NCBI RefSeq assembly: GCF_003288845.1
Contig: NZ_NHYN01000001.1
Span: 1 to 64,000 of the forward strand
From: Helicobacter monodelphidis
GTDB lineage: Bacteria > Campylobacterota > Campylobacteria > Campylobacterales > Helicobacteraceae
Direction: 5' to 3'
DNA: 64,000 nt
Shown here: positions 1 to 64,000 of the stretch, one piece after another
Numbering within the stretch: the stretch's first letter is position 1
How the letters are laid out: the number at the start of each line of letters is the position of its first letter
The notes under the pieces: model-generated
The model's input: the letters and a program-made list of their open reading frames with translations, nothing else
Told to the model about the DNA's origin: nothing
Databases searched by the model: none
Translations under genes and position numbers: made by a program

Positions 1-1
1 A

Positions 2-199
2 CAATCTCTAAAAAACAATACACAAAGAATAGGCGTAGAATTAGATTCTCTCACTGCACATTTTGCAAAACAACTCCAACCTAGCACAGAAATATTCCAC
101 CAAAACTTTAAAGATTTTGAAGATAGCTTTGGTTTTGACTTAGTTATCGGCAATCCACCTTATGGAAGCACACAGATTGATGGAAAAATGGTGTTTTAA
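2..199 (+). pseudogene. DNA adenine methyltransferase fragment
   Basis: The open frame enters from the left edge and stops at 197-199. It contains the sequence DLVIGNPPYG, the catalytic motif IV (NPPY) of N6-adenine DNA methyltransferases. In type IIG and Eco57I-like enzymes hundreds of residues follow this motif, but here translation ends 11 residues later, exactly where a 62-bp block repeated at 4852-4913 begins. The gene is therefore cut at its 3' side by recombination. Its 5' part lies outside the window, so overall length is unknown. The motif is certain; the enzyme subtype is inference. Confidence 0.75.
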
Positions 200-245
200 A
201 TTTGAAATTATGGTCATATTGCAACTCAAGATTCCAACCATTATC
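184..245. repeat. 62-bp repeat, copy 1 (partner 4852-4913)
   Basis: This block matches 4852-4913 at 60 of 62 positions by eye; the differences are at 192 and about 229. On the minus strand both copies read as the same protein tail (DNGWN, then ELQYDHNFKFKTPF). It therefore looks like the 3' end of a duplicated gene from the island, here joined to the broken methyltransferase. Confidence 0.85.
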
Positions 246-263
246 GCTCTTTTTTGCGTATCA

Positions 264-752
264 TTACTCTTGATGATATGTATGAAAAATATTATTATGC
301 AACACCAAATCATCAATCTTGCATTTTGATGGGTGGAGCGTGATAATATCTTCATCTTTTGTTACCTCAATATTGCAAAAATCATTAGCATATTCCATTG
401 AAACCACCTTGATAACTGCTTTTGTCGCAGATTCTATACTTATCACACGCACTAAGCCATAATTCATATCATTTGGCTTTTCTGTGTAAAAATTCACATT
501 CCAATCATCAAAAGCACTACCATTGTATGAATACCCAATCTCGCAATAATTTTCTCCAAATAAGTCCCTATCATTCAATATGCCATCAGACTTTACACAA
601 AAATCATCTATCTTAAATGCTTGCGTTATGTCTTTGCCATTGACATTTGATGTAGAAGTATAGACTTTTCCCTGCCATGATTTGACATATTTGGGTAAAT
701 TATCTGCATAAATAAAGCACACCAAAGATACAGCAAATAATAATCGTTTCAT
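264..752 (-). CDS. small exported protein, candidate periplasmic immunity protein
   Basis: The 162-residue product starts with a Sec signal peptide (MKRLLFAVSLVCFIYA) and has five cysteines in the mature part (FCVKS, NYCEIG, DFCNIE, SKCK), so it probably folds in the periplasm. No family was recognised. Its ATG lies 9 nt after the stop of the peptidase-like gene at 764-1669, behind AAGAGGA, so the two are probably co-transcribed. A small exported protein directly after a cell-wall hydrolase fits a periplasmic immunity protein, but that role is inferred from position only. Its last codons run up to the repeat at 184-245, so its C-terminus may be rearranged. Confidence 0.7.
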   Translation of the reverse strand: MKRLLFAVSLVCFIYADNLPKYVKSWQGKVYTSTSNVNGKDITQAFKIDDFCVKSDGILNDRDLFGENYCEIGYSYNGSAFDDWNVNFYTEKPNDMNYGLVRVISIESATKAVIKVVSMEYANDFCNIEVTKDEDIITLHPSKCKIDDLVLHNNIFHTYHQE

Positions 753-761
753 TAATCCTCT

Positions 762-787
762 TTTTATGGTTGTGGTATCACAATATG
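762..787. repeat. 26-bp repeat, M15 tail plus following gap (partner 5440-5465)
   Basis: These 26 bases are identical to 5440-5465. On the minus strand they encode the last residues HIVIPQP and stop of the M15-like gene and the first bases of the gap before the next exported-protein gene. At 5440-5465 only this tail remains, without a toxin gene in front of it. Confidence 0.85.
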
Positions 788-1669
788 GTAGCAGCCATTT
801 TCATCAAGCACTTGAGTTATTTTACTGCTTGATATAAGTTTCTCAACTTCACTTTTAAATATTTCTTTAGTTTGTCCTAAAGATGAATGCGGAATATCCA
901 CCACATTGACGACATTAAAATCAACACAATGTCTTGATACATTTGAAGCACCAAGTTTATTAATTATATTTGTCATTGCTTGTATAATTTCTTCTTTAGA
1001 TTTTCCTGCCTTTTTTTGATTCTCGTAAGTATTTAATACCTGCTGACCCGGTGCTTTGTATGTATTTCTTTGTTGTTTCATGCCATTTTGTATGATATTG
1101 TTATACATAATTTCAGCTTGCCTTCTAGGCGTTCTAGCGGTGCTACTTATAACAACTCTAGTATAATTGGAATTTTTAGCTATCTTTCTTAAGATATTTT
1201 TAGAATGTTCAGAAACTAAACTTATATCTATTCCATTTTGTCCCACAACCTCAATGTTGCTTAAATCCTCCTCCCCATACTCCACCTCCAACCTTACTAT
1301 CACTCTATCATTTGTATTTATATTATATTCTTTCTTAAGAGTTTCTAATGTATTAAAGAATCTCTTATCATTCTTCCCTATATCTATCCCTCCATTATTT
1401 CCATATTTATCTCCTCCATGCAAATAGAAATTCTCTCTTTGTGTGTGAGATTCAGTTGTGTTGCTGCAATCTTTGTCTGTATAGATTCTTGTATTCTTAC
1501 CAAATGTATTTTCACTAAAGATTGTCCTTCTATCATTTATATCATTGATATTGATATAATAAATCCCTTCTGGAATAGCTCCTTTATCTTTCTCCTTTTG
1601 CCAAGCTTTATCAAGACAGAAATAATATGTTGTATTATTTAATAATCCTTTCTCCATCATCAAAAGCAT
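764..1669 (-). CDS. hybrid L,D-transpeptidase-like / M15 peptidase-like protein
   Basis: The frame is 301 codons and has no signal peptide. Residues 30-100 (GAIPEGIYYI, then LHGGDKYGNNGGIDIG) resemble the DUF2778/Tlde1 cell-wall transpeptidase fold, but glycine stands where the catalytic cysteine of the GCI motif is expected. Residues 170-301 look like an M15 peptidase: SSTARTPRRQ at 176-185, RHCVDFNVVNVVDI at 246-259, CYHIVI at 293-298, giving His247, Asp258 and His295 as likely zinc ligands. The start overlaps the preceding gene by 35 nt and has no convincing ribosome site, so the 5' end may be a fusion joint. A cell-wall-cleaving secreted effector is the best reading, not a proven one. Confidence 0.6.
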   Translation of the reverse strand: MLLMMEKGLLNNTTYYFCLDKAWQKEKDKGAIPEGIYYININDINDRRTIFSENTFGKNTRIYTDKDCSNTTESHTQRENFYLHGGDKYGNNGGIDIGKNDKRFFNTLETLKKEYNINTNDRVIVRLEVEYGEEDLSNIEVVGQNGIDISLVSEHSKNILRKIAKNSNYTRVVISSTARTPRRQAEIMYNNIIQNGMKQQRNTYKAPGQQVLNTYENQKKAGKSKEEIIQAMTNIINKLGASNVSRHCVDFNVVNVVDIPHSSLGQTKEIFKSEVEKLISSSKITQVLDENGCYHIVIPQP

Positions 1670-1931
1670 TAAGACTTATAGTTACTTCATTTTTATTTTT
1701 CCATTGCACATCAAAGTTTCTATAGCCATAAATCTCACTTTCTTCATTATCAATAGTTTGTGAAATATTTTTCATAGATTCTATGTTTTGTGGGAGATGA
1801 TAACTCTCAGAAAAACTATTTTTCATTTGTTTATATGCCTCTATGATATTTGTATTTGTAAAATTCTCTTCTATTTCTATTTGTGCAAACAAACTACCAT
1901 AGCAAAATAATATAATTACTATATAACGCAT
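1635..1931 (-). CDS. small exported protein
   Basis: AAAGGAG followed by ATATATG sets the start at 1931 (98 residues); a longer frame begins at 1952. The N-terminus MRYIVIILFCYGSLFAQ is a signal peptide. The mature part is hydrophilic with no recognised domain. Its 3' end overlaps the start of the M15-like gene by 35 nt in another frame, and the protein stops shortly after SLNAFDDGE, which may mark a recombination joint. By layout it could be the immunity partner of an upstream, now lost, effector. Confidence 0.6.
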   Translation of the reverse strand: MRYIVIILFCYGSLFAQIEIEENFTNTNIIEAYKQMKNSFSESYHLPQNIESMKNISQTIDNEESEIYGYRNFDVQWKNKNEVTISLNAFDDGERIIK

Positions 1932-2030
1932 ATATTCTCCTTTATTTTCCATTAAATATATACATTAATTACCATGTTTAATATTCCTATTTGCAATATA
2001 CTTATCATCAAAAATGATTAAAAAACCAAA

Positions 2031-2501
2031 TTAAATATAATTTTCAGTTATGACCTCTATACCATCTTTTGTTTTTCTATAAGTTTTTTCATAAATACTA
2101 AATATTGCATATATTAATTTTATTTCATTCTCATCCATTTTTTCTATAGTTAAATCATAAGATTCTATACAACTACCTAAACGACATTCATCAATACCAT
2201 GATCTACTTTTACTGAAACATTGTAGTCTTTTTGCCCGTTGAATAAATCTAGTTGCAACATAGCTTGATAAGCCATAGATATACCAATAGAATTTTCTCT
2301 GTTTTTTTCTACTTCTCTTTTTATATCATAGAGCAATGCCTCTTTTAGATTTTTTGCATTTTTAATAAGACATTTTTCTATATTACATTCATAGTCATCA
2401 TCACAAGTCATGCTTTTACTGCATTCTATTTCTATGCTGTTTGCATGTAATTGCACATAAAAGCAAAATATAAGACCAATAGTTAATGCCAACTTTTTCA
2501 T
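2031..2501 (-). CDS. small exported cysteine-rich protein, candidate immunity protein
   Basis: This is a 156-residue protein with signal peptide [20 protein letters not shown]. The mature N-terminus is rich in cysteine ([20 protein letters not shown]) and another pair lies near residue 110 (ECRLGSC), suggesting disulfides in the periplasm. Its ATG overlaps the TGA of the M23 fragment by ATGA, so it is translationally coupled to that hydrolase. No family was recognised. Coupling of a cell-wall hydrolase with an exported cysteine-rich partner suggests effector and immunity, as inference. Confidence 0.75.
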
Positions 2502-2950
2502 TTATTGCCTCCAAAAGTATTATTATATCCTTCTTGTAAAATTTCTAGAGGATCGGTTATATCATTTCTTCTTTGAAATGGCAACTTGCTTTTATCTGTT
2601 AATTTTCCGATGACATTAGTATCATTACCATTTGTAAAGTATTCAAAATGAAGCATCATCACTTGCCTATTAGGAACAATATTTGGGTGAACACCATTCT
2701 CCAACATCAAACCAGCATAGCCAAGCACCTGCCCTTGTTTCACCTTATCTCCTATATTAACTTTTATAGAGTTTTTATCCATTTCTCCATACCTAATAAT
2801 AAATTTTCCATATTTAGAAGTTTCGTGTAAAATCGTAACTTGGTGTGTTTCAAGATAAAACGCTCTTGTATCAAGAACCTCTCCATTGGCAATAGCTACA
2901 ATCTCTACATTAGATTTTGGATTTTTAATATTTCTTCCAAAAAGAGAAGA
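2498..2950 (-). pseudogene. M23 (LytM) peptidase, 5'-truncated
   Basis: The open frame begins just after an in-frame TAA at 2951-2953 and contains most of a LytM core: [13 protein letters not shown], then [33 protein letters not shown] and MLHFEYF. These are the hallmarks of M23 zinc endopeptidases that cut peptide cross-links. The first zinc-binding HxxxD segment and everything before it are missing. The only ATG (2782) lies in the middle of the domain, so the piece is unlikely to make an active enzyme by itself. It ends with DPLEILQEG and overlaps the next gene by ATGA. Confidence 0.7.
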
Positions 2951-3327
2951 TTATAGCATAAAAAGGGTTGAATGATAGTAAAAACCATAAAAGAAAGCGC
3001 AAAGCAAACTAGAAACTACAATACCAATGATGATTGGGTTGGTAGATGTTCGATTCTAAGCTTTGCAAGAAATCACAAAAGTGCTTTATAGGGGTTGTGA
3101 TAAGATACTATAATTAAGATTGTAGTTTGCGATAAGATTCTTGCTTAAGAGGTTTTTGTAACAATGGGGCTTTTGTTGAGGAGAGGCTAATTGTAGGAAG
3201 ATGATTGTAAGAATCTTTTTATCACTTAAAAAGTATTCGAATAATAACATAATGAAAAATAGGATCACAGCCAAAGAGTATAGAGCCAATAAAGAAACTC
3301 TTTAATTTGTGTTCTATCTCGTTGCAT
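2951..3327 (-). pseudogene. debris of a small membrane-protein gene
   Basis: After the lipoprotein gene a good ribosome site (AAAGGAG) precedes ATG at 3325-3327. That frame reads about 20 residues (MQRDRTQIKEFLYWLYT) and stops. A second frame continues with a membrane segment (LAVILFFIMLLFEYFLS) down to 3086. Further on, 2951-3050 holds another hydrophobic segment (PIIIGIVVSSLLCAFFYGFY) in a third frame. I see no intact gene; this looks like one or two membrane-protein genes broken by frameshifts. Confidence 0.5.
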
Positions 3328-3370
3328 ATTTACTCCTTTGTTGTGTGTGTTTTAAGTTTTGCAATGTAAT
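3321..3370. repeat. about 50-bp repeat of a lipoprotein 3' end (partner 4199-4247)
   Basis: The 3' end of the lipoprotein gene and its flank (GTTGCAT, ACTCCTTTGTTGTGTGTGT, GCAATGTAAT) recur with a few changes at 4199-4247. The second copy reads as a frame-shifted version of the same C-terminus, so it is what remains of a second, upstream copy of the gene. Confidence 0.8.
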
Positions 3371-4154
3371 CTTTCTTTCCATCTCTCACATACGCATATT
3401 TTAAATTTGGGCTGATACCTAGAAAATACAATTTTCTTATATATTCATCATCTATGATTTGAAAATGTCTAGGGTTTTCATTCCATTCTCCATCAAAGTA
3501 AAATATATCAAGATTACTTAAGAGGCATTTATCTGCCTCTCCATATTCACAAGAGTTTCCAAAAATAATGCTTTTATCATAGGATTGTAGTGGCACTTGT
3601 ATAGAATCTGGTGATTGAAATCTTTTTTCCCATTTATCATTATTAATATCATACACATATATTGCCTTGTTTGTAGTGATAAGAAACATCGTCCCTTCCT
3701 GCAGTATTGCAGAGAAACCGCACCACTCATCGCTAAATCTCCCTGATATGGTTGTCGTCTCTGCAAAAAGAGTCCTAGTTTGATGACCATACTCACCCTT
3801 ACTAAAATATAAACTTGTTTTAAATTCTACACCACTGGCATATCCGGGATATACAAAGGGTATTAACAACAATTCAATATTTTGATAACAACCAAGTGTA
3901 ACATGCATATCTTCTCTATAATCATAAGAGACACGCCACGCATTTGGATAGCTCTGCGGACCCATGCTTTTTATACTCGTTTCTACCATAGCTAAAGATT
4001 TTTCTATTTCTTGAAAATTTTCTATCTGTTCTATTGGTGTGATACTCTCTATCTCAAGCGTATGTATGGGCAATTTGCTTAAATCAACAAGATGTTGCTG
4101 TTTCGCACAAGCGCTAAATAAAATCATAAATACAAAACTAAATATAAGCTTCAT
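3330..4154 (-). CDS. predicted lipoprotein
   Basis: The 274-residue product begins MKLIFSFVFMILFSACAK, a type II signal peptide with lipobox FSAC; Cys16 would be lipidated. A strong AAAGGAGGAG site precedes the ATG. The mature part has short strand-rich stretches (AIYVYDINNDKWEKRF, LDIFYFDGEWNE) reminiscent of beta-propeller-like surface proteins, but I recognise no family. The broken gene at 4821-5430 shares the pattern HLYVYxxNKK followed by IPLxxKYxDS, so the two appear to be distant paralogues. An immunity role is possible from context only. Confidence 0.75.
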   Translation of the reverse strand: MKLIFSFVFMILFSACAKQQHLVDLSKLPIHTLEIESITPIEQIENFQEIEKSLAMVETSIKSMGPQSYPNAWRVSYDYREDMHVTLGCYQNIELLLIPFVYPGYASGVEFKTSLYFSKGEYGHQTRTLFAETTTISGRFSDEWCGFSAILQEGTMFLITTNKAIYVYDINNDKWEKRFQSPDSIQVPLQSYDKSIIFGNSCEYGEADKCLLSNLDIFYFDGEWNENPRHFQIIDDEYIRKLYFLGISPNLKYAYVRDGKKDYIAKLKTHTTKE

Positions 4155-4198
4155 AGACTCCTCCTTTTATGGTATAGGTAAGAACACCATAGCTCCGA

Positions 4199-4247
4199 GT
4201 TGCATTGTTACTCCTTTGTTGTGTGTGTTAAGTGTTGCAATGTAATT
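4199..4247. repeat. orphan copy of a lipoprotein 3' end (partner 3321-3370)
   Basis: On the minus strand this reads NYIATLNTHNKG, a shifted version of the lipoprotein ending DYIAKLKTHTTKE. It is followed by a ribosome site and a 12-codon frame, MQLGAMVFLPIP, that stops right before the intact lipoprotein gene. The pieces look like joined ends of older genes. Confidence 0.7.
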
Positions 4248-4291
4248 ATGCTTATTATCTCACATTGCACACCCTGCTTTCATTTGTCTAT

Positions 4292-4836
4292 TCAGCCAAG
4301 AGTAATTGTGCCAAGTGGTAAAAATAGGATATAAAAAAATATACAACACACAAAGCAAATCCTGCATATCTTATACCTTTTCTTTACCCAAGAGATAAAA
4401 CCAATGAGAGATAGTATCGCAAATAGCAAAAATCCACAATACATTCCTATTTGCATGATAGATAAAGTTTGGTTAGATTCTACAAACAATCCATAAAATA
4501 CGCTTACAGAGTATATAATGGATAGGCTAAAAAATAACATAACAAGAAGTAAGTAATAGCAATATTACTAATATATCTTTCGCAAATGATACTTATGATG
4601 CCTAGCAAAAAAATACATATAATTATCCAGAATCCCTCTTGAAACAAAACAAAAAAACCTCTGCTAGATTGAAAAATCATTCCATATAGCATAATGCTTG
4701 ATACCACAAACCAAAATATAGCGATATATTTTATTGTATTATTTTGTAAGCTAATACTTCTTGCGACAAATATAGCACTGATAATGACACAAAAGATAAG
4801 AATTATACTATACAAGCTCATTATAGAATCCTGCAT
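4292..4836 (-). pseudogene. polytopic membrane protein split by a frameshift
   Basis: Two overlapping frames cover this stretch: 4836-4504 (110 codons, four hydrophobic segments, ending AYPLYTL) and 4540-4292 (82 codons, two to three hydrophobic segments). They meet at a run of six T (minus strand) near 4530. A one-base slip there would fuse them into one membrane protein of about 180 residues. The first frame starts inside the last codons of the preceding broken gene. Either this is a dead gene or the homopolymer switches it; two separate small membrane proteins is a weaker alternative. No family was recognised. Confidence 0.55.
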
Positions 4837-5430
4837 TGTTTGGTAGTAAATAAAAATGGCGTTTTAAATTTGAAATTATGGTCATATTGCAACTCAATAT
4901 TCCAACCATTATCACATTCCACTTTGGTAGAATCTTGATATTTTATACTTAGGGGAATCTTACCACCATTTTTTTGGTATATCTATCTCTAATAATTTTT
5001 TATTTTTTGCATACACATATAAATGTGCTTTTGAGCCAAAAATTAGGGTATTATTATCTTGTATAGTAAAAAAAGAACAAGGGGCCATATCTCGTGCAAT
5101 TTCTAATGTATTATCCCCTGCAAGATAGAATGAAGAGCCTTTGCAAGAGATGGTATCATAGTTTGTTGTAACTTTTGCACACTGACAATACAAGCTTATC
5201 TCTTGTAATGTATCTCTCCAATCCCATAAATAAAATCCTCTCTCTGGTGGTGGTAGAAAATAATTTTCCCTAGCCATATTTTGCAATATGGTCGTATCTG
5301 TTTTATTTGTAAGGGTAATAGGGCTTTTAAAATCAATATAAAATCTCATAAGAATTCCTATCCCAAATATCTATGCTTGTCCCTTAAGTGATACTGCTAT
5401 GATGAATAGGTATATAAGTAGTTTTTTCAT
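4821..5430 (-). pseudogene. exported protein gene with nonsense codon and A7 frameshift
   Basis: The ATG at 5428-5430 starts a signal peptide, MKKLLIYLFIIAVSLKGQA, followed at once by an in-frame TAG (5371-5373). The same frame resumes, with an internal ATG at 5349, and runs to 4960, where a run of seven A (minus strand) shifts it out of frame. Removing one A restores reading through IPLSIKYQDSTKVECDNGWN to a stop at 4821-4823. The gene thus carries two lesions. Read through, it would be a periplasmic protein related to the lipoprotein at 3330-4154. The last part contains the 62-bp repeat shared with 184-245. Confidence 0.65.
4852..4913. repeat. 62-bp repeat, copy 2 (partner 184-245)
   Basis: This is the copy of the 62-bp block that still sits in its parent gene, where it encodes the C-terminal residues CDNGWN and onwards of the broken exported-protein gene. 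The two copies are 4.6 kb apart in the same orientation, so recombination between them would delete the whole array. Confidence 0.85.
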
Positions 5431-5439
5431 TGATCTTCC

Positions 5440-5465
5440 TTTTATGGTTGTGGTATCACAATATG
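5440..5465. repeat. orphan M15 tail (partner 762-787)
   Basis: On the minus strand this encodes only HIVIPQP and stop, identical to the end of the M15-like gene at 764-1669. It sits immediately after the stop of the exported-protein gene at 5466-5918 and just before the signal-peptide ATG at 5430. No toxin body is attached, so the body was deleted or replaced. Confidence 0.8.
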
Positions 5466-5918
5466 TCATTCTCCTGTTAGAATCTTTGGATTTTTGAGAT
5501 TAAAATATTTATTGATTTGTTCCTCTGGCATTCCTATATCTTGCAGAATTTCAGGGGTTTTATCCTTTTGATAAATGATAAAAATATATGGGCTTTGTAT
5601 ATTAGAAATCTCTAATGAGAAATTTCTAAATTGTAGGATTGGACATTCATTGATTGATAAACTTTTGAATGCAGAATCTATGCTATTTTTTTGCAAATAC
5701 AATTTGGTGCTATAAAGATAATTAGTAAAATCGTCCATCATCACAAAATAATCTTCTTCATTTTGCTTTTTTATCTCTTCAAAATAATGAGAAGATTGTG
5801 TGATATAAAACCCACATTTATCACATGAAATTTCACAATTTTTATGGGCAGATTTTAATTCATCTATTCCATACAGATTCAAAAGTAATATTAAAGTTAT
5901 AATTAAATATTTTATCAT
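5466..5918 (-). CDS. small exported protein, candidate immunity protein
   Basis: This 150-residue protein has a signal peptide (MIKYLIITLILLLNLYG) and an early cysteine cluster (KNCEISCDKCGF), so it is probably periplasmic. Its ATG follows the stop of the M15 fragment at 5929 by about 10 nt with AAAGGA in between. No family was recognised. The layout of M15 tail, short gap and exported small protein is the same as at 764/752 and 5440/5430, which supports a common effector-immunity-like organisation. Confidence 0.7.
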   Translation of the reverse strand: MIKYLIITLILLLNLYGIDELKSAHKNCEISCDKCGFYITQSSHYFEEIKKQNEEDYFVMMDDFTNYLYSTKLYLQKNSIDSAFKSLSINECPILQFRNFSLEISNIQSPYIFIIYQKDKTPEILQDIGMPEEQINKYFNLKNPKILTGE

Positions 5919-5928
5919 TTAGAATCCT

Positions 5929-6213
5929 TTAAGGTTGGGTTATTTCTATATGAAAACAAGGGGCTTTGTTTATTGTCTCATCAATAATTCTAAAGCCTTG
6001 ATGATTGCTTTGATATCGTTGTGCTATATTTAAAAAATCATTAGGATTTTTGAGTCTACGCACAGAAATATCAAATACATTTTTCACTTTAGAATCTTGA
6101 CAATGCTGAAAATATCCTAGAGGAACTAATCGCTCAATTTCTTGTTCCATAGCCTTTATTATATCATTTTTTGATTTATCCTCTTGCCTTTTTATATATT
6201 TATAATAATAATT
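5929..6213 (-). pseudogene. M15 peptidase C-terminal fragment
   Basis: The frame is open from after a TAA at 6214-6216, but the only ATG is at 6150. The product lines up with the end of the 764-1669 protein: KSKNDIIKAM with KSKEEIIQAM, QHCQDSKVKNVFDI with RHCVDFNVVNVVDI, and CFHIEITQP with CYHIVIPQP. The zinc-ligand pattern (His, Asp, His) is kept, but the N-terminal half of the domain is missing. It is a paralogous effector remnant; expression as a short protein cannot be excluded. Confidence 0.65.
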
Positions 6214-6357
6214 TTAACCAACACCTTTTTCCATTTAATTTTGCTCCATTCTTGAAATAAAAAATACTAAAATATAACTCTGTTATACCTTTTTATTGCT
6301 TCTAGGATTCAAAAAAAATTTATGGCAAAAATGTTAAAATCTTAAAAAGGAGTTTTA

Positions 6358-8499
6358 ATGCGTTACGATAGTGAGCTTGATGAATATTTTATTGATAGCA
6401 AACAAGATGAAAATATACCCGATTCTTACGCCTTTTTAGAATCTCTACAAAAGGCACAGCAACATTTAAAGGTTGAAAATCAAGGTTTGGGACATTTTTT
6501 CAATACCTTAGAAAGTAATAATGAACAAGCTATTGGCGAGGCAATCAATCAACGCATGATTGATAATTTAAACTTCTTTTCTCAGCAATTTCCAGATATG
6601 ATAAAGTCTCTTTCTAAGACACCTAAAGATTATAATCTTGTTCTTAATGACAAAGGTTTAAATATCGTTAATATCCACGATGGCTCTTTGCTGTATCCAG
6701 AAGATGAGAATGGACAATACACAATGGTACAGAGTGCAAAATATTTAAGTGAAAGCCCACTTACTCACCCTTTATGGAAGCTTTACACAAATGATTTACG
6801 CATCTCCTATCTTAGCAAAAAAGATTTTCCAATTACAAGTCGTATGCATAATGCACTATGTTATGCAGCAATTCCATTAGGAATTCTCAAAGAAGGAATG
6901 CATCTGCCTAGCCGATTCTTACCTACAACAACATTGCTCGGATTAGGAGGCGGCTTAATTCTTGAAGCCATAAGAGAAAGGTTTGATAAAATCCATTCTT
7001 TATTTATTTTTGAAGAATCAATTGATTTATTCCGTATTTCTTGCTATTTTGTTGATTACATAGCGTTATTTCAGCAAGTCAACAATAACGCTTGTTATCT
7101 GTTTGTAGAATCCTTGCTTAAACAAAGCTTTGTACAAAGCTTTTTTGAACAACGTCGTATCTCTTCAAATTACTTGCGTTTGGAATTAATGCTCTATCAG
7201 ACACCGACATTACAATCTGTCCAATCTTATGTTAACGAAGCTTACATGACGAATGCACGAGGTTGGGGAACATTTGACGATGAACGAAGGGGACTTGAAA
7301 ATGCGTTACAAAATATGCAGTGCAAGGAAAAAAAAGAAGGGGTATTCTTGTTAAAGTACCCCTTCTTTAGCTCTGCAAGACGTATTGCTGCACCTTTTTG
7401 TGTCGTGGGCAATGGACCTAGTCTTGATTCTTTGCTACCTTTTATTAAAGCAAATAGCGATCGTATGGTTATTTTAAGTAGTGGAACAGCAATTAAACCT
7501 CTTCTTAATTATGGCATTAAACCTGATTTTCAAATTGAGATTGAAAGGGTGGATTATCTACATACCGCCTTTGAAGGCTTGAATCTCAGTGGCATTCCGC
7601 TTGTCTGTGCCAACCTTGTCAATCCTAAAGTTTTAGAATTATTCGATGAAGTTTTTTTATTTTCGCGCGATGGAAGTTCTGCTGCTGAATTGCATTCACC
7701 AAAACTCAAATTATTTGGGGCATCCCCTTTTGTGGGTAATGCATCTGCAGCATTTGCAGCAATGCTAGCAAGTGATGTTATCTTCTGTGGTGTAGATTGT
7801 GGGTATATTTTGGGTTATGGTAAACATGCAAAGGGTTCTTTCTATGGTGAAGAAGAAGCAACACTCCCTAAAGATAGCTTTCCTGCAAAACCAAACAAAG
7901 ACAAGCAAGTATTTTCTGATGCACTTTTTAGCAACTCACGCGAAAATATTGAAGGGGTTTTGAGAATGTTTCAACCAAACACTGCTATCAATTTAGGTGA
8001 TGGGGCGTTCATACAAGGCACAATTAGTGCAGATAGTAGCGATTTTGTTTTGAAAAAAATTGATAAAAAACATGCCATCAAGGAATTTAAACGTTTATTT
8101 ACAATCGATTGCAAACAGGCTTTTTTGGAGTCTGTAAAAAATATCTACCAATTTTCTAATATTGATTATTTTGACAACATTATTGATCTTTTTGATGTAA
8201 AAGTTGAAACTAAAGAAGATTTATTCAATTTTATTGACCAAACATCAAATCGCATTTGGAATATTAAGAAAGAATCAGCATATTGGGGGATTTTAATGAA
8301 CGGAAGTATTGCATTTTATGTGCAAATTCTTATGCTTTGTGCTTTAGCAATTCCCTCCAATAATATTGAAAAACTTTTTAATGAAGCGAGGATAATTTAT
8401 CGCCGTGAAGTTAAATATCTTAAGAAAGTGTATCTCAAAATCCTTGAAGAATACCCATTGCAGGGAAAAAATGTGTCAGATAAAAAAGTGGAACGCTGA
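6358..8499 (+). CDS. Maf/DUF115 motility accessory protein
   Basis: The 713-residue protein contains the DUF115 (MptE-like) core near residues 355-470, with the signature VVGNGPSLDSLLPF, then ILSSGTAIKPLL and FCGVDCGYI. This family in Campylobacterota and other flagellated bacteria is linked to glycosylation of flagellin, usually with nonulosonic acids. AAAAAGGAG stands 5-6 nt before the ATG. The next genes are flgP-like and its lipoprotein partner, which supports a motility role. The exact sugar and acceptor cannot be told from sequence. No signal peptide is seen, as expected for a cytoplasmic transferase. Confidence 0.85.
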   Translation: MRYDSELDEYFIDSKQDENIPDSYAFLESLQKAQQHLKVENQGLGHFFNTLESNNEQAIGEAINQRMIDNLNFFSQQFPDMIKSLSKTPKDYNLVLNDKGLNIVNIHDGSLLYPEDENGQYTMVQSAKYLSESPLTHPLWKLYTNDLRISYLSKKDFPITSRMHNALCYAAIPLGILKEGMHLPSRFLPTTTLLGLGGGLILEAIRERFDKIHSLFIFEESIDLFRISCYFVDYIALFQQVNNNACYLFVESLLKQSFVQSFFEQRRISSNYLRLELMLYQTPTLQSVQSYVNEAYMTNARGWGTFDDERRGLENALQNMQCKEKKEGVFLLKYPFFSSARRIAAPFCVVGNGPSLDSLLPFIKANSDRMVILSSGTAIKPLLNYGIKPDFQIEIERVDYLHTAFEGLNLSGIPLVCANLVNPKVLELFDEVFLFSRDGSSAAELHSPKLKLFGASPFVGNASAAFAAMLASDVIFCGVDCGYILGYGKHAKGSFYGEEEATLPKDSFPAKPNKDKQVFSDALFSNSRENIEGVLRMFQPNTAINLGDGAFIQGTISADSSDFVLKKIDKKHAIKEFKRLFTIDCKQAFLESVKNIYQFSNIDYFDNIIDLFDVKVETKEDLFNFIDQTSNRIWNIKKESAYWGILMNGSIAFYVQILMLCALAIPSNNIEKLFNEARIIYRREVKYLKKVYLKILEEYPLQGKNVSDKKVER

Positions 8500-8548
8500 T
8501 TGCTTTAACTCTCTCAACATACCAAAATTAACACAAAGGATGGACACC

Positions 8549-9184
8549 ATGAGAAAGTCATTAGTTTTATTCGCTGCAACGAGTGCGTTTATGTTAGGGG
8601 CCACTGCGGCTAATGTTGGAGGTGCTTACCAAACAGCACCAGCAAGCACACCGCAAATTGCACCTTCTGCAGGAATTCAGCAACCAATCAACAATAATGT
8701 AAGGACTACAATGCCTATTGAAACTGTGCAAAGCACAACAACAATTCAATCAGCACCATTGTATCCGGATAGGAACTCTTATCGATCACGCGATGTGAAT
8801 GAGGTTTCAACTGATGAATATGTGATTCCAAATGCACCTAAAATTGCTCCATCAAGTATGATCGAGTTGACAGCTGTGGGGCTTGGGGTTCCACCAGAGA
8901 ATACTTCAACTCCTGCACAAGCGATGGCTTTAGCAAAAAGGGCGGCAATTGTTGATGCATATCGCCAAATTGGGGAAAAAATGTATGGTATTAGAGTGAA
9001 TGCACAAGATACTGTTCGCGATGTGATGGTTAAAAATTCGACTGTAAAAACAAAAGTGCTTGCGGTAATTCGTAATGCAGAGATCATCGAGACAGTTTAT
9101 GATGGTGGGCTTTGTCAAGTTAGTATGGAACTTAAGCTTGACGGAAAACGATGGTATAGAATCTTGAGTGGCGAAGAATTCTGA
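8549..9184 (+). CDS. flgP: FlgP-like flagellar outer-membrane-associated protein (LPP20 family)
   Basis: AAAGGA 8 nt upstream selects the ATG at 8549 (211 residues) over upstream in-frame starts. An N-terminal signal peptide (MRKSLVLFAATSAFMLGATA) precedes a low-complexity Ala/Pro/Thr/Gln linker and a C-terminal LPP20-type domain with MALAKRAAIVDAYRQIGEKM and CQVSMELKLDGKRWY. FlgP of Campylobacter and H. pylori builds the basal disk/motor scaffold needed for motility. Unlike many members there is no obvious lipobox cysteine. It ends 2 nt before the next gene, which fits a flgP-flgQ-like pair. Confidence 0.75.
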   Translation: MRKSLVLFAATSAFMLGATAANVGGAYQTAPASTPQIAPSAGIQQPINNNVRTTMPIETVQSTTTIQSAPLYPDRNSYRSRDVNEVSTDEYVIPNAPKIAPSSMIELTAVGLGVPPENTSTPAQAMALAKRAAIVDAYRQIGEKMYGIRVNAQDTVRDVMVKNSTVKTKVLAVIRNAEIIETVYDGGLCQVSMELKLDGKRWYRILSGEEF

Positions 9185-9186
9185 AA

Positions 9187-9696
9187 GTGAATCTTTGGAA
9201 ATTTATCTCCCTCAAGGGGGGATTCTTACTATCTATAGTATTAATACTTGGGGGTTGCTTTGTTAAAGAAGCACCTCGTGCTTTAGTGCAAGAAATTCCA
9301 TACCATATTCTCCTTATTACTCCTGAAGTTAGATTTGCTGATATGGGCTTTGTAAAGCAATATGAAAATAAGGTAAATCTTGAATTGTATGCATTAGGTA
9401 AAGCACTCTATAAAATTGAAATAGAAAAATCGCAAATTTGTGTACAAGATTCTTGCTACAATAAATCTCTGTTTATCCAAAAACTTTTTGGCGATGATGT
9501 GCAAGATACAATTTTAGAGGAAATTCTTATCGGAAAAGATATTTTTAATGGAAAAAATAAATATATGAAAAATGGAATAACCATTCAAGAATTTAAAGAC
9601 TATGGGAATGTTGTTCTCTATATTCGAGACGAAAATAAAATTAGTTTTTCTGATAAAAAAAGAAAGATTCGTATTGTTCTGGAATCCAAAATGTAA
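9187..9696 (+). CDS. lipoprotein following flgP
   Basis: The frame starts with GTG 2 nt after the flgP-like stop and encodes 169 residues. The N-terminus has a hydrophobic segment ending in LILGGC, a good lipobox. The rest is hydrophilic and strand-rich (KVNLELYALGKALYKIEIEK). By position it matches the lipoprotein that accompanies flgP in Helicobacter, and probably helps place FlgP at the outer membrane. That function is inferred from synteny only. Confidence 0.7.
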   Translation: MNLWKFISLKGGFLLSIVLILGGCFVKEAPRALVQEIPYHILLITPEVRFADMGFVKQYENKVNLELYALGKALYKIEIEKSQICVQDSCYNKSLFIQKLFGDDVQDTILEEILIGKDIFNGKNKYMKNGITIQEFKDYGNVVLYIRDENKISFSDKKRKIRIVLESKM

Positions 9697-10253
9697 GTTA
9701 CAGATGTAATCAGTTTACCTGCGTTATAACCTATCAAATATTCAAGGAAAACCATTGCGAAAAACTAGAAATGTAATAAAATATTAAAAAGGAGCTAAAA
9801 AGCTTAAGTGTGCGGGGCGCCTTAAATCTCTATCCATACCCAACAAAGCTTCTCAATTTTTTACAGAGATTCACCGCATGAATGGCTATTGTATAGCTAC
9901 CTGAATTGACATACAAAGAGGTATTGTTCTTTTTTGATGCCATTCTTGCTTTATTGGTAAAATTAAGTTAACCCGAAACAACCAAAATCTTTTTTATCTT
10001 ATGCAAGATTATCATTGTTTGAGCTATATTTTATCCTTCTATTATAAAATATTAATAAAAATAATTGTTTTTAATGATACATTTAGCCCCTCTGCACAAA
10101 ACAGAGGGTACTTGAGGTATATTTCTCCTTTTGTAAGAGGGCAAGTAGTGTCCAATATTGATCACTATACGACTAACCCCTTTTTTTGCAACATTTTCAA
10201 TCAAAATTTAAAAAGGATACGCAACCCCCTATATTCATAAACATCTCTAAGCA
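9697..10253. other. intergenic, no clear gene
   Basis: A ribosome-site-like AAAAAGGAG at 9786-9794 is followed by a short open stretch (KSLSIPNKASQFFTEIHR, about 9825-9885) that stops at an in-frame TGA, so a gene remnant is possible. A small hairpin (CCCTCTG, loop, CAGAGGG) lies at about 10088-10108. The 79-codon frame at 10001-10240 shows no recognisable protein features. Confidence 0.4.
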
Positions 10254-11294
10254 TCACTTCCTAAAATCAAGCACCATACGCCCATCAATCTTACCTTCTT
10301 TCATTCGCTTGAATACATCATTAATATCCTCAAGCTTTGCTGGAGCAACATGAGCTTTTACTTTTTGTTCTTCAGCAAAATTGATGGCCTCTTGTAAATC
10401 CAACCTTGTTCCCACAATTGAACCACGAATCGTTATACCATTGAGAATCATATTAAAAATATTGACAGGAAATTCACCCGGCGGTAAGCCATTTAGTGCA
10501 ACTGTTCCACCGCGTCTAACAACTCCAACAGCTTGCTTGAAAGCGATTGGATGCACAGCAGTAACAAGAACGCCATGTGTCCCACCATTTGTTTCTTCAA
10601 TGATTTTATCAATCGTGCCTTGTTCTCCTAATTCTTTCGCATTAGCAACAACGCTTGCACCGTATTTTTTCGCCAATTCAAGCTTATCATCAGCAACATC
10701 AATTGCTACAACATTTAATCCCATCGCCTTTGCATACTGCACCGCTAAATGTCCTAATCCACCAATTCCGGATATAGCCACCCATTGTCCCGGTCTTGCC
10801 TCTGTCATTTTTAGTCCTTTGTAAACCGTTACTCCGGCACAAAGAATGGGTGCAATACTTAAGAAGTTTGTATCTTTTCTTAAAATCCCTACATAATTGG
10901 CATCTGCAAGTGCATATTCAGCAAACCCTCCATTTACAGAATACCCGCCATTTTGTTGACTCTCACAAAGTGTTTCCCAACCCGCCATACAATGTTCACA
11001 ATGTCCGCAAGCACTATAAAGCCAAGGAATTCCAACAGCATCACCTTCTTTAATATGCGTTACACCCTCGCCAACTTCAACAACATATCCAACACCTTCA
11101 TGTCCTGGAATTAGCGGAAGTTTAGGCTTAACAGGCCAATCACCATCAACTGCATGTAAATCAGTATGACACACACCGCATGCTTCAATTTTAACCAAAA
11201 CCTGTCCTTTACCAACTTTAGGAACTTCTACTTCCTCAACAAACAAAGGTCCTCCAAAGTTTTTTACAATCGCTGCTTTCATCTTTTTTGCCAT
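10254..11294 (-). CDS. adhA: zinc-dependent alcohol dehydrogenase
   Basis: AAAAGGAG before ATG at 11294 gives 346 residues, the usual size. It is an MDR-family NAD(P)-dependent alcohol dehydrogenase: catalytic zinc ligands Cys42, His65 (PGHEG) and Cys152, structural zinc Cys96, 99, 102 and 110 (CGHCEHC and ETLC), and Rossmann motif [10 protein letters not shown] near residue 177. It would interconvert ethanol or other primary alcohols and aldehydes. It lies 61 nt downstream of an aldehyde dehydrogenase gene on the same strand, so together they form an ethanol-acetaldehyde-acetate module. Confidence 0.9.
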
Positions 11295-11355
11295 AAAAAC
11301 TCCTTTTATTATACTAGCTCCACACGGAAGCAAATCCTAAGAAAAATTAAGATTT

Positions 11356-12864
11356 CTAAAAAAATCCGAGCTTGTTAGGTGAATAACTTACTAAGATATT
11401 CTTTGTTTGCTGGTAATGCTCTAACATCATCTTATGTGTTTCGCGCCCAACACCACTCTGCTTATAGCCACCAAATGCAGCATGTGCTGGATAAGCATGA
11501 TAGCAATTTGTCCAAACACGTCCTGCTTTAATTCCGCGCCCAAAACGATAAGCACGATTTATGTCTCTTGTCCAAATTCCACTTCCTAAACCATAAATCG
11601 TATCATTTGCAATTTCTAACGCTTCTGCCTCATCTTTAAAAGTTGTTACAGCCAATACAGGACCAAAAATCTCCTCTTGAAATATTCTCATTTTATTATT
11701 CCCTTTGAAAATAGTTGGTTTAATATAACAACCATTAGCAAGATCCCCGCCCAAGTGATTTCTCTCTCCACCAATAAGGCACTGCGCCCCTTCTTCTTTA
11801 CCAATCTTAATGTAATTCATAATTGTATTTATTTGATTCTCATCAACTTGTGCACCCATCATTGTTGTTGGGTCGAGTGGATTACCAATTTTAACTGCCT
11901 CTACGCGTTTAAGCACTTTTTCCATAAATTTATCATAGATCTTTTCATGAATCAATGCACGACTAGGGCATGTGCACACCTCACCTTGATTAAATGCAAA
12001 TAAAACTAAGCCTTCAATCGCCTTGTCTATAAATGAATCCTCATAATCAAAAATATCAGAGAAGAATATGTTGGGCGATTTTCCGCCGAGTTCTAATGTG
12101 CAAGGGATAATATTTTCCGTAGCAAACTGCATAATCTGACGCCCAACACTTGTTGAACCCGTAAATGCAACCTTTGCAATTTTAGGACTTGTAGCAAGAT
12201 ATTTACCAATTTTTGCACCGCTTCCATTTACAATATTTACAACCCCTGCAGGAAGTAAGTCGCCAATCACATCAAAAAGCACTAAGATACTCGCCGGAGT
12301 TGCTGAGGCAGGCTTTAAAATAATGCAATTTCCTGCTGCAAGTGCTGGTGCAAGTTTCCATGCTGCCATAAGAATTGGAAAATTCCAAGGGATAATCTGT
12401 CCAACAACACCTAATGGCTCGTGAAAGTGATATGCTACGGTATCACTACTTATATCACTAATTGCACCTTCTTGTGCACGAATACAACCTGCAAAATACC
12501 GAAAGTGATCAGCGGATAAAGGAATATCTGCTGCCATTGTTTCACGAATGGGCTTACCATTATCCCAAGTCTCTGCATGTGCAATAAGCTCAAGATTTTC
12601 TTCAATTCTATCAGCAATTTTTAACAAAATTCTTGAACGTTCCTCAACGCTTGTATTTGCCCAAGCATCTTTTGCTTTGTGTGCTATATCTAGTGCACTT
12701 TCAATATCCTTTTCAGTTGAAAGTGGCACTTCACATAAAACCTGCCCATTAATAGGACTCTTATTTTGAGCATATTTACCTTCAATGGGTGCAACCCATT
12801 TTCCTCCGATATAGTTTTCATAACGAGATTTGAAAATTTTACCGCTCTCCGTATATGGACTCAT
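11356..12864 (-). CDS. NAD-dependent aldehyde dehydrogenase (ExaC/AcoD/AldB type)
   Basis: The AAAAAAGGAG site fixes the start at 12864 (502 residues). Motifs of the ALDH superfamily are complete: [41 protein letters not shown] and the catalytic cysteine in [14 protein letters not shown], a form typical of the acetaldehyde dehydrogenases ExaC/AcoD. The C-terminus [14 protein letters not shown] is also typical of that group. It probably oxidises acetaldehyde produced by the downstream alcohol dehydrogenase. The long upstream region with repeats (13037-13098) suggests regulated transcription. Confidence 0.9.
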
Positions 12865-13036
12865 GTTACGCTCCTTTTTTGTAAAAATTTTGCAAATATT
12901 TTGCATAAAATGAATATACCACGAACACAGCTAATATTCTTTTTAAATAAGAAAATAATTGTTTTTTTTATTTTTTATGTTACTTTTAGAAACAAGACAA
13001 ACAAATTTGATACTAACCAACAAAATATTTATTTAT

Positions 13037-13070
13037 TTGAAGTTTTAACTATCGCTGTTGAAGTTTTAAC
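13037..13070. promoter_or_regulatory. 13-bp direct repeat upstream of the aldehyde/alcohol dehydrogenase genes
   Basis: TTGAAGTTTTAAC occurs twice, at 13037-13049 and 13058-13070, with a period of exactly 21 bp (two helical turns). A 6-4-6 palindrome, ATTGAA-CTAT-TTCAAT, follows at 13083-13098. The repeats lie about 170-205 bp upstream of the aldehyde dehydrogenase ATG. Identical repeats on one face of the helix suggest a tandem operator; the regulator is unknown. Confidence 0.5.
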
Positions 13071-13143
13071 GCTATAAACAATATTGAACTATTTCAATAA
13101 AGGAGAGGATTTGCATTTTTGTGAAGAATCTACTCTTTTTAAA

Positions 13144-13220
13144 TGGTATGCCCAGAGGGATTCAAACCCCCGACCTACAGGACCGCAACCTGTTGCTCTA
13201 TTCAGCTGAGCTATGGACAC
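13144..13220 (-). tRNA. tRNA-Arg (anticodon GCG)
   Basis: A 77-nt cloverleaf can be folded by hand on the minus strand. The acceptor pairs GTGTCCA with TGGGCAT, the D arm is GCTC/GAGC, the anticodon stem ACAGG/CCTGT holds loop TTGCGGT, and the T arm contains GGTTTGAATCC. CCA is encoded. The anticodon GCG reads CGC and CGU arginine codons. There is no integrase next to it, so no sign that it serves as an attachment site here. Confidence 0.95.
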
Positions 13221-13333
13221 ACAAAATTCAAGAGTTCAAATTCTAACATTTTAACCTTTAAAGATCTTAAAAATGTCCATAAAAAATTCAAATTTATGCT
13301 ATGATACCAAAAAATTTTAGGGCAAAGGTAACA

Positions 13334-14386
13334 ATGAATAAAAATAAACTCACACAATTTGTGTGTGTGGCAGGTTGAGCAGGAAAAGTAGGTCCGGGTG
13401 ATCTCTCACAAATTGCCTCGCTAAACCCAAAGAGACATACAGATTTATTAGTTGGTTTTGAAAACAACGATGATGCGGCAGTTATCCAGTTAACTGATGA
13501 AATTGCCACTCTGATGACAGCAGATTTTATTACTCCTGTCGTTGATGATCCTTTCATTTATGGACAAATTGCAGCAGCAAACGCCCTGAGCGATATTTTT
13601 GCAATGGGTGGTGAAGCTAAGAATGTATTAAACCTCCTAATGTGGGATTCCCAACATATCTCTAAAGAGGAATTACAAGAAATTCTTAGAGGTGGCTTAG
13701 ATAAAACTGAAGAAGCAGGGGCAATTCTTGTCGGTGGACACACGATTGAAGATAGAGAACAAAAATACGGATTGAGTGTAATGGGCATTGCCCACCCTAA
13801 ACATTTTTGGAAAAACAATACTCCAAAAATAGGTGATTCTCTCATTCTAACTAAACCATTAGGGAGTGGCATTCTCACAACAGCTATTAAAGCAGGAATG
13901 GCATCGCCACAAACTACACAAAAAATTGCTAATATTATGTCAGAGCTAAACCTACAAGCAAAGAGAGTCGCACAAAATTTTGACATTCATGCCTGTACAG
14001 ACATTACAGGATTTGGGCTTATCGGGCATACTTTAGAAATGCTAGGTGGATTAACCCCCCATTCAAGAGAATATTCAGCTCTTTTCTTTAGCGGAGAAAT
14101 TCCCATTGTGCAAGAGGCTATAGAATTTATGGAAATGGGCATTATTCCTGGTGGAAGCTATAAAAACAAAGATACATTTTTGCCTTTTGTGGAGTTTAAA
14201 AGTAATTGTGCCAAAGAACAATCTTTACTTTTTTTTGATGCTCAAACTTCAGGAGGTTTACTATTTGCCTTACAGCATTCACAATCTATAAAACTTGTTG
14301 ATTCTTTGCAAAAACAGGGTATTCAAGCTAAAATTATAGGTGAAATCATACCTTTTAACAAAACATATCCCATCATCTTAGGTTAA
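13334..14386 (+). CDS. selD: selenide, water dikinase with selenocysteine (in-frame TGA)
   Basis: The real gene starts at ATG 13334 (AAAGG upstream) and is 350 residues long with TGA at codon 15 (13376-13378). The context LTQFVCVAG-U-AGKVGP matches the SelD active-site loop, where Cys or Sec is followed by an essential Lys. The rest is a full SelD: DDAAVIQL, TADFITPVVDDPF, GGHTIEDREQKYGLSVMG, TDITGFGLIGH and DAQTSGGLL. SelD makes selenophosphate from selenide and ATP for selenocysteine tRNA. Read without recoding, the gene would appear to begin only at 13514, losing its catalytic residue. Confidence 0.93.
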
Positions 14387-14396
14387 AGGAAATTAA

Positions 14397-16211
14397 ATGA
14401 AGACAATCCTTATATTTTTATGTTTTTTTTGTTTACAGCTGAAAGCTACCAATAGTGAATATGATTTTGTTGATTTATTTCTCATTGCAACACAAATTCA
14501 GGAAGTCAATCAACAAATCAATATATTCCAAGAAAAATCCGACAAAAATAAACTTCTAAGTGCTGAAGAGAGCAAAAAGAAATTATTAGAAAAAATCCCG
14601 CAAGTTTTAGAAATTTCATCTGAAAAACTCCAAATCTTAGAGATTGCCATCAATAAAGGTATTGCTGACAATAAGCAAAAACAGGCTGAATACGAACAAA
14701 GCAATAAACTTGCATTACTTGTGCAAACAAAGATCGAATTTTTAGAATTACAAACTGATAAGATTATATATGAATGGGTAAAGAAATTCCAAGAAATCCG
14801 CCAAAATCATTATAACGCTGACGAAAAACTACAACTAGCTATTCAAGAAACTTTAAGATCATTGCAATCTTTAGATGTGGCAGATATTATTTTTGGGTTA
14901 GAACAACTGAATGAACCTGCGAGACTCAAGCAACTTTTTGAAGAATCGCAAATAAAAATCAAAACTTATGAAGATATTCTAAAATATACACAAGAACATA
15001 CCTCCATTATTTTAGATAATTATTTGACTGAAGTTTTCCAAATTCAAAATCTCATTCAATGGTTAAATCAATATTATTCATTCTCATTTTGGCGACTTGA
15101 TTTTGGTAAAGCAATTCTTTGTGTGTTCACCCTTATCCTTTTTTGGTCATTTAGACATCTTTTAGCCTTTGGAACATTCAAAATAATATCTTTAATTTTT
15201 GGATATCAAGAAAGCAAACAAATAGTTGTATCAGCCATCATTCGTCCCATTACTTGGTTTTTGTTTTTTAATGGCTTTGATTTATCGCTTGATATTATCT
15301 ATTTTCCTTCCTCGCCACCTGATTTTTTTGGTAAATCGTTTGATGTGATTTATATTGTGAATGCAGCATGGTTTTGTATTACCTTATTAGAGTGCTATGG
15401 AACATTATTGCTAAGTAATATCAACAAAAGGAAGAGTGATTTATTTAGAAAAGAGGTTGTAAATTTAATTTTAAAATTTTTAGATTTCACCGTTATTACC
15501 ATTGCCCTTTTAATTATCCTTGCACGTCTAGGATTTAATATTTCAGCCCTTATTGCCTCTCTTGGAATTGGTGGCTTAGCTGTTGCATTAGCTGCAAAAG
15601 ATATATTAGCAAACTTCTTTGCTTCGGTAATGTTACTATTTGATAATGCTTTTTCGCAAGGAGATTGGATTGTATGCGGTAATGTTGAAGGCACTGTTGT
15701 AGAGATTGGATTAAGACGAACAACTGTTAGAACAACAGATAACGCTCTTTTGTTTGTGCCAAATTCTAAACTCGCTAATGAATCCATTAGAAACTGGAAT
15801 CGGCGGGAAATGGGCAGGAGAATTCGTATGATTATTGGACTAACTTATGATTCCCCTAAACATAAAATTCAAGAGTGTGTTCAAGATATTCGCACAATGC
15901 TACTTAATCACCCTCAAATCGCTAAGGCAAAAGATATCCCACAGGAAGATATTTCTTATCTCAAGCAAGATATTGTTTCTATGCATGACTTGAAGGGATA
16001 TAAGGCAAATTTGGTTGTTTGTGTTGATGAGCTTGCGGATTCATCAATTAATATTCTTGTACATTGTTTCAGTATTTCTATTTCATGGTCAGAATGGTTA
16101 AGCACAAAAGAAAGTGTAATTTTAGGGATTATGGATATTGTTGAAAAACATGGTTTAAGCTTTGCATTTCCGTCTCAAAGTGTTTATATTGAATCAACAC
16201 CCAAAGCATAA
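14397..16211 (+). CDS. large MscS-family mechanosensitive channel
   Basis: The 604-residue protein has a signal peptide, then a long helical, coiled-coil-rich periplasmic region (about residues 20-215). Membrane helices follow, and then the MscS pore helix and beta domain near residues 375-460 (SALIASLGIGGLAVALAAKD, FDNAFSQGDWI). A cytoplasmic C-terminal domain follows. This is the MscK/YnaI-like size class, acting as a safety valve under osmotic downshock. It starts 10 nt after selD and is probably co-transcribed with it. The smaller MscS at 37795 is a separate gene. Confidence 0.88.
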   Translation: MKTILIFLCFFCLQLKATNSEYDFVDLFLIATQIQEVNQQINIFQEKSDKNKLLSAEESKKKLLEKIPQVLEISSEKLQILEIAINKGIADNKQKQAEYEQSNKLALLVQTKIEFLELQTDKIIYEWVKKFQEIRQNHYNADEKLQLAIQETLRSLQSLDVADIIFGLEQLNEPARLKQLFEESQIKIKTYEDILKYTQEHTSIILDNYLTEVFQIQNLIQWLNQYYSFSFWRLDFGKAILCVFTLILFWSFRHLLAFGTFKIISLIFGYQESKQIVVSAIIRPITWFLFFNGFDLSLDIIYFPSSPPDFFGKSFDVIYIVNAAWFCITLLECYGTLLLSNINKRKSDLFRKEVVNLILKFLDFTVITIALLIILARLGFNISALIASLGIGGLAVALAAKDILANFFASVMLLFDNAFSQGDWIVCGNVEGTVVEIGLRRTTVRTTDNALLFVPNSKLANESIRNWNRREMGRRIRMIIGLTYDSPKHKIQECVQDIRTMLLNHPQIAKAKDIPQEDISYLKQDIVSMHDLKGYKANLVVCVDELADSSINILVHCFSISISWSEWLSTKESVILGIMDIVEKHGLSFAFPSQSVYIESTPKA

Positions 16212-16231
16212 AGGTGGAAATTTAGAAGGGT

Positions 16232-16283
16232 TCAGTCAATAAAATTGATTTATTATCGACTGAATATGTAGCTTTATTTTTTT
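16232..16283. terminator. bidirectional terminator between mscS-type gene and ccoG
   Basis: TTCAGTCAATAAA pairs with TTTATT, a 3-nt bulge, and GACTGAA (16232-16265), followed on the plus strand by TTTATTTTTTTA. It lies between two convergent genes. Confidence 0.7.
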
Positions 16284-17689
16284 ATGTAAGGGTAGGTAAA
16301 GATAATTTCCCGTTGAATGGAAATTGTGGGATCATCTTCAGCAAATGCATGAATATTAAGCAAGATAGCAGTGTCTTTATTTTCTGCCGTTGATAAATTC
16401 TCCTTTGTACTTAATGTTACAATCATTTTGCTTTTCTCTCCTGGTTGCAATAAAATACCTTTTTTAGGCCGTTTGATATAAATATCTGCATGATCCACTT
16501 CAAAATAATAGGTATGGGGTACAGGACTTGTATTTTGAAATAAGAATGAGTAGGAATTATCCACACTCCCATCACTTTTAATACTGTATCTCTCTGAAAA
16601 TGTATTAATATTTAATAACATATTCTCCTTTTTGCTGCCCATAATCAGCAAACTCACAAAGACGATTGCTAAGACAATAAGATAGCCTGTTGTGCGAAAG
16701 CGAAAATAATTGACTTTATTGCGCGTTTCCACCATATCCATAGATGTCCAACCAATTAAAGAAACCTTACCTAATTTACCCATCACCTTTACACATGCAT
16801 CCGCACATTCCAGGCAATTAATACATTCTAGCTGCAAACCTTTACGAATGTCGATATGTGTTGGACAAACTTTCACACATGCTTCGCAACCTGTACACTC
16901 CGCCTGAGGTGTTTCTGGCTTTTTCCACATTTTAACACCACTTGAATTATAAACCTCTCCGCCACGCTTATAATCATACACTGTCATAATCGTATCTTTA
17001 TCGTAAAGCACAGATTGCACACGGCAATAAGGACACATGTAAGCACAGAATTTTTCACCAATTAAACTCACTTCAAAGAAAATTGCAGCGGTGATACAGG
17101 CCAAGAAAGTCAACAAAATAGTATGGTCGGCCAATGGTTCTTGAAAAAGATAGGTAAAAAAATCTTGAGGTGGAACAAAATACCACATAAAATTTGAAGC
17201 AATAAGTAAAGATAAGCAAAACCAAATACCTAAAGCGATTGCCTTTTTGATTTGGTTTAAAAAAAGGCTCAGATCAGGATTTTGTTGCTTGTTATCAATT
17301 CTCTTGCGTAATTTAAGGATTTTTGTTTCAATTAAATCACGAAAAATGACACGAAAAATTGTCTGTGGACAAGCCCAACCACAAAAAACTCGCCCTGCAA
17401 GTGTTGTCATAAAAAAAATTCCCAAAAAAAGCAGAATAAGAAAAAAAGGCATCAGATAAAACTCTTGCATATCAAATACAATTCCAAAAATATGTAATTG
17501 TTTATGATCAAAAGAAAGCAAGAAAATATGTCCATTATTTTCACCTAGTGTAATAAAAGGTAAAATCAGTAGTACAATTGTTACAGCACTATACATCAAA
17601 TAACGTCTTTTGCGATAAATCACGCCATTAAAATTACTGCAAGCAGCCACAGATGATGGTATTTCTTGAGTTGCATCAGAATTTGCCAT
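16274..17689 (-). CDS. ccoG: cytochrome c oxidase accessory protein CcoG (FixG/RdxA)
   Basis: The 471-residue membrane protein has the full CcoG layout: an N-terminal helix, the NapH-like motif GRVFCGWACPQT, further helices and YMCPYCRVQSV. Two 4Fe-4S ferredoxin clusters follow (CTGCEACVKVCPTHIDIRKG, then CINCLECADAC), then a last membrane helix and a periplasmic Ig-like domain. CcoG reduces copper for assembly of cbb3-type cytochrome oxidase. No ccoNOP genes are in this window. The region upstream carries a 12-bp palindrome. Confidence 0.93.
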   Translation of the reverse strand: MANSDATQEIPSSVAACSNFNGVIYRKRRYLMYSAVTIVLLILPFITLGENNGHIFLLSFDHKQLHIFGIVFDMQEFYLMPFFLILLFLGIFFMTTLAGRVFCGWACPQTIFRVIFRDLIETKILKLRKRIDNKQQNPDLSLFLNQIKKAIALGIWFCLSLLIASNFMWYFVPPQDFFTYLFQEPLADHTILLTFLACITAAIFFEVSLIGEKFCAYMCPYCRVQSVLYDKDTIMTVYDYKRGGEVYNSSGVKMWKKPETPQAECTGCEACVKVCPTHIDIRKGLQLECINCLECADACVKVMGKLGKVSLIGWTSMDMVETRNKVNYFRFRTTGYLIVLAIVFVSLLIMGSKKENMLLNINTFSERYSIKSDGSVDNSYSFLFQNTSPVPHTYYFEVDHADIYIKRPKKGILLQPGEKSKMIVTLSTKENLSTAENKDTAILLNIHAFAEDDPTISIQREIIFTYPYIKK

Positions 17690-17900
17690 ACTCTCTCCTT
17701 AAGATGAATTACAGAATACAAAACGTATATTATCAACAATATTACTAAAAACAACCTGAAAAAATATGCTTTTTGTACAGCACAATGTTAGGCTTTTAAG
17801 AAAACAGATAAAAACATTCTCGCATATGTTAACATACATCACAAACTAACATAACAATTGTTCTATCCTTCTTGCTTTGAAGAATATATCAGCAATCTTT

Positions 17901-17931
17901 GATTATACTTTTACCTTCGAAAAGTATAATC
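17901..17931. repeat. perfect 12-bp inverted repeat
   Basis: GATTATACTTTT and AAAAGTATAATC are separated by 7 nt. The stem is AT-rich with no following T run on either strand, so it is a poor terminator. It could be a binding site or the end of a lost element, about 210 bp upstream of ccoG. Confidence 0.7.
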
Positions 17932-17941
17932 CTTTAAGTAT

Positions 17942-18330
17942 CTAAAAGTCTCTTATAAAGTCTTTTTTTGCAAGTTCTATGATTTTATCGTCGATTTTCT
18001 TCTCTAAAAATGCGTTAAAAGATTCTCTCAAATGATTATTTAAATTATTAAGAAATTCATTATCACTAGAGTTGAAAATTGTTTGCTTGAAAGATTCGGA
18101 AAATAATTTATTTTGTTTGAGTTTGCTTTCAAACTCTTGTCTTGCTTCAGAAAAAAAGCTCTTTTTTTAGGCTTAATTACTTATGAAAGATTTCTTTTTG
18201 TATTTTATTTTGGGTATTTGTGTTAGAGTGGAATTGTTGATTATTTAAGAGAACATCATCAGCTTTTGACTGCTTTGACACCGACTTATTTGTAAAAGCA
18301 ACATCGTCTCCTGTCTGTTGCTTATCTAAT
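17942..18330 (-). pseudogene. fragments of an unrecognised hydrophilic protein
   Basis: Two minus-strand open stretches look like one broken gene. Upstream, 18330-18178 reads DVAFTNKSVSKQSKADDVLL and ends at TAA. Downstream, 18166-17942 reads FFSEARQEFESKLKQNKL and on to KKIDDKIIELAKKDFIRDF, then TAG. The codon composition is natural but there is no start codon, and a stop separates the two. The composition (Lys, Asn, Gln, Asp) resembles plasmid or phage proteins, but I do not recognise it. Confidence 0.4.
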
Positions 18331-18333
18331 ATT

Positions 18334-18530
18334 TTAGAAGTGTTTTTTCAATATTTGGTATATACTTACAAAAAGGATTAGGAAACAATACAAATATTTT
18401 CCCAAGCCAAATTCAAGAATTTCCATTGTTAGGTTTCCCTCTATCAAAATAACAAGAGATTGTAGATTCTATAAAGACTCAAATTGATAAAGAAGATGAA
18501 ATTGATGATATAATCAAACTCAAGAAGTGA
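18334..18530 (+). pseudogene. restriction-modification enzyme C-terminal fragment
   Basis: The frame reads YLQKGLGNN, then IFPSQIQEFPLLGFPLSK, a TAA, then QEIVDSIKTQIDKEDEIDDI and a stop at 18528-18530. The phrase 'PSQIxxFPL...PLSxQQEIVxxIKxxID' is the usual end of type IIG/type I specificity domains in Helicobacter. A TAA stands where QQ would be. The body of the enzyme is missing. It is a remnant, possibly of the same kind of system as the methyltransferase piece at the left edge. Confidence 0.6.
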
Positions 18531-18663
18531 AGGGTGAAAATGACTATCAAATATGGGTTAAAGGCAAAAAATTGCTTTGATAAAGTCAGAATTGAAAAGA
18601 TTCCCCATGTAATATCATAGAGAATCTTTATCATTGAAATTTATGCTATCAATAGCACAGACT

Positions 18664-20007
18664 TTAGAAAAAATACAATGCAATGATAAAAATCGGCACA
18701 GAAAAAATCAATGCCGTGATACAATACCCCATGATGTCTCGCACGCCAAGCCCGGCGATAGCAAGTGCTGGTAATGCCCAAAATGGTTGAGCCATATTCG
18801 CCCATTGTTCACCATAGGCGATAGCCATTGTGGCTTTACCCAAATCCGCTCCTAGCTCTTTTGCCGCTTCAAGCACAAAAGGTCCTTGTATTACCCAATG
18901 CCCTCCACCACTAGGCACAGCGAAATTTATCGCAGCAGAGCTGAAAAATGCCCACACAGCGAAATTATCTTTGTTTGCTATATCGATAAAAAAATCTGTG
19001 ATGATTCCACCTAATCCAGAATCTTCCATCATTAATGCAATGGCTGCGTAGAATGGGAATTGCACGAGAATCCCAGCGGTGCTACTTGCCGCAGTTTTTA
19101 CCGCACGCATATATGCCATTGGTGTTTTATGTAGGAGCATTCCGCTTAGTAAAAAGATAAGATTCACACTATTGATATTTAATCCCGCAAAGCCCTTTTG
19201 TGAAAAGTAATTAAAGAGATATATAACTCCGAGTGCAACAATGATGAGAGTTAAGAATCTACTTTCTTCGATTTTGAGTGCGGGTGGAGCGTCTTTTGGC
19301 ACTTCTCTTTGATAGTTTGGTTCTTCAGCTAAAAGTTGTGGGTCGATTGGTTTTGGTTCTTTTGGCACCATATACATTACTAAAATTGGCATACAAATAA
19401 GCAAAGCAAGAATTACAAAGCCATTATACCAAGTGAAAATCGTCTCTGTAACCGGGATAGGATTCCCATCAAGATAGCCCTTCACGATGATATTTGAGGC
19501 ATCAGAGGCAGAGAGAGGCATTGAGCCACTAAGCCCACCACCCCAAGTCATAAAGCCAATATACGCACAAGCAATGAGTAAGCCATAATCTACGGCTTTA
19601 AGATTGCGTGCGATTTGCTTAGCAAATAATGCTCCAATGACGAGTCCAAATCCCCAATTTATTGCAGAGGCAAGTCCACCAAAGAAACATACCAATGCCA
19701 CACCTTGTTTAGGAGTCTTCGCAAATGAGGCAATATATTTTAACCCTCGCTTGACTGGCTCACTGCTTGCTAATGCGAATCCTGTAACGACAATCATTGC
19801 CATTTGCGTGGTGAAAGCAAGGAGATTCCAAAAACCATCACCCCAGAATCCTGCCATTGCAAGAAAGGCATTTTGTCCCTCTTTTGGTGGTAAGATAAAA
19901 TACCCCCATACAAAAACAATAATACTTAAGAGTATCGCAAAAACGAGTGGGTCCGGTAGGTATCGATTGACGACCCGCACCATAAATAAACTTAATTTCC
20001 CAATCAT
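18664..20007 (-). CDS. atoE: short-chain fatty acid transporter AtoE
   Basis: The ATG at 20007 follows AAAGGAAAAATT and gives 447 residues; a longer frame to 20049 would overlap the preceding gene. The protein is polytopic with the AtoE pattern (RYLPDPLVFAILLSIIVF, FGGLASAINWGFGLVIGA, NFAVPSGGGHWVIQGPF). The family imports acetoacetate, butyrate or related short acids. It is the last gene of the ketone-body operon and gives the cell a second entry route beside the GntP permease. Confidence 0.92.
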   Translation of the reverse strand: MIGKLSLFMVRVVNRYLPDPLVFAILLSIIVFVWGYFILPPKEGQNAFLAMAGFWGDGFWNLLAFTTQMAMIVVTGFALASSEPVKRGLKYIASFAKTPKQGVALVCFFGGLASAINWGFGLVIGALFAKQIARNLKAVDYGLLIACAYIGFMTWGGGLSGSMPLSASDASNIIVKGYLDGNPIPVTETIFTWYNGFVILALLICMPILVMYMVPKEPKPIDPQLLAEEPNYQREVPKDAPPALKIEESRFLTLIIVALGVIYLFNYFSQKGFAGLNINSVNLIFLLSGMLLHKTPMAYMRAVKTAASSTAGILVQFPFYAAIALMMEDSGLGGIITDFFIDIANKDNFAVWAFFSSAAINFAVPSGGGHWVIQGPFVLEAAKELGADLGKATMAIAYGEQWANMAQPFWALPALAIAGLGVRDIMGYCITALIFSVPIFIIALYFF

Positions 20008-20035
20008 AATTTTTCCTTTATCAAAAATACAAATC

Positions 20036-21319
20036 TTAGTAGATTCCAAAATACGCTACAATTAAACCAACTATTAATGCAATGATAGGTATAATCACCG
20101 CTACTACACAAATATCCAAATAGCTTTTTTTATGACTCATACCTGTGATGACAAGCAGTGTCAAAACCGCACCATTATGTGGGAGTGCATCAAGCCCACC
20201 TGAAGAGATAGAGGCTACTCTATGTAAAAGCTCTAAAGAAATATTTTGATTAAGTGCGATTTCTTTATATTGTGCACCTAAAGCTTCAAGTGCGATACCC
20301 ATACCACCAGAAGCTGAACCGGTTGCTCCTGCAAGGAGATTAACAGCTATGGCTTCAGAAATGAGTGGATTACCTTTCACGCCTAAGAGTAAGTCTGTTA
20401 GTGTGTGAAAGCCCGGAACTGCTTTAACAACAGAACCAAAACCTACCGCAGCTGAAGTATTAATAATAGCTATAATAGAGCCTTGTGCTCCAGCATTGAT
20501 GGCTTTGATAAAATCTTTAAAACGATGAATGTTTAATATAAGAATCGCAAGAATCCCACATAATAAAGCATTAATGATTTCAATAGAAAAAACATTAAGC
20601 AAGATAACTACGCAAAGAAGAGGGAGTAAAGAAAGTATAAAATTTGGCACTTTTTCATCAATAATTCCTTTATGTTCCCCATCTGGTTCATCATAGAATT
20701 CTCCCAATTTCTTAAAATATTCTTCTCGATATTTGAGATAGAAGTAGCCACCAACCAACATAATTAAACTCGCAATGATTCCCATAATAGGTGCTGCCAT
20801 TGGCGTAGTGTCAAAATATTTCATTGGAATGAGATTTTGAATCTGTGGGCTTCCAGGCAAAGCAGACATAGTGAATGTAAAAGCCCCAAGTGCTATGGTA
20901 GGAGGGATTAACCTTCTTGCAATATTTGCTCTTTTAAATAAAGATAAAGCTAAAGGATACACAGCAAACACTACAACAAAAAGGCTTACACCTCCATAAG
21001 TCAAAATGGCAGCTGCGAGGATAATGCCTAAAATAGCCCTTTTTTCTCCAAGTATTTTGCCTATCATCATTGAGACAGAACTCGCCATAGAAGTAACTTC
21101 CATAAGTTTACCAAAAATTGCTCCTAGCATAAAAACAGGAAACCATTGTTTAGCAAAATCAACAAAACCACTCATATATACATTTGTATAACTATCAAAC
21201 AAATCAAGCCCACCGCCAAGAGCTACTATTCCCGCAGCTATTGGGGCAACCCATACTATCGACCAACCAAAATAAGCCAATATCATAAGCACAATCAAAC
21301 CAAGAATTATACCTGTCAT
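20036..21319 (-). CDS. GntP-family permease, probable 3-hydroxybutyrate importer
   Basis: The 427-residue protein has about 12 hydrophobic segments and GntP-family phrases (LTYGGVSLFVVVFAVYPLAL, ALPGSPQIQNLIP, GATGSASGGMGIALEA). GntP carriers import organic acids such as gluconate or D-3-hydroxybutyrate with protons. It starts 8 nt after the 3-hydroxybutyrate dehydrogenase gene, so 3-hydroxybutyrate is the most likely substrate, by context. The name GntP would mislead if read as gluconate uptake; no gluconate genes are nearby. Confidence 0.88.
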   Translation of the reverse strand: MTGIILGLIVLMILAYFGWSIVWVAPIAAGIVALGGGLDLFDSYTNVYMSGFVDFAKQWFPVFMLGAIFGKLMEVTSMASSVSMMIGKILGEKRAILGIILAAAILTYGGVSLFVVVFAVYPLALSLFKRANIARRLIPPTIALGAFTFTMSALPGSPQIQNLIPMKYFDTTPMAAPIMGIIASLIMLVGGYFYLKYREEYFKKLGEFYDEPDGEHKGIIDEKVPNFILSLLPLLCVVILLNVFSIEIINALLCGILAILILNIHRFKDFIKAINAGAQGSIIAIINTSAAVGFGSVVKAVPGFHTLTDLLLGVKGNPLISEAIAVNLLAGATGSASGGMGIALEALGAQYKEIALNQNISLELLHRVASISSGGLDALPHNGAVLTLLVITGMSHKKSYLDICVVAVIIPIIALIVGLIVAYFGIY

Positions 21320-21327
21320 ATTGTTCC

Positions 21328-22092
21328 TTATTGTGCTGTATAGCCCGCGTCAATCACCATATTTTGTCCAGTGATATGCTTTGCACTTTGGGAGGCGAGG
21401 AATAGTGCCATTGAGGCAATATCATTAATATCAATTAGTTGTTTTTGAGGAATAAGGGGGAAAAGAACTTCATCTAAAACTTGCTCCAAGCTTACCCCTC
21501 TAGTATGAGCTAAATCTTGCATTTGCCCCCTTACTAATGGTGTGTCTATATAGCCCGGACAAATTGTGTTTGCAGTGATACCAAAAGTAGCACACTCAAG
21601 AGCAGTAACTTTCGTTAGTCCTATCAAGCCATGTTTTGCACTATTATAAGCAGCCTTACCGGCAAAGCCTATTAAACCATTTATGGAAGCCATATTGATA
21701 ATGCGTCCAAATGATTGATTTTTCATTATAGGCAAGACATATTTTGTGCTATAAAATGCCCCAAAGAGCATTATTTGAATCATTTTCTCAAACTTCACCG
21801 ATGGAAAATCCTCGATTTTAGCCACATATTGCAATCCAGCATTATTAATCAACACATCGATTCGCCCAAAATGTTCATAGCTTTTATTGATGAGGTTTGC
21901 AACTTCTTCTTCCTTGCTCACATCACATTGTATGCCTAACACTTCATCTTGTGGATAATTTGCTATGGCATTATGTAAAGCTTCTTGATTAATATCCGTA
22001 AAAACTACTCTATAACTATTCGAATAAAAGTGCTGTGCGATATTTAATCCAATACCACTAGCACTTCCTGTGATAACGGCAACTTTTTTCAC
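21328..22092 (-). CDS. 3-hydroxybutyrate dehydrogenase (SDR family)
   Basis: This is a classical short-chain dehydrogenase of 254 residues with cofactor motif TGSASGIG (9-16), NNAG near residue 88 and catalytic YNSAK near residue 153. The C-terminus (GYTAQ) matches D-3-hydroxybutyrate dehydrogenases, which end in GWTAQ. It would oxidise D-3-hydroxybutyrate to acetoacetate with NAD, feeding the CoA-transferase encoded just upstream. It starts 9 nt after scoB. Confidence 0.88.
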   Translation of the reverse strand: MKKVAVITGSASGIGLNIAQHFYSNSYRVVFTDINQEALHNAIANYPQDEVLGIQCDVSKEEEVANLINKSYEHFGRIDVLINNAGLQYVAKIEDFPSVKFEKMIQIMLFGAFYSTKYVLPIMKNQSFGRIINMASINGLIGFAGKAAYNSAKHGLIGLTKVTALECATFGITANTICPGYIDTPLVRGQMQDLAHTRGVSLEQVLDEVLFPLIPQKQLIDINDIASMALFLASQSAKHITGQNMVIDAGYTAQ

Positions 22093-22101
22093 TACTTTTC
22101 C

Positions 22102-22740
22102 TTATAATGCTATTTCAAAATTTGCTTCAGTGTTTGCCTTGATTTCTTCCAAGCTCGATCCTTCTTGCACTTCAATAAGCTTCAACTTACCATTTTCAAA
22201 ACTGAAAACTCCAAGTTCAGTAATAACCATATCTACGCAAGATTTTCCTGTAAGTGGAAGTGTGCATTGCTTTTTAAGTTTGCTATTACCATTTTTATCA
22301 GTATGCTCCATTGTAATAATGACTTTTTTCACACCATTGACTAAGTCCATAGCACCACCCATTCCAGGCACTAATTTACCCGGGATAATCCAATTTGCAA
22401 GATTCCCGCTCTCATCGACTTCTAGCGCACCTAGCACGGTAATATCCACATGTCCACCACGAATAAGACTAAAACTAAATGCAGAGTCAAAGAACATTCC
22501 ACCTTCCATTATGCTTGAAGCCTGTCCTCCCGCATTCGTAATACGAGGATTTTTCTCTGTAGGAGTCGCTCCCATACCTAGCATTCCATTTTCCGATTGC
22601 AAAATGATATTCACACCTTTTGGGATATAGTTGCTTGCTTGCACCGGCATACCAATGCCAAGATTGATTAAATCTCCATCTTTAAACTCTTTTGCCACGC
22701 GTTTAACGATAGTTTCAACAATTTGTTCTTTTGTTCTCAT
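22102..22740 (-). CDS. scoB: 3-oxoacid CoA-transferase subunit B
   Basis: The 212-residue subunit has the conserved SENG motif (LQSENGMLGMG), whose Glu forms the thioester intermediate, plus NLGIGMP and GGHVDITVLGALEVD. With subunit A it moves CoA from succinyl-CoA (or another donor) to acetoacetate. Its ATG shares a base with the stop of scoA (TAATG), so the subunits are translated together. The choice between sco and ato naming cannot be made from sequence. Confidence 0.92.
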   Translation of the reverse strand: MRTKEQIVETIVKRVAKEFKDGDLINLGIGMPVQASNYIPKGVNIILQSENGMLGMGATPTEKNPRITNAGGQASSIMEGGMFFDSAFSFSLIRGGHVDITVLGALEVDESGNLANWIIPGKLVPGMGGAMDLVNGVKKVIITMEHTDKNGNSKLKKQCTLPLTGKSCVDMVITELGVFSFENGKLKLIEVQEGSSLEEIKANTEANFEIAL

Positions 22741-23393
22741 TATTGCTCCTTTCTGCTATCTACGATATAATCCACAACGACACCCGGTACAACTACATTA
22801 TTAGGATTGATAGGGGTTTCCAAGATTTCTTCAACTTCAACGATGACTAAATCCGCACTCATTGCCATCAGTGTATTAAAATTCCGTGTTGTCCCATCGT
22901 AGCTAAGATTCCCATATTTATCTGCATAAGTTGCATAGACAATCGCGACATCTGCCTTCAAAGGTTTCTCAAGTAAATATTCTTTGCCATCAACCTTGAT
23001 GATCTCCTTGCCTTCTGCCACAAGCGTGCCAAGCCCCGTGCTAACTAATATCCCACCAAGCCCAGAGCGAGAGGCACGAATCCGTTCTGCCAAAGTCCCT
23101 TGAGGCACGAGTGTAACCTCTAAACTTCCATCACTCATTTGTCTACCTGTCTCTTTATTTGTCCCTACATGTGTGGCGATGAGCTTTGAGATTTGTTTGT
23201 TTGTAATAAGTTTCCCGTAGGAATAATCTGCCATTGCAGTATCATTGCTGATTTGAGTGAGATTCTTTGTGCCAAGATTAACAAGTTCTTCTATCGTTTT
23301 ATGTGCTGTGCCACAACCTATAAATCCACCAATAAAGACAGAATCTCCCTCTTTTACTAATTTTGCTGCTTCTTTTGCCGAAATAATTTTCAT
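22740..23393 (-). CDS. scoA: 3-oxoacid CoA-transferase subunit A
   Basis: The 217-residue subunit shows the family signature GDSVFIGGFIGCG (residues 15-27) and the LVPQGTLAERIRASRSGLGG stretch. It pairs with ScoB. The gene starts 3 nt after the thiolase stop. The order thiolase, ScoA, ScoB is also that of H. pylori, where a similar locus supports growth on acetoacetate. Confidence 0.92.
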   Translation of the reverse strand: MKIISAKEAAKLVKEGDSVFIGGFIGCGTAHKTIEELVNLGTKNLTQISNDTAMADYSYGKLITNKQISKLIATHVGTNKETGRQMSDGSLEVTLVPQGTLAERIRASRSGLGGILVSTGLGTLVAEGKEIIKVDGKEYLLEKPLKADVAIVYATYADKYGNLSYDGTTRNFNTLMAMSADLVIVEVEEILETPINPNNVVVPGVVVDYIVDSRKEQ

Positions 23394-23396
23394 GTT

Positions 23397-24578
23397 CTAG
23401 CTCCTTTCAAATATCGCTGCTATACCTTGTCCGCCACCAACACAAAGTGTCGCTAAGCCAAATTGTTTATTTTGTTTTTTCATTGCATTAAGAAGTGTCG
23501 CGACAATCCTTGCTCCACTCGCACCGACGGGGTGTCCTAGTGCTATCGCTCCACCATTGATATTTAATCTCTCAAGATTGGGTTTAAGCTCCTTGATACA
23601 AGCGAGGCTTTGTGCTGCAAAGGCTTCGTTTGCCTCTATTAAATCTATATCTTCAATTTTCATGCTAGCTTTTTCAAGCACTTTTTTTGCTGCCATTGCC
23701 GCCCCGATACCCATTATACGAGGAGGGACACCTACACTCGCGATAGCTTTTATCGTAGCGAGTATGGGTAAGCCCAAATCCTGTGCTTTGTCCTTGCTCA
23801 TCACGATTGCCATTGCCGCACCATCGTTAATCCCAGAGGCATTCCCAGCGGTTACGCTACCATTTTTGTCAAATGCAGGTCGGAGTTTTGCAAGAGATTC
23901 TTTGCTGATGTCGCCACGCACAAATTCATCTTGAGTAAATACATTCTCACCTTTTTTACTTTTCAGCACCACAGGGCTAATCTCACCAGCAAAGGCATTT
24001 GAATCTAATGCCTTTTTGGCTTTAAACTGTGAATGCAGTGCAAATTCGTCTTGTTCTTCGCGTGATATATTGTATTCTTTCGCGAGATTTTCCGCAGTAA
24101 TTCCCATGTGATAGCCCTCCATCGCACAAGTAAGGGCATCTTTTATCATACTATCGATAACTTGTTTATCTCCCATTTTGTAGCCCTCGCGGACAGATTC
24201 TAAGAGATAGGGCGAAGCGGACATATTTTCGCTCCCACCCGCAAGCACAATGTCATTTTCACCCAGCAAAATACTTTGATACGCTAAATCGATAGCCTTT
24301 AGCCCCGATCCACAGAGTTTATTGATGCAATAAGCTCCTTTGCTTTCATCTATACCACTATTGATAAGCACCTGTCTTGCAGGATTCTGCCCTAGTCCAG
24401 CTTGTAATATTTGTCCTAAAATTACCTCGTCGATGAGATTTGGCTCTAGATTTAGCTCGCTAAGTAAATCTTTTGATACGATTGAGGCAAGCTCTACCGC
24501 ACTTACACCTTTGAGGCTACCTAAAAACGAACCGATGGCGGTTCGCTTCGCCCCTACAATCACCACTTCCTTTTGCAT
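23397..24578 (-). CDS. atoB: acetyl-CoA acetyltransferase (thiolase)
   Basis: This 393-residue thiolase has the nucleophilic cysteine in NKLCGSGLKAI (near residue 88), the GHPVGASGARI histidine motif near residue 350 and the second cysteine in CVGGGQGIA near the end. It would cleave acetoacetyl-CoA to two acetyl-CoA. AAGGAG precedes the ATG. As first gene of the operon it receives any promoter in 24579-24700, which includes a 13-base homopolymer. Confidence 0.93.
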   Translation of the reverse strand: MQKEVVIVGAKRTAIGSFLGSLKGVSAVELASIVSKDLLSELNLEPNLIDEVILGQILQAGLGQNPARQVLINSGIDESKGAYCINKLCGSGLKAIDLAYQSILLGENDIVLAGGSENMSASPYLLESVREGYKMGDKQVIDSMIKDALTCAMEGYHMGITAENLAKEYNISREEQDEFALHSQFKAKKALDSNAFAGEISPVVLKSKKGENVFTQDEFVRGDISKESLAKLRPAFDKNGSVTAGNASGINDGAAMAIVMSKDKAQDLGLPILATIKAIASVGVPPRIMGIGAAMAAKKVLEKASMKIEDIDLIEANEAFAAQSLACIKELKPNLERLNINGGAIALGHPVGASGARIVATLLNAMKKQNKQFGLATLCVGGGQGIAAIFERS

Positions 24579-24632
24579 TTTTTCTCCTTGTTAGAGCATA
24601 GATTTTTATCATTGCAACAACACAGAAATGTG

Positions 24633-24797
24633 ATGACAATCTTAATTTTTTTTAATCTATGTCATAAAAATAAGATTCAACATTATGCCCCCCCCCCCCC
24701 TTATTTTTTGCTTAAGAGTATTGATAGAGTCGATCAGGTAGGGTTTATAGAAAATCACACAGAAAATTTTAATGATCTTTTTGGTTGTTTGTTTTAA
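24633..24797 (+). pseudogene. sulfotransferase-like fragment spanning a C13 tract
   Basis: With 13 C residues the plus-strand frame runs from ATG 24633 through QHYAPPPPYFLLKSIDRVD to GFIENHTENFNDLFGCLF and stops at 24797. The order 'H..P...FL....VD.(I/V)..(F/I)E....DFN.L' resembles the end of sulfotransferase-family proteins of Campylobacterota. The start region is AT-rich and not protein-like, so this looks like a 3' scrap of a phase-variable surface-modification gene. The family call is weak. Confidence 0.3.
24688..24700. repeat. C13 homopolymer tract (G13 on the minus strand)
   Basis: Thirteen C in a row, by far the longest G/C run in the window, 110-122 bp upstream of the thiolase ATG. 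On the minus strand CATAAT, a passable -10 hexamer, directly follows the G13. Such tracts in Helicobacter and Campylobacter change length at high frequency and switch genes. The region 24579-24916 contains no other clear gene. Confidence 0.9.
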
Positions 24798-24916
24798 AAT
24801 GAAGAATTGATGGAGGTTATAATTTTATGCTCCATAAAATTTAGCATTGCGATAAGGGATAATTGATGACTTTATTTTTGGGTAAAATTAGTTAAAGAAG
24901 TTAATAGATAAATATT

Positions 24917-26137
24917 CTAATCAACTGGCTCAAAAAGATTGCTAGTAACTCTATAAACCTTAATATTATAGCGTACCTGATTATCCTTAATGTCTTCTGA
25001 AAACCAATCACGTTCTTTGCCAAAAAGCTTCTGATAAAAATATTCCACACCAATGGCGGTTGAATAATGAATCCAGTCATAATGCACATCTGCATCTAGT
25101 AGAGCTGCGTATTCATTCATCTCTGGAGTTCGTTGTTCACCTGTAACGCTACTCACATAAAGAGAGCGACGAGCATTTGCTTGTGTTAGATCGAAAAGGG
25201 CATAGTTAAAGCCTAGCTGGGTAGTTAAAATAACTGCTGGACGAATGCGACTATAGGTAAGTTGCGAAAGAATAAAAGCGGTATCATTGATAGCAGTATT
25301 TAAAAAAAGATTAGAGTTGCGTAAAATTTTTGCCTTAGATTGAATAGAGCGACTAAATTTTGCTGCTTGTTTGAGGCTAAAATCTTCTTGAAAAACAACA
25401 TTTAATCCTTCTGCTTTTACGCTAGCCGCAATTCTTTTTCCTGTATTACTAATATCTGTGTACATCGCAGTATTGAGTTGGCTATCCGTAAAATGTTTGA
25501 GTTTTGCAACCTGTTCTTGATAGCTGATTCCTCCAAAAATGATTTGTGGGGAAACTTGAGCAGTTTTTAATTGTTCTTTATGAATATTAGCAATATAAAG
25601 TGGAATTTTTGGGGAAAGTTTTGGAATGGAAGGGAGAGAATTTGAGGTTAGAATTGCAATAGTTCCACCAAAATGTCGTCCTTCAATATTACCTAAAGTG
25701 GCACTAAGGGATTCAAGACTTTCGTTAGGAAGGTCAAAAACTTCAAAATAAAATGAATTACTTTGTGTAGTAAGATAGGAAAGAATTGTGTTGATAGTGG
25801 TGGTTGAATACGAACCGATTTGTTTGCGTGGAAAAATAATGGCAAGTTTCATTTGTGCATCACTATTTGGATTTGGATAGGCTTTTCCAAAACCGTGTTG
25901 GTCCATCGCTTTTGAAAATGCTGAAAGTAAACGGGATTCTTTAGCGTATTGTGTAAATCGTGCAAGAAATGAAAAGATTTGTTCTTCTTTAAGGAGTTTT
26001 TCTAAGCAACGAGTGTCGCATAATTCAGGGTTGGTGTTAATCATCTCCATTGTTGGAAGCGGTAAAGGGGAGATTTCTTGCGATTTAGAATAGGCTATGG
26101 ATACAATCATTAGAAAAATAAATGAATATTTCAACAT
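24917..26137 (-). CDS. predicted periplasmic protein, binding-protein-like
   Basis: The 406-residue product begins with a signal peptide (MLKYSFIFLMIVSIAYSKS). Alternating strands and helices (AIIFPRKQIGSYSTTTINTI, GTIAILTSNSL, PQIIFGGISYQEQVAKLKHF) resemble a type 1 periplasmic-binding fold of the LpoA/ABC-receptor kind, but no family signature is certain. It starts 14 nt downstream of the glycosylase gene on the same strand. A helper of cell-wall synthesis is one possibility, as inference. Confidence 0.8.
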   Translation of the reverse strand: MLKYSFIFLMIVSIAYSKSQEISPLPLPTMEMINTNPELCDTRCLEKLLKEEQIFSFLARFTQYAKESRLLSAFSKAMDQHGFGKAYPNPNSDAQMKLAIIFPRKQIGSYSTTTINTILSYLTTQSNSFYFEVFDLPNESLESLSATLGNIEGRHFGGTIAILTSNSLPSIPKLSPKIPLYIANIHKEQLKTAQVSPQIIFGGISYQEQVAKLKHFTDSQLNTAMYTDISNTGKRIAASVKAEGLNVVFQEDFSLKQAAKFSRSIQSKAKILRNSNLFLNTAINDTAFILSQLTYSRIRPAVILTTQLGFNYALFDLTQANARRSLYVSSVTGEQRTPEMNEYAALLDADVHYDWIHYSTAIGVEYFYQKLFGKERDWFSEDIKDNQVRYNIKVYRVTSNLFEPVD

Positions 26138-26151
26138 TATACTTTAATCCT

Positions 26152-26796
26152 TCATAGTAAGTTTTTGATAAATAAAAGATCGCGCATAGCATCTTTTTTA
26201 AAAGATGGATTTTTTAGTAAAAACTTAGGGCTATAGGTTAATACGACATTCATCCCCTCCCAAATTTGTTTTTTACCACGCATATTCTGCATATCCTCCA
26301 TAAAAAAGAATTGTCCTACATTATCGCCCAAAAGCACAATAACGTGTGGAGAAAGTAGCATAAGCTGTTGATAAAGATATGGACGACAGCATTCTGTAGG
26401 TTCCTGTAGATTTGTGTCGCCTAAATTGGGAGTACATTTCAGTACGGATAATAGGGCGATTTCATCGCGTTTTAGGAGCAACACATTCTCAATCATATTG
26501 TGTAGCATTTCACCACTACGTGTAATTAGTGATGACGAATGTGAATGCGGTGTAAAAGGAGTTTCTGAAACAAAGGCAACCTTAAGATTTTGCCCATAAA
26601 AGCCGACATTCTGCTTTTGGGATTTTCCTAACAAACAAAGCTGACAATGTTGTATGTCACGCTCAACTTGCACAAGATTCTGATTTGTTGGGCGATAAAT
26701 GGCTTTGTGTTGGATTACTTTAGGTTCGAGGTAAAGCATTCCACACATTCTTTCCCAATATAATCGCCGTAATTCTAATATCTTTTCAGCATTCAT
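26152..26796 (-). CDS. uracil-DNA glycosylase family 4-like protein
   Basis: The 214-residue protein has the family-4/5 pattern: HCQLC near residue 48, FVSETPF (motif 1 region), the iron-sulfur-type cysteines in LKCTPN and ECCRPYL, and ISPHVIVLLGD-like strand LSPHVIVLLGDN. These enzymes remove uracil (and sometimes hypoxanthine) from DNA. Motif 1 reads SETPF rather than the usual GExPG, so the catalytic site is atypical. It is followed by rather than linked to other repair genes. Confidence 0.75.
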   Translation of the reverse strand: MNAEKILELRRLYWERMCGMLYLEPKVIQHKAIYRPTNQNLVQVERDIQHCQLCLLGKSQKQNVGFYGQNLKVAFVSETPFTPHSHSSSLITRSGEMLHNMIENVLLLKRDEIALLSVLKCTPNLGDTNLQEPTECCRPYLYQQLMLLSPHVIVLLGDNVGQFFFMEDMQNMRGKKQIWEGMNVVLTYSPKFLLKNPSFKKDAMRDLLFIKNLL

Positions 26797-26853
26797 AAAG
26801 TTAGTTGCAAAAAAAGAAATCTAAAAGCAATCTTCCCAAAATTCCATAAAATA

Positions 26854-27243
26854 TTATCTTTTTGAGAATTGAGGACTTCGACGAGCCTTTCGCTTTCCGT
26901 ATTTTTTGCGTTCTACAACCCTAGAATCTCTTGTTAATAAGCCCTTTGGTTTAAGAATTGCTCTAAAGCCTGTGTCATAAACTGCTAAAGCTTTAGAAAT
27001 TCCGTGTCTCAATGCCTCTGCTTGTGCAGAATAACCACCACCGAAACTTACTGCAACAATATCTACGCTACTTTCTTGTTTTGTTAGAAGCAAGGGTTGC
27101 ATTACCTTCATCTTGATTGTCTCATGCCCACCTAGCCACTCATTGAGATTTGTGCCATTAATAGAAAGCTTACCGCTACCGGGCGCAAGCCAAACTTTTG
27201 CAATTGCTGTTTTTCTTTTTCCTGTTGCATAAATTTTTGCCAT
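26854..27243 (-). CDS. rpsI: 30S ribosomal protein S9
   Basis: The 129-residue protein has the S9 features [14 protein letters not shown] at the start, [20 protein letters not shown] in the middle and a basic tail ending in PQFSKR. It follows rplM by 9 nt, the usual pairing. Confidence 0.97.
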
Positions 27244-27252
27244 TTTGAATCC

Positions 27253-27672
27253 TTATTTCTTCACTTGAGCTGTATGAGGATGTTCTTCACCTGCATAGAC
27301 TTTAAGTTTTTTGATGATTGTACGTGCCAACTTTGTTTTGGGTAGCATTCCTCTAACCGCTAAACGAAAAAGCTTTTCCGGACTTTTTTCTAGCATTTCA
27401 TTCAGTACTTGTGACTTTGTGCTACCAAAATAACCTGAATGCGTAAAATATTGTTTATTATCCAGTTTTGCACCGCTGAATTTCACTTTATCGGCATTGA
27501 TGACAACAACAAAATCACCGCAGTCAACATGAGGCGTAAAGGAGGGTTTGTGTTTGCCCCTTAAAATAATTGCAATTTGCGTAATTAAACGGCCAAAAGT
27601 TTGATCTTTAGCGTCTAATACTATCCATTCTCTCTTTATCTCGCTATTATTAGCCATTTTTGTCATATTCAT
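27253..27672 (-). CDS. rplM: 50S ribosomal protein L13
   Basis: The 139-residue protein has L13 phrases [35 protein letters not shown] and RGMLPKTKL. The ATG at 27672 is preceded by AAGGGG at a suitable distance; in-frame ATGs at 27666 and 27657 are alternatives. Confidence 0.97.
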
Positions 27673-27809
27673 TGTAAAAACCCCTTGAGTGATTATTGGG
27701 AAATTCTTGCATTTATGTTACAATCCTGCAAGTGGAAGCGACATTCTAACATTTTATTCTTAATATTTACTTAATTTAAGGTTAAAATCAATTTTATAAG
27801 GGGGAGATT

Positions 27810-29015
27810 TTGATAACAGATATACAATCCAAAAAACCAGTTTTAGCAATTTTAATTTATTCTTTGGGTGGCGGAGGAGCTGAACGCGTTTTAAGTACTT
27901 TGCTACCTTATTTTCATCAAGAATTTGAAGTTCATTTAGTGTTATTGGAAGATAAAAATAGCTATGAATTGCAAGAACCTTATACGCTTTTAGGTAAAAG
28001 TCAATCCTCTGATTGCTCTTTGATGAAATTACTGAGAATTCCTATGATTGCACTTCAGTATCGCCAATTTCTTCAACGCATTCAAGCTGATTTATCTTTT
28101 TCGCTTCTTAATCGTCCAAATTATATGAATCTTCTAGCGACTGCTCCTTTAAGCATTCAAACAATTATTAGCGAACATGCTACGCCATCAATGCAATATC
28201 AAGGAACGGGGATAGGGGCAAGAATAAGCCGTTTTTTGATTCGTCGACTTTATCCTAAGGCAAACCATATTGTTAGTGTCTCTTTAGGGGTTAAAAAGGA
28301 TTTGGAGCAGAATTTTTTCATTCCGCATTCTCGTATACAAGCTATTTATAATCCTTTCGAGATTCAGCAAATTGAGGCAATGAGTCAAGAAGAGTCTGCT
28401 CTTTTGAGTCGAATACAAGATAGGTTTTCAGATCGGAAAATGTTTATTGCGATTGGGCGACTTGATTCAGGCAAGAACCACCATTTTTTAATTGAATCCT
28501 TCAAGATATTAAAAGATTCTTTAAGTGGTATTGAAATGCCCCTATTGTTGATTTTAGGGGAAGGTGAGTTGGAAGGAAAACTTAAGCAGTTAATTATTGA
28601 ATTAGGTTTGCAAAATGATGTATTTTTGGGTGGATTTATTAAGAATCCTTACCCTCTCATCAAAAATGCAGTTGCCTTGCTTTCAGCGTCTTTGTATGAA
28701 GGATTCTTAAATGTGCTTGTTGAATCCTTAGCTTTAGGAATTCCACCAATAAGTAGCGATTGTCCAAATGGTCCTAGAGAGATTTTACAATCCCAAAAGC
28801 CACCTTATTTAGAATGTGAATATGAGATAACAAAATACGGTGTTTTATTTTCTTTGCAACCTACATTACTTGCAGAAATTCTCTTAAAGGTTATTCAAAA
28901 AGATATTTGTTTTGACTCTGCCAAGTTGAAAGAATACGCTAAAAAATTTGATGCCAAGCAAATTGCAGATGCCTATATTCAGGCATTTAAGAATTGCTTA
29001 GAAAGCCATTCTTAA
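27810..29015 (+). CDS. GT4-family glycosyltransferase
   Basis: The start is TTG at 27810, set by GGGGGAG 3 nt upstream. The 401-residue protein has a GT-B fold: N-terminal loop YSLGGGGAERVLSTLL, C-terminal IGRLDSGKNHHFLIESF near residue 215, and the donor-binding EGFLNVLVE (EX7E) followed by SDCPNGPREIL. This resembles the PglA/PglH/PglJ and lipooligosaccharide GT4 enzymes of Campylobacterota. Donor and acceptor cannot be read from the sequence. It stands alone between divergent and convergent genes. Confidence 0.88.
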   Translation: MITDIQSKKPVLAILIYSLGGGGAERVLSTLLPYFHQEFEVHLVLLEDKNSYELQEPYTLLGKSQSSDCSLMKLLRIPMIALQYRQFLQRIQADLSFSLLNRPNYMNLLATAPLSIQTIISEHATPSMQYQGTGIGARISRFLIRRLYPKANHIVSVSLGVKKDLEQNFFIPHSRIQAIYNPFEIQQIEAMSQEESALLSRIQDRFSDRKMFIAIGRLDSGKNHHFLIESFKILKDSLSGIEMPLLLILGEGELEGKLKQLIIELGLQNDVFLGGFIKNPYPLIKNAVALLSASLYEGFLNVLVESLALGIPPISSDCPNGPREILQSQKPPYLECEYEITKYGVLFSLQPTLLAEILLKVIQKDICFDSAKLKEYAKKFDAKQIADAYIQAFKNCLESHS

Positions 29016-29052
29016 AACTTTTAGCTTAGTTTTTGTCTTAAGAATATTGCTT

Positions 29053-30138
29053 TTAGTATTGCTGAAAAATTTTAGCAATTTCTGTGGGATTATTACTTTT
29101 TGTCAGTGCAAGCATTAAAAGGACTCTTGCTTTTTGTGGATTTAAATCTTTCGCACCAATAAAGCCTAACTTGGAATCCGCTTCACTTGCTAAGACAATC
29201 CCAGTGCCTACCCTTGAACTTTGCACAACAATCAAACCTTTTTTCATAAGTTGTTTTAAGGTATCTTTTTGGTTTTTGTGAATGCTCCCAGCACCTGTTC
29301 CAGCGACAACAATACCTTTTGTATTTCCGTTAAATAGAGCTTGTGCTGCGATATCTGAACCATCATTTGCGTAAGAATAAAGAATATCTACTTTGGGTAG
29401 ACTCTTGAGGTTGTTAGCGTCAAAAATGCTTTTTTGGGTGTGGGGGTAGTTAGGAATATAGTTAAAATAAATAATGCCATCAAGAATATAACCCATATCT
29501 CCAGCATTTAGAGATTTAAAAGTCTCAACATTAAGGGCGTGAGTTTTACTAACAAATCTCGCACTCTGAATTTTATCATTCATAGCAACCATTACACCTT
29601 TACCCTTTGCAAGTGGGCTACTTGCAAGTGCAACGGCATTATAAAGATTCTTAGGTCCATCAGCACTCATTGCGGTGCTAGGTCGCATAGCACCTGTTAA
29701 CACAACAGGTTTATCGCTTTTGATAGTGAGGTGTAAGAAAAATGCTGTTTCCTCCATTGTGTCTGTTCCATGTGTGATGACAATCCCATCGACCTCTTTG
29801 CTTGAAAGAAGCGTATTGATTTTTTGTGTTAGAGTGAGCCAAATTTCATCACTCATGTCAGCAGAATCGATATTCGCAATTTGTTCACCCTTGATATTTG
29901 CAAGATTTTTTATTTCTGGTACAGCATTAATTAATACATCGATACCGACAACACCAGCAGTATAACCCGTTGTTTTAATATTGGAATCGATTGAGCCAGC
30001 GATTGTTCCGCCTGTGGCTAAAATCATAATGTTAGGTTTTATCATTGCTTTCCCTTGTGTAGTTGTAGGGGCTGCATGAGTAACCCCCATACAAGCCAAA
30101 ACCATTAATACCAAAGCGACTATTCTTTGAAGTATCAT
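29053..30138 (-). CDS. ansB: periplasmic L-asparaginase (type II)
   Basis: The 361-residue precursor has a signal peptide (MILQRIVALVLMVLACMGVT, cleaved near AHAA). The first catalytic triad threonine lies in ILATGGTIAG (near residue 42) and the second in ITHGTDTMEETAFF (near 121), with a lysine in GAMRPSTAMSADGPKN. Exported type II enzymes have high affinity for asparagine and often act on glutamine; they feed aspartate uptake and affect host cells. Confidence 0.95.
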   Translation of the reverse strand: MILQRIVALVLMVLACMGVTHAAPTTTQGKAMIKPNIMILATGGTIAGSIDSNIKTTGYTAGVVGIDVLINAVPEIKNLANIKGEQIANIDSADMSDEIWLTLTQKINTLLSSKEVDGIVITHGTDTMEETAFFLHLTIKSDKPVVLTGAMRPSTAMSADGPKNLYNAVALASSPLAKGKGVMVAMNDKIQSARFVSKTHALNVETFKSLNAGDMGYILDGIIYFNYIPNYPHTQKSIFDANNLKSLPKVDILYSYANDGSDIAAQALFNGNTKGIVVAGTGAGSIHKNQKDTLKQLMKKGLIVVQSSRVGTGIVLASEADSKLGFIGAKDLNPQKARVLLMLALTKSNNPTEIAKIFQQY

Positions 30139-30255
30139 GACCTACCTCCTAATAAAACTTATATTTTGACTTACAATGTACGCGTTATTGTATCATTTGA
30201 GTCTTTTAGAAAATATTAATAGTACATAAATATTTGGATGTTGGTTCTAAAATGT

Positions 30256-30261
30256 TATAAT
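30256..30261 (+). promoter_or_regulatory. -10 hexamer for the GT2 gene
   Basis: TATAAT in the context ATGTTATAATGC lies 26 nt upstream of the ATG at 30288, in an AT-rich region with no clear -35, which is usual for sigma-70 promoters in Helicobacter. Confidence 0.6.
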
Positions 30262-30287
30262 GCAAATGAATGTTAGTGGAGGGTTTA

Positions 30288-31208
30288 ATGCGGACGGTTT
30301 TTTTTACATTTATTACGCCAACTTTTAACCGTGTAGATAAGATTCACAGGGTTTTTGAAAGTTTGTGTCAACAAACTTTGCGTTCTTTTGAGTGGATTGT
30401 GATTGATGATGGCTCAAAAGATGGTACAAAGGAGCAGATTAAGGCTTATCAGCAGGAAGCAGACTTTGAAATACATTACTATTATAAGGAGAATGAAGGT
30501 AAGACAAGTGCACTTGCATTGGGTATCCCAATGGCAAAGGGAGAATTAATTATTATTGCTGATTCAGATGATTGTTTTGTTGCTGAAACTGTAGAGAAAT
30601 TTTCAGAGGCATGGTTGAAATTAACAGAGGACGAGCAAGAAAAATGTAATGGAATTCTTGCACTATGTGTGACACAAAATGGGCAAAATATTGGAGAGGA
30701 TTACCGCAATGAAGGTTATTACAATCCTATTGATTTTGCATTTGGTGGTGAAATTGAACGGGTTGGGGAAAATTGGATTGCCTCGAATGCAACAATTCTA
30801 AAGAAGCATTGGGTATTGAATGATGCAGAAAAAATGCTTGGGTTTATTCCTGAAAGCCATTTTTGGAATAAAATTGTAATGAGTGAAAAGCCAATCGCTT
30901 ACCGCATTAATCAACGTTTGAGGATATTTTATGTGAACGAAAATGAACCTTCCTTAAGTGTAGGAATTCGCAAAAAGGCACCTAAAGGTTTGCATTTTGA
31001 TGCCCATTATTTTATTACACATTATACAGATTTATTGTGGAAATATCCTAAACCTTACTTGAAACATTTATTAAAATATGCTTTATTTACGCAGTATTTA
31101 GGTTATGGATTTTTTGTAGGGTTGCAGAGACTTCCTTTGATGGTAAAAATCTTATATAGCCTTGCATACCCTTTTGCATTCTTGTTAAGAAATCGTTATT
31201 TTCGTTAA
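30288..31208 (+). CDS. GT2-family glycosyltransferase
   Basis: GGAGGG places the start at ATG 30288 (306 residues). The GT-A core has TPTFNRVDKIHRVFESL, IVIDDGSKDGT and the DXD-like metal site IIADSDDCF near residue 94. A C-terminal part with amphipathic or hydrophobic stretches (LYSLAYPFAFLL) may touch the membrane. Proteins of this type add sugars to surface glycans or to capsule or LPS. The target is unknown. Confidence 0.88.
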   Translation: MRTVFFTFITPTFNRVDKIHRVFESLCQQTLRSFEWIVIDDGSKDGTKEQIKAYQQEADFEIHYYYKENEGKTSALALGIPMAKGELIIIADSDDCFVAETVEKFSEAWLKLTEDEQEKCNGILALCVTQNGQNIGEDYRNEGYYNPIDFAFGGEIERVGENWIASNATILKKHWVLNDAEKMLGFIPESHFWNKIVMSEKPIAYRINQRLRIFYVNENEPSLSVGIRKKAPKGLHFDAHYFITHYTDLLWKYPKPYLKHLLKYALFTQYLGYGFFVGLQRLPLMVKILYSLAYPFAFLLRNRYFR

Positions 31209-31234
31209 TACTTTTACTAATAAAGGAGCTAATA

Positions 31235-31498
31235 TTGAAGTTTTTTGCTGAAGATTCTTTTTATATTTATCAACACCACAATGAGGTTGGTTGTTTATCG
31301 AAAGATAAATTTCTTGTGGAAGCCTGTATTAAAAAAGAACACGTTATTGGATACACAATTATGGCACATAATGCAAGAGGTGGGTTACAATATCAAGTTT
31401 ATGTAATTTTTGATGGTGGAAAAATTTTGTTAGATAGTTTTGTGGAAGAAGAAAAAGCAATAGAATTTTTATATTCTTTGAGAAAAGCATCAGAATGA
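31235..31498 (+). CDS. small conserved-looking protein of unknown function
   Basis: The start is TTG at 31235 behind AAAGGAG. The 87-residue product has no signal peptide or membrane segment, and shows alternating strands (YQVYVIFDGGKILLDSF) and a C-terminal helix, so it is probably a small cytoplasmic fold. I do not recognise the family. It follows the GT2 gene by 26 nt and may be co-transcribed. Confidence 0.65.
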   Translation: MKFFAEDSFYIYQHHNEVGCLSKDKFLVEACIKKEHVIGYTIMAHNARGGLQYQVYVIFDGGKILLDSFVEEEKAIEFLYSLRKASE

Positions 31499-31505
31499 AT
31501 AAAGT

Positions 31506-31556
31506 AAAAGGGTAATACACTTACTTTATGTCCTATTTTCAAATGAGTACCCTTTT
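31506..31556. terminator. possible terminator between convergent genes
   Basis: AAAAGGGTA (31506-31514) pairs with TACCCTTTT (31548-31556) across a 33-nt loop, between the 87-residue gene and murC, which converge. The long loop makes this a weak candidate. Confidence 0.35.
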
Positions 31557-32895
31557 AAGTAGTTGATGTATCATATCGAAGCATTGTTGTAATATCTCCC
31601 GCACCAAATCCAACACTTAGACCTTCAGTAATTTCTAGTAAAACTTCATGATGATTCATGACTAGTAAACGTTGATTATTACCTTGATTTATGCGTTTGA
31701 TATGTGTGGCTAAGATGGGTTGATAATGTCCAAAATGTTCCATAAAATCAATTTTTACATATTCTTCTGAAGCGGCATAGACAGGGAGAATAATTAAGCG
31801 AATATTCTTTCCAAAACATTCCTTGAAACCTTCTAAATTACTCAATAGACGTGAATATTTATGGGGTTGCCAAATTATCGTTACAATATTAACATTTAAT
31901 AATTGTGCATAGCGATGCACTGCAACAAGCGTTGCTTTTACCTCTGTAGGATGATGTGCGTAATCATCAATAATTGTTAATTTACCTTTCAGGATAACAT
32001 CAAATCGTTTTTCTATACCCTTAAAATTTAGGAGTCGTTGGCGTAAAACTTCAATACCCACTTCATCGACCAAACTTAAGATAGCCAATGATGCATCTAG
32101 TGCAATATGTTCTCCAATGCCCCAAACACGGAATAGTCCAAAGCTTTTTAATTCAAACTGTGTATAAGGCTCCCCATTAATTAGATGATAATGGATATTG
32201 CGAATATCTTTACTTGGAAAAAGGCGCATTGCCCTTAATTCTGAAAGTGTTTCTAAATAGGAATCTTCTGCGTTAATGATCCGTTTGGATGAATTGAGTA
32301 AAAATTGTGCATACGCCCCATGAAAAAGATGTAAATCATAATTGTAATTTTCCAAATGCTCCGCTTCTGCATTCACAACTATTGCACAATAGGGATTTGA
32401 GCTTAAAAAACTTTGGTCGCTCTCATCCGCTTCAAAGACAACACTTTCACTCTTAATTTGTCGCACATTTGAGCCAAACTCCTTGCTAATTGCACCGATA
32501 ATTGCACTTGATTCAGGGAGTAATGCACTTAGAATTGCACTTGTTGTACTTTTTCCATGTGCTCCAGCAACGGAATAAACCTTTTTGTCTCCTAAAATAA
32601 GGGGCAAAACCTCCTTGCGCGATAAAACCGCAATACCCTTTTGCTTAGCGACAAGAATCTCTATATTATCTTGCTTGATGATTGCTGAATGGACAACTAT
32701 ATCTTGGTCATTAATCGCTGAAGCATCGTGTGGAATGGTGATTTTAATACCCATTTGTTGAAGTTCTTTTGTTGTTTTGCTTTCTTTAATGTCTGAACCG
32801 CTAATCGCTACGCCTTGTGCATTCAGATAACGTGCAAGTCCAGAAATACCAATGCCACCAATACCAATAAAATGAATTTTTTGTATTTTTCCCAT
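31555..32895 (-). CDS. murC: UDP-N-acetylmuramate-L-alanine ligase
   Basis: This 446-residue Mur ligase has the N-terminal nucleotide loop GIGGIGISG (11-19), the ATP P-loop AGAHGKSTTSA (near 108-118), and further motifs FEADESDQSF and DDYAHHPTEV. It adds L-alanine to UDP-MurNAc in peptidoglycan synthesis. The gene follows the aminotransferase gene by 27 nt, an order I associate with H. pylori. Confidence 0.96.
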   Translation of the reverse strand: MGKIQKIHFIGIGGIGISGLARYLNAQGVAISGSDIKESKTTKELQQMGIKITIPHDASAINDQDIVVHSAIIKQDNIEILVAKQKGIAVLSRKEVLPLILGDKKVYSVAGAHGKSTTSAILSALLPESSAIIGAISKEFGSNVRQIKSESVVFEADESDQSFLSSNPYCAIVVNAEAEHLENYNYDLHLFHGAYAQFLLNSSKRIINAEDSYLETLSELRAMRLFPSKDIRNIHYHLINGEPYTQFELKSFGLFRVWGIGEHIALDASLAILSLVDEVGIEVLRQRLLNFKGIEKRFDVILKGKLTIIDDYAHHPTEVKATLVAVHRYAQLLNVNIVTIIWQPHKYSRLLSNLEGFKECFGKNIRLIILPVYAASEEYVKIDFMEHFGHYQPILATHIKRINQGNNQRLLVMNHHEVLLEITEGLSVGFGAGDITTMLRYDTSTT

Positions 32896-32922
32896 TATTC
32901 TCCGCTTCGTACAATAAAATAT

Positions 32923-34056
32923 TTATTGTTTCATATAATCTTGATATGCATAAGAAAGACGCGTTAAAGCTTCTTTGCATTGTTGTGTTTCATAAACAAG
33001 AGCAATTCTTACAAACCCTTTTCCTGCCCCATCTCTTCCCAAAAAAGAGCCTGGCAACGTCGTGATTGCATGTTTTGCATAAAGTTCTTGAGTAAACTTG
33101 ACATCATCTTTTACAAACAGCCATACATAGAATGTGAAAGGTTGAATTTCAACACCCAAAAGTTCTTGTGCTAGAGATAAATTTTGTGCATAAACCTTTC
33201 TTGCAGTTATTGCCGCACTATCGTCACTCCATGCCACAGTAGCTGCTCTTTGTAGGGGTAGTGGCACAGCACAGCCAATGTATGTTCTAAAGCGTCTATA
33301 GCCTCTTAAAATTTCTGCATCCCCAGCGACATAACCACTTCTTAAGCCGGGTGCACTTGAACGTTTAGAGATAGAATTGATGGCCAAAATATTTTTGAAA
33401 GAGTGATTTCCGACGCTTCTTGATGCCTCTAAGATTGAGTGTGGCGGAGAATTTGTATAAATTTCGCTATAGCATTCATCGCTAATAATCACAAAATTAT
33501 ATTCCAATGCATTCAGTACCCATTGTGCTAGTTCTTCTTGTGTTAATGCTTTACCTGTTGGATTATTTGGGGAATTCAGAATCACAATATCGACTTCTTC
33601 CATCTGTTGCTTTGTTAATTGAGGGGTAAAATGATTTTCAGGTGTTAAATCCATATATATAGTTCTAGCACGTGAAATTTTAGCTGCTCCTTCATAAATT
33701 TGGTAGAAAGGGTTGGGGTGTGCAATAACAGGATTTGTGCGATCAAAAAGTAGATATTGGGGTAAGTTAAAAAGCACCTCCCGTGTTCCAAAGCTTAATA
33801 CGACTTCAGAATCACTCAAAGAAATTTTATAACGGCGGATAATGTAGTCGATAATCGCATCTTTTAATCCTTTTTCTCCTTGTGATGCAGGATAACGATT
33901 TAAAAGGTCACTTGCATCTTTAAAGGCTTGCTGAATGGGTTGTGGTGTAGTAAATTGGGGTTCACCAATAGTCAAAGAAATGGGTTGAATGGGTGCTGGT
34001 TGAATTCCTTTCAAAATTTCTTGCAACTTTTCAAAGGGATATTTTTCAAATTCCAT
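32923..34056 (-). CDS. dapC: class I/II aminotransferase, probable succinyldiaminopimelate aminotransferase
   Basis: The 377-residue PLP enzyme has TIGEPQFTTPQPI near the start, NSPNNPTGK near 169, and the PLP lysine in INSISKRSSAPGLRSGY near residue 233. The context next to murC, and the equivalent pair in H. pylori, favour a diaminopimelate/lysine role (DapC), which would supply peptidoglycan precursors. Aspartate aminotransferase is the main alternative. Confidence 0.8.
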   Translation of the reverse strand: MEFEKYPFEKLQEILKGIQPAPIQPISLTIGEPQFTTPQPIQQAFKDASDLLNRYPASQGEKGLKDAIIDYIIRRYKISLSDSEVVLSFGTREVLFNLPQYLLFDRTNPVIAHPNPFYQIYEGAAKISRARTIYMDLTPENHFTPQLTKQQMEEVDIVILNSPNNPTGKALTQEELAQWVLNALEYNFVIISDECYSEIYTNSPPHSILEASRSVGNHSFKNILAINSISKRSSAPGLRSGYVAGDAEILRGYRRFRTYIGCAVPLPLQRAATVAWSDDSAAITARKVYAQNLSLAQELLGVEIQPFTFYVWLFVKDDVKFTQELYAKHAITTLPGSFLGRDGAGKGFVRIALVYETQQCKEALTRLSYAYQDYMKQ

Positions 34057-34085
34057 AAGATTCTCTCCTTATATTAAAATTAACA

Positions 34086-35561
34086 CTACCGATTGGAACG
34101 ATTTGGCTTGTGTCGTTTATCGGAAGAACGAGAATGTTTCCTGCCAAACCCATTATCTCCTCTAAAACCTCCTCTTCTGCGGTCAGTGGTTGTTTTTTTG
34201 TTGTATCTTAACAAAGAATTTTTGATTTTTGCAAGATCTTCTTTGTTTAAACCAATTTTATTTGGTCCAGAAATTGCGTGGTTATTTAATAAGACTGACA
34301 AAAGTTTACATGCAAGTTGAGAAGTTTCCATTTCTTCTGAAAGTTGTTCATACAATCTTAAAGCTTCATCGCTAATTTCTGTTGTTAGCATCTTTGCAAT
34401 AAGTTTAGAATGTGCATTTTTGAGGGTTTGGGCGATTGTAGGAATTTCATATAGCTCAATTTTTGCTTTCGTATTTTCAGTAATTCTTTTGATTTCTTTA
34501 AATTCAAGAGGAGTTGCTAATGTAACCGCTATCCCTTTTTTTCCAGCTCTCCCCGTTCGTCCAATGCGATGGACATAATTTTCAGAATTTAAAGGAATAT
34601 GATAGTTGAACACATGACTCACATCACTAATATCAAGCCCTCTTGCTGCAACATCCGTTGCGACAAGAATGTCAATGTCTCCTTGCTTGAAAAGCTTAAT
34701 TGTCTGTTGTCTATCCCTTTGTTCCATATCTCCATGTAACGCACCAGAGAGATAGCCCCTAGCTTTTAGGCAATGTGAGAGGTTGTCTGCTTCTTTTTTC
34801 ATGCGCGTAAAAATAATTGTTTTTGTTGGTGTTTCGCTATCGATGAGTCGGACAATTGCATCTTCCCTTTCATGTTCATTAATAATGTAATATCTCTGAG
34901 AAATATCGCTATTTGTTGCCTCTGTTGCCGCGATTTTAACAATTTTTGGATTATTTAAGATTTTTTTAGCAAGATTTTTGATAGGGAGAGGCATGGTGGC
35001 AGAAAAAAGCAATGTTTGTCGATAGCTGGGTAAATAGGTAAAAATTTCTTCAATGTCATCTAAAAACCCCATATCTAGCATTTCATCAGATTCATCAAGT
35101 ACTACCATAGATGGTGAAAAATTTCCCATACGATCATTACGCAAATGGTCAAGCAGTCTTCCGGGTGTTGCAATGATGACTTGAGGGCATTTTTTAAGTA
35201 GGTCTACTTGACGATGAATGCTTTGTCCACCATAAATAGACACTGTTCTTGTGTTACAAAACCGTCCAAGCTTATAAACTTCATCGCTGATTTGCATTGC
35301 TAATTCACGCGTTGGTGTAATGATTAACGCTTCAATACTACCACTATTTTTAAGGTTTTGAATAATAGGTAGGGCAAATGCCGCAGTTTTTCCCGTACCT
35401 GTTTGGGCTTGAGCAATTAAATCGTGTCCGCCCAATACATAAGGAATGGCTTCAATTTGAATAGGAGAGGGAATTTTAAAACCCGCCTCGATAATACCTT
35501 TTAAAAGTTGTGATTTGAAGTTAAAATCATTAAATGAATGGAGTATTTCTTGATGATGCAT
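34086..35561 (-). CDS. DEAD-box-type RNA helicase with DESD motif
   Basis: The 491-residue protein has the full helicase core: AQTGTGKTAAF (motif I), PTRELAMQ, VVLDESDEMLDMGF (motif II), SATMPLP (motif III), and HRIGRTGRAG (motif VI). Motif II reads DESD instead of DEAD. A basic, Arg/Gly/Ser-rich C-terminal tail follows (RRRGGFRGDNGFGRKHSRSS). It resembles the single DEAD-box helicase RhpA of H. pylori, which works in mRNA decay with RNase J. Confidence 0.92.
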   Translation of the reverse strand: MHHQEILHSFNDFNFKSQLLKGIIEAGFKIPSPIQIEAIPYVLGGHDLIAQAQTGTGKTAAFALPIIQNLKNSGSIEALIITPTRELAMQISDEVYKLGRFCNTRTVSIYGGQSIHRQVDLLKKCPQVIIATPGRLLDHLRNDRMGNFSPSMVVLDESDEMLDMGFLDDIEEIFTYLPSYRQTLLFSATMPLPIKNLAKKILNNPKIVKIAATEATNSDISQRYYIINEHEREDAIVRLIDSETPTKTIIFTRMKKEADNLSHCLKARGYLSGALHGDMEQRDRQQTIKLFKQGDIDILVATDVAARGLDISDVSHVFNYHIPLNSENYVHRIGRTGRAGKKGIAVTLATPLEFKEIKRITENTKAKIELYEIPTIAQTLKNAHSKLIAKMLTTEISDEALRLYEQLSEEMETSQLACKLLSVLLNNHAISGPNKIGLNKEDLAKIKNSLLRYNKKTTTDRRRGGFRGDNGFGRKHSRSSDKRHKPNRSNR

Positions 35562-35778
35562 TGTGTTTTACCCACCTTTTTTAAAGTCATTAACCGCTAT
35601 TTTTAAGTGTTCTAAATGGAATTGAGTGGCAAGAATTCTAAAAACAGAGATTAAAAATCGCATTATACCTAAAATTTCGTAAAAACTTTGCAAAGTGTGC
35701 ATTATTAAATATTCGTTGCTATAATTTTGATGCTTCTTTGATAGAATTTTTGAAGCAGAAAGAGAGCGTGTTGCAGTT

Positions 35779-36552
35779 ATGTTTACAGAATTAGAGAATG
35801 TAATGCTTGTTGGTTTTGAAAACGCCCCTTTTTTAATTAGCTTATTTGCGGGCATTCTTACTTTTTTAAGCCCTTGTATCCTTCCATTGCTTCCTATCTA
35901 TCTCTCTTACATTTCAGGGATCTCCATTCATGAAATGAAGCAAGAGGGTTCTTTGAATCTATATTCTCGCTTGAGGGTTATTTTGCAAAGTTTATTTTTT
36001 ATTCTCGGCTTTAGTACTGTTTTTTTGATTCTTGGAGCTACAATGGCAAGGATTTTATCTATTTTTCTACAACAACCCATTTTTGCATATTTTGCAGGTG
36101 GAATTTTGATTTTATTCGGTTTGCATATGATGCATATCATTCAAATCCCTTTTTTGTATTATGAAAAAAAGTTTTTTTTAAATTTACAAAATTCCAAAGG
36201 AAAGATTCTCCAATCTTTCAGTTTTTTCTTTACCCCTTTCTTGTTAGGAGTTTCGTTTGGCTTAGGTTGGAGTCCTTGTGTTGGTCCTATTTTAAGCGGA
36301 ATTATAACATTTGTTGCAGCTGACGAGAGGCAATTTATCTTGCTTGTTTGTTACGCGTTAGGTTTAGGTTTTTCATTCTTGATTAGTGCAATAATGATCA
36401 GTTCTATTGCAGGATTAATTCAGAAATTTCAACGCTATTTCAACATTGTTGAGATTTTAGCAGGATTATTATTGATTATCATGGGAATATTAGTTGCGAC
36501 AGGTTATATGAATAATCTTTCCGCATTTTTAGTAGAATCCACTCTAAAATAA
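35779..36552 (+). CDS. ccdA: cytochrome c biogenesis protein CcdA
   Basis: The 257-residue protein has six membrane helices and the two redox cysteines of the CcdA/DsbD core: FLSPCILPLLPIYLSYISG near residue 33 and LGWSPCVGPILSG near residue 170. It carries electrons across the membrane to the periplasmic thiol pathway that prepares apocytochrome c. It opens a co-directional cluster running to 46072; in H. pylori ccdA also precedes pyrC. Confidence 0.92.
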   Translation: MFTELENVMLVGFENAPFLISLFAGILTFLSPCILPLLPIYLSYISGISIHEMKQEGSLNLYSRLRVILQSLFFILGFSTVFLILGATMARILSIFLQQPIFAYFAGGILILFGLHMMHIIQIPFLYYEKKFFLNLQNSKGKILQSFSFFFTPFLLGVSFGLGWSPCVGPILSGIITFVAADERQFILLVCYALGLGFSFLISAIMISSIAGLIQKFQRYFNIVEILAGLLLIIMGILVATGYMNNLSAFLVESTLK

Positions 36553-36562
36553 GGAGATAGTT

Positions 36563-37801
36563 ATGTTGTTAAAAAATGCAATTTTATGCGATTATCAACA
36601 AGAATTAAAAGCTGATATTAGAATCAAAGAAGATAAAATTGTAGCCATTGGTCCAGAATTGACATCATATAAAACGGAAGAAGTTTTTGATTTGCAAGGG
36701 CGATACATTATCCCATCGCTTGTAGATTTGCATGTTTGCCCACGTGATTGTTTGTTGACACATAATAGTTTAATTTTTCTTGCAGAGGCTGCAAAAAAGG
36801 GTGGTGTGGGTAGTATCGCACTTCTTCCCAATTCTACTCCACGTATTGATTCTGAAGTTAGCGTAGAATTTGTTAGTCATTTATGTAGCACTCTTCCATT
36901 AAATATTTATCCTATTGCCTATGGAATGACGGAAGATGGGCGTTTGAGTGATTTATCTATTCTGCATAAAAAGGGTTGTAAGGCTATTTTTATAGAATCT
37001 TCTATTGATGGTAATCTGATGCGACGAATTTGTGAATATTCTTTGTTGCTCAATATCCCTATTTTTTGTCGTTGTGAAGATGAAAATTTGCGGAGAAATG
37101 GTGTGATGAATGATGGATATTTATCCGCAAAGCTTGGTTTGCCTGGCATTCCAACATTAAGTGAGGTGAAAGAAGTTGCAAAAATTGCCGAAGTGGGCGT
37201 TTTTATGGAGAATCCATTTTTATTCCTTTCAATGAGTAGCGAACGGAGTTTAACCATTGTTGGACGTGCAAAAAAAGAGAATCAAGGTTTAAAAACAGAA
37301 TGTTCTATCCATCATCTTGCCCTGACAGAAGAATTATGTAATCATTATAATACGGCTGCAAAAATTCTTCCTCCACTCAAGAGTGAAATGACACGTTTAA
37401 AGTTACTCAAGGCTTTGAAAAATGGGCATATTGATGTTCTCACCTCTTTGCATTCTGCTTCTAGCATTACGAAAAAAGATTTAGCATTTGAAGAGGCAGC
37501 CTTTGGTGTTGAATCTTTGCAAGATTATTTTTCATTACTTTACACAACGCTTGTTTGCACAAAAATGTTTAATTTGTCTGAAGTTTTGCGTTATGCTTCC
37601 TATAATCCATCGTCTATCCTTAAGCTTAACAAAGGGGAAATTGCTGTGGGGAAAGATGCGGATTTAATTGTTGTCGATACAGAATTGTCGCGTAAAATTG
37701 ATAACCCTCTTTCACCTTATCATGGAAAAACTTTGCAAGGTGATGTCATAATGAATATTTTGGGTGGAAAATGTGTTTATTGTAAGGAGGGAGAATGTTA
37801 G
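36563..37801 (+). CDS. pyrC: dihydroorotase-type amidohydrolase
   Basis: The 412-residue protein has a dihydroorotase-like order of motifs, but the first metal motif reads VDLHVCPRD instead of DxHxHxR, so one canonical histidine is replaced by cysteine or moved. Other phrases are typical: ALLPNSTPRIDS, SIHHLALTEE, LTSLHSASSITKKDLAFEEA and a C-terminal LNKGEIAVGKDADLIVVD. Proteins of this kind are sometimes inactive PyrC-like partners of aspartate carbamoyltransferase, so a catalytic role in pyrimidine synthesis is likely but not assured. Confidence 0.75.
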   Translation: MLLKNAILCDYQQELKADIRIKEDKIVAIGPELTSYKTEEVFDLQGRYIIPSLVDLHVCPRDCLLTHNSLIFLAEAAKKGGVGSIALLPNSTPRIDSEVSVEFVSHLCSTLPLNIYPIAYGMTEDGRLSDLSILHKKGCKAIFIESSIDGNLMRRICEYSLLLNIPIFCRCEDENLRRNGVMNDGYLSAKLGLPGIPTLSEVKEVAKIAEVGVFMENPFLFLSMSSERSLTIVGRAKKENQGLKTECSIHHLALTEELCNHYNTAAKILPPLKSEMTRLKLLKALKNGHIDVLTSLHSASSITKKDLAFEEAAFGVESLQDYFSLLYTTLVCTKMFNLSEVLRYASYNPSSILKLNKGEIAVGKDADLIVVDTELSRKIDNPLSPYHGKTLQGDVIMNILGGKCVYCKEGEC

Positions 37802-38598
37802 AATCTTTATTAATTGACGTGCAAACTTTTGAAGAAGCTGCTGTTGTGTGGCTAAAGCTCTATACCCCACGCATTCTTAGTGCGGTAATTCATTTGATTG
37901 TGGGGTATCTAATAGCATTGTTTGTGAGGCGATATGCCTATAAAGCAGTTATTAAATTCAGTGAAGCTATTTTAGCAAAGTTTATCTCTACAACCTTATT
38001 TTTGCTGTTGCTAATTTTTTCTTTAATTTCAGCACTTTCTGCCTTAGGCGTTCAAACTGCTTCTATTATCGCAGTGTTAGGGGCTGCAGGTTTAGCTATT
38101 GCACTATCTTTAAAGAATTCTTTATCTAATATTGCCAGCGGTATTGTATTGATTATTTTTCGCCCATTTAGGTATGGTGATAGTATTGAGATTAATAATA
38201 TTACAGGAAATGTACTTGAAATTAACCTCTATCATACATTGATTTTGACGGCTGATAATCGCAGTGTTACTATTCCGAATTCAATGATTTCAAGTAACCG
38301 TATTATCAATTTTTCTAAGAGTCCGACGCGTCGTATTGATTGGACTTTAGTTTTAGATTATGGAAGTGATATCCAACAAGTAAAGCAAATTATCTATTCT
38401 TTATTGCAAGAAGAATCAAAAATTCTTACAGAACCAAAACCTTTTATTGGGGTTGTGAATTTGGGGAGCAAGGGTGTAGAGCTTGCTGTGCGCGTATGGG
38501 TTAAAAAAGAGGATTTTAGTGCGATTCAGGTTGCATACAATGAGTCATTTCAGCAAAAATTCAAAGAATCGGGGATTTATTTTGCAAAGGAGATGTAA
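37795..38598 (+). CDS. mscS: small-conductance mechanosensitive channel
   Basis: This 267-residue MscS has three N-terminal membrane helices, with the third (pore) helix AAGLAIALSLKNSLSNIASG near residue 100, and then the beta domain RPFRYGDSIEINNITGNVLE. Size and layout are those of E. coli MscS. Its ATG overlaps the end of the preceding gene by 7 nt, and it abuts the next ATG, so expression is coupled. Confidence 0.92.
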   Translation: MLESLLIDVQTFEEAAVVWLKLYTPRILSAVIHLIVGYLIALFVRRYAYKAVIKFSEAILAKFISTTLFLLLLIFSLISALSALGVQTASIIAVLGAAGLAIALSLKNSLSNIASGIVLIIFRPFRYGDSIEINNITGNVLEINLYHTLILTADNRSVTIPNSMISSNRIINFSKSPTRRIDWTLVLDYGSDIQQVKQIIYSLLQEESKILTEPKPFIGVVNLGSKGVELAVRVWVKKEDFSAIQVAYNESFQQKFKESGIYFAKEM

Positions 38599-39807
38599 AT
38601 GGTAAAAGTCATTGGAGCAAGTAAACTTCTTACTTGCAATGAGGAATGTCGTATTATTACAAGAGGGGGAGTTGCATTTGAATATAATCACATTATCGGT
38701 GTAGGAGATTATGATGCTTTGTGTCAAGAATTTGGGCAAGGGCAATTCTTTGAATCTAGCATTCTTATGCCAGCTCTTATCAATGCCCATACCCATCTTG
38801 AATTCAGTGAGCAAGGCTTTGAATATGGAAGTTTTGGGAATTGGCTTGATAGCGTGATGGCAAAACGTGATGAAAAGGTTGGTGTTGGAATGTTGCAGAG
38901 TATCCAGGCATTACTGAAAAGTGGTGTTGGGAGTATTGGAGCTATTAGCTCCTATGGAATGGATAAGGAAATTCTAGCAGATTCAGCTTTAAATGTTGTC
39001 TATTTCTGTGAACTGATTGGCACAAATGAAGCAAAGTGTGATGAAATTTGGGATAGTTTTCATCAACGCGTTAAAGAAAGTCTTACATTACAAAATGAAC
39101 GTTTTAAAGTTGGTATTGGCATTCATTCGCCCTATTCTGTGATGCCGACCTTGCTTAAAAAAGCAGTTCAAGAGGCAAAAGCATGCAATATGCCAATGAG
39201 TGTGCATTTTTTAGAATCTAGAGAGGAAAAGGAATGGCTACAGCAGAGCAATGGCTACTTTAAAAACTTTTATGCTAGAATTAATCCCGCAGTGCAAAAA
39301 AGTTTTTATTCACCACTTGGATTCTTAAATTACTTTGAAGATTTGCAACAAGGTGTACTTTTTGTCCATTGTACGCAAGCACAAGATGAGCATTTACAAA
39401 AGATTGCACAATGTCATGGGAGTATTGTAACTTGTCCGCGTTCTAATCGGCTTTTGGGTGGAAATTTATTACAATATGACTGGGTGAGGGGGTTTGTGCC
39501 TGTTCTTGTTGCAACAGATTCTTTAGCATCAAATACTTCTTTATCTCTGTTGGAAGAATTGCGTGTTTTATTGTTTGCAAATTCTGCCCCCTTAGCCCCT
39601 TTGGCTGATGAACTGCTTTTGAGTGTAACAAGGAGGGCAGCAAAGGCATTAGGATTGAATAATGGTATTTTGGAAGTTGGCCGAGATGCAGATATTTCGC
39701 TTTTTGAGATTCAAGATATTGAACAAAGTTGCAAAGAAAGCTTACAATGGCTTTTGTATGCACAGGAAGTCCAAAGAATGTGGTTGGGCGGGGAAGAAAT
39801 TTTTTAA
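38599..39807 (+). CDS. mqnX: COG0402 amidohydrolase, probable aminodeoxyfutalosine deaminase
   Basis: The 402-residue protein has the cog0402 deaminase signatures: PALINAHTHLEFS (HxH near residue 62), SVHFLESREE (His near 205), FVHCTQAQ (His near 255) and VATDSLASN (Asp near 310). In Campylobacterota members of this group deaminate 6-amino-6-deoxyfutalosine in the futalosine pathway to menaquinone. No other mqn gene is in the window, so the substrate is inferred from the family. The ATG directly follows the mscS stop. Confidence 0.75.
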   Translation: MVKVIGASKLLTCNEECRIITRGGVAFEYNHIIGVGDYDALCQEFGQGQFFESSILMPALINAHTHLEFSEQGFEYGSFGNWLDSVMAKRDEKVGVGMLQSIQALLKSGVGSIGAISSYGMDKEILADSALNVVYFCELIGTNEAKCDEIWDSFHQRVKESLTLQNERFKVGIGIHSPYSVMPTLLKKAVQEAKACNMPMSVHFLESREEKEWLQQSNGYFKNFYARINPAVQKSFYSPLGFLNYFEDLQQGVLFVHCTQAQDEHLQKIAQCHGSIVTCPRSNRLLGGNLLQYDWVRGFVPVLVATDSLASNTSLSLLEELRVLLFANSAPLAPLADELLLSVTRRAAKALGLNNGILEVGRDADISLFEIQDIEQSCKESLQWLLYAQEVQRMWLGGEEIF

Positions 39808-39816
39808 GGAGTAATT

Positions 39817-40695
39817 TTGGGCGAAGTATTCAGAGTAATTGGGGTTTGCATTTTATTTCCTTTTGCAGTCCTTACGCGCTATTTTAAGGCTTTTATTGTT
39901 TTGATTTTGTTGGTTTTCGTGATAGGGAGTATGCGAACAGATATTGATAAGGGTGCAAATTTAGCTATTTTGGAGCTAAAAGGTCCTATTCTTGACGCAA
40001 ATGTATGGAGTGAAAGCATACAGACATTAAGTAAAGATTCGGCGATTAAAGGTGTGTTGCTTGTTGTGGATTCTCCAGGCGGGGCTTTGTCACCTAGCGT
40101 TGAATTGTATGAGGAAATCAAAAGACTTAACCAAAAAAAGCCTATCGTTGCGTATGCTGAAGGTGTGATGGCAAGTGGAAGTTATTATGCTTCTTTGGGC
40201 GTCCATTCTATCTATGCGAATAAAGGGGCGTTAGTTGGGTCAATTGGTGTGATTTTTGAAGGGCTTGATGCTAGTGAATTGATGGCAAAAATTGGAATTA
40301 AGCCTCAAGTGTTGAAGGCGGGAGCTTATAAAGAAGTGGGGACATTCACAAGGCAGTGGGCAGCACATGAAAAAGAGGAATTAGATAATCTTATTCAGCG
40401 ACAATATCAGATGTTCGTACAAGATGTGTGTCAAGAAAGAAAAATTCCATGTAAAAATTATAAAGATTATGCTGAAGGCCGTATTTTTGATGCTTCAAGT
40501 GCATTAAGTCTTGGATTGATTGATTCAATTGGCACGAAGAGTGATGCTAAAAAAGCTTTAGTGCGTATCGCAGGAATTAAAGAGGGTGAGGAGAGTTGGA
40601 GAGGTAAATCAAAGAATTTTGATGATTATTTGAGCCAAGTAAGCCATTCTTTAAGCCAAATTTTTGCAAATATTATTTTAAGGAGTGTGCCATGA
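39817..40695 (+). CDS. sppA: signal peptide peptidase SppA (36K type)
   Basis: TTG start at 39817 behind AAGGAG. The 292-residue protein has one N-terminal membrane helix and the S49 domain with VVDSPGGALSPSVE, VMASGSYYASLG (catalytic Ser near 120) and KAGAYKEVG (Lys near 172). It cleaves remnant signal peptides in the membrane. The stop overlaps the purU start as ATGA. Confidence 0.93.
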   Translation: MGEVFRVIGVCILFPFAVLTRYFKAFIVLILLVFVIGSMRTDIDKGANLAILELKGPILDANVWSESIQTLSKDSAIKGVLLVVDSPGGALSPSVELYEEIKRLNQKKPIVAYAEGVMASGSYYASLGVHSIYANKGALVGSIGVIFEGLDASELMAKIGIKPQVLKAGAYKEVGTFTRQWAAHEKEELDNLIQRQYQMFVQDVCQERKIPCKNYKDYAEGRIFDASSALSLGLIDSIGTKSDAKKALVRIAGIKEGEESWRGKSKNFDDYLSQVSHSLSQIFANIILRSVP

Positions 40696-41549
40696 ATCAA
40701 TCTCTCCAAAAGTATGTGTTATTGATCCATGCCCGTGATGAGTTGGGGTTAATTTATAAAATTACTTCTATCTTATATCAAGCTTCTTTGAATATTGAAA
40801 AAAATAGTGAATATGTTGATAAGGAAGAAGGGTTATTTTTTTTTCGTGCAGAGTGCAGTTTACAAGGCTTGAATCAGCAAATTCCTGAAATCAAGCAACA
40901 ATTATTAAATATTCTTCCTCAAGGAAGTATGATTTTCTTAGAAGAATGTAAGCGTAAAGATATTATTATCTTGTGCACAAAAGAGAATCATTGTCTTGGT
41001 GATTTATTATTGCGCTATGAAAGTGGGGAGATGGAATGCAATATTAAAGCAATTATCAGCAATCATCGTTATTTGCAAAAATTAGCAGAGCGTTTTGAAA
41101 TTCCCTTTTACGCGGTTTTAAGCGATGGGCTTTCACGAGAACAACACGAGACTAAGTTATTGCAACAACTTGACGAATTGGGAGGTGCAGATTATCTTGT
41201 TTTGGCAAAGTATATGCGGATTTTGAGCGAAGAGTTTGTAGTGCATTACAAAAATAAAATGATTAATATTCATCATTCTTTTCTTCCTGCATTTGTGGGG
41301 GCAAACCCTTATAAACAAGCATATCACAGAGGGGTTAAGATTATTGGTGCAACAGCACATTTTGTCAATGAGAATTTAGATGAAGGACCTATTATCGCAC
41401 AAGATGTTGTCAAAATAGACCATACTTATAGTGTTCGAGAAATACAAAAAGCAGGAAGAGATGTGGAAAAAATTGTGTTGGCACGTGCGTTGATGCTTGC
41501 ATTAAATTATCGTATTTTTATCTACAATAATAAAACGGTTATTTTTTAG
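40692..41549 (+). CDS. purU: formyltetrahydrofolate deformylase
   Basis: The 285-residue protein has an N-terminal ACT domain (LLIHARDELGLIYKITSIL) and a C-terminal formyl-transferase-like domain with MINIHHSFLPAFVGANPY and AHFVNENLDEGPII. It hydrolyses 10-formyl-THF to formate and THF, balancing one-carbon pools. It is coupled to sppA by ATGA, the same neighbour as in H. pylori. Confidence 0.94.
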   Translation: MNQSLQKYVLLIHARDELGLIYKITSILYQASLNIEKNSEYVDKEEGLFFFRAECSLQGLNQQIPEIKQQLLNILPQGSMIFLEECKRKDIIILCTKENHCLGDLLLRYESGEMECNIKAIISNHRYLQKLAERFEIPFYAVLSDGLSREQHETKLLQQLDELGGADYLVLAKYMRILSEEFVVHYKNKMINIHHSFLPAFVGANPYKQAYHRGVKIIGATAHFVNENLDEGPIIAQDVVKIDHTYSVREIQKAGRDVEKIVLARALMLALNYRIFIYNNKTVIF

Positions 41550-41557
41550 GAGAAGGG

Positions 41558-42043
41558 ATGGCTAATTATCGTTCTAAAGCAATTTCTATATATCAAACAG
41601 GAGCTAAGATGCATGAAGATTCTATAGAATTTTCTCCAGAAAGTGAGCGATTGTTTGAATTGGCACAGGAAGAATCAGAAGTTAAGCAGGAAGTAAATGA
41701 AGTTCACACACAAGAGTCTTTGCCTATGCAACCACAATCTAATTCTTTACAAGTGCGACAAGCTGAATCTTCAGAAGAAAAGGAAAAAGTTAATCCAAGT
41801 CCGCTTGAATTAAAAGAAGAAGAGGAACAAAACGAGAAAAAGCGTCAAATGTATCTCCATATTAAAAGGCTTGTAGCAGCAACAAAACCTCCGCCTACAC
41901 GAGAAAATTGGAGTGAAGAGATGTTGAATGTGTATGAATCTGTTATGCTTTATCAGTTTAAGCGTATGGTGAGAATCAATACAAAACCTTTTGCGGTGAT
42001 GTTAAAAGTTCTCATTCATGGGGATATGAAAAGAAAACTTTAA
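41558..42043 (+). CDS. hydrophilic protein of unknown function
   Basis: The 161-residue protein has a strong ribosome site (AGGAGAAGG) and an acidic, Glu/Gln-rich middle of low complexity (residues 25-95), flanked by an N-terminal YRSKAISIYQ segment and a basic C-terminal helical part (MYLHIKRLVAATKPPPTREN, KRMVRINTKP). No signal peptide or membrane helix is seen. The stop overlaps the trmL start (TAATG). I do not recognise the family; the domain layout suggests an adaptor. Confidence 0.7.
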   Translation: MANYRSKAISIYQTGAKMHEDSIEFSPESERLFELAQEESEVKQEVNEVHTQESLPMQPQSNSLQVRQAESSEEKEKVNPSPLELKEEEEQNEKKRQMYLHIKRLVAATKPPPTRENWSEEMLNVYESVMLYQFKRMVRINTKPFAVMLKVLIHGDMKRKL

Positions 42044-42507
42044 TGAGATCATCTCGTCTTAATATCGTTCTCTTTGAACCTAGAATTCCGCATAATACAG
42101 GTGCAATTGGGAGGCTTTGTGTGAGTGGGGGTGCTGCCTTGCACCTTATTCACCCATTGGGATTTCACTTGAATGCGAAAGAAATTAGGCGTAGTGGGTT
42201 AGACTATTGGGAGCATTTGGATCTTTTTGAGTGGGCTTGTCTACAGGAATTATGGGAAGCTCACCCTCCTAGTGGTAAGGAATTTTTTATTACAACAAAG
42301 GGGAGTAAGTCTTATTATTCCGCCTCATTTCAAGAGGAAAGTTTTATTTTTTTTGGGCGCGAAGATCAAGGATTTTCACAAGAAATTTATAAAGTTTATC
42401 AGCAAAGTTGTTTTAAAATTCCTATGCAACCACAAGCAAGGAGTCTTAACCTTGCCACTGCAGTTGCAATTGTGCTGTATGAAGCAATTCGGCAAATAGG
42501 CTTATAG
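42043..42507 (+). CDS. trmL: tRNA 2'-O-methyltransferase TrmL (SPOUT)
   Basis: This 154-residue SPOUT enzyme has FEPRIPHNTGAIGRLC, HPLGFHL, LDYWEHLD, FFGREDQGFS and RSLNLATAVAIVLYEA, the trefoil-knot SAM-binding motifs of TrmL. It 2'-O-methylates the wobble base of tRNA-Leu isoacceptors. It ends 4 nt before the LRR gene. Confidence 0.93.
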   Translation: MRSSRLNIVLFEPRIPHNTGAIGRLCVSGGAALHLIHPLGFHLNAKEIRRSGLDYWEHLDLFEWACLQELWEAHPPSGKEFFITTKGSKSYYSASFQEESFIFFGREDQGFSQEIYKVYQQSCFKIPMQPQARSLNLATAVAIVLYEAIRQIGL

Positions 42508-42511
42508 TGCG

Positions 42512-45500
42512 ATGACAAAAGCAGAGATGTATCGTTATTTCTTGCAGGAATTTTCTCTGCAATTGCAAAGCCAGTCGTCGTATCCTATACAATCTCAAGA
42601 AGAGGGGCAAAATTGGAAAAAAAGTTTACTTGATTGGGCAGAATGCTTGAATCTTGATGACTCTAGTTATTTTTACGCTCTTCTTGCAAAAGAAACAAGT
42701 GTATTGCGACTTTCATCTTTGGGGATTTCAGAATTACCTCAAGAATTACATCATCTCTCTTGGTTGAAATCTATTTTTTTAGATAATAATTATTTTACGG
42801 AAATTCCAGAAGTTATTTTTGAGTTTCCTGAATTACAAATGCTTTGTATGGAAAACAACCAAATTACACACATTTCTCCAAAAATTGCACAACTTAAGCA
42901 ATTAAGGAGATTGGAATGTAGTGCAAATGCCTTAAAATGTATTCCTGCTGAATTTGTCGAGCTAGAGAATTTAGAAACTCTAGCTTTAGGGGAGAATCAA
43001 TTTGAGACTATCCCTGAATGTCTTGCACAAATGCCTGAATTAGCTTTTTTAGACTTAGAATCTAATTCTATCCAAGTTTTAGATGATTGCATTTTTCAAT
43101 CCTCGTCATTGGTTAGCGTTTGTTTAAGTCATAATCAAATTACAGAATTGAAAGATATAGCTTGTTGCTCTAGTATCCAAGATTTAGATTTATCTTACAA
43201 TAAAATACAAAATTTTGATGCTCTTTGTTGCTTAGAAAATTTATGTGAACTAAATTTATCCTACAATCAAATCCAGACCTTACCCGCCCATCTTTACCAG
43301 CTTAAAAACCTAAAATCACTCCATTTGGTTTCTAATTTTATTCAAGAAATTCCATCATCATTAAAGAAATGTATTCAATTGGAGGAACTTTTTTTAGATG
43401 CCAATCATATCCAGACTATCCCGCATGATATCGTTTTTCTCAATCAACTCCATACTCTTAGTCTTGCGAAAAATAATATTACAGAGATTCCAAAATACTT
43501 GGTTACGCTAGAAGAGCTAAGGAACTTACAACTCGCAGCAAATCAAATTTCTAGCATTCCAGACAATATTCACCATTTTAGATTAGTGAGCCTTGCTCTT
43601 GCTTATAATCAAATTACCACCTTACCTGACAGGATGGGAGAGTGCAAGGATTTAAAATTTTTGGATTTGGATTGCAATTTACTGAATGGATTTCCTGAAT
43701 GTCTTTGCCAGATTACCACTTTAGAACGATTATTTCTTGAAAATTGCTCAATTAGTAGCATTCCGTCCAACATTCAGAATTTGAAAAAACTGCTTGTATT
43801 GGAAGTGGATAATAATCAACTTACAGAGCTACCTTCTTGCTTACGGGATATTCCTCTTGAAGTCTTTTCTGCCCATCATAATTTTTTTAAACAAATTCCT
43901 GCAGAAATTATCCATTCGATGATTGTAAAAATTGATTTGGATTATAATTTAGTTCAAGAATTACCTAAGGAAATTTCTAAGTTGAGAAATTTGAAAATGT
44001 TGCATCTTGCACATAATCAGATTCAAGAAATTCCACGAGAGATTGGAGGGTTGCATAAATTAGAGCAATTCAATATTTCTTATAATCAGCTTAAAAGCAT
44101 TCCAATAGAGGTTCAGGAACTAAGGGCGTTGGAATATTTTTCAGCTGAACATAATCAAATCCAGAGTTTGCCTAGTGAACTTAAAATGCTTACAGCATTA
44201 AAGTTTTTCAATTTCTCCCATAATTGTTTGCAAGAATTCCCATCATTTTTGCACAGTATTCCTACAATCCAAGAAATTAATTTGACGCATAACCATTTAT
44301 GTAGCATTAATGATTTAAATTTTATAGGTAATATTGAAGTTTTATCATTAGCTTATAATAATTTAGAGGAAATTCCATCCTTTGTCTTTCGATTAACTTC
44401 CTTAAAAAAATTATCTTTAGAACATAATAAAATCACATATATTCCAAGTGAAATTCAGAATCTTAAACAACTTAATATTCTTTGGCTAACACATAATCGT
44501 ATTGAATTTATTGCAGAAGAAATTGGTTACCTTGATGAATTGCAAGAGATTATGCTTGAACATAATGCCCTGCAAGAGTTTCCGTATGGTTTTAGAATGC
44601 TCAAATCTATCCAAGAAATTTGGCTTTCTTATAATCAGATTCAGACTTTACCTGCAGAGATTCAGCACTTAAAAACATTGCAAGGATTGTATTTGGAGGC
44701 GAATTATCTACGATCATTACCAAGTGAGTTAAATGAACTCTTATTTTTAGAGACATTAATTCTTGCTGATAATCTTCTTGAGGATATTCCATCTTTGCAG
44801 AAATTACAGAATTTACATCATCTTGATTTAGATAAAAATCAGTTAAAACATTTTCCTCATTCTATTATTCAGATTCAGTCTCTTGAATGTTTATGGCTAA
44901 ATCATAATAAAATTACACAAATTCCAGATGAGATTTGGCAGTTAAAATCCTTGAAAACTTTTTCATGCTGCAAAAATAAATTGACTACCATTCCGGAATA
45001 TATTACAGAACTTCCACTAGAAGAATTATTAATTTATGGTAATTATATTACGCACTTACCAAAAAATTTATCCCAACTCTCAAAACTTGAATTGTTGAGT
45101 GTCGAGGATAATCAAATTCAAGAAATTCCTCAAGGGATTGGAAACTTAATCAATTTAAAAGAATTTTATGCTGGAAACAATAAGATTTCAACACTTCCAT
45201 CAGAGATGAAATATTGTAAAAAGCTTAAGATTTTAGGTTTAGATAATAATCTTCTCACAAAGCTACCGCTATATATCCAAAATTTTAGTCAGCTTGAGGA
45301 ACTTGGAGTTGGCGGTAATCCCCTTAAGGTATTGGAAACTGATTTTTCAAAATTGCAGAATCTGCGTGTTCTATGGTTAAGGGATACAGGTATTGAGGAG
45401 ATTCCTAATAGCATTTTTAAAATAACAAATTTAGAAAAACTAGGATTAGAACATAATAAAATAAGAAATATATCTCAAGAAATAGGAAACCTAAGTTACT

Positions 45501-46072
45501 TGCAGGAATTATGGCTTAACGATAATCAAATTAATGAATTACCACCCCAAATAGGGGCATTAAAGCAATTAAAAAAATTTGGCTTAAAAAAGAATCACCT
45601 ACATACGCTTCCAAATGAAATTGGAGAGTTAAAATCAATACAAAAATTAATTCTTTCTTATAATTATTTAACACAACTTCCTGATGGAATAAAAAAATTA
45701 AAAAATATAAAAGATTTATATATAAGTGATAATCTTTTATATCAATTTCCATTAGAAATTACTTACCTTTATTCTCTGCAAATTCTTAGTTTAGATAGTA
45801 ATCATATTTGTGAAATTCCAAAAGAAATTGCACAATTAAAGGAATTAAGAAAGCTTGGCTTGAGTTTTAATGCTATTGAGAGTCTCCCTGAGGAGATGGT
45901 TACAATGGAGAATTTGAATACATTGTATTTGGGTGAAAACCATTTCTTAAAAACTCCCACCTTTTTACAGAAAATGCCAAATTTAAGGGAGTTGGAAATT
46001 TTTAAAACTAATCATTCTTGGCGTGATTCTCTTAGGGAAATTTGGCGTCGTTGTGTAAATATTTTAGGTTAA
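42512..46072 (+). CDS. giant leucine-rich repeat protein (1186 residues)
   Basis: After a 60-70-residue N-terminal cap, about 45-50 tandem repeats of roughly 23 residues follow to near residue 1165. The form is LxxLxLxxNxIxxIPxEIxxLxx (for example LEELFLDANHIQTIP, LKMLHLAHNQIQEIP). This is the bacterial SD22-like type also found in Leptospira. There is no signal peptide, anchor or catalytic domain, so it should be a large curved binding scaffold, cytoplasmic or exported by an unrecognised route. It starts 4 nt after trmL with no good ribosome site and appears coupled. Similar DNA repeats favour repeat-number change. Confidence 0.93.
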   Translation: MTKAEMYRYFLQEFSLQLQSQSSYPIQSQEEGQNWKKSLLDWAECLNLDDSSYFYALLAKETSVLRLSSLGISELPQELHHLSWLKSIFLDNNYFTEIPEVIFEFPELQMLCMENNQITHISPKIAQLKQLRRLECSANALKCIPAEFVELENLETLALGENQFETIPECLAQMPELAFLDLESNSIQVLDDCIFQSSSLVSVCLSHNQITELKDIACCSSIQDLDLSYNKIQNFDALCCLENLCELNLSYNQIQTLPAHLYQLKNLKSLHLVSNFIQEIPSSLKKCIQLEELFLDANHIQTIPHDIVFLNQLHTLSLAKNNITEIPKYLVTLEELRNLQLAANQISSIPDNIHHFRLVSLALAYNQITTLPDRMGECKDLKFLDLDCNLLNGFPECLCQITTLERLFLENCSISSIPSNIQNLKKLLVLEVDNNQLTELPSCLRDIPLEVFSAHHNFFKQIPAEIIHSMIVKIDLDYNLVQELPKEISKLRNLKMLHLAHNQIQEIPREIGGLHKLEQFNISYNQLKSIPIEVQELRALEYFSAEHNQIQSLPSELKMLTALKFFNFSHNCLQEFPSFLHSIPTIQEINLTHNHLCSINDLNFIGNIEVLSLAYNNLEEIPSFVFRLTSLKKLSLEHNKITYIPSEIQNLKQLNILWLTHNRIEFIAEEIGYLDELQEIMLEHNALQEFPYGFRMLKSIQEIWLSYNQIQTLPAEIQHLKTLQGLYLEANYLRSLPSELNELLFLETLILADNLLEDIPSLQKLQNLHHLDLDKNQLKHFPHSIIQIQSLECLWLNHNKITQIPDEIWQLKSLKTFSCCKNKLTTIPEYITELPLEELLIYGNYITHLPKNLSQLSKLELLSVEDNQIQEIPQGIGNLINLKEFYAGNNKISTLPSEMKYCKKLKILGLDNNLLTKLPLYIQNFSQLEELGVGGNPLKVLETDFSKLQNLRVLWLRDTGIEEIPNSIFKITNLEKLGLEHNKIRNISQEIGNLSYLQELWLNDNQINELPPQIGALKQLKKFGLKKNHLHTLPNEIGELKSIQKLILSYNYLTQLPDGIKKLKNIKDLYISDNLLYQFPLEITYLYSLQILSLDSNHICEIPKEIAQLKELRKLGLSFNAIESLPEEMVTMENLNTLYLGENHFLKTPTFLQKMPNLRELEIFKTNHSWRDSLREIWRRCVNILG

Positions 46073-46170
46073 AAAATGTTGTAAAATAATCGAATTTATG
46101 TCGTTTTAAAAAAAAATAGGTATAATTTTGTAGCAAAGGTAGCGTTGAGCCTAAAATTTGTATTGGGTTG

Positions 46171-46283
46171 AACGCTCTCTTTAGACCTATGCAATGAGGC
46201 TGAAAAGTAATACTTCAGGGTGGGAACACAGCAGAGTCCTTTTTTGTTTTGTGTGCCGTAGGTATCTGAAGAGGGTGCTTTTT
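46171..46283 (+). ncRNA. ffs: signal recognition particle RNA (4.5S)
   Basis: The conserved SRP domain IV is visible at 46216-46234: CAGG, GTG, tetraloop GGAA, CAC, AGCAG. It has the same form as the CAGG-UCC-GGAA-GGA-AGCAG core of E. coli. Helices nest outward: ACT/AGT, AAAAG/CTTTT, GGC/GCC, ACCTA (46185-46189) with TAGGT (46259-46263), AGA/TCT, and CTCTTT/AAGAG. A T run at 46279-46283 ends the gene. Ends are approximate. A separate hairpin AGCGTT/AACGCT lies just upstream (46141-46175). Confidence 0.85.
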
Positions 46284-46854
46284 GATATAGCATTCTTTCT
46301 TTGGCTCTATTTTGTCTGGAAATCCCTGTCTATTTTTAGGTTGTTTTGGTAAATTTTTAGTGTAAATTTGACCTTTCCTTATAAAGGTAATATTTGTATT
46401 CATTGCTATAGAAATGTTTGATAAAGCAATAGCAATTAAGCTTCCTGTTTTTGTGGTTATCAAATAAATCCTATCTAATAGCCACATTTAAAAAACATAA
46501 ATGTATTAAGTCGTATAATTTATTATTTCTGTCTTATATGTTTCATTTCTATTGTTTGGAATTCTTCAACACTTTTTATTTTATACTTTTTGCAATAGAT
46601 TATATTGCTAATATGCAAATTTCCATAGGTAAAAGAGGAGTAGTGGACATATTAGAGAGTCTTTTATATTAATATATTATTGTTTACTTTACTGACATTT
46701 CAACCATTAATATTTAAAAAATCCTATAAGGTTTCTTGCATGCTTTATTGGCTTTTAAAAAAAAATGTTTAAGGCAGAATCTTTGTATCGCATAGTCTTA
46801 ATATTCTTTTGTTTTTGACATACTTTTACGAAGATTCTATCTGCCATAGACTTG
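46284..46854. other. AT-rich intergenic stretch
   Basis: No convincing gene. A long imperfect hairpin lies at 46452-46486 (TGTGGTTAT with ATAGCCACA). The frames at 46215-46487 (minus) and 46451-46672 (plus) overlap this hairpin and the SRP RNA and look incidental. Confidence 0.5.
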
Positions 46855-46882
46855 TGGTTATCATTAGTGTCAATGATAACCA
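46855..46882. terminator. perfect 11-bp palindrome after feoB
   Basis: TGGTTATCATT and AATGATAACCA are separated by 6 nt, starting 8 nt beyond the feoB stop. On the plus strand TATATTTTTA follows, so it would end plus-strand transcripts well; on the minus strand the T run lies before the hairpin. It could be a transcription end or a binding site. Confidence 0.6.
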
Positions 46883-46889
46883 TATATTT

Positions 46890-49106
46890 TTACGAAAACA
46901 GGAGATTCGCGAATGTGTAACCAATTAGTGCAACAAGATATGCGACAAGTGTCGTGAATACAAATAAATAAAATGCATACTGCCAACTACCAGTCTCCTT
47001 TGCAAATACGGCCGTTGCTGCAAGACATGGGTTATAAAGCATCACAAATAAAATAAAAGCTACAGCAGATGGTAGAGTAAAGTTCTCTTTTAGAACTTTC
47101 CGCAAAGAATCATTTTCCTCATCAACTTCATCTCCTAAGGAATATAGAACGCCCATTGTAGCTACTGCTACTTCTTTTGCTGCTAAACCGCTCAAAAGTG
47201 CAACAGATGGACGCCAATCAAAACCAAATGGTGCAAAGAATGGCTCAATACCTTTCCCAACTAATGCTAGATAGCTACCATCTAATCTTACCGTGCTTAA
47301 ATGAGCATTTTGCGTATCTAATTCTTCTTGGAGGGCATTTAGTTCATCATTTGGAAGATTTGCGGAATCTTGTTTTTTGTCTGTTTCATAATCTTCTTGA
47401 AGAGCAGAAATCTGATTTTCCAAAAGATTAATTTGTGCTTGGATTTGTTGGACAGTTTCTTTATCATAGGGGTAGTTACTAGCAAACCAAATAAGTAATG
47501 AGGCGGCAAGAATGTATGTCCCAGCTTTTTTTAGATACATTAATGCTTTACCCCAAACCATCTTCCATATCAGCTTTAGGCTTGGTAGGCGATATTTTGG
47601 CATTTCCATAACAAAAGGTTCATCATCACCCTTAAAAGTTGTGAGTTTTAATATTTTTGCAGCGACTAAACCAAGTATTGCCCCAAGTATATAAATTCCA
47701 AACAGCCAATTTGCTGCTTGCTCTTCTGGAAAAAATGCACCAATAAAGAGGACATAAATAGGGAGTCTTGCTCCACAACTCATAAAATTAACAATAAAAA
47801 GTGTTAGAATGCGGTCGCTACGATTTTTGAGAATTCTTGTTGCCATAAATGCCGGAACTGAACAACCAAAGCCTGTAATGAGGGGAATAAAACTTTTTCC
47901 GTGTAAGCCAAAGCGATGAAATATACCATCAAGTAAAAATGCAACCCTTGCCATATAGCCTGTTGTTTCTAGGATTGCAATTCCTAAGAATAATATCATA
48001 ATGTTAGGTAAAAACATCACCACAGCACCCACACCGCCAATTGCACCATCGGCAATAATTGAGGCTATGTTTTCATTCTGGATATTTTCTTTGACCCAGT
48101 CGCCAATAGCACCGAAAAATGCTTCAATGTAGTCCATTGGAATGGAACCTAAATCGAAGGTAATATAAAATAAAACCCACATAAAAAGTAGAAAAATCGG
48201 TAATCCTAAAAAACGATTAATAAGAATATAATCAATTTTTTGCGTAATTGTTGTAGCTTTTCTTTGTTTTCTTTTGTGTACTTTTGCACATAATCCAGAA
48301 GCAAAGTTTTGTGCATCAGCACTAAAAATAGCTGTCATATTACGTGTCTCATAATGCTGGTAAAGGTTTTCTAATGCCTGGTTAAGATATTTAGAGAGTT
48401 CTAGCCAAATAGGCTTATCCTGTAAAAAATTATAAATATATTCTTGTCGCTTAAGCAGACCAATCGCAATATCGCGCGATTTTAGTGGAATATCATGTAG
48501 TTCCTTAGCATTTACATCATCAATAAAATTTACAATTCGTACTATCTCTTCTTCGATTTGGTCAGAATAAGTACGTTTTGAAACAATGGGAGTATCTTTT
48601 TCAAAAGATTCCACAATTAATTCCAGTAAACGATCCAAATGAAATTTAGTAACCGCTGAAACATCGATTACATTTATGCCTAAAAGGGATTGCATTTGTC
48701 CAATATCTGTTTCAATTCCTTCTTTTTCGGCTTCATCACTCATATTTAACGCAAGAATCAAACGTTTGTTAGGTACTTCTAGCAGTTGGGAGGAGAGCAT
48801 AAGGTTGCGCTCTAAATTTGTGACGTCAAGAATATTTAGAATCAAATCATATTCATTTTGATTTTGGGAAAGAAATTGTCTCGTGAGCTTTTCTTCTTCT
48901 GTGTAGCCTTCAAGTGAGTAAATTCCCGGTAAGTCAATGACTTCAATTGTGTAATCTCGAAATTTTGTGTAAGCATAGGATTTCTCAACGGTCACACCAG
49001 AGAAATTACCAACGCGCATATTTGAGCCACAAATCGCATTAATGAGCATACTTTTTCCCACATTAGGTTGTCCAACTAATGCGACACGAATCATCTTTTT
49101 TGTCAT
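46890..49106 (-). CDS. feoB: ferrous iron transport protein B
   Basis: The 738-residue protein has an N-terminal G domain (GQPNVGKSMLINAI P-loop near residue 11, NFSGVTVEK, DLPGIYSL, LNMSD) and a helical GDI segment. A membrane core with two inverted halves follows, including ITGFGCSVPAFMATR. An inserted coiled coil (INLLENQISALQEDY) lies near residues 560-610. FeoB imports Fe2+ across the inner membrane. Its start shares a base with the feoA stop. Confidence 0.96.
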   Translation of the reverse strand: MTKKMIRVALVGQPNVGKSMLINAICGSNMRVGNFSGVTVEKSYAYTKFRDYTIEVIDLPGIYSLEGYTEEEKLTRQFLSQNQNEYDLILNILDVTNLERNLMLSSQLLEVPNKRLILALNMSDEAEKEGIETDIGQMQSLLGINVIDVSAVTKFHLDRLLELIVESFEKDTPIVSKRTYSDQIEEEIVRIVNFIDDVNAKELHDIPLKSRDIAIGLLKRQEYIYNFLQDKPIWLELSKYLNQALENLYQHYETRNMTAIFSADAQNFASGLCAKVHKRKQRKATTITQKIDYILINRFLGLPIFLLFMWVLFYITFDLGSIPMDYIEAFFGAIGDWVKENIQNENIASIIADGAIGGVGAVVMFLPNIMILFLGIAILETTGYMARVAFLLDGIFHRFGLHGKSFIPLITGFGCSVPAFMATRILKNRSDRILTLFIVNFMSCGARLPIYVLFIGAFFPEEQAANWLFGIYILGAILGLVAAKILKLTTFKGDDEPFVMEMPKYRLPSLKLIWKMVWGKALMYLKKAGTYILAASLLIWFASNYPYDKETVQQIQAQINLLENQISALQEDYETDKKQDSANLPNDELNALQEELDTQNAHLSTVRLDGSYLALVGKGIEPFFAPFGFDWRPSVALLSGLAAKEVAVATMGVLYSLGDEVDEENDSLRKVLKENFTLPSAVAFILFVMLYNPCLAATAVFAKETGSWQYAFYLFVFTTLVAYLVALIGYTFANLLFS

Positions 49107-49336
49107 TAGACACCTACTTTTTGGACTTCAATATACTTTGCCTCTTCTTGGCGCATAATCACAGAGCTAGAACCAAGATTAATTACGATTGTTGCTCCAC
49201 CTAACGATCGTTCGATGACAGATAGTGTGCGATTTTTAGATAAACCAAAAGAATGGAATCGTTCAAGCAATTCTCCTTCCACCGTAATGTCTGTAATCAT
49301 TGCACTTTCTCCGCATTTAAGATTATGTAGTTGCAC
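49106..49336 (-). CDS. feoA: ferrous iron transport protein A
   Basis: The 76-residue SH3-like protein starts with GTG (GAGGAG upstream) and has LKCGESAMITDIT, RFHSFGL and EEAKYIEV. FeoA binds and supports FeoB. H. pylori has FeoB without a linked feoA, so this pairing differs from that species. Confidence 0.9.
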   Translation of the reverse strand: MQLHNLKCGESAMITDITVEGELLERFHSFGLSKNRTLSVIERSLGGATIVINLGSSSVIMRQEEAKYIEVQKVGV

Positions 49337-49516
49337 TCTTAACTCCTCAGGGTTAGATAGTAGAAATAAAATTAGGAAACTATCCCAACTTCAAAGACAG
49401 TTGTAATTGTATCATCATAAGTTTAAATTAAAATAAAAATGCTTATTAATTTCTATTATTAGTTTAAAAATAAATTTTCTATATTGAATTTATATCTAAG
49501 GTGAGTGTTTTTTGGA

Positions 49517-49533
49517 TTGGAATATTTCTTGCT
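49517..49533 (+). promoter_or_regulatory. sigma-54 (RpoN) promoter
   Basis: TTGGAATATTTCTTGCT matches the -24/-12 consensus with GG (49519-49520), exactly 10 nt, and GC (49531-49532). It lies 35 nt upstream of the ATG at 49568. In Campylobacterota RpoN drives the middle flagellar genes. Confidence 0.8.
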
Positions 49534-49567
49534 GAAAGCTTGAAATAAATATTACAAAGGAGTGATG

Positions 49568-49906
49568 ATGATTAGTTCTCAACATTATCAAGGCGGGTTA
49601 TTTTCAAGTTTTAGGGATCAGTTAAGTGGTGGTAAAACCCAGTCGTCTAAAGGATCAGATTTGTTGTCTGCCCATTTTCCAGATCTAGCAGAATCATACC
49701 GGAGGTCATTCAAAGAAGTTGCAATTCTTCTTGATGAGGACAAGGCAAAGATTGCTCTTTCTCCTGAAGAGTATGAAAGAAGAGAGATGTACAAGCGACA
49801 ACAAGAGCAAAAGGCAGTGGAGATTCAGACAGCGATGGTGGGCAAAATAGGTGCTAGCTATCCTAAAGAAAAAGAAGATTCTTTCCTTAGTAAAGCTTTG
49901 CAGTGA
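49568..49906 (+). CDS. small protein under RpoN control, probably flagellar
   Basis: AAAGGAG 5 nt upstream favours the ATG at 49568 (112 residues); GTG 49562 and ATG 49565 are in frame. The protein is hydrophilic, with SSFRDQL, LAESYRRSFKEVAILLDEDK and a Glu/Gln-rich helix (YERREMYKRQQEQKAVEIQ). No signal peptide is seen. A clean sigma-54 promoter just upstream places it in the flagellar regulon. It resembles small RpoN-regulated proteins of unknown role in Campylobacter, but I do not claim a specific orthologue. Confidence 0.75.
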   Translation: MISSQHYQGGLFSSFRDQLSGGKTQSSKGSDLLSAHFPDLAESYRRSFKEVAILLDEDKAKIALSPEEYERREMYKRQQEQKAVEIQTAMVGKIGASYPKEKEDSFLSKALQ

Positions 49907-49933
49907 TTTATCTTCCTTTTATTCCAAAGCTTG

Positions 49934-49939
49934 TATAAT
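49934..49939 (+). promoter_or_regulatory. -10 hexamer
   Basis: TATAAT in the context CTTGTATAATTG lies 32 nt upstream of the TTG start at 49972, so the outer-membrane-type gene has its own sigma-70 promoter. Confidence 0.55.
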
Positions 49940-49971
49940 TGTGCTTAATATTAAAAAGAGGGTATATAGTT

Positions 49972-50667
49972 TTGGTTAGGCGACTTTTCCTGTATGTTAG
50001 CTTTTTTTGTGTAGTTTGGGGAAGTCCTCTTACGCTTGCAGAAAGGCAAAATCGTGATTATGGCGTGAAAAATAAAACTTCAATAAAAGTATCTCAATCA
50101 CAAAAGGAATTACTCCGAGCAGGTAACCTTTACAATAATTATTCAATTAATGGTGGGACAAATACGCTTGTAACACTGACGCACAATTTTGTCTACTCTC
50201 CACGTTCTGATGTTGATTTAATTGTTGCTGGAGATGGGAGCTACCAATCTGATAAGAAAACGGGTATCCTTGTCGAGGAAGAAAAAGAAAGTTTAAAATT
50301 AAATAGTTTTTGGATTGGTGCAAATTATGTTAGCCCATTTTTTGAATTTTTAAGTCCAACCTTGAATGCAAGAATGGGGAGTTTAGATAATGCAGACTCA
50401 AGCTTTATCGCAGGTTCTTTGCGTACAAAGTTTGCTCATCGTTTCCGTGTGAATGTAACTTGGGAACGTCATTTTTATCGCTTGAATCCAAAAAGTGGTG
50501 GTTGGAGAGATGATGCTAATGTTTATTCTATTTCAACGACTTCTGCAGAATTCAGCTATGCATTACACCCACGTATGGAAACCTCTCTGTTGGTGGTTGA
50601 CAAAGGAAGGGGTGGAGGGATAGAGGCAAGCAAACGTGTTCTTGTTTCCCTGAAATCATTTTTTTAA
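49972..50667 (+). CDS. predicted outer-membrane protein
   Basis: AAAGAGGG 9 nt upstream favours the TTG at 49972 (231 residues). A signal peptide (RRLFLYVSFFCVVWGSPL) is followed by alternating strands (VTLTHNFVYSPRSDVDLIVA, FRVNVTWERHFYRL, AEFSYALHPRMETSLLVVD) and a terminal Phe, as in a small beta-barrel. The family is unknown to me. The short plus-strand gene ends opposite the META lipoprotein gene. Confidence 0.65.
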   Translation: MVRRLFLYVSFFCVVWGSPLTLAERQNRDYGVKNKTSIKVSQSQKELLRAGNLYNNYSINGGTNTLVTLTHNFVYSPRSDVDLIVAGDGSYQSDKKTGILVEEEKESLKLNSFWIGANYVSPFFEFLSPTLNARMGSLDNADSSFIAGSLRTKFAHRFRVNVTWERHFYRLNPKSGGWRDDANVYSISTTSAEFSYALHPRMETSLLVVDKGRGGGIEASKRVLVSLKSFF

Positions 50668-50729
50668 TTTTTATGCAGTTAAATAGAAAGTAGGGTACCC
50701 CGCCCCATTTAGGGCAGAGTAACTGAGAA

Positions 50730-51272
50730 TTATTTCTTAGCAGGTTCAGCAGGAGCAACTTCTTCTGCAACTGCAACTTTTTCTAAAACAAGCTTGAAGT
50801 TTGGATTGTCAAGCGTAAGAGTTTTCTCTTCCGCAATAGCAACATTCAACTCATTGACAAGCCCATCAGTCATAATTTTTTCTACATTCATCACAGCTTT
50901 TCCGCATGATTTTTGCGTAAGAGCTGGATGACCTAATGTCAATTTTTCATTCTCATAAGTAAAATTTGCACCTAAGGTGTTACAACCTGTCGCAGCACCC
51001 ACTTGTCCTTCAGCGGAACTGAATTCAAGATACATTTCACTCTTAACATTCTTGAGGTTAACCTTGCTAAGAGTTGGCTTTTTCTTTTTCTTGTCAAGCT
51101 GATAAACCTCTTTAACAACCCATTTACCTTCTAACGGAGAAACAACAACTTCCTCTTGAACAGGAGCTGTTACAGCTTCTTCTTTTGCACCCCCACAAGC
51201 TACTAGCAAACCTGCTGCTAACAATGTAGCTACACCAATCTTAACACCATTTAAAGCACTCACTCTTTGCAT
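50730..51272 (-). CDS. META-domain lipoprotein (HslJ-like)
   Basis: AAAGGAAAAAAC before ATG 51272 gives 180 residues; a longer frame starts at 51287. The lipobox LLVAC is followed by a Pro/Glu/Val linker and a META/HslJ-type domain (PLEGKWVVKEVY, MYLEFSSAEGQVGAATGCNT, NFTYENEKLTLG). The tail is Ala/Glu/Pro-rich. HslJ proteins are linked to heat shock and antibiotic tolerance, but the function is unknown. Confidence 0.85.
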   Translation of the reverse strand: MQRVSALNGVKIGVATLLAAGLLVACGGAKEEAVTAPVQEEVVVSPLEGKWVVKEVYQLDKKKKKPTLSKVNLKNVKSEMYLEFSSAEGQVGAATGCNTLGANFTYENEKLTLGHPALTQKSCGKAVMNVEKIMTDGLVNELNVAIAEEKTLTLDNPNFKLVLEKVAVAEEVAPAEPAKK

Positions 51273-51459
51273 GTTTTTTCCTTTCATTATGTAGTGTGGA
51301 GAAATTGTATCATAAAATAATGAATAATTTGCAAAAACTTTGATTAATTTTTAAATTTATTAAAAAAATAGGCTAAAAAGATTGTTTTGATACTTTTTGT
51401 TAGTTATTATAAAATATAATAAGCGTTTATTATTTTGACTGACAAGATTGGAGAGTTTA

Positions 51460-53562
51460 ATGCAGTTTTTTAGTAATTTTAAGATTGGTACAAAACTTGT
51501 TTTTGTCGTTTTTTTAGTTGTTCTTTTGGGCGTGGTTGCTCTTAGCTTGACTGTGTCTATGCAGGTAAGTAAAACAATTTTAAAGGATACAGAAGATATT
51601 TTGCATTCAAATGCCTCTCGTTATGCCAACTATATGGAAGGCAACTTGAATGAGATGATTTCTGTGGTAACGATGGCAAGCGAAATTGTTTCTCACAGGT
51701 TGCAGGGTGGCTATACGGCATCTGTTGCTGATTTGGAGAGTGTTACAAAAAATATGCTTGCAAATAGTTTATGGTCACACTATGGTTATCTCTACTTGAC
51801 TAATGCTCCGTCTGAATATATTGATGCACATTCTGATTATAGGACAGGAAGTGGAAAGTTTGTTATGTTACTAGAAGACCATACTTTTAGTGGAGTAGAA
51901 GGAGTAAAAAGATTGCAGGGTAATGATGAAGTGATACGTTTTCCTGCTGTTGCTAGGGTGCTTCAAACACTTAAGCCTGTATTTGGCGACCCTGTTAAAA
52001 TTAAAATCAATAATAATGAGTTTTTTGGCGTTAATATTGCTTTTCCTATCTTTGATGCTTCAAAGAATCTTGTTGGGGTGATTGGTACAGTTATTGATTT
52101 GAAAGAGGCATCCGATTTTCTCCTTGATTCGCGTTTTGATATTTATGAAGGCAATGTACGATTCATTGCAACAGGTTCAAATACAATTGCAGTGCATAAT
52201 GATTTAAAGATTCTTGGGAAGAACTTGATTGATGTTAATAATCACCCAACGACAAATAGCCTTGCAAATGCAATTCGTGATAAAGAAGATGGTGTGTTTG
52301 AATATACAACTTTTTCAAATGACCTTCAAAGTTTAGCTGCTACAAAGTCTTTTGATATTGGCTATGGGCGCTTTAATATGCACTGGACAATGATTGTTAC
52401 TGCACCTAAAGATGTGATTTATAGCCCACTCTCTCATTTACAAATGATTATTTTGATGAGTTCTATTATCTTTATTTTAGCTGTTGTGGCTGTTGTATAT
52501 TTCTGTGTGAAAAAAATTATTGCTGACCGCATTAAGATTCTTTCAGCTACCCTCAATAAATTTTTTGCATACATTAACCATGAGGGAGAAGAACTACATA
52601 CGATTCGTATCTATGCTAATGATGAATTGGGAGCTATGGGAAATGGATTGAATAAGAATATTGAAAGGACAAAAAAATCTTTAGAGCAAGATGAAGAAGC
52701 TGTGCGACAATCTGTTGAGACTGCACAAGCCATTGAACAGGGAGATTTAACAGCTAGAATTGTAAGAATACCTTCAAATCCACAATTAATAGAATTAAAA
52801 AATGTTTTAAATAAAATGCTTGATGTGCTTGAAGAAAAGATTGGAAGCAATACAAATGAAATTACACGTGTATTTGATTCTTATGTGAATTTAGATTTTA
52901 CAACAGAGGTACAAGATGCAAAAGGACGCGTTGAGGTTGTTACTAATATACTTGGTAAAGAAATTAAAAAGATGCTTGTTACCTCTTCAGAGTTTGCTAA
53001 GGATTTAAATATTCAAAGCGAGAATCTGAAAAAGTCAATGGAACGCTTGGTTGAGGGTAGTCAGAGTCAGGCAAGTTCTTTAGAACAATCTGCTGCTGCT
53101 GTGGAAGAAATTAGTGCATCTATGCAAAATGTATCTGATAAAACTCTTGAAGTGACTAAACAAGCAGAGGATATTAGGAATGTTGTGGGTGTTATCCGTG
53201 ATATTGCAGACCAAACGAATTTGCTTGCCTTAAATGCAGCGATTGAAGCTGCAAGGGCGGGGGAACACGGTAGAGGTTTTGCGGTTGTAGCTGATGAAGT
53301 GCGGAATTTGGCTGAAAAAACAGGTAAATCTTTGAGTGAAATTGAGGCAAATATTAATGTGTTGGTACAAGGCATTAATGAAATGGTTAGTGCGATTAAA
53401 GAGCAGACTCAAGGTATTTCCCAAATCAATGAATCTGTTGCACAACTTGAAAACATTACGCAAGAAAGTGTGGTAATTGCAAATTCAACTAATGATATTA
53501 CACAACAAGTCAATACAATTGCAGAGAAAATTTTAGATGATGTACAGAATAAGAAATTTTAG
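51460..53562 (+). CDS. methyl-accepting chemotaxis protein
   Basis: The ATG at 51460 follows GGAGAG; the product has 700 residues. A membrane helix (residues 12-35) precedes a periplasmic dCache-like sensor (about 35-325, [13 protein letters not shown] near 110), a second helix, a HAMP-like linker and a cytoplasmic signalling domain. The hairpin tip reads [20 protein letters not shown] (near residue 585). There is no C-terminal CheR/CheB-binding pentapeptide. It senses an unknown small ligand; dCache domains often bind amino acids or organic acids. Confidence 0.93.
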
Positions 53563-53785
53563 AAAGTGAATTAGTCTTGTCCTCAAGTAAGCATATTTTC
53601 ACTTTAGAGAGGCTTTGAGGCTTGTAATTTCTCTGTGCTTGTCAATAAATCTGAATTTTTGGGAGTCTCTAGTCGTTATTTGAAGTTATCCGAAAAGATT
53701 TCTTTATAATGCTACGATATTTATTGTTGCATAAACATATTATCATTGATAAAGCTAAGAGTCATATCTAGAGGCTAAAGTAATG

Positions 53786-53791
53786 TATAAT
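53786..53791 (+). promoter_or_regulatory. -10 hexamer for the succinate-semialdehyde-type dehydrogenase gene
   Basis: TATAAT in TAATGTATAATGGG stands 32 nt before the ATG at 53823. The upstream region 53563-53780 holds no gene. Confidence 0.55.
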
Positions 53792-53822
53792 GGGTCGTCA
53801 ATTAATTAAAAAGGAGTGTGAG

Positions 53823-55250
53823 ATGGATTATTCATACATTCAGCATAATAGTATCTCTTTGGAAAGAAAAGAGGGATTCTTTGCGGTTGAGAATCCGGCA
53901 ACAAATGAGATTTTAGCCTATGTTAAAAATATTTCGCAAGAAGAATTGAAAGATGTGATTGTTGAATCTGCAAAAGCTCAAAAACAATGGGCGGCTTTAT
54001 TGGCACTGCAGAGGGCTGATATTTTGTGGAATTGGTATGATTTAATGCTAAAGCACCAACGGAATTTAGCTGAAATTTTAACAGAAGAGATGGGTAAACC
54101 TTTAGCGGAATCAATGGGGGAAATTTTATATGCCGCAAGTTTTGTGCGGTGGTTTGCTGAAGAATGTCGACGTATTAATGGGGATATTTTACAGAGTGTG
54201 TGCAATCAACAAAAATTACTTGTGCTTAAGCAACCGGTTGGCGTTTGTGCAGCTATTACACCTTGGAATTTTCCTGTTGCAATGATAGCAAGAAAAGTTG
54301 CTCCAGCTCTTGCGGCAGGTTGTTCTATGATTGTTAAGCCAGCAACCCAAACACCATTGAGTGCTTATGCAATGATGAAACTTGCGGATGAAGCAGGAGT
54401 TTCAAAATCTGTATTGCAGGTTGTGAATGGACAATCTTCAATGATTTCTGAAGTATTGTGTGAAAGCGATATTGTGCGTAAAATTTCTTTTACTGGTTCT
54501 ACAGAGGTTGGAAGAAAATTAATGGCACAAGGGGCAAAGACGATTAAAAAATTGTCTTTAGAGCTAGGAGGAAATGCACCTTTTATTATTTTTGATGATG
54601 CAGATATTCAAGAGGCGGTTAAGGGAGTGATTGTTTCTAAGTTCCGCAATAGTGGCCAAACCTGTGTTTGTGCTAACCGTATTTATGTCCAAACGGGTAT
54701 ATACGATGAATTTGTGCAAGCTTTAAGTATTGAGGTGCAGAAGTTAGAATTAGGTAATGGCTTACATGAAGGTGTTACGCAAGGTCCTTTGATTGACAAA
54801 AAGGCATTAGCAAAAGTGCAGGAGCATATTGCAGATGCGTTGAGTAAGGGGGCAAGAATGGTGCTTGGTGGAAAAGTGGCAAGTTTGGGTGGAAATTTTT
54901 TTGAACCCACAATTATGACAAATGTGAATGCAAGTATGATAGTAAGTCGGGAGGAAACTTTTGGTCCTCTTGCGCCCTTATTTTCTTTTGATAGCGAAGA
55001 TGAAGTCATTGAATATGCGAATTGCACAGAATTTGGTTTAGCGGCGTATCTTTACACAAAGGATTTATCAAGAATCTATAGGGTTTCAGAGGCACTTGAG
55101 TATGGAATGGTAGGAATTAACAGTGGATTAATTTCCACAGAAGTTGCACCATTTGGAGGAGTAAAGCAAAGTGGATTGGGGCGAGAAGGTTCTACATATG
55201 GCATACAGGATTATTTAGAGTTAAAATATCTTTGCTTGAATCTTTCTTAG
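53823..55250 (+). CDS. gabD: succinate-semialdehyde-type dehydrogenase
   Basis: AAAAAGGAGTGTGAG sets the start at 53823 (475 residues). ALDH motifs: ITPWNFPVAMIARKVAPAL, FTGSTEVGRKLM (223-234), LELGGNAPF near 246, and the nucleophile Cys281 in NSGQTCVCANR. The C-terminus GGVKQSGLGREGSTYGIQDY is that of GabD-type enzymes. It may oxidise succinate semialdehyde or another small aldehyde. It is distinct from the aldehyde dehydrogenase at 11356. A GABA aminotransferase gene is not seen nearby. Confidence 0.85.
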   Translation: MDYSYIQHNSISLERKEGFFAVENPATNEILAYVKNISQEELKDVIVESAKAQKQWAALLALQRADILWNWYDLMLKHQRNLAEILTEEMGKPLAESMGEILYAASFVRWFAEECRRINGDILQSVCNQQKLLVLKQPVGVCAAITPWNFPVAMIARKVAPALAAGCSMIVKPATQTPLSAYAMMKLADEAGVSKSVLQVVNGQSSMISEVLCESDIVRKISFTGSTEVGRKLMAQGAKTIKKLSLELGGNAPFIIFDDADIQEAVKGVIVSKFRNSGQTCVCANRIYVQTGIYDEFVQALSIEVQKLELGNGLHEGVTQGPLIDKKALAKVQEHIADALSKGARMVLGGKVASLGGNFFEPTIMTNVNASMIVSREETFGPLAPLFSFDSEDEVIEYANCTEFGLAAYLYTKDLSRIYRVSEALEYGMVGINSGLISTEVAPFGGVKQSGLGREGSTYGIQDYLELKYLCLNLS

Positions 55251-55260
55251 TTGAGGAGTT

Positions 55261-56454
55261 CTACTTTTTAATAAATGAGAGAAGTGCCATTACAAATAAG
55301 ATGAAAGCGACAACTAAAAAAAGATTGATAGTACCGTAATTACGTACAAAAGGTTGTGAAAGAATGGGTGAAATAAATTGTCCAAAAAAGATGAGAGAGC
55401 TCAATATTCCCATGGCTTTCGCACGATTTTTTTGTGGTGTATCTGAAAGTAAAACAGAAGAATTGTTGACCATAATAGGACCTCCGCCAAGCCCAGTGAG
55501 CAACAAAGCAAAGGCAATAATATAAATATTACAAAAAATATACATTAGTAAAAACCCAACTCCCATTAGTAAAAATCCATAAACATAAATCATTTTAGCA
55601 CTTAAGATTTTACGGATTTTTATATATGCAAGAGAACTTAAGCCATAACTAAAAGATGAAGCAGACATAGAGATTCCTATTAAATCTGGACTTTCATGGA
55701 GGTGGTTTGTAATAAAAGATGGTACTTGTGTGGGTGAAACATAATAAGAGGCCATAATTATAAAACCAACAAAATAAATAAAAAGATATGGTCTAACGGT
55801 AAAAGTTTGATTCGTTTCTTGTGCTGTTGTGTATTTTTTAGTTTTAGGTTCAAAGAGATAAAATGTTGCTAAAATGGCAATGAGTATACCAAACCCATAA
55901 ACAAAGAATGGGTATCGCCAATCGTAATGTGCTAAAAATCCACCCAAAACCATAAAAGTTGCACTGCCACACGCGGCTGCAAAGCCTTGTAACCCTAATG
56001 CCCTTTGTCTATCCTCGCCACTATAGTAGTCTGCAACCAGTGCAGATGCAGAAGTCATTACAAAAGCAGTTGCAATTCCAAAAATTGCTCTAGAAAATAA
56101 AATCCAATAAATATTATCCCATAAAATAGCAATAGAACCTCCAATACTCCACGCAAACATTGAAGGAATGAGAAATTTAATTCTTCCGAATCGGTCAAGC
56201 AGATAGCCACTGATGGGAGAAAAAATCATAACAAAGAGGGCTGGTAGAGTGAGCGTTAGTCTTGCGAGGATATCAATATGTGCAACATCGTGAAAGTGTG
56301 CTTCTAACTGCGGAATAGTCGGAGCAATAACAATACTTCCTAAAACCGTCATTGAGGTACTGAGAAAAAGTGCTAATTGAAAAAATGGCCTGTGCGTAAG
56401 CGTGTAGAGCTTTTTTTCAAGACGATTTTTTTGTTCTAGTTCTTCTTGCTTCAT
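55261..56454 (-). CDS. MFS transporter
   Basis: The frame is open to 56496, where it overlaps the preceding gene; ATG 56454 gives 397 residues and follows that gene by 26 nt, which I prefer although neither has a clear ribosome site. Twelve hydrophobic segments and the MFS loop GYLLDRFGRIKF after helix 2 identify a major facilitator, probably a drug or metabolite exporter of the DHA1 kind. Substrate unknown. It follows two beta-barrel genes, which may serve as outer-membrane partners. Confidence 0.85.
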   Translation of the reverse strand: MKQEELEQKNRLEKKLYTLTHRPFFQLALFLSTSMTVLGSIVIAPTIPQLEAHFHDVAHIDILARLTLTLPALFVMIFSPISGYLLDRFGRIKFLIPSMFAWSIGGSIAILWDNIYWILFSRAIFGIATAFVMTSASALVADYYSGEDRQRALGLQGFAAACGSATFMVLGGFLAHYDWRYPFFVYGFGILIAILATFYLFEPKTKKYTTAQETNQTFTVRPYLFIYFVGFIIMASYYVSPTQVPSFITNHLHESPDLIGISMSASSFSYGLSSLAYIKIRKILSAKMIYVYGFLLMGVGFLLMYIFCNIYIIAFALLLTGLGGGPIMVNNSSVLLSDTPQKNRAKAMGILSSLIFFGQFISPILSQPFVRNYGTINLFLVVAFILFVMALLSFIKK

Positions 56455-56479
56455 ACTCAAAGATTTCTCAAATGTTAAG

Positions 56480-57289
56480 CTAGAATTCCCACCCATATTG
56501 CAAACTGATTGTTTGAGTATGATTTTTTGGTTCGTAGAAAGTTTGTGTTATCGCAGAGTTTGCATATGTAACATTTTCCAAGAGTTCTGAGTCATCAATA
56601 TTCCAATGTCTTGCAACGAGTCGTACAAAGCTTTTTTGGTTTCTCGAGTGTTTGTAAGACAAACCTAATGCAAGTTTTGCTCCATAACCATTTTTTTGAT
56701 CAACCTTTAAATCTTTACTCCAGTATGCACGTGTAAGCAGTGTACGATTTTTTCCTAAGATTAAAAATTTAAAATCTGCTAAGTATGTTAAATTCCATCT
56801 TGATGTTAGCCCAAATTCTCCATCAATCCCAACTGGAATGTAAAAATACTCTTGAGAACGAGGAACATCGTATTTATCATCGCGAAAATACCAATAGCCC
56901 ACACCAGCATTTAAGAAAAGTGTGTGATTTCTTGCATTAAAAATTTTAAGTAGGTTGATTCCTTCTTTAATTTCTGCATCAAAAAAGCTATCAAAAGTAC
57001 TGTAAGTATGTGGCTTGTAAGCACCCGTTTGCATATTGACAATGCGTCCAGTGTATGTTCCCATACCAATGTTTCCACTTCCTTGAATCGAAGTTTTAAG
57101 CAAATTACTTGAGTTAACATAGCCTAATTCAGCATCAATGGATAGCGTTGTATCATAAATACGCATAAGACCTGGTTCTGTATAGCGATATTGTCCAATT
57201 CCTGCACTCACAGAGCGATAAAAACCTTTCTTGACATCAGCAAATAAACCTACACTTAAACAAACAATGACTAGTAATATTTTTTGCAT
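56480..57289 (-). CDS. predicted outer-membrane beta-barrel protein (tandem copy 2)
   Basis: The 269-residue protein has a signal peptide (MQKILLVIVCLSVGLFAD), many amphipathic strands (LFLNAGVGYWYFRDDKYD, GAKLALGLSYKHSRN) and ends in Phe (LQYGWEF), as barrel proteins do for BAM recognition. It lies 12 nt after its neighbour and shares the layout 'GIGxxxY...GYV...LGxxYxF'. The two are probably paralogues, but they have diverged strongly. Confidence 0.8.
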   Translation of the reverse strand: MQKILLVIVCLSVGLFADVKKGFYRSVSAGIGQYRYTEPGLMRIYDTTLSIDAELGYVNSSNLLKTSIQGSGNIGMGTYTGRIVNMQTGAYKPHTYSTFDSFFDAEIKEGINLLKIFNARNHTLFLNAGVGYWYFRDDKYDVPRSQEYFYIPVGIDGEFGLTSRWNLTYLADFKFLILGKNRTLLTRAYWSKDLKVDQKNGYGAKLALGLSYKHSRNQKSFVRLVARHWNIDDSELLENVTYANSAITQTFYEPKNHTQTISLQYGWEF

Positions 57290-57301
57290 ACTATTGCCTC
57301 C

Positions 57302-58117
57302 TTAAAATGAGAATCCAGCTTGCATTCCCACGCGCAAACTTTCATGATGGGGATAATAAAAATTAACATAGCGGTAAGTTATTACTGAAAGAGCATTGTA
57401 TGTTGGAGATTCTCCCATTATCCAATATTCTGCACCGCCTTTAAGAAAAAAGCTTGTTGTATTTTCAAAATAGTATGAAATGCCTAATTCCGCCTTAATT
57501 CTATGACCATCTTTAAATGTTATCTCTGCTCCATCAACAAAGCTGACAAGACGATGGATTTCGCCTGAAATATCCATTTTTGCTATCGGCATATAAGCGT
57601 ATCCAAGTAGATAGTTTATGCCTACACTGCGACTCACGCGGACTTCCCCATCGATTTCTATAGGAATGTAGACTTTAAGCATGTCTGTTTCCATCGGTGT
57701 GTATCCGCCCTTCTCTTTATTAGCTCCCAAGCCTAGATTAATATAAAGCCAAGTTTCCTTGCTAAAATATGATCTTCCAAAAAGATTCACGCTCCCAAGT
57801 ACCTCTCCTGTAATGCGTGTGTTAGATAATCCTTTTTGTTCTTCTTGCGTAACTTTTTCAGAAAAGATGGGCAATGAATCCCCCGTATGGCTTCCAGAAC
57901 CGCCATCATATGCAAGAATTCCACCCAATCGATAGAATCTATCCCACACATAACCCACCTTACCTGTGACGGATGTTAATGTATTTTTGTCGCGCCCATC
58001 TGAATCCTGATTTTTGCTCGAATATTTGTTTGCACCTATGCCTACAGAGGCATAAAACCCTTCATTGTCCGCATTTAAGCCTATCATCAATAAAAGCAAC
58101 ACTATAACCTTTTTCAT
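57302..58117 (-). CDS. predicted outer-membrane beta-barrel protein (tandem copy 1)
   Basis: The 271-residue protein has a signal peptide (MKKVIVLLLLMIGLNAD), strands such as EGFYASVGIGANKYSS, YINLGLGANKEKGGY and IKAELGISYYFENTTS, and ends in Phe (GMQAGFSF). Aromatic girdles and Gly-rich strands support an outer-membrane barrel of about 12 strands. Function unknown. Confidence 0.8.
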   Translation of the reverse strand: MKKVIVLLLLMIGLNADNEGFYASVGIGANKYSSKNQDSDGRDKNTLTSVTGKVGYVWDRFYRLGGILAYDGGSGSHTGDSLPIFSEKVTQEEQKGLSNTRITGEVLGSVNLFGRSYFSKETWLYINLGLGANKEKGGYTPMETDMLKVYIPIEIDGEVRVSRSVGINYLLGYAYMPIAKMDISGEIHRLVSFVDGAEITFKDGHRIKAELGISYYFENTTSFFLKGGAEYWIMGESPTYNALSVITYRYVNFYYPHHESLRVGMQAGFSF

Positions 58118-58249
58118 TTAGTTATCCTTCCAATTTTTTATGAAGTATTGCAATTAATGTTCCATTTTTGTTATGCAGTCATCATACTTGCATATTTGGA
58201 TTTTTCTTAGATTGCGAATAGGGCTTATGTCAATTAAGGAAATACATAA

Positions 58250-58771
58250 TCAATGCTTGTAAGCTTTTATTGCCAAATCTAAAAGCTCCTGTGCTTTATC
58301 AATGCCCTGAAATTCCTTCACGCGTACCCACTTATTAGGCTCTAATATCTTATAAGTTTCAAAAAAATTCTTGATTTTGTTAAGAAAACTTTTCGGAAAA
58401 TCCTCATAACTATTAATATTATCAAAGTGTGGGTCAATTTTGCTAATAGGGACGGCTAAAAGTTTCTCGTCATTTCCGCTCTCATCTTCCATTATCAAAA
58501 CCCCAATGAGTCGGCACTTGATGACACTACCAGCTTGAAGCGGAATAGAATTTAATACAAGAATATCAATGGGATCGCCATCATCAGCTAAAGTTTGTGG
58601 AATGAAGCCATAATTGGCGGGATAAAACATTGCACTATAAAGCATTCTATCCACAACAATAGCACCACTTTCTTTATCTACCTCGTATTTCACGCTTGAA
58701 CCATAAGGAATCTCGATAACTGCATTCACTTTATTAGGGTTATCTCCAACAGGAATTTTATCAATTTGCAT
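58250..58771 (-). CDS. ppa: inorganic pyrophosphatase
   Basis: The 173-residue family I enzyme has the signature DDGDPIDILVL (Asp metal ligands, near residue 65), EIPYGSSVKYEVDKESGAI, and NYGFIPQTLADDGDP. It hydrolyses pyrophosphate in the cytoplasm. It follows adk by 9 nt, as in other helicobacters. Confidence 0.97.
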   Translation of the reverse strand: MQIDKIPVGDNPNKVNAVIEIPYGSSVKYEVDKESGAIVVDRMLYSAMFYPANYGFIPQTLADDGDPIDILVLNSIPLQAGSVIKCRLIGVLIMEDESGNDEKLLAVPISKIDPHFDNINSYEDFPKSFLNKIKNFFETYKILEPNKWVRVKEFQGIDKAQELLDLAIKAYKH

Positions 58772-58780
58772 TCTTATCTC

Positions 58781-59356
58781 CTAGATTTTACTTTTAATAA
58801 AAGCTTCCATTTCGTCCACAATCTCTTCGATTGTCCGCTCTCCATTGATCTTTGTCAATAGCTCTTGACCACCGTAAAAGCCTTCAATTTCTTTTAGGGG
58901 TTCTTGAAAAACACGCATACGATTATTGAATACTTCTACATTATCATCTGCCCCCCTTGCACGTCCAAGAACTCTATCTTTAGCAACTCCTTCGCTTACT
59001 TCAACCTCAATTACACTCACAAGCTGAATTTCAGTTTCTTCTTTAAGAATATCATCTAAGGCTTCCATTTGTTCAATGCTACGCGGATACCCGTCTAGCA
59101 CAATCACATTTTTGGCTTCATTCTTAATTGCTCGAATGATTGTATTTACAACAATTTCTAAAGGCACTAAATTTCCTTTAGAAGTGAAGCTTTCAATCAA
59201 CTTACCTTGTTCGCTACCACTTGCCACCTCAGCACGTAATAAGTCACCGGTAGAGTAATGGGCTATATTTTGAGGATTTCTCTCTGCGATAAGCTGTGCA
59301 TCTGTCGTTTTGCCACTTCCAGGTGCTCCAATGATTAAAAATAATTTCTTTACCAT
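58781..59356 (-). CDS. adk: adenylate kinase
   Basis: The 191-residue short-form kinase has P-loop GAPGSGKTT (8-16), [10 protein letters not shown] and [10 protein letters not shown]. There is no zinc-finger LID; the compact LID is [11 protein letters not shown]. It balances ATP, ADP and AMP. Confidence 0.97.
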
Positions 59357-59370
59357 TTTTTGTGTTCCTT

Positions 59371-61122
59371 TTAATTAAGATTTTTTTCATTTACACGCAA
59401 ATGCAACTCTTTCAGTAATGTATTTTCCACTTTACTAGGTGCATCCGTAAGAGGACATATCCCCTTTTGTGTTTTTGGAAAGGCGATGACATCACGAATA
59501 CTTTTTGATTGTGTAAGTAACATAACAAGCCTATCAAAACCAATTGCAAAACCTCCATGCGGTGGTGCACCATATTGCAATGCTTCAAGCAAGAATCCAA
59601 AACGTTCCTGTGCTTGTTCTTGTGAGATTCCAAGAATTTTAAATACTTTAGATTGAATCTCATCTTTGTGAATACGAATACTTCCTCCACCTAGCTCTAC
59701 TCCATTTAACACAACATCATAAGCAATAGAGCAAATGTCTTCAAGATTCTCAGCATCAATATTTTTTGGCATAGTGAAAGGGTGATGAGAGGCACTTAAA
59801 GAGCCATCATCAGCGTATTCAAACATAGGAAAATCTACAACCCATAAAAAGCAGAGATCTTGAGGGTTGAATAATCGCATATCTTCCGCAATCTTTAAAC
59901 GTAAACGACCCATATAATCCCAAACAACTTTTTTGTCTCCAGCACCAAAGAATATTAAGTCACCATCCTTTGGGGATAAGACAGATTCAAGTTGCTTGTA
60001 AGATTGTTCGGTAAGAAATTTACGCAAAGGGCCTTTAACCTCACCCTCCTTATATTGTAAGTAGGCAAGTCCCTTTGCACCAAATTTGCACACAAAATTT
60101 TCTAATTCACTCAGTGTTTTACGTGTATAAAAAGAATCCCCACCTTCCACTTTTAATGCCTTAATGCGACTTTTTGTGTCTTTAGCTATGGAGGAGAACA
60201 CTTCATTGCTAGAATCTAAAAAACATTCTTTCACTTCGTACAGAGGCATTGCAAATCGTAAATCAGGCTTGTCAGAACCATATTTTTCCATTGCTTCTTG
60301 GTATGATATTTGTGGAAAATGCACGGGTATTTGGTGTCCACATGCAATAAAGATTTCTCCTAAAAGTTTCTCACAAACTTTTATAACATCTTCTTGTGTG
60401 CAAAAACTCATCTCCACATCAATTTGTGTGAATTCAGGTTGTCTATCTGCACGCAAATCTTCATCTCGAAAGCATTTCGCGATTTGAAAGTAGCGATCAA
60501 AACCAGACATCATCAAAAGTTGCTTAAAGAGTTGGGGGGATTGGGGAAGTGCATAGAATTCCCCCGAATGTATGCGACTTGGTACAAGATAATCCCTTGC
60601 CCCTTCGGGGGTTTGTTTAGTGAGAATAGGTGTTTCAACTTCTAAGAATCCCATCTTATCTAAAGCATTTCTTGTTGCAATAGCCACTTTACTGCGTAAA
60701 GCAAAAGTTTCATAAGCTTTTTTATTTCTTAAATCTAAATAACGATATTTAAGACGCAATTCCTCACTTACACTGTCATCACCCACAGCAATTGGCGGTG
60801 TCAAGCTACGATTCTCAATAGTTAATTCTTCTAATAATACTTCAATTTTACCTGTCTTGAGTTTTGGGTTTTCAAGCCCTTCCCCCCTTAACCTCACGCG
60901 TCCCTTAGCGATAAGCACGAATTCATCTCGGACATTCTTTGCAATTTCTGCATTGTTTCCCTTCTCGTTTGGGTCTGCTACAAGCTGAATGATACCACTT
61001 TTATCGCGTAAATCAATAAAAACAACTCCACCATGGTCGCGGTAGCTGTTTACCCATCCACACAACATAACCTCTAAACCAATATCAGAAACTCCTAATT
61101 CCGCACATAAATGTGTCCTCAA
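59371..61122 (-). CDS. aspS: aspartyl-tRNA synthetase
   Basis: This 583-residue class II synthetase has the N-terminal OB fold ([20 protein letters not shown]), motif 2 with [18 protein letters not shown] and motif 3 [13 protein letters not shown]. Helicobacters generally use a non-discriminating enzyme that also charges tRNA-Asn for GatCAB; that is family knowledge. It leads the aspS-adk-ppa operon. Confidence 0.97.
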
Positions 61123-61179
61123 TTTATCTCCTTAATTGTTACATTATCGGTCATTTTATCATAAAAATAATTTAAGAAC

Positions 61180-61207
61180 AATACCCCCCACAAAAATGGA
61201 GGGCATT
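61180..61207 (-). terminator. terminator of porin gene 1
   Basis: On the minus strand AATGCCCTCC pairs with GGGGGGTATT (10 bp, two G-U pairs) beginning 23 nt after the stop, followed by a T-rich stretch. Confidence 0.75.
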
Positions 61208-61229
61208 ATTCTATAATATTGCAAGAATC

Positions 61230-62570
61230 TTAGAATTTGTAGAGAGTCTCAAAGCGGAAGCGATTGCGTTTTTCTGTTCCTTTAATAGGAGTTGCAACTC
61301 CAGTTGTTGCATCAAGCCTTGTTGTATCAATGTCTGTTGAGAGCATAGAATAGTATGTTTGGAATGAAAGCTTTTTATCGAAAGCATAGTTAATCAAAGG
61401 AACAATTTCTGTAAAATCTCTTTTACTTGAAGTTACGCCATTGAGGCTATACTCTGAAGAGCCTTGAACATAAGTTAAATGAATACCTAAACCTGTTTCT
61501 GCAATATTCTTTGCTCCGACACTTGCATAGAGAACGCCAAGTTTATCTTCACCGCCTTCCATGATAGGTGTGCTGTTGACTCCAGTTAATCGGCGACCGA
61601 TACCAATACTGGATGCTGTTCCAGCATTTTGCCACCAGGTTTGTCCCATTGTCACAGAGTTGATCATCTTTCCTTGATCATCCACCAAAGCAGAGTATCC
61701 GGGTGCAGTGTTCATCAAGTAACCAACATCTAAACCGATAGGGCTTGTTGCACCAAGGTAGAAATCACCACCAACATTTAACTTGAGAAGATCATTATCT
61801 TTCTCTTGTCCTGCAAAGAGGCTACCTAAAGTTGATCTTGCATAAGTTGCAGATGCTCTAGCTCCAGCCACACCAAACTTTTGATCATAAGCTACTTCAC
61901 CATAAAGAACCATATCCGCAACATCTTTAATATTGAAGTACCATAATTGTGCAGTTAACATATCCGGAATATTATAAATTGCAGCTAGAACATAAATGGA
62001 TTTTGTAACAGACTGATCGCTACTGTAGCCCGTAATATTACTAAGAGACCAAGTATCGTATGCACCAAGTGCAACAGTTAACCCTGCTACATCTTGATTT
62101 AAAGCAAGGATACCTGTCCCTCTGTCAAAATCTCCGGCATCTGTGACAGGGGTATTAAGAATTTGTTTTCCTAGCATAATTGTTGTTTTTGTATATTGAT
62201 GTGGAGCAACTGTCGCATAGAATGTACTAACCCCAAAATCTCCGTCTTCACCTGCACCCAAACCTGTACCATAAACACCGGTATTTGTTGTTGCACCTTC
62301 ATTAATATAGAGCGCTCCTAAATTAAATGATACGCTGTTGATGGGTGCAGTTTGAATCTCTGCAAATGCACGATATTGATGGGTTGTGTTGTTTGTGTGA
62401 GTACCATTAACCCCTAGATGATCACTGTAATCATCGCTATTCGCTCTATAACGTAAATAGCCGTTTACAGTTGTTCCTTTAATCGCCTCTTCAATGGTTT
62501 GGGCACTGCTTACGCCACTAAACAACCCAAGCATTGTAACAGCCGCTAGCGATACTTTAATCATTCTCAT
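61230..62570 (-). CDS. OprD/MOMP-type outer-membrane porin 1
   Basis: The 446-residue precursor begins with a signal peptide (ending GVSSAQ) and has AAGGAG before the ATG at 62570. An N-terminal motif TTVNGYLRYRANSDDY starts the barrel, and the protein ends in ETLYKF, a typical C-terminal strand with Phe. Repeated strand pairs fit a 16-18-strand porin. This is the type of major porin found in enterohepatic helicobacters and related to Campylobacter MOMP. A neighbouring paralogue follows upstream. Confidence 0.9.
   Translation of the reverse strand: MRMIKVSLAAVTMLGLFSGVSSAQTIEEAIKGTTVNGYLRYRANSDDYSDHLGVNGTHTNNTTHQYRAFAEIQTAPINSVSFNLGALYINEGATTNTGVYGTGLGAGEDGDFGVSTFYATVAPHQYTKTTIMLGKQILNTPVTDAGDFDRGTGILALNQDVAGLTVALGAYDTWSLSNITGYSSDQSVTKSIYVLAAIYNIPDMLTAQLWYFNIKDVADMVLYGEVAYDQKFGVAGARASATYARSTLGSLFAGQEKDNDLLKLNVGGDFYLGATSPIGLDVGYLMNTAPGYSALVDDQGKMINSVTMGQTWWQNAGTASSIGIGRRLTGVNSTPIMEGGEDKLGVLYASVGAKNIAETGLGIHLTYVQGSSEYSLNGVTSSKRDFTEIVPLINYAFDKKLSFQTYYSMLSTDIDTTRLDATTGVATPIKGTEKRNRFRFETLYKF
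62215..62275. repeat. 61-bp block identical to 63657-63717
   Basis: Every base of 62215-62275 matches 63657-63717. The block encodes LYGTGLGAGEDGDFGVSTFYA minus its first residue, in both porins. Flanking sequence is divergent, so a local gene conversion or a strongly constrained segment is likely. Confidence 0.9.
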
Positions 62571-62699
62571 TGTAAACTCCTTAAAAATAAATGGTCGAAG
62601 ACTTGCTTCAGGGAGTATTATACTTTAGTTATTGATAGAATGCAATAAAAATCATAGATTTTGGGTAAATTATTTTAGAAAATTGTGTAAAATTTGCAG

Positions 62700-62733
62700 T
62701 TCCCCCATAAGTTAGGGTGTTCTTGTGGGGGAA
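62700..62733 (-). terminator. terminator of porin gene 2
   Basis: TTCCCCCA (minus-strand sense) pairs with TGGGGGAA across an 18-nt loop, starting 7 nt after the stop of the second porin. Confidence 0.65.
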
Positions 62734-62740
62734 ATTATGT

Positions 62741-64000
62741 TTAGAATTTGTAGATAGCTTGAAAACGTACCCGATTTTCTGTTGCATCTGCATAATCGGT
62801 AGCAACTACATCTTGGTCTAAAGATGCAGAAAGCATAGCATAATAGAGTAATAGATTTAGCTGTGCATTATACTGGTAAGAGATGGTCGGAGTAATCTCT
62901 TGAAATTTAATGGTTGAATGCAAGGTTTTATCTTCATTCTTACCATTTACATAGTCAAGTGCAATAACTAAAGCGTCATTCTCAAGGAATGTTAGGCTTG
63001 CAGAACCATAAAAGACATTCAATTTTTTCTGCGTTGTTGGAAGTGTACCCAATGGGCTATAATTGACATCGGCAATACTATAATCGTTCCATATTTGCCC
63101 AGCCATTTGGAATGTCCCTTGATTATCTAATGCAACCTTATATCCGTCACTTCCAGAAGTAATGTAACCTACACGCAACCCAACAGGTTTGAATTTCACA
63201 CCACCTTCAAGGGTAAGCAACGAATGGTCTTGAAAGATAGGGGCTGTAGGATCAATTGTATTAAATAGACTATCTTGAAGTTGGCTTTTTGCGTACTCTG
63301 CCTTCAAGTGGAAATAAGGATGAGTGTAAGAGAGGTTTAAATAAATATCATAATTCATCACTTCATTGATGTTCATTAGCCAAGCTCTTGCACCAAAGCC
63401 CTGTATATCTGCATCTGCACCAACTCCAATAAATGCCTTTGTAATACTTGCTCCACCAGCTGGGAGATTCGTAAGCCCCATCATTCCGTCATCAAGCGAC
63501 CATGTATCAAGGGCAAAAGCATTAATCTTAACACCCTGTGCAGCAGTATTTGTGAGATAAATACCCGTTCCGCGATCATCTAGAGAGTCATTAATTGGTG
63601 TATCGAGACGCATTTTTCCTGCATTGATTCTTGTCTCGAAAGGCAAAAATAGTGAGGCATAGAATGTACTAACCCCAAAATCTCCGTCTTCACCTGCACC
63701 CAAACCTGTACCATAAAGCCCATTGTTTGTGGTTGTATTATTATTGTACATAATACCCAGATTCATTGCAACACCCTTGTAAGCAGGAGTAGCAAAATTT
63801 GCATTTGCACGAAAACTATGTGCAGCACCATTTCCAGCAGTATATGTCGATGCTGAACCGGTCATATTGTTGTTTTTAATGAAATTGAAATTTTCAAACC
63901 GTGTGTCTGTTAAACGATAACGCAGAAAGCCATCTACCTCGATGTTTTTAATTGCTTTCTCGATATCAGTTGCATATCCAAAACTTGAAGCAAGGCATAC
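62741..64000 (-). CDS. OprD/MOMP-type outer-membrane porin 2 (5' end beyond window)
   Basis: The open frame continues through the right edge: beyond the ATG at 63865 it reads EKAIKNIEVDGFLRYRLTD upstream, so the ATG is internal and the gene begins outside. The visible 419 codons hold the barrel and end in QAIYKF. It is a diverged paralogue of the porin at 61230 (same GFLRYR/GYLRYR start, same YGTGLGAGEDGDFGVSTFYA block, same ending). A signal peptide remainder (CLASSFGYA) is visible at the edge. Confidence 0.88.
   Translation of the reverse strand, partial: VCLASSFGYATDIEKAIKNIEVDGFLRYRLTDTRFENFNFIKNNNMTGSASTYTAGNGAAHSFRANANFATPAYKGVAMNLGIMYNNNTTTNNGLYGTGLGAGEDGDFGVSTFYASLFLPFETRINAGKMRLDTPINDSLDDRGTGIYLTNTAAQGVKINAFALDTWSLDDGMMGLTNLPAGGASITKAFIGVGADADIQGFGARAWLMNINEVMNYDIYLNLSYTHPYFHLKAEYAKSQLQDSLFNTIDPTAPIFQDHSLLTLEGGVKFKPVGLRVGYITSGSDGYKVALDNQGTFQMAGQIWNDYSIADVNYSPLGTLPTTQKKLNVFYGSASLTFLENDALVIALDYVNGKNEDKTLHSTIKFQEITPTISYQYNAQLNLLLYYAMLSASLDQDVVATDYADATENRVRFQAIYKF

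Follow-up and report, generated by a model that had tools for sequence, protein, structure and literature searches.

The selD gene carried by the 64-kb stretch of DNA analyzed here (the window) almost certainly encodes a selenophosphate synthetase that contains selenocysteine (Sec), the insertion of Sec at its single in-frame UGA being predicted from the sequence. The features of this locus are as follows:

13324–13328, + strand: Shine-Dalgarno-like AAAGG, 5 nt before the selD ATG, read from the sequence.
13334–14386, + strand: selD, the gene for selenide water dikinase, 350 codons long including a single TGA in frame, based on the translation with TGA as U, the TIGR00476 model, and the SelD structures 2yye and 3u0o.
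13376–13378, + strand: UGA codon 15 of selD, at the catalytic Cys/Sec position, putatively read as selenocysteine.
13390–13404, + strand: apical hairpin of a bSECIS, with stem AGGUC/GAUCU, loop CGGGU, and the invariant G at 13396, based on pair conservation and synonymous-site constraint.
13514–14386, + strand: shortened frame given by a standard ORF caller, without U15, K18, and the Gly-rich N-terminus.

When counted from the start codon (ATG, 13334–13336), the TGA is codon 15, its translated context is MNKNKLTQFVCVAG(U)AGKVGPGDL with the motif AGUAGK, and no other stop is encountered until the TAA ending at 14386. The read-through protein matched the SelD equivalog model TIGR00476 over its full length (344.5 bits for a cut-off of 125, E = 5e-103), and the solved SelD chains 2yye and 3u0o aligned along it, with the TGA at their catalytic Cys position. 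Comparison with the genes of relatives likewise placed the in-frame UGA where homologues carry Cys or Sec. Residues A13, G14, U/C15, A16, and K18 were invariant in an alignment of 11 SelD sequences, and the N-terminal Gly-rich loop contains both the catalytic Cys/Sec and the conserved Lys (A-G-U/C-x-x-K). An earlier note on this DNA had described SelD as a selenoprotein with TGA at codon 15 in AGUAGK, preceded by a normal start and ribosome site, and had warned that standard annotation would miss its first 60 codons; all of these statements are borne out, the standard ORF list starting the gene at the ATG at 13514. That functional SelD begins at this internal ATG, the upstream frame being a leader only, is the outcome of a mechanical ORF list but is very improbable, as the residues encoded upstream match SelD position for position, also at the invariant sites given above, and align with the solved chains, and the shorter product would be without the catalytic residue.

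A tRNA-Arg gene (anticodon GCG) is found just upstream of selD and in divergent orientation (13144–13220, − strand), and the bacterial small SRP RNA is located at 46178–46275 on the + strand (RF00169, 53.8 bits). These two were the sole matches of an Rfam scan of the window.

The conservation of the codon was analyzed in a panel of 59 related genomes, including the window's own, 35 of which have selD. Exactly one in-frame TGA was present in 29 of these 35 genes, and the codon together with its motif was inspected directly in 26 of them (24 genes, plus L031 and L042). TGA was absent in the six others; the codon was TGC or TGT (Cys) in the four that were read directly. Among the usual SelD motifs of the group are AGUAGK and AGUAAK. 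A motif scan of the nearest 80 titled genome records, which belong to several phyla, gave 63 TGA rows versus 15 TGC/TGT rows, one of the latter (TGC, L105) being a stray match in another frame inside a TGA locus. A search of plasmid DNA for SelD returned distant matches only.

These data bear on two other readings of the TGA, a nonsense mutation in a selD pseudogene and a TGC or TGT misread through an error of sequencing or assembly. A single substitution separates TGA from either Cys codon, and the genome assembly consists of 131 contigs. However, a lone sequencing error is ruled out by the conservation of the TGA in relatives, the frame is otherwise intact with conserved catalytic motifs, and both the RNA-level selection downstream of the TGA and the Sec machinery of the genome (see below) argue in the same direction, so that an explanation of this kind has a negligible chance of being correct.

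The Gly codon directly before the UGA (codon −1, 13373–13375 in the window) was GGT in 22 of 24 Sec-SelD genes, when 6.4 were expected (z = 7.5). This preference lies outside the hairpin, which does not explain it, and possibly reflects an effect of the UGA context on decoding.

The hairpin of selD begins 11 nt after the UGA and consists of a 5-bp stem closed by a 5-nt loop (AGGUC-CGGGU-GAUCU). The folding energy of the single sequence that follows the window's TGA showed no excess over codon-resampled versions (z = +0.37) and was thus uninformative, which is why comparative evidence was used. The statistics were obtained from 24 ungapped Sec-SelD genes, the null for the pairing being synonymous codon resampling with 400 replicates. 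Standard pairs were observed in 120 of 120 stem positions, versus 90.0 ± 3.1 under the null, with a maximum of 99 in the 400 replicates. The third base of codon +6 was G in all 24 genes (always CTG or CCG), although only 3.7 were expected from the codon usage of each gene (z = 12.1), and that of codon +5 was T in 24/24 (7.5 expected, z = 7.9). Synonymous constraint was also detected at codons +8, +9, and +10 (z of 6.7, 5.0, and 7.6, respectively) and weakened farther downstream of codon +10. Several changes affecting both partners of a pair left the pairing intact: the third stem pair was changed from G-C to C-G in L027 and L033, together with an Asp to Glu replacement, and was A-U in L022, while L042 has an A-U stem pair made with a TTA leucine codon. 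The earlier note had pointed to an AGGTCC stretch 11 nt after the TGA as recalling an apical loop on a weak stem; its position was correct, but AGGUC makes up the 5′ strand of a conserved 5-bp stem. As to the fold prediction proposed there, the energy of the single sequence was unexceptional, and the hairpin is supported by the comparison of relatives.

The four Cys-SelD genes retained 19 of 20 stem pairs, which may represent a remnant or a constraint imposed by the amino acid sequence. SECIS-like remnants after Sec-to-Cys conversion have been reported, with FdhA and HesB-like examples (PMC1794560). Three Cys-SelD genes (L017, L034, and L035, from G011, G054, and G043, respectively) come from genomes that have both tRNA-Sec and SelB, and each retains the full hairpin after its Cys codon; this is the pattern that a recent conversion of Sec to Cys would be expected to leave.

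A scan of the window yielded one further TGA-plus-hairpin candidate, at 51436 (+ strand), where a weak hairpin follows the TGA and a frame of 700 codons comes next. It was rejected as a Sec site: its TGA lies in leader sequence, a short way before an ordinary ATG start, and is preceded by only 15 open codons.

The window's own genome (99.99% complete) was found to contain the following genes:

Contig C39, 41826–41918: tRNA-Sec, 51.8 bits, above the gathering score; ARAGORN tRNA-SeC with anticodon TCA.
Contig C41, 8165–9964: selB, 258.7 bits.
Contig C41, 9994–11325: selA, 524 bits.
Contig C109: fdhA, with an in-frame TGA in QARIUHSPTVAG.
Contig C65: mnmH.

The selA and selB genes adjoin on the same strand, about 30 bp apart. 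The fdhA gene has a hairpin 13 nt after its TGA (UCGCC-GGUGU-GGCGA), also with 5 bp and a 5-nt loop, so that the Sec-decoding trait includes a further putative selenoprotein, FdhA, beside SelD; no SelW-like protein (PF10262) was detected in this genome. The working selA/selB/selC system that the earlier note took to be implied by its reading is therefore represented by genes for tRNA-Sec, SelB, and SelA, the genome search it called for having recovered both tRNA-Sec and SelB, and the Sec-containing formate dehydrogenase that it anticipated elsewhere has its counterpart in fdhA.

Among the 29 Sec-SelD genomes, tRNA-Sec (E ≤ 1e-7) was found in 28, the exception being a 58%-complete assembly, and SelB (1e-60) in 26, the exceptions being two assemblies that are about 60% complete and G031. 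At the same threshold, SelB was found in no genome of the 59-genome panel that is without selD. This co-occurrence of SelD-UGA and tRNA-Sec, together with the presence of tRNA-Sec, SelA, SelB, and a SECIS-type hairpin, argues against a near-cognate decoding of the UGA as another amino acid, such as Cys or Trp; Cys versions of SelD do exist, but we consider such a reading to be extremely unlikely.

In G031, which belongs to the same family, the SelB match (C1:426406–424608, minus strand) is split across two different frames, the pieces covering positions 2–122 and 153–579, in open frames that are 146 and 488 aa long. The same genome has a TGA-containing selD, a tRNA-Sec match just below the gathering score, and a SelA match that begins at position 47. 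This may be due to decaying Sec machinery or to a sequencing error.

In the established bacterial pathway, the UGA is decoded as Sec through the binding of SelB and its Sec-tRNA(Sec) to the hairpin (PMC1794560, PMC4607533). From the gene set found here, we infer that SelB carrying GTP and Sec-tRNA(Sec) would bind the selD hairpin and would compete with release factor 2 to insert Sec at codon 15. Within the flexible N-terminal loop, the selenol of this Sec, together with the conserved Lys18, would then help to turn selenide and ATP into selenophosphate, Sec15 and Lys18 presumably having catalytic roles in SelD enzymes. Selenophosphate would supply SelA for the synthesis of the Sec of FdhA and of SelD itself, and MnmH for the formation of 2-selenouridine in tRNA. 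Full-length SelD would require SelD's own product, and for this reason, it is conceivable that UGA decoding at codon 15 acts as a selenium-sensing switch setting the SelD level, although we regard this possibility as rather unlikely.

The genome thus has the selenocysteine trait, and an annotation treating every UGA as a stop would shorten or split selD, and probably fdhA. The Sec-SelD described here adds a further case, from a Helicobacteraceae genome, of an arrangement that is already published and ordinary for the group (PMC4607533). For the SelD genes of this group, the comparison of relatives demonstrates the SECIS hairpin cleanly at the codon level, but the phenomenon is itself well established.

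Two solved enzymes can be compared with the window's SelD. The 2yye chain, like 2zod a structure of Aquifex aeolicus SelD, aligned over residues 6–342; its motif SGCAAKVGPGDL matches AGUAGKVGPGDL of the window, and the deposited chain has a Cys where the window's selD has UGA. The 3u0o chain, Escherichia coli SelD, belongs to the same enzyme family and aligned over the full length, but has a second Cys two residues after the catalytic one (AGCGCK versus AGUAGK). The SECIS of E. coli fdhF is a hairpin downstream of UGA with GGUCU in its apical loop. Both hairpins lie downstream of the UGA and GGUCY appears to recur in them, but the AGGUC of the window belongs to the stem, as its 5′ strand, with CGGGU as the loop, whereas GGUCU is in the apical loop of fdhF, and the window's hairpin is nearer to the UGA.

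The closest similarities are with epsilonproteobacteria, including Helicobacter, for which Sec-SelD with a common SECIS hairpin and frequently shortened database entries have been described (PMC4607533). The published hairpin, of 5/6 bp with an invariant loop G, is located shortly after the TGA (PMC4607533), and the present case is alike in its UGA at the catalytic position, its short hairpin with the invariant loop G, and its selABC genes. H. mustelae has kept the Sec trait with SelD as its sole selenoprotein, having lost Fdh (PMC4607533), whereas the window's genome has retained FdhA-Sec; the Sec-SelD of the window otherwise shows no difference of substance from those published for epsilonproteobacteria.
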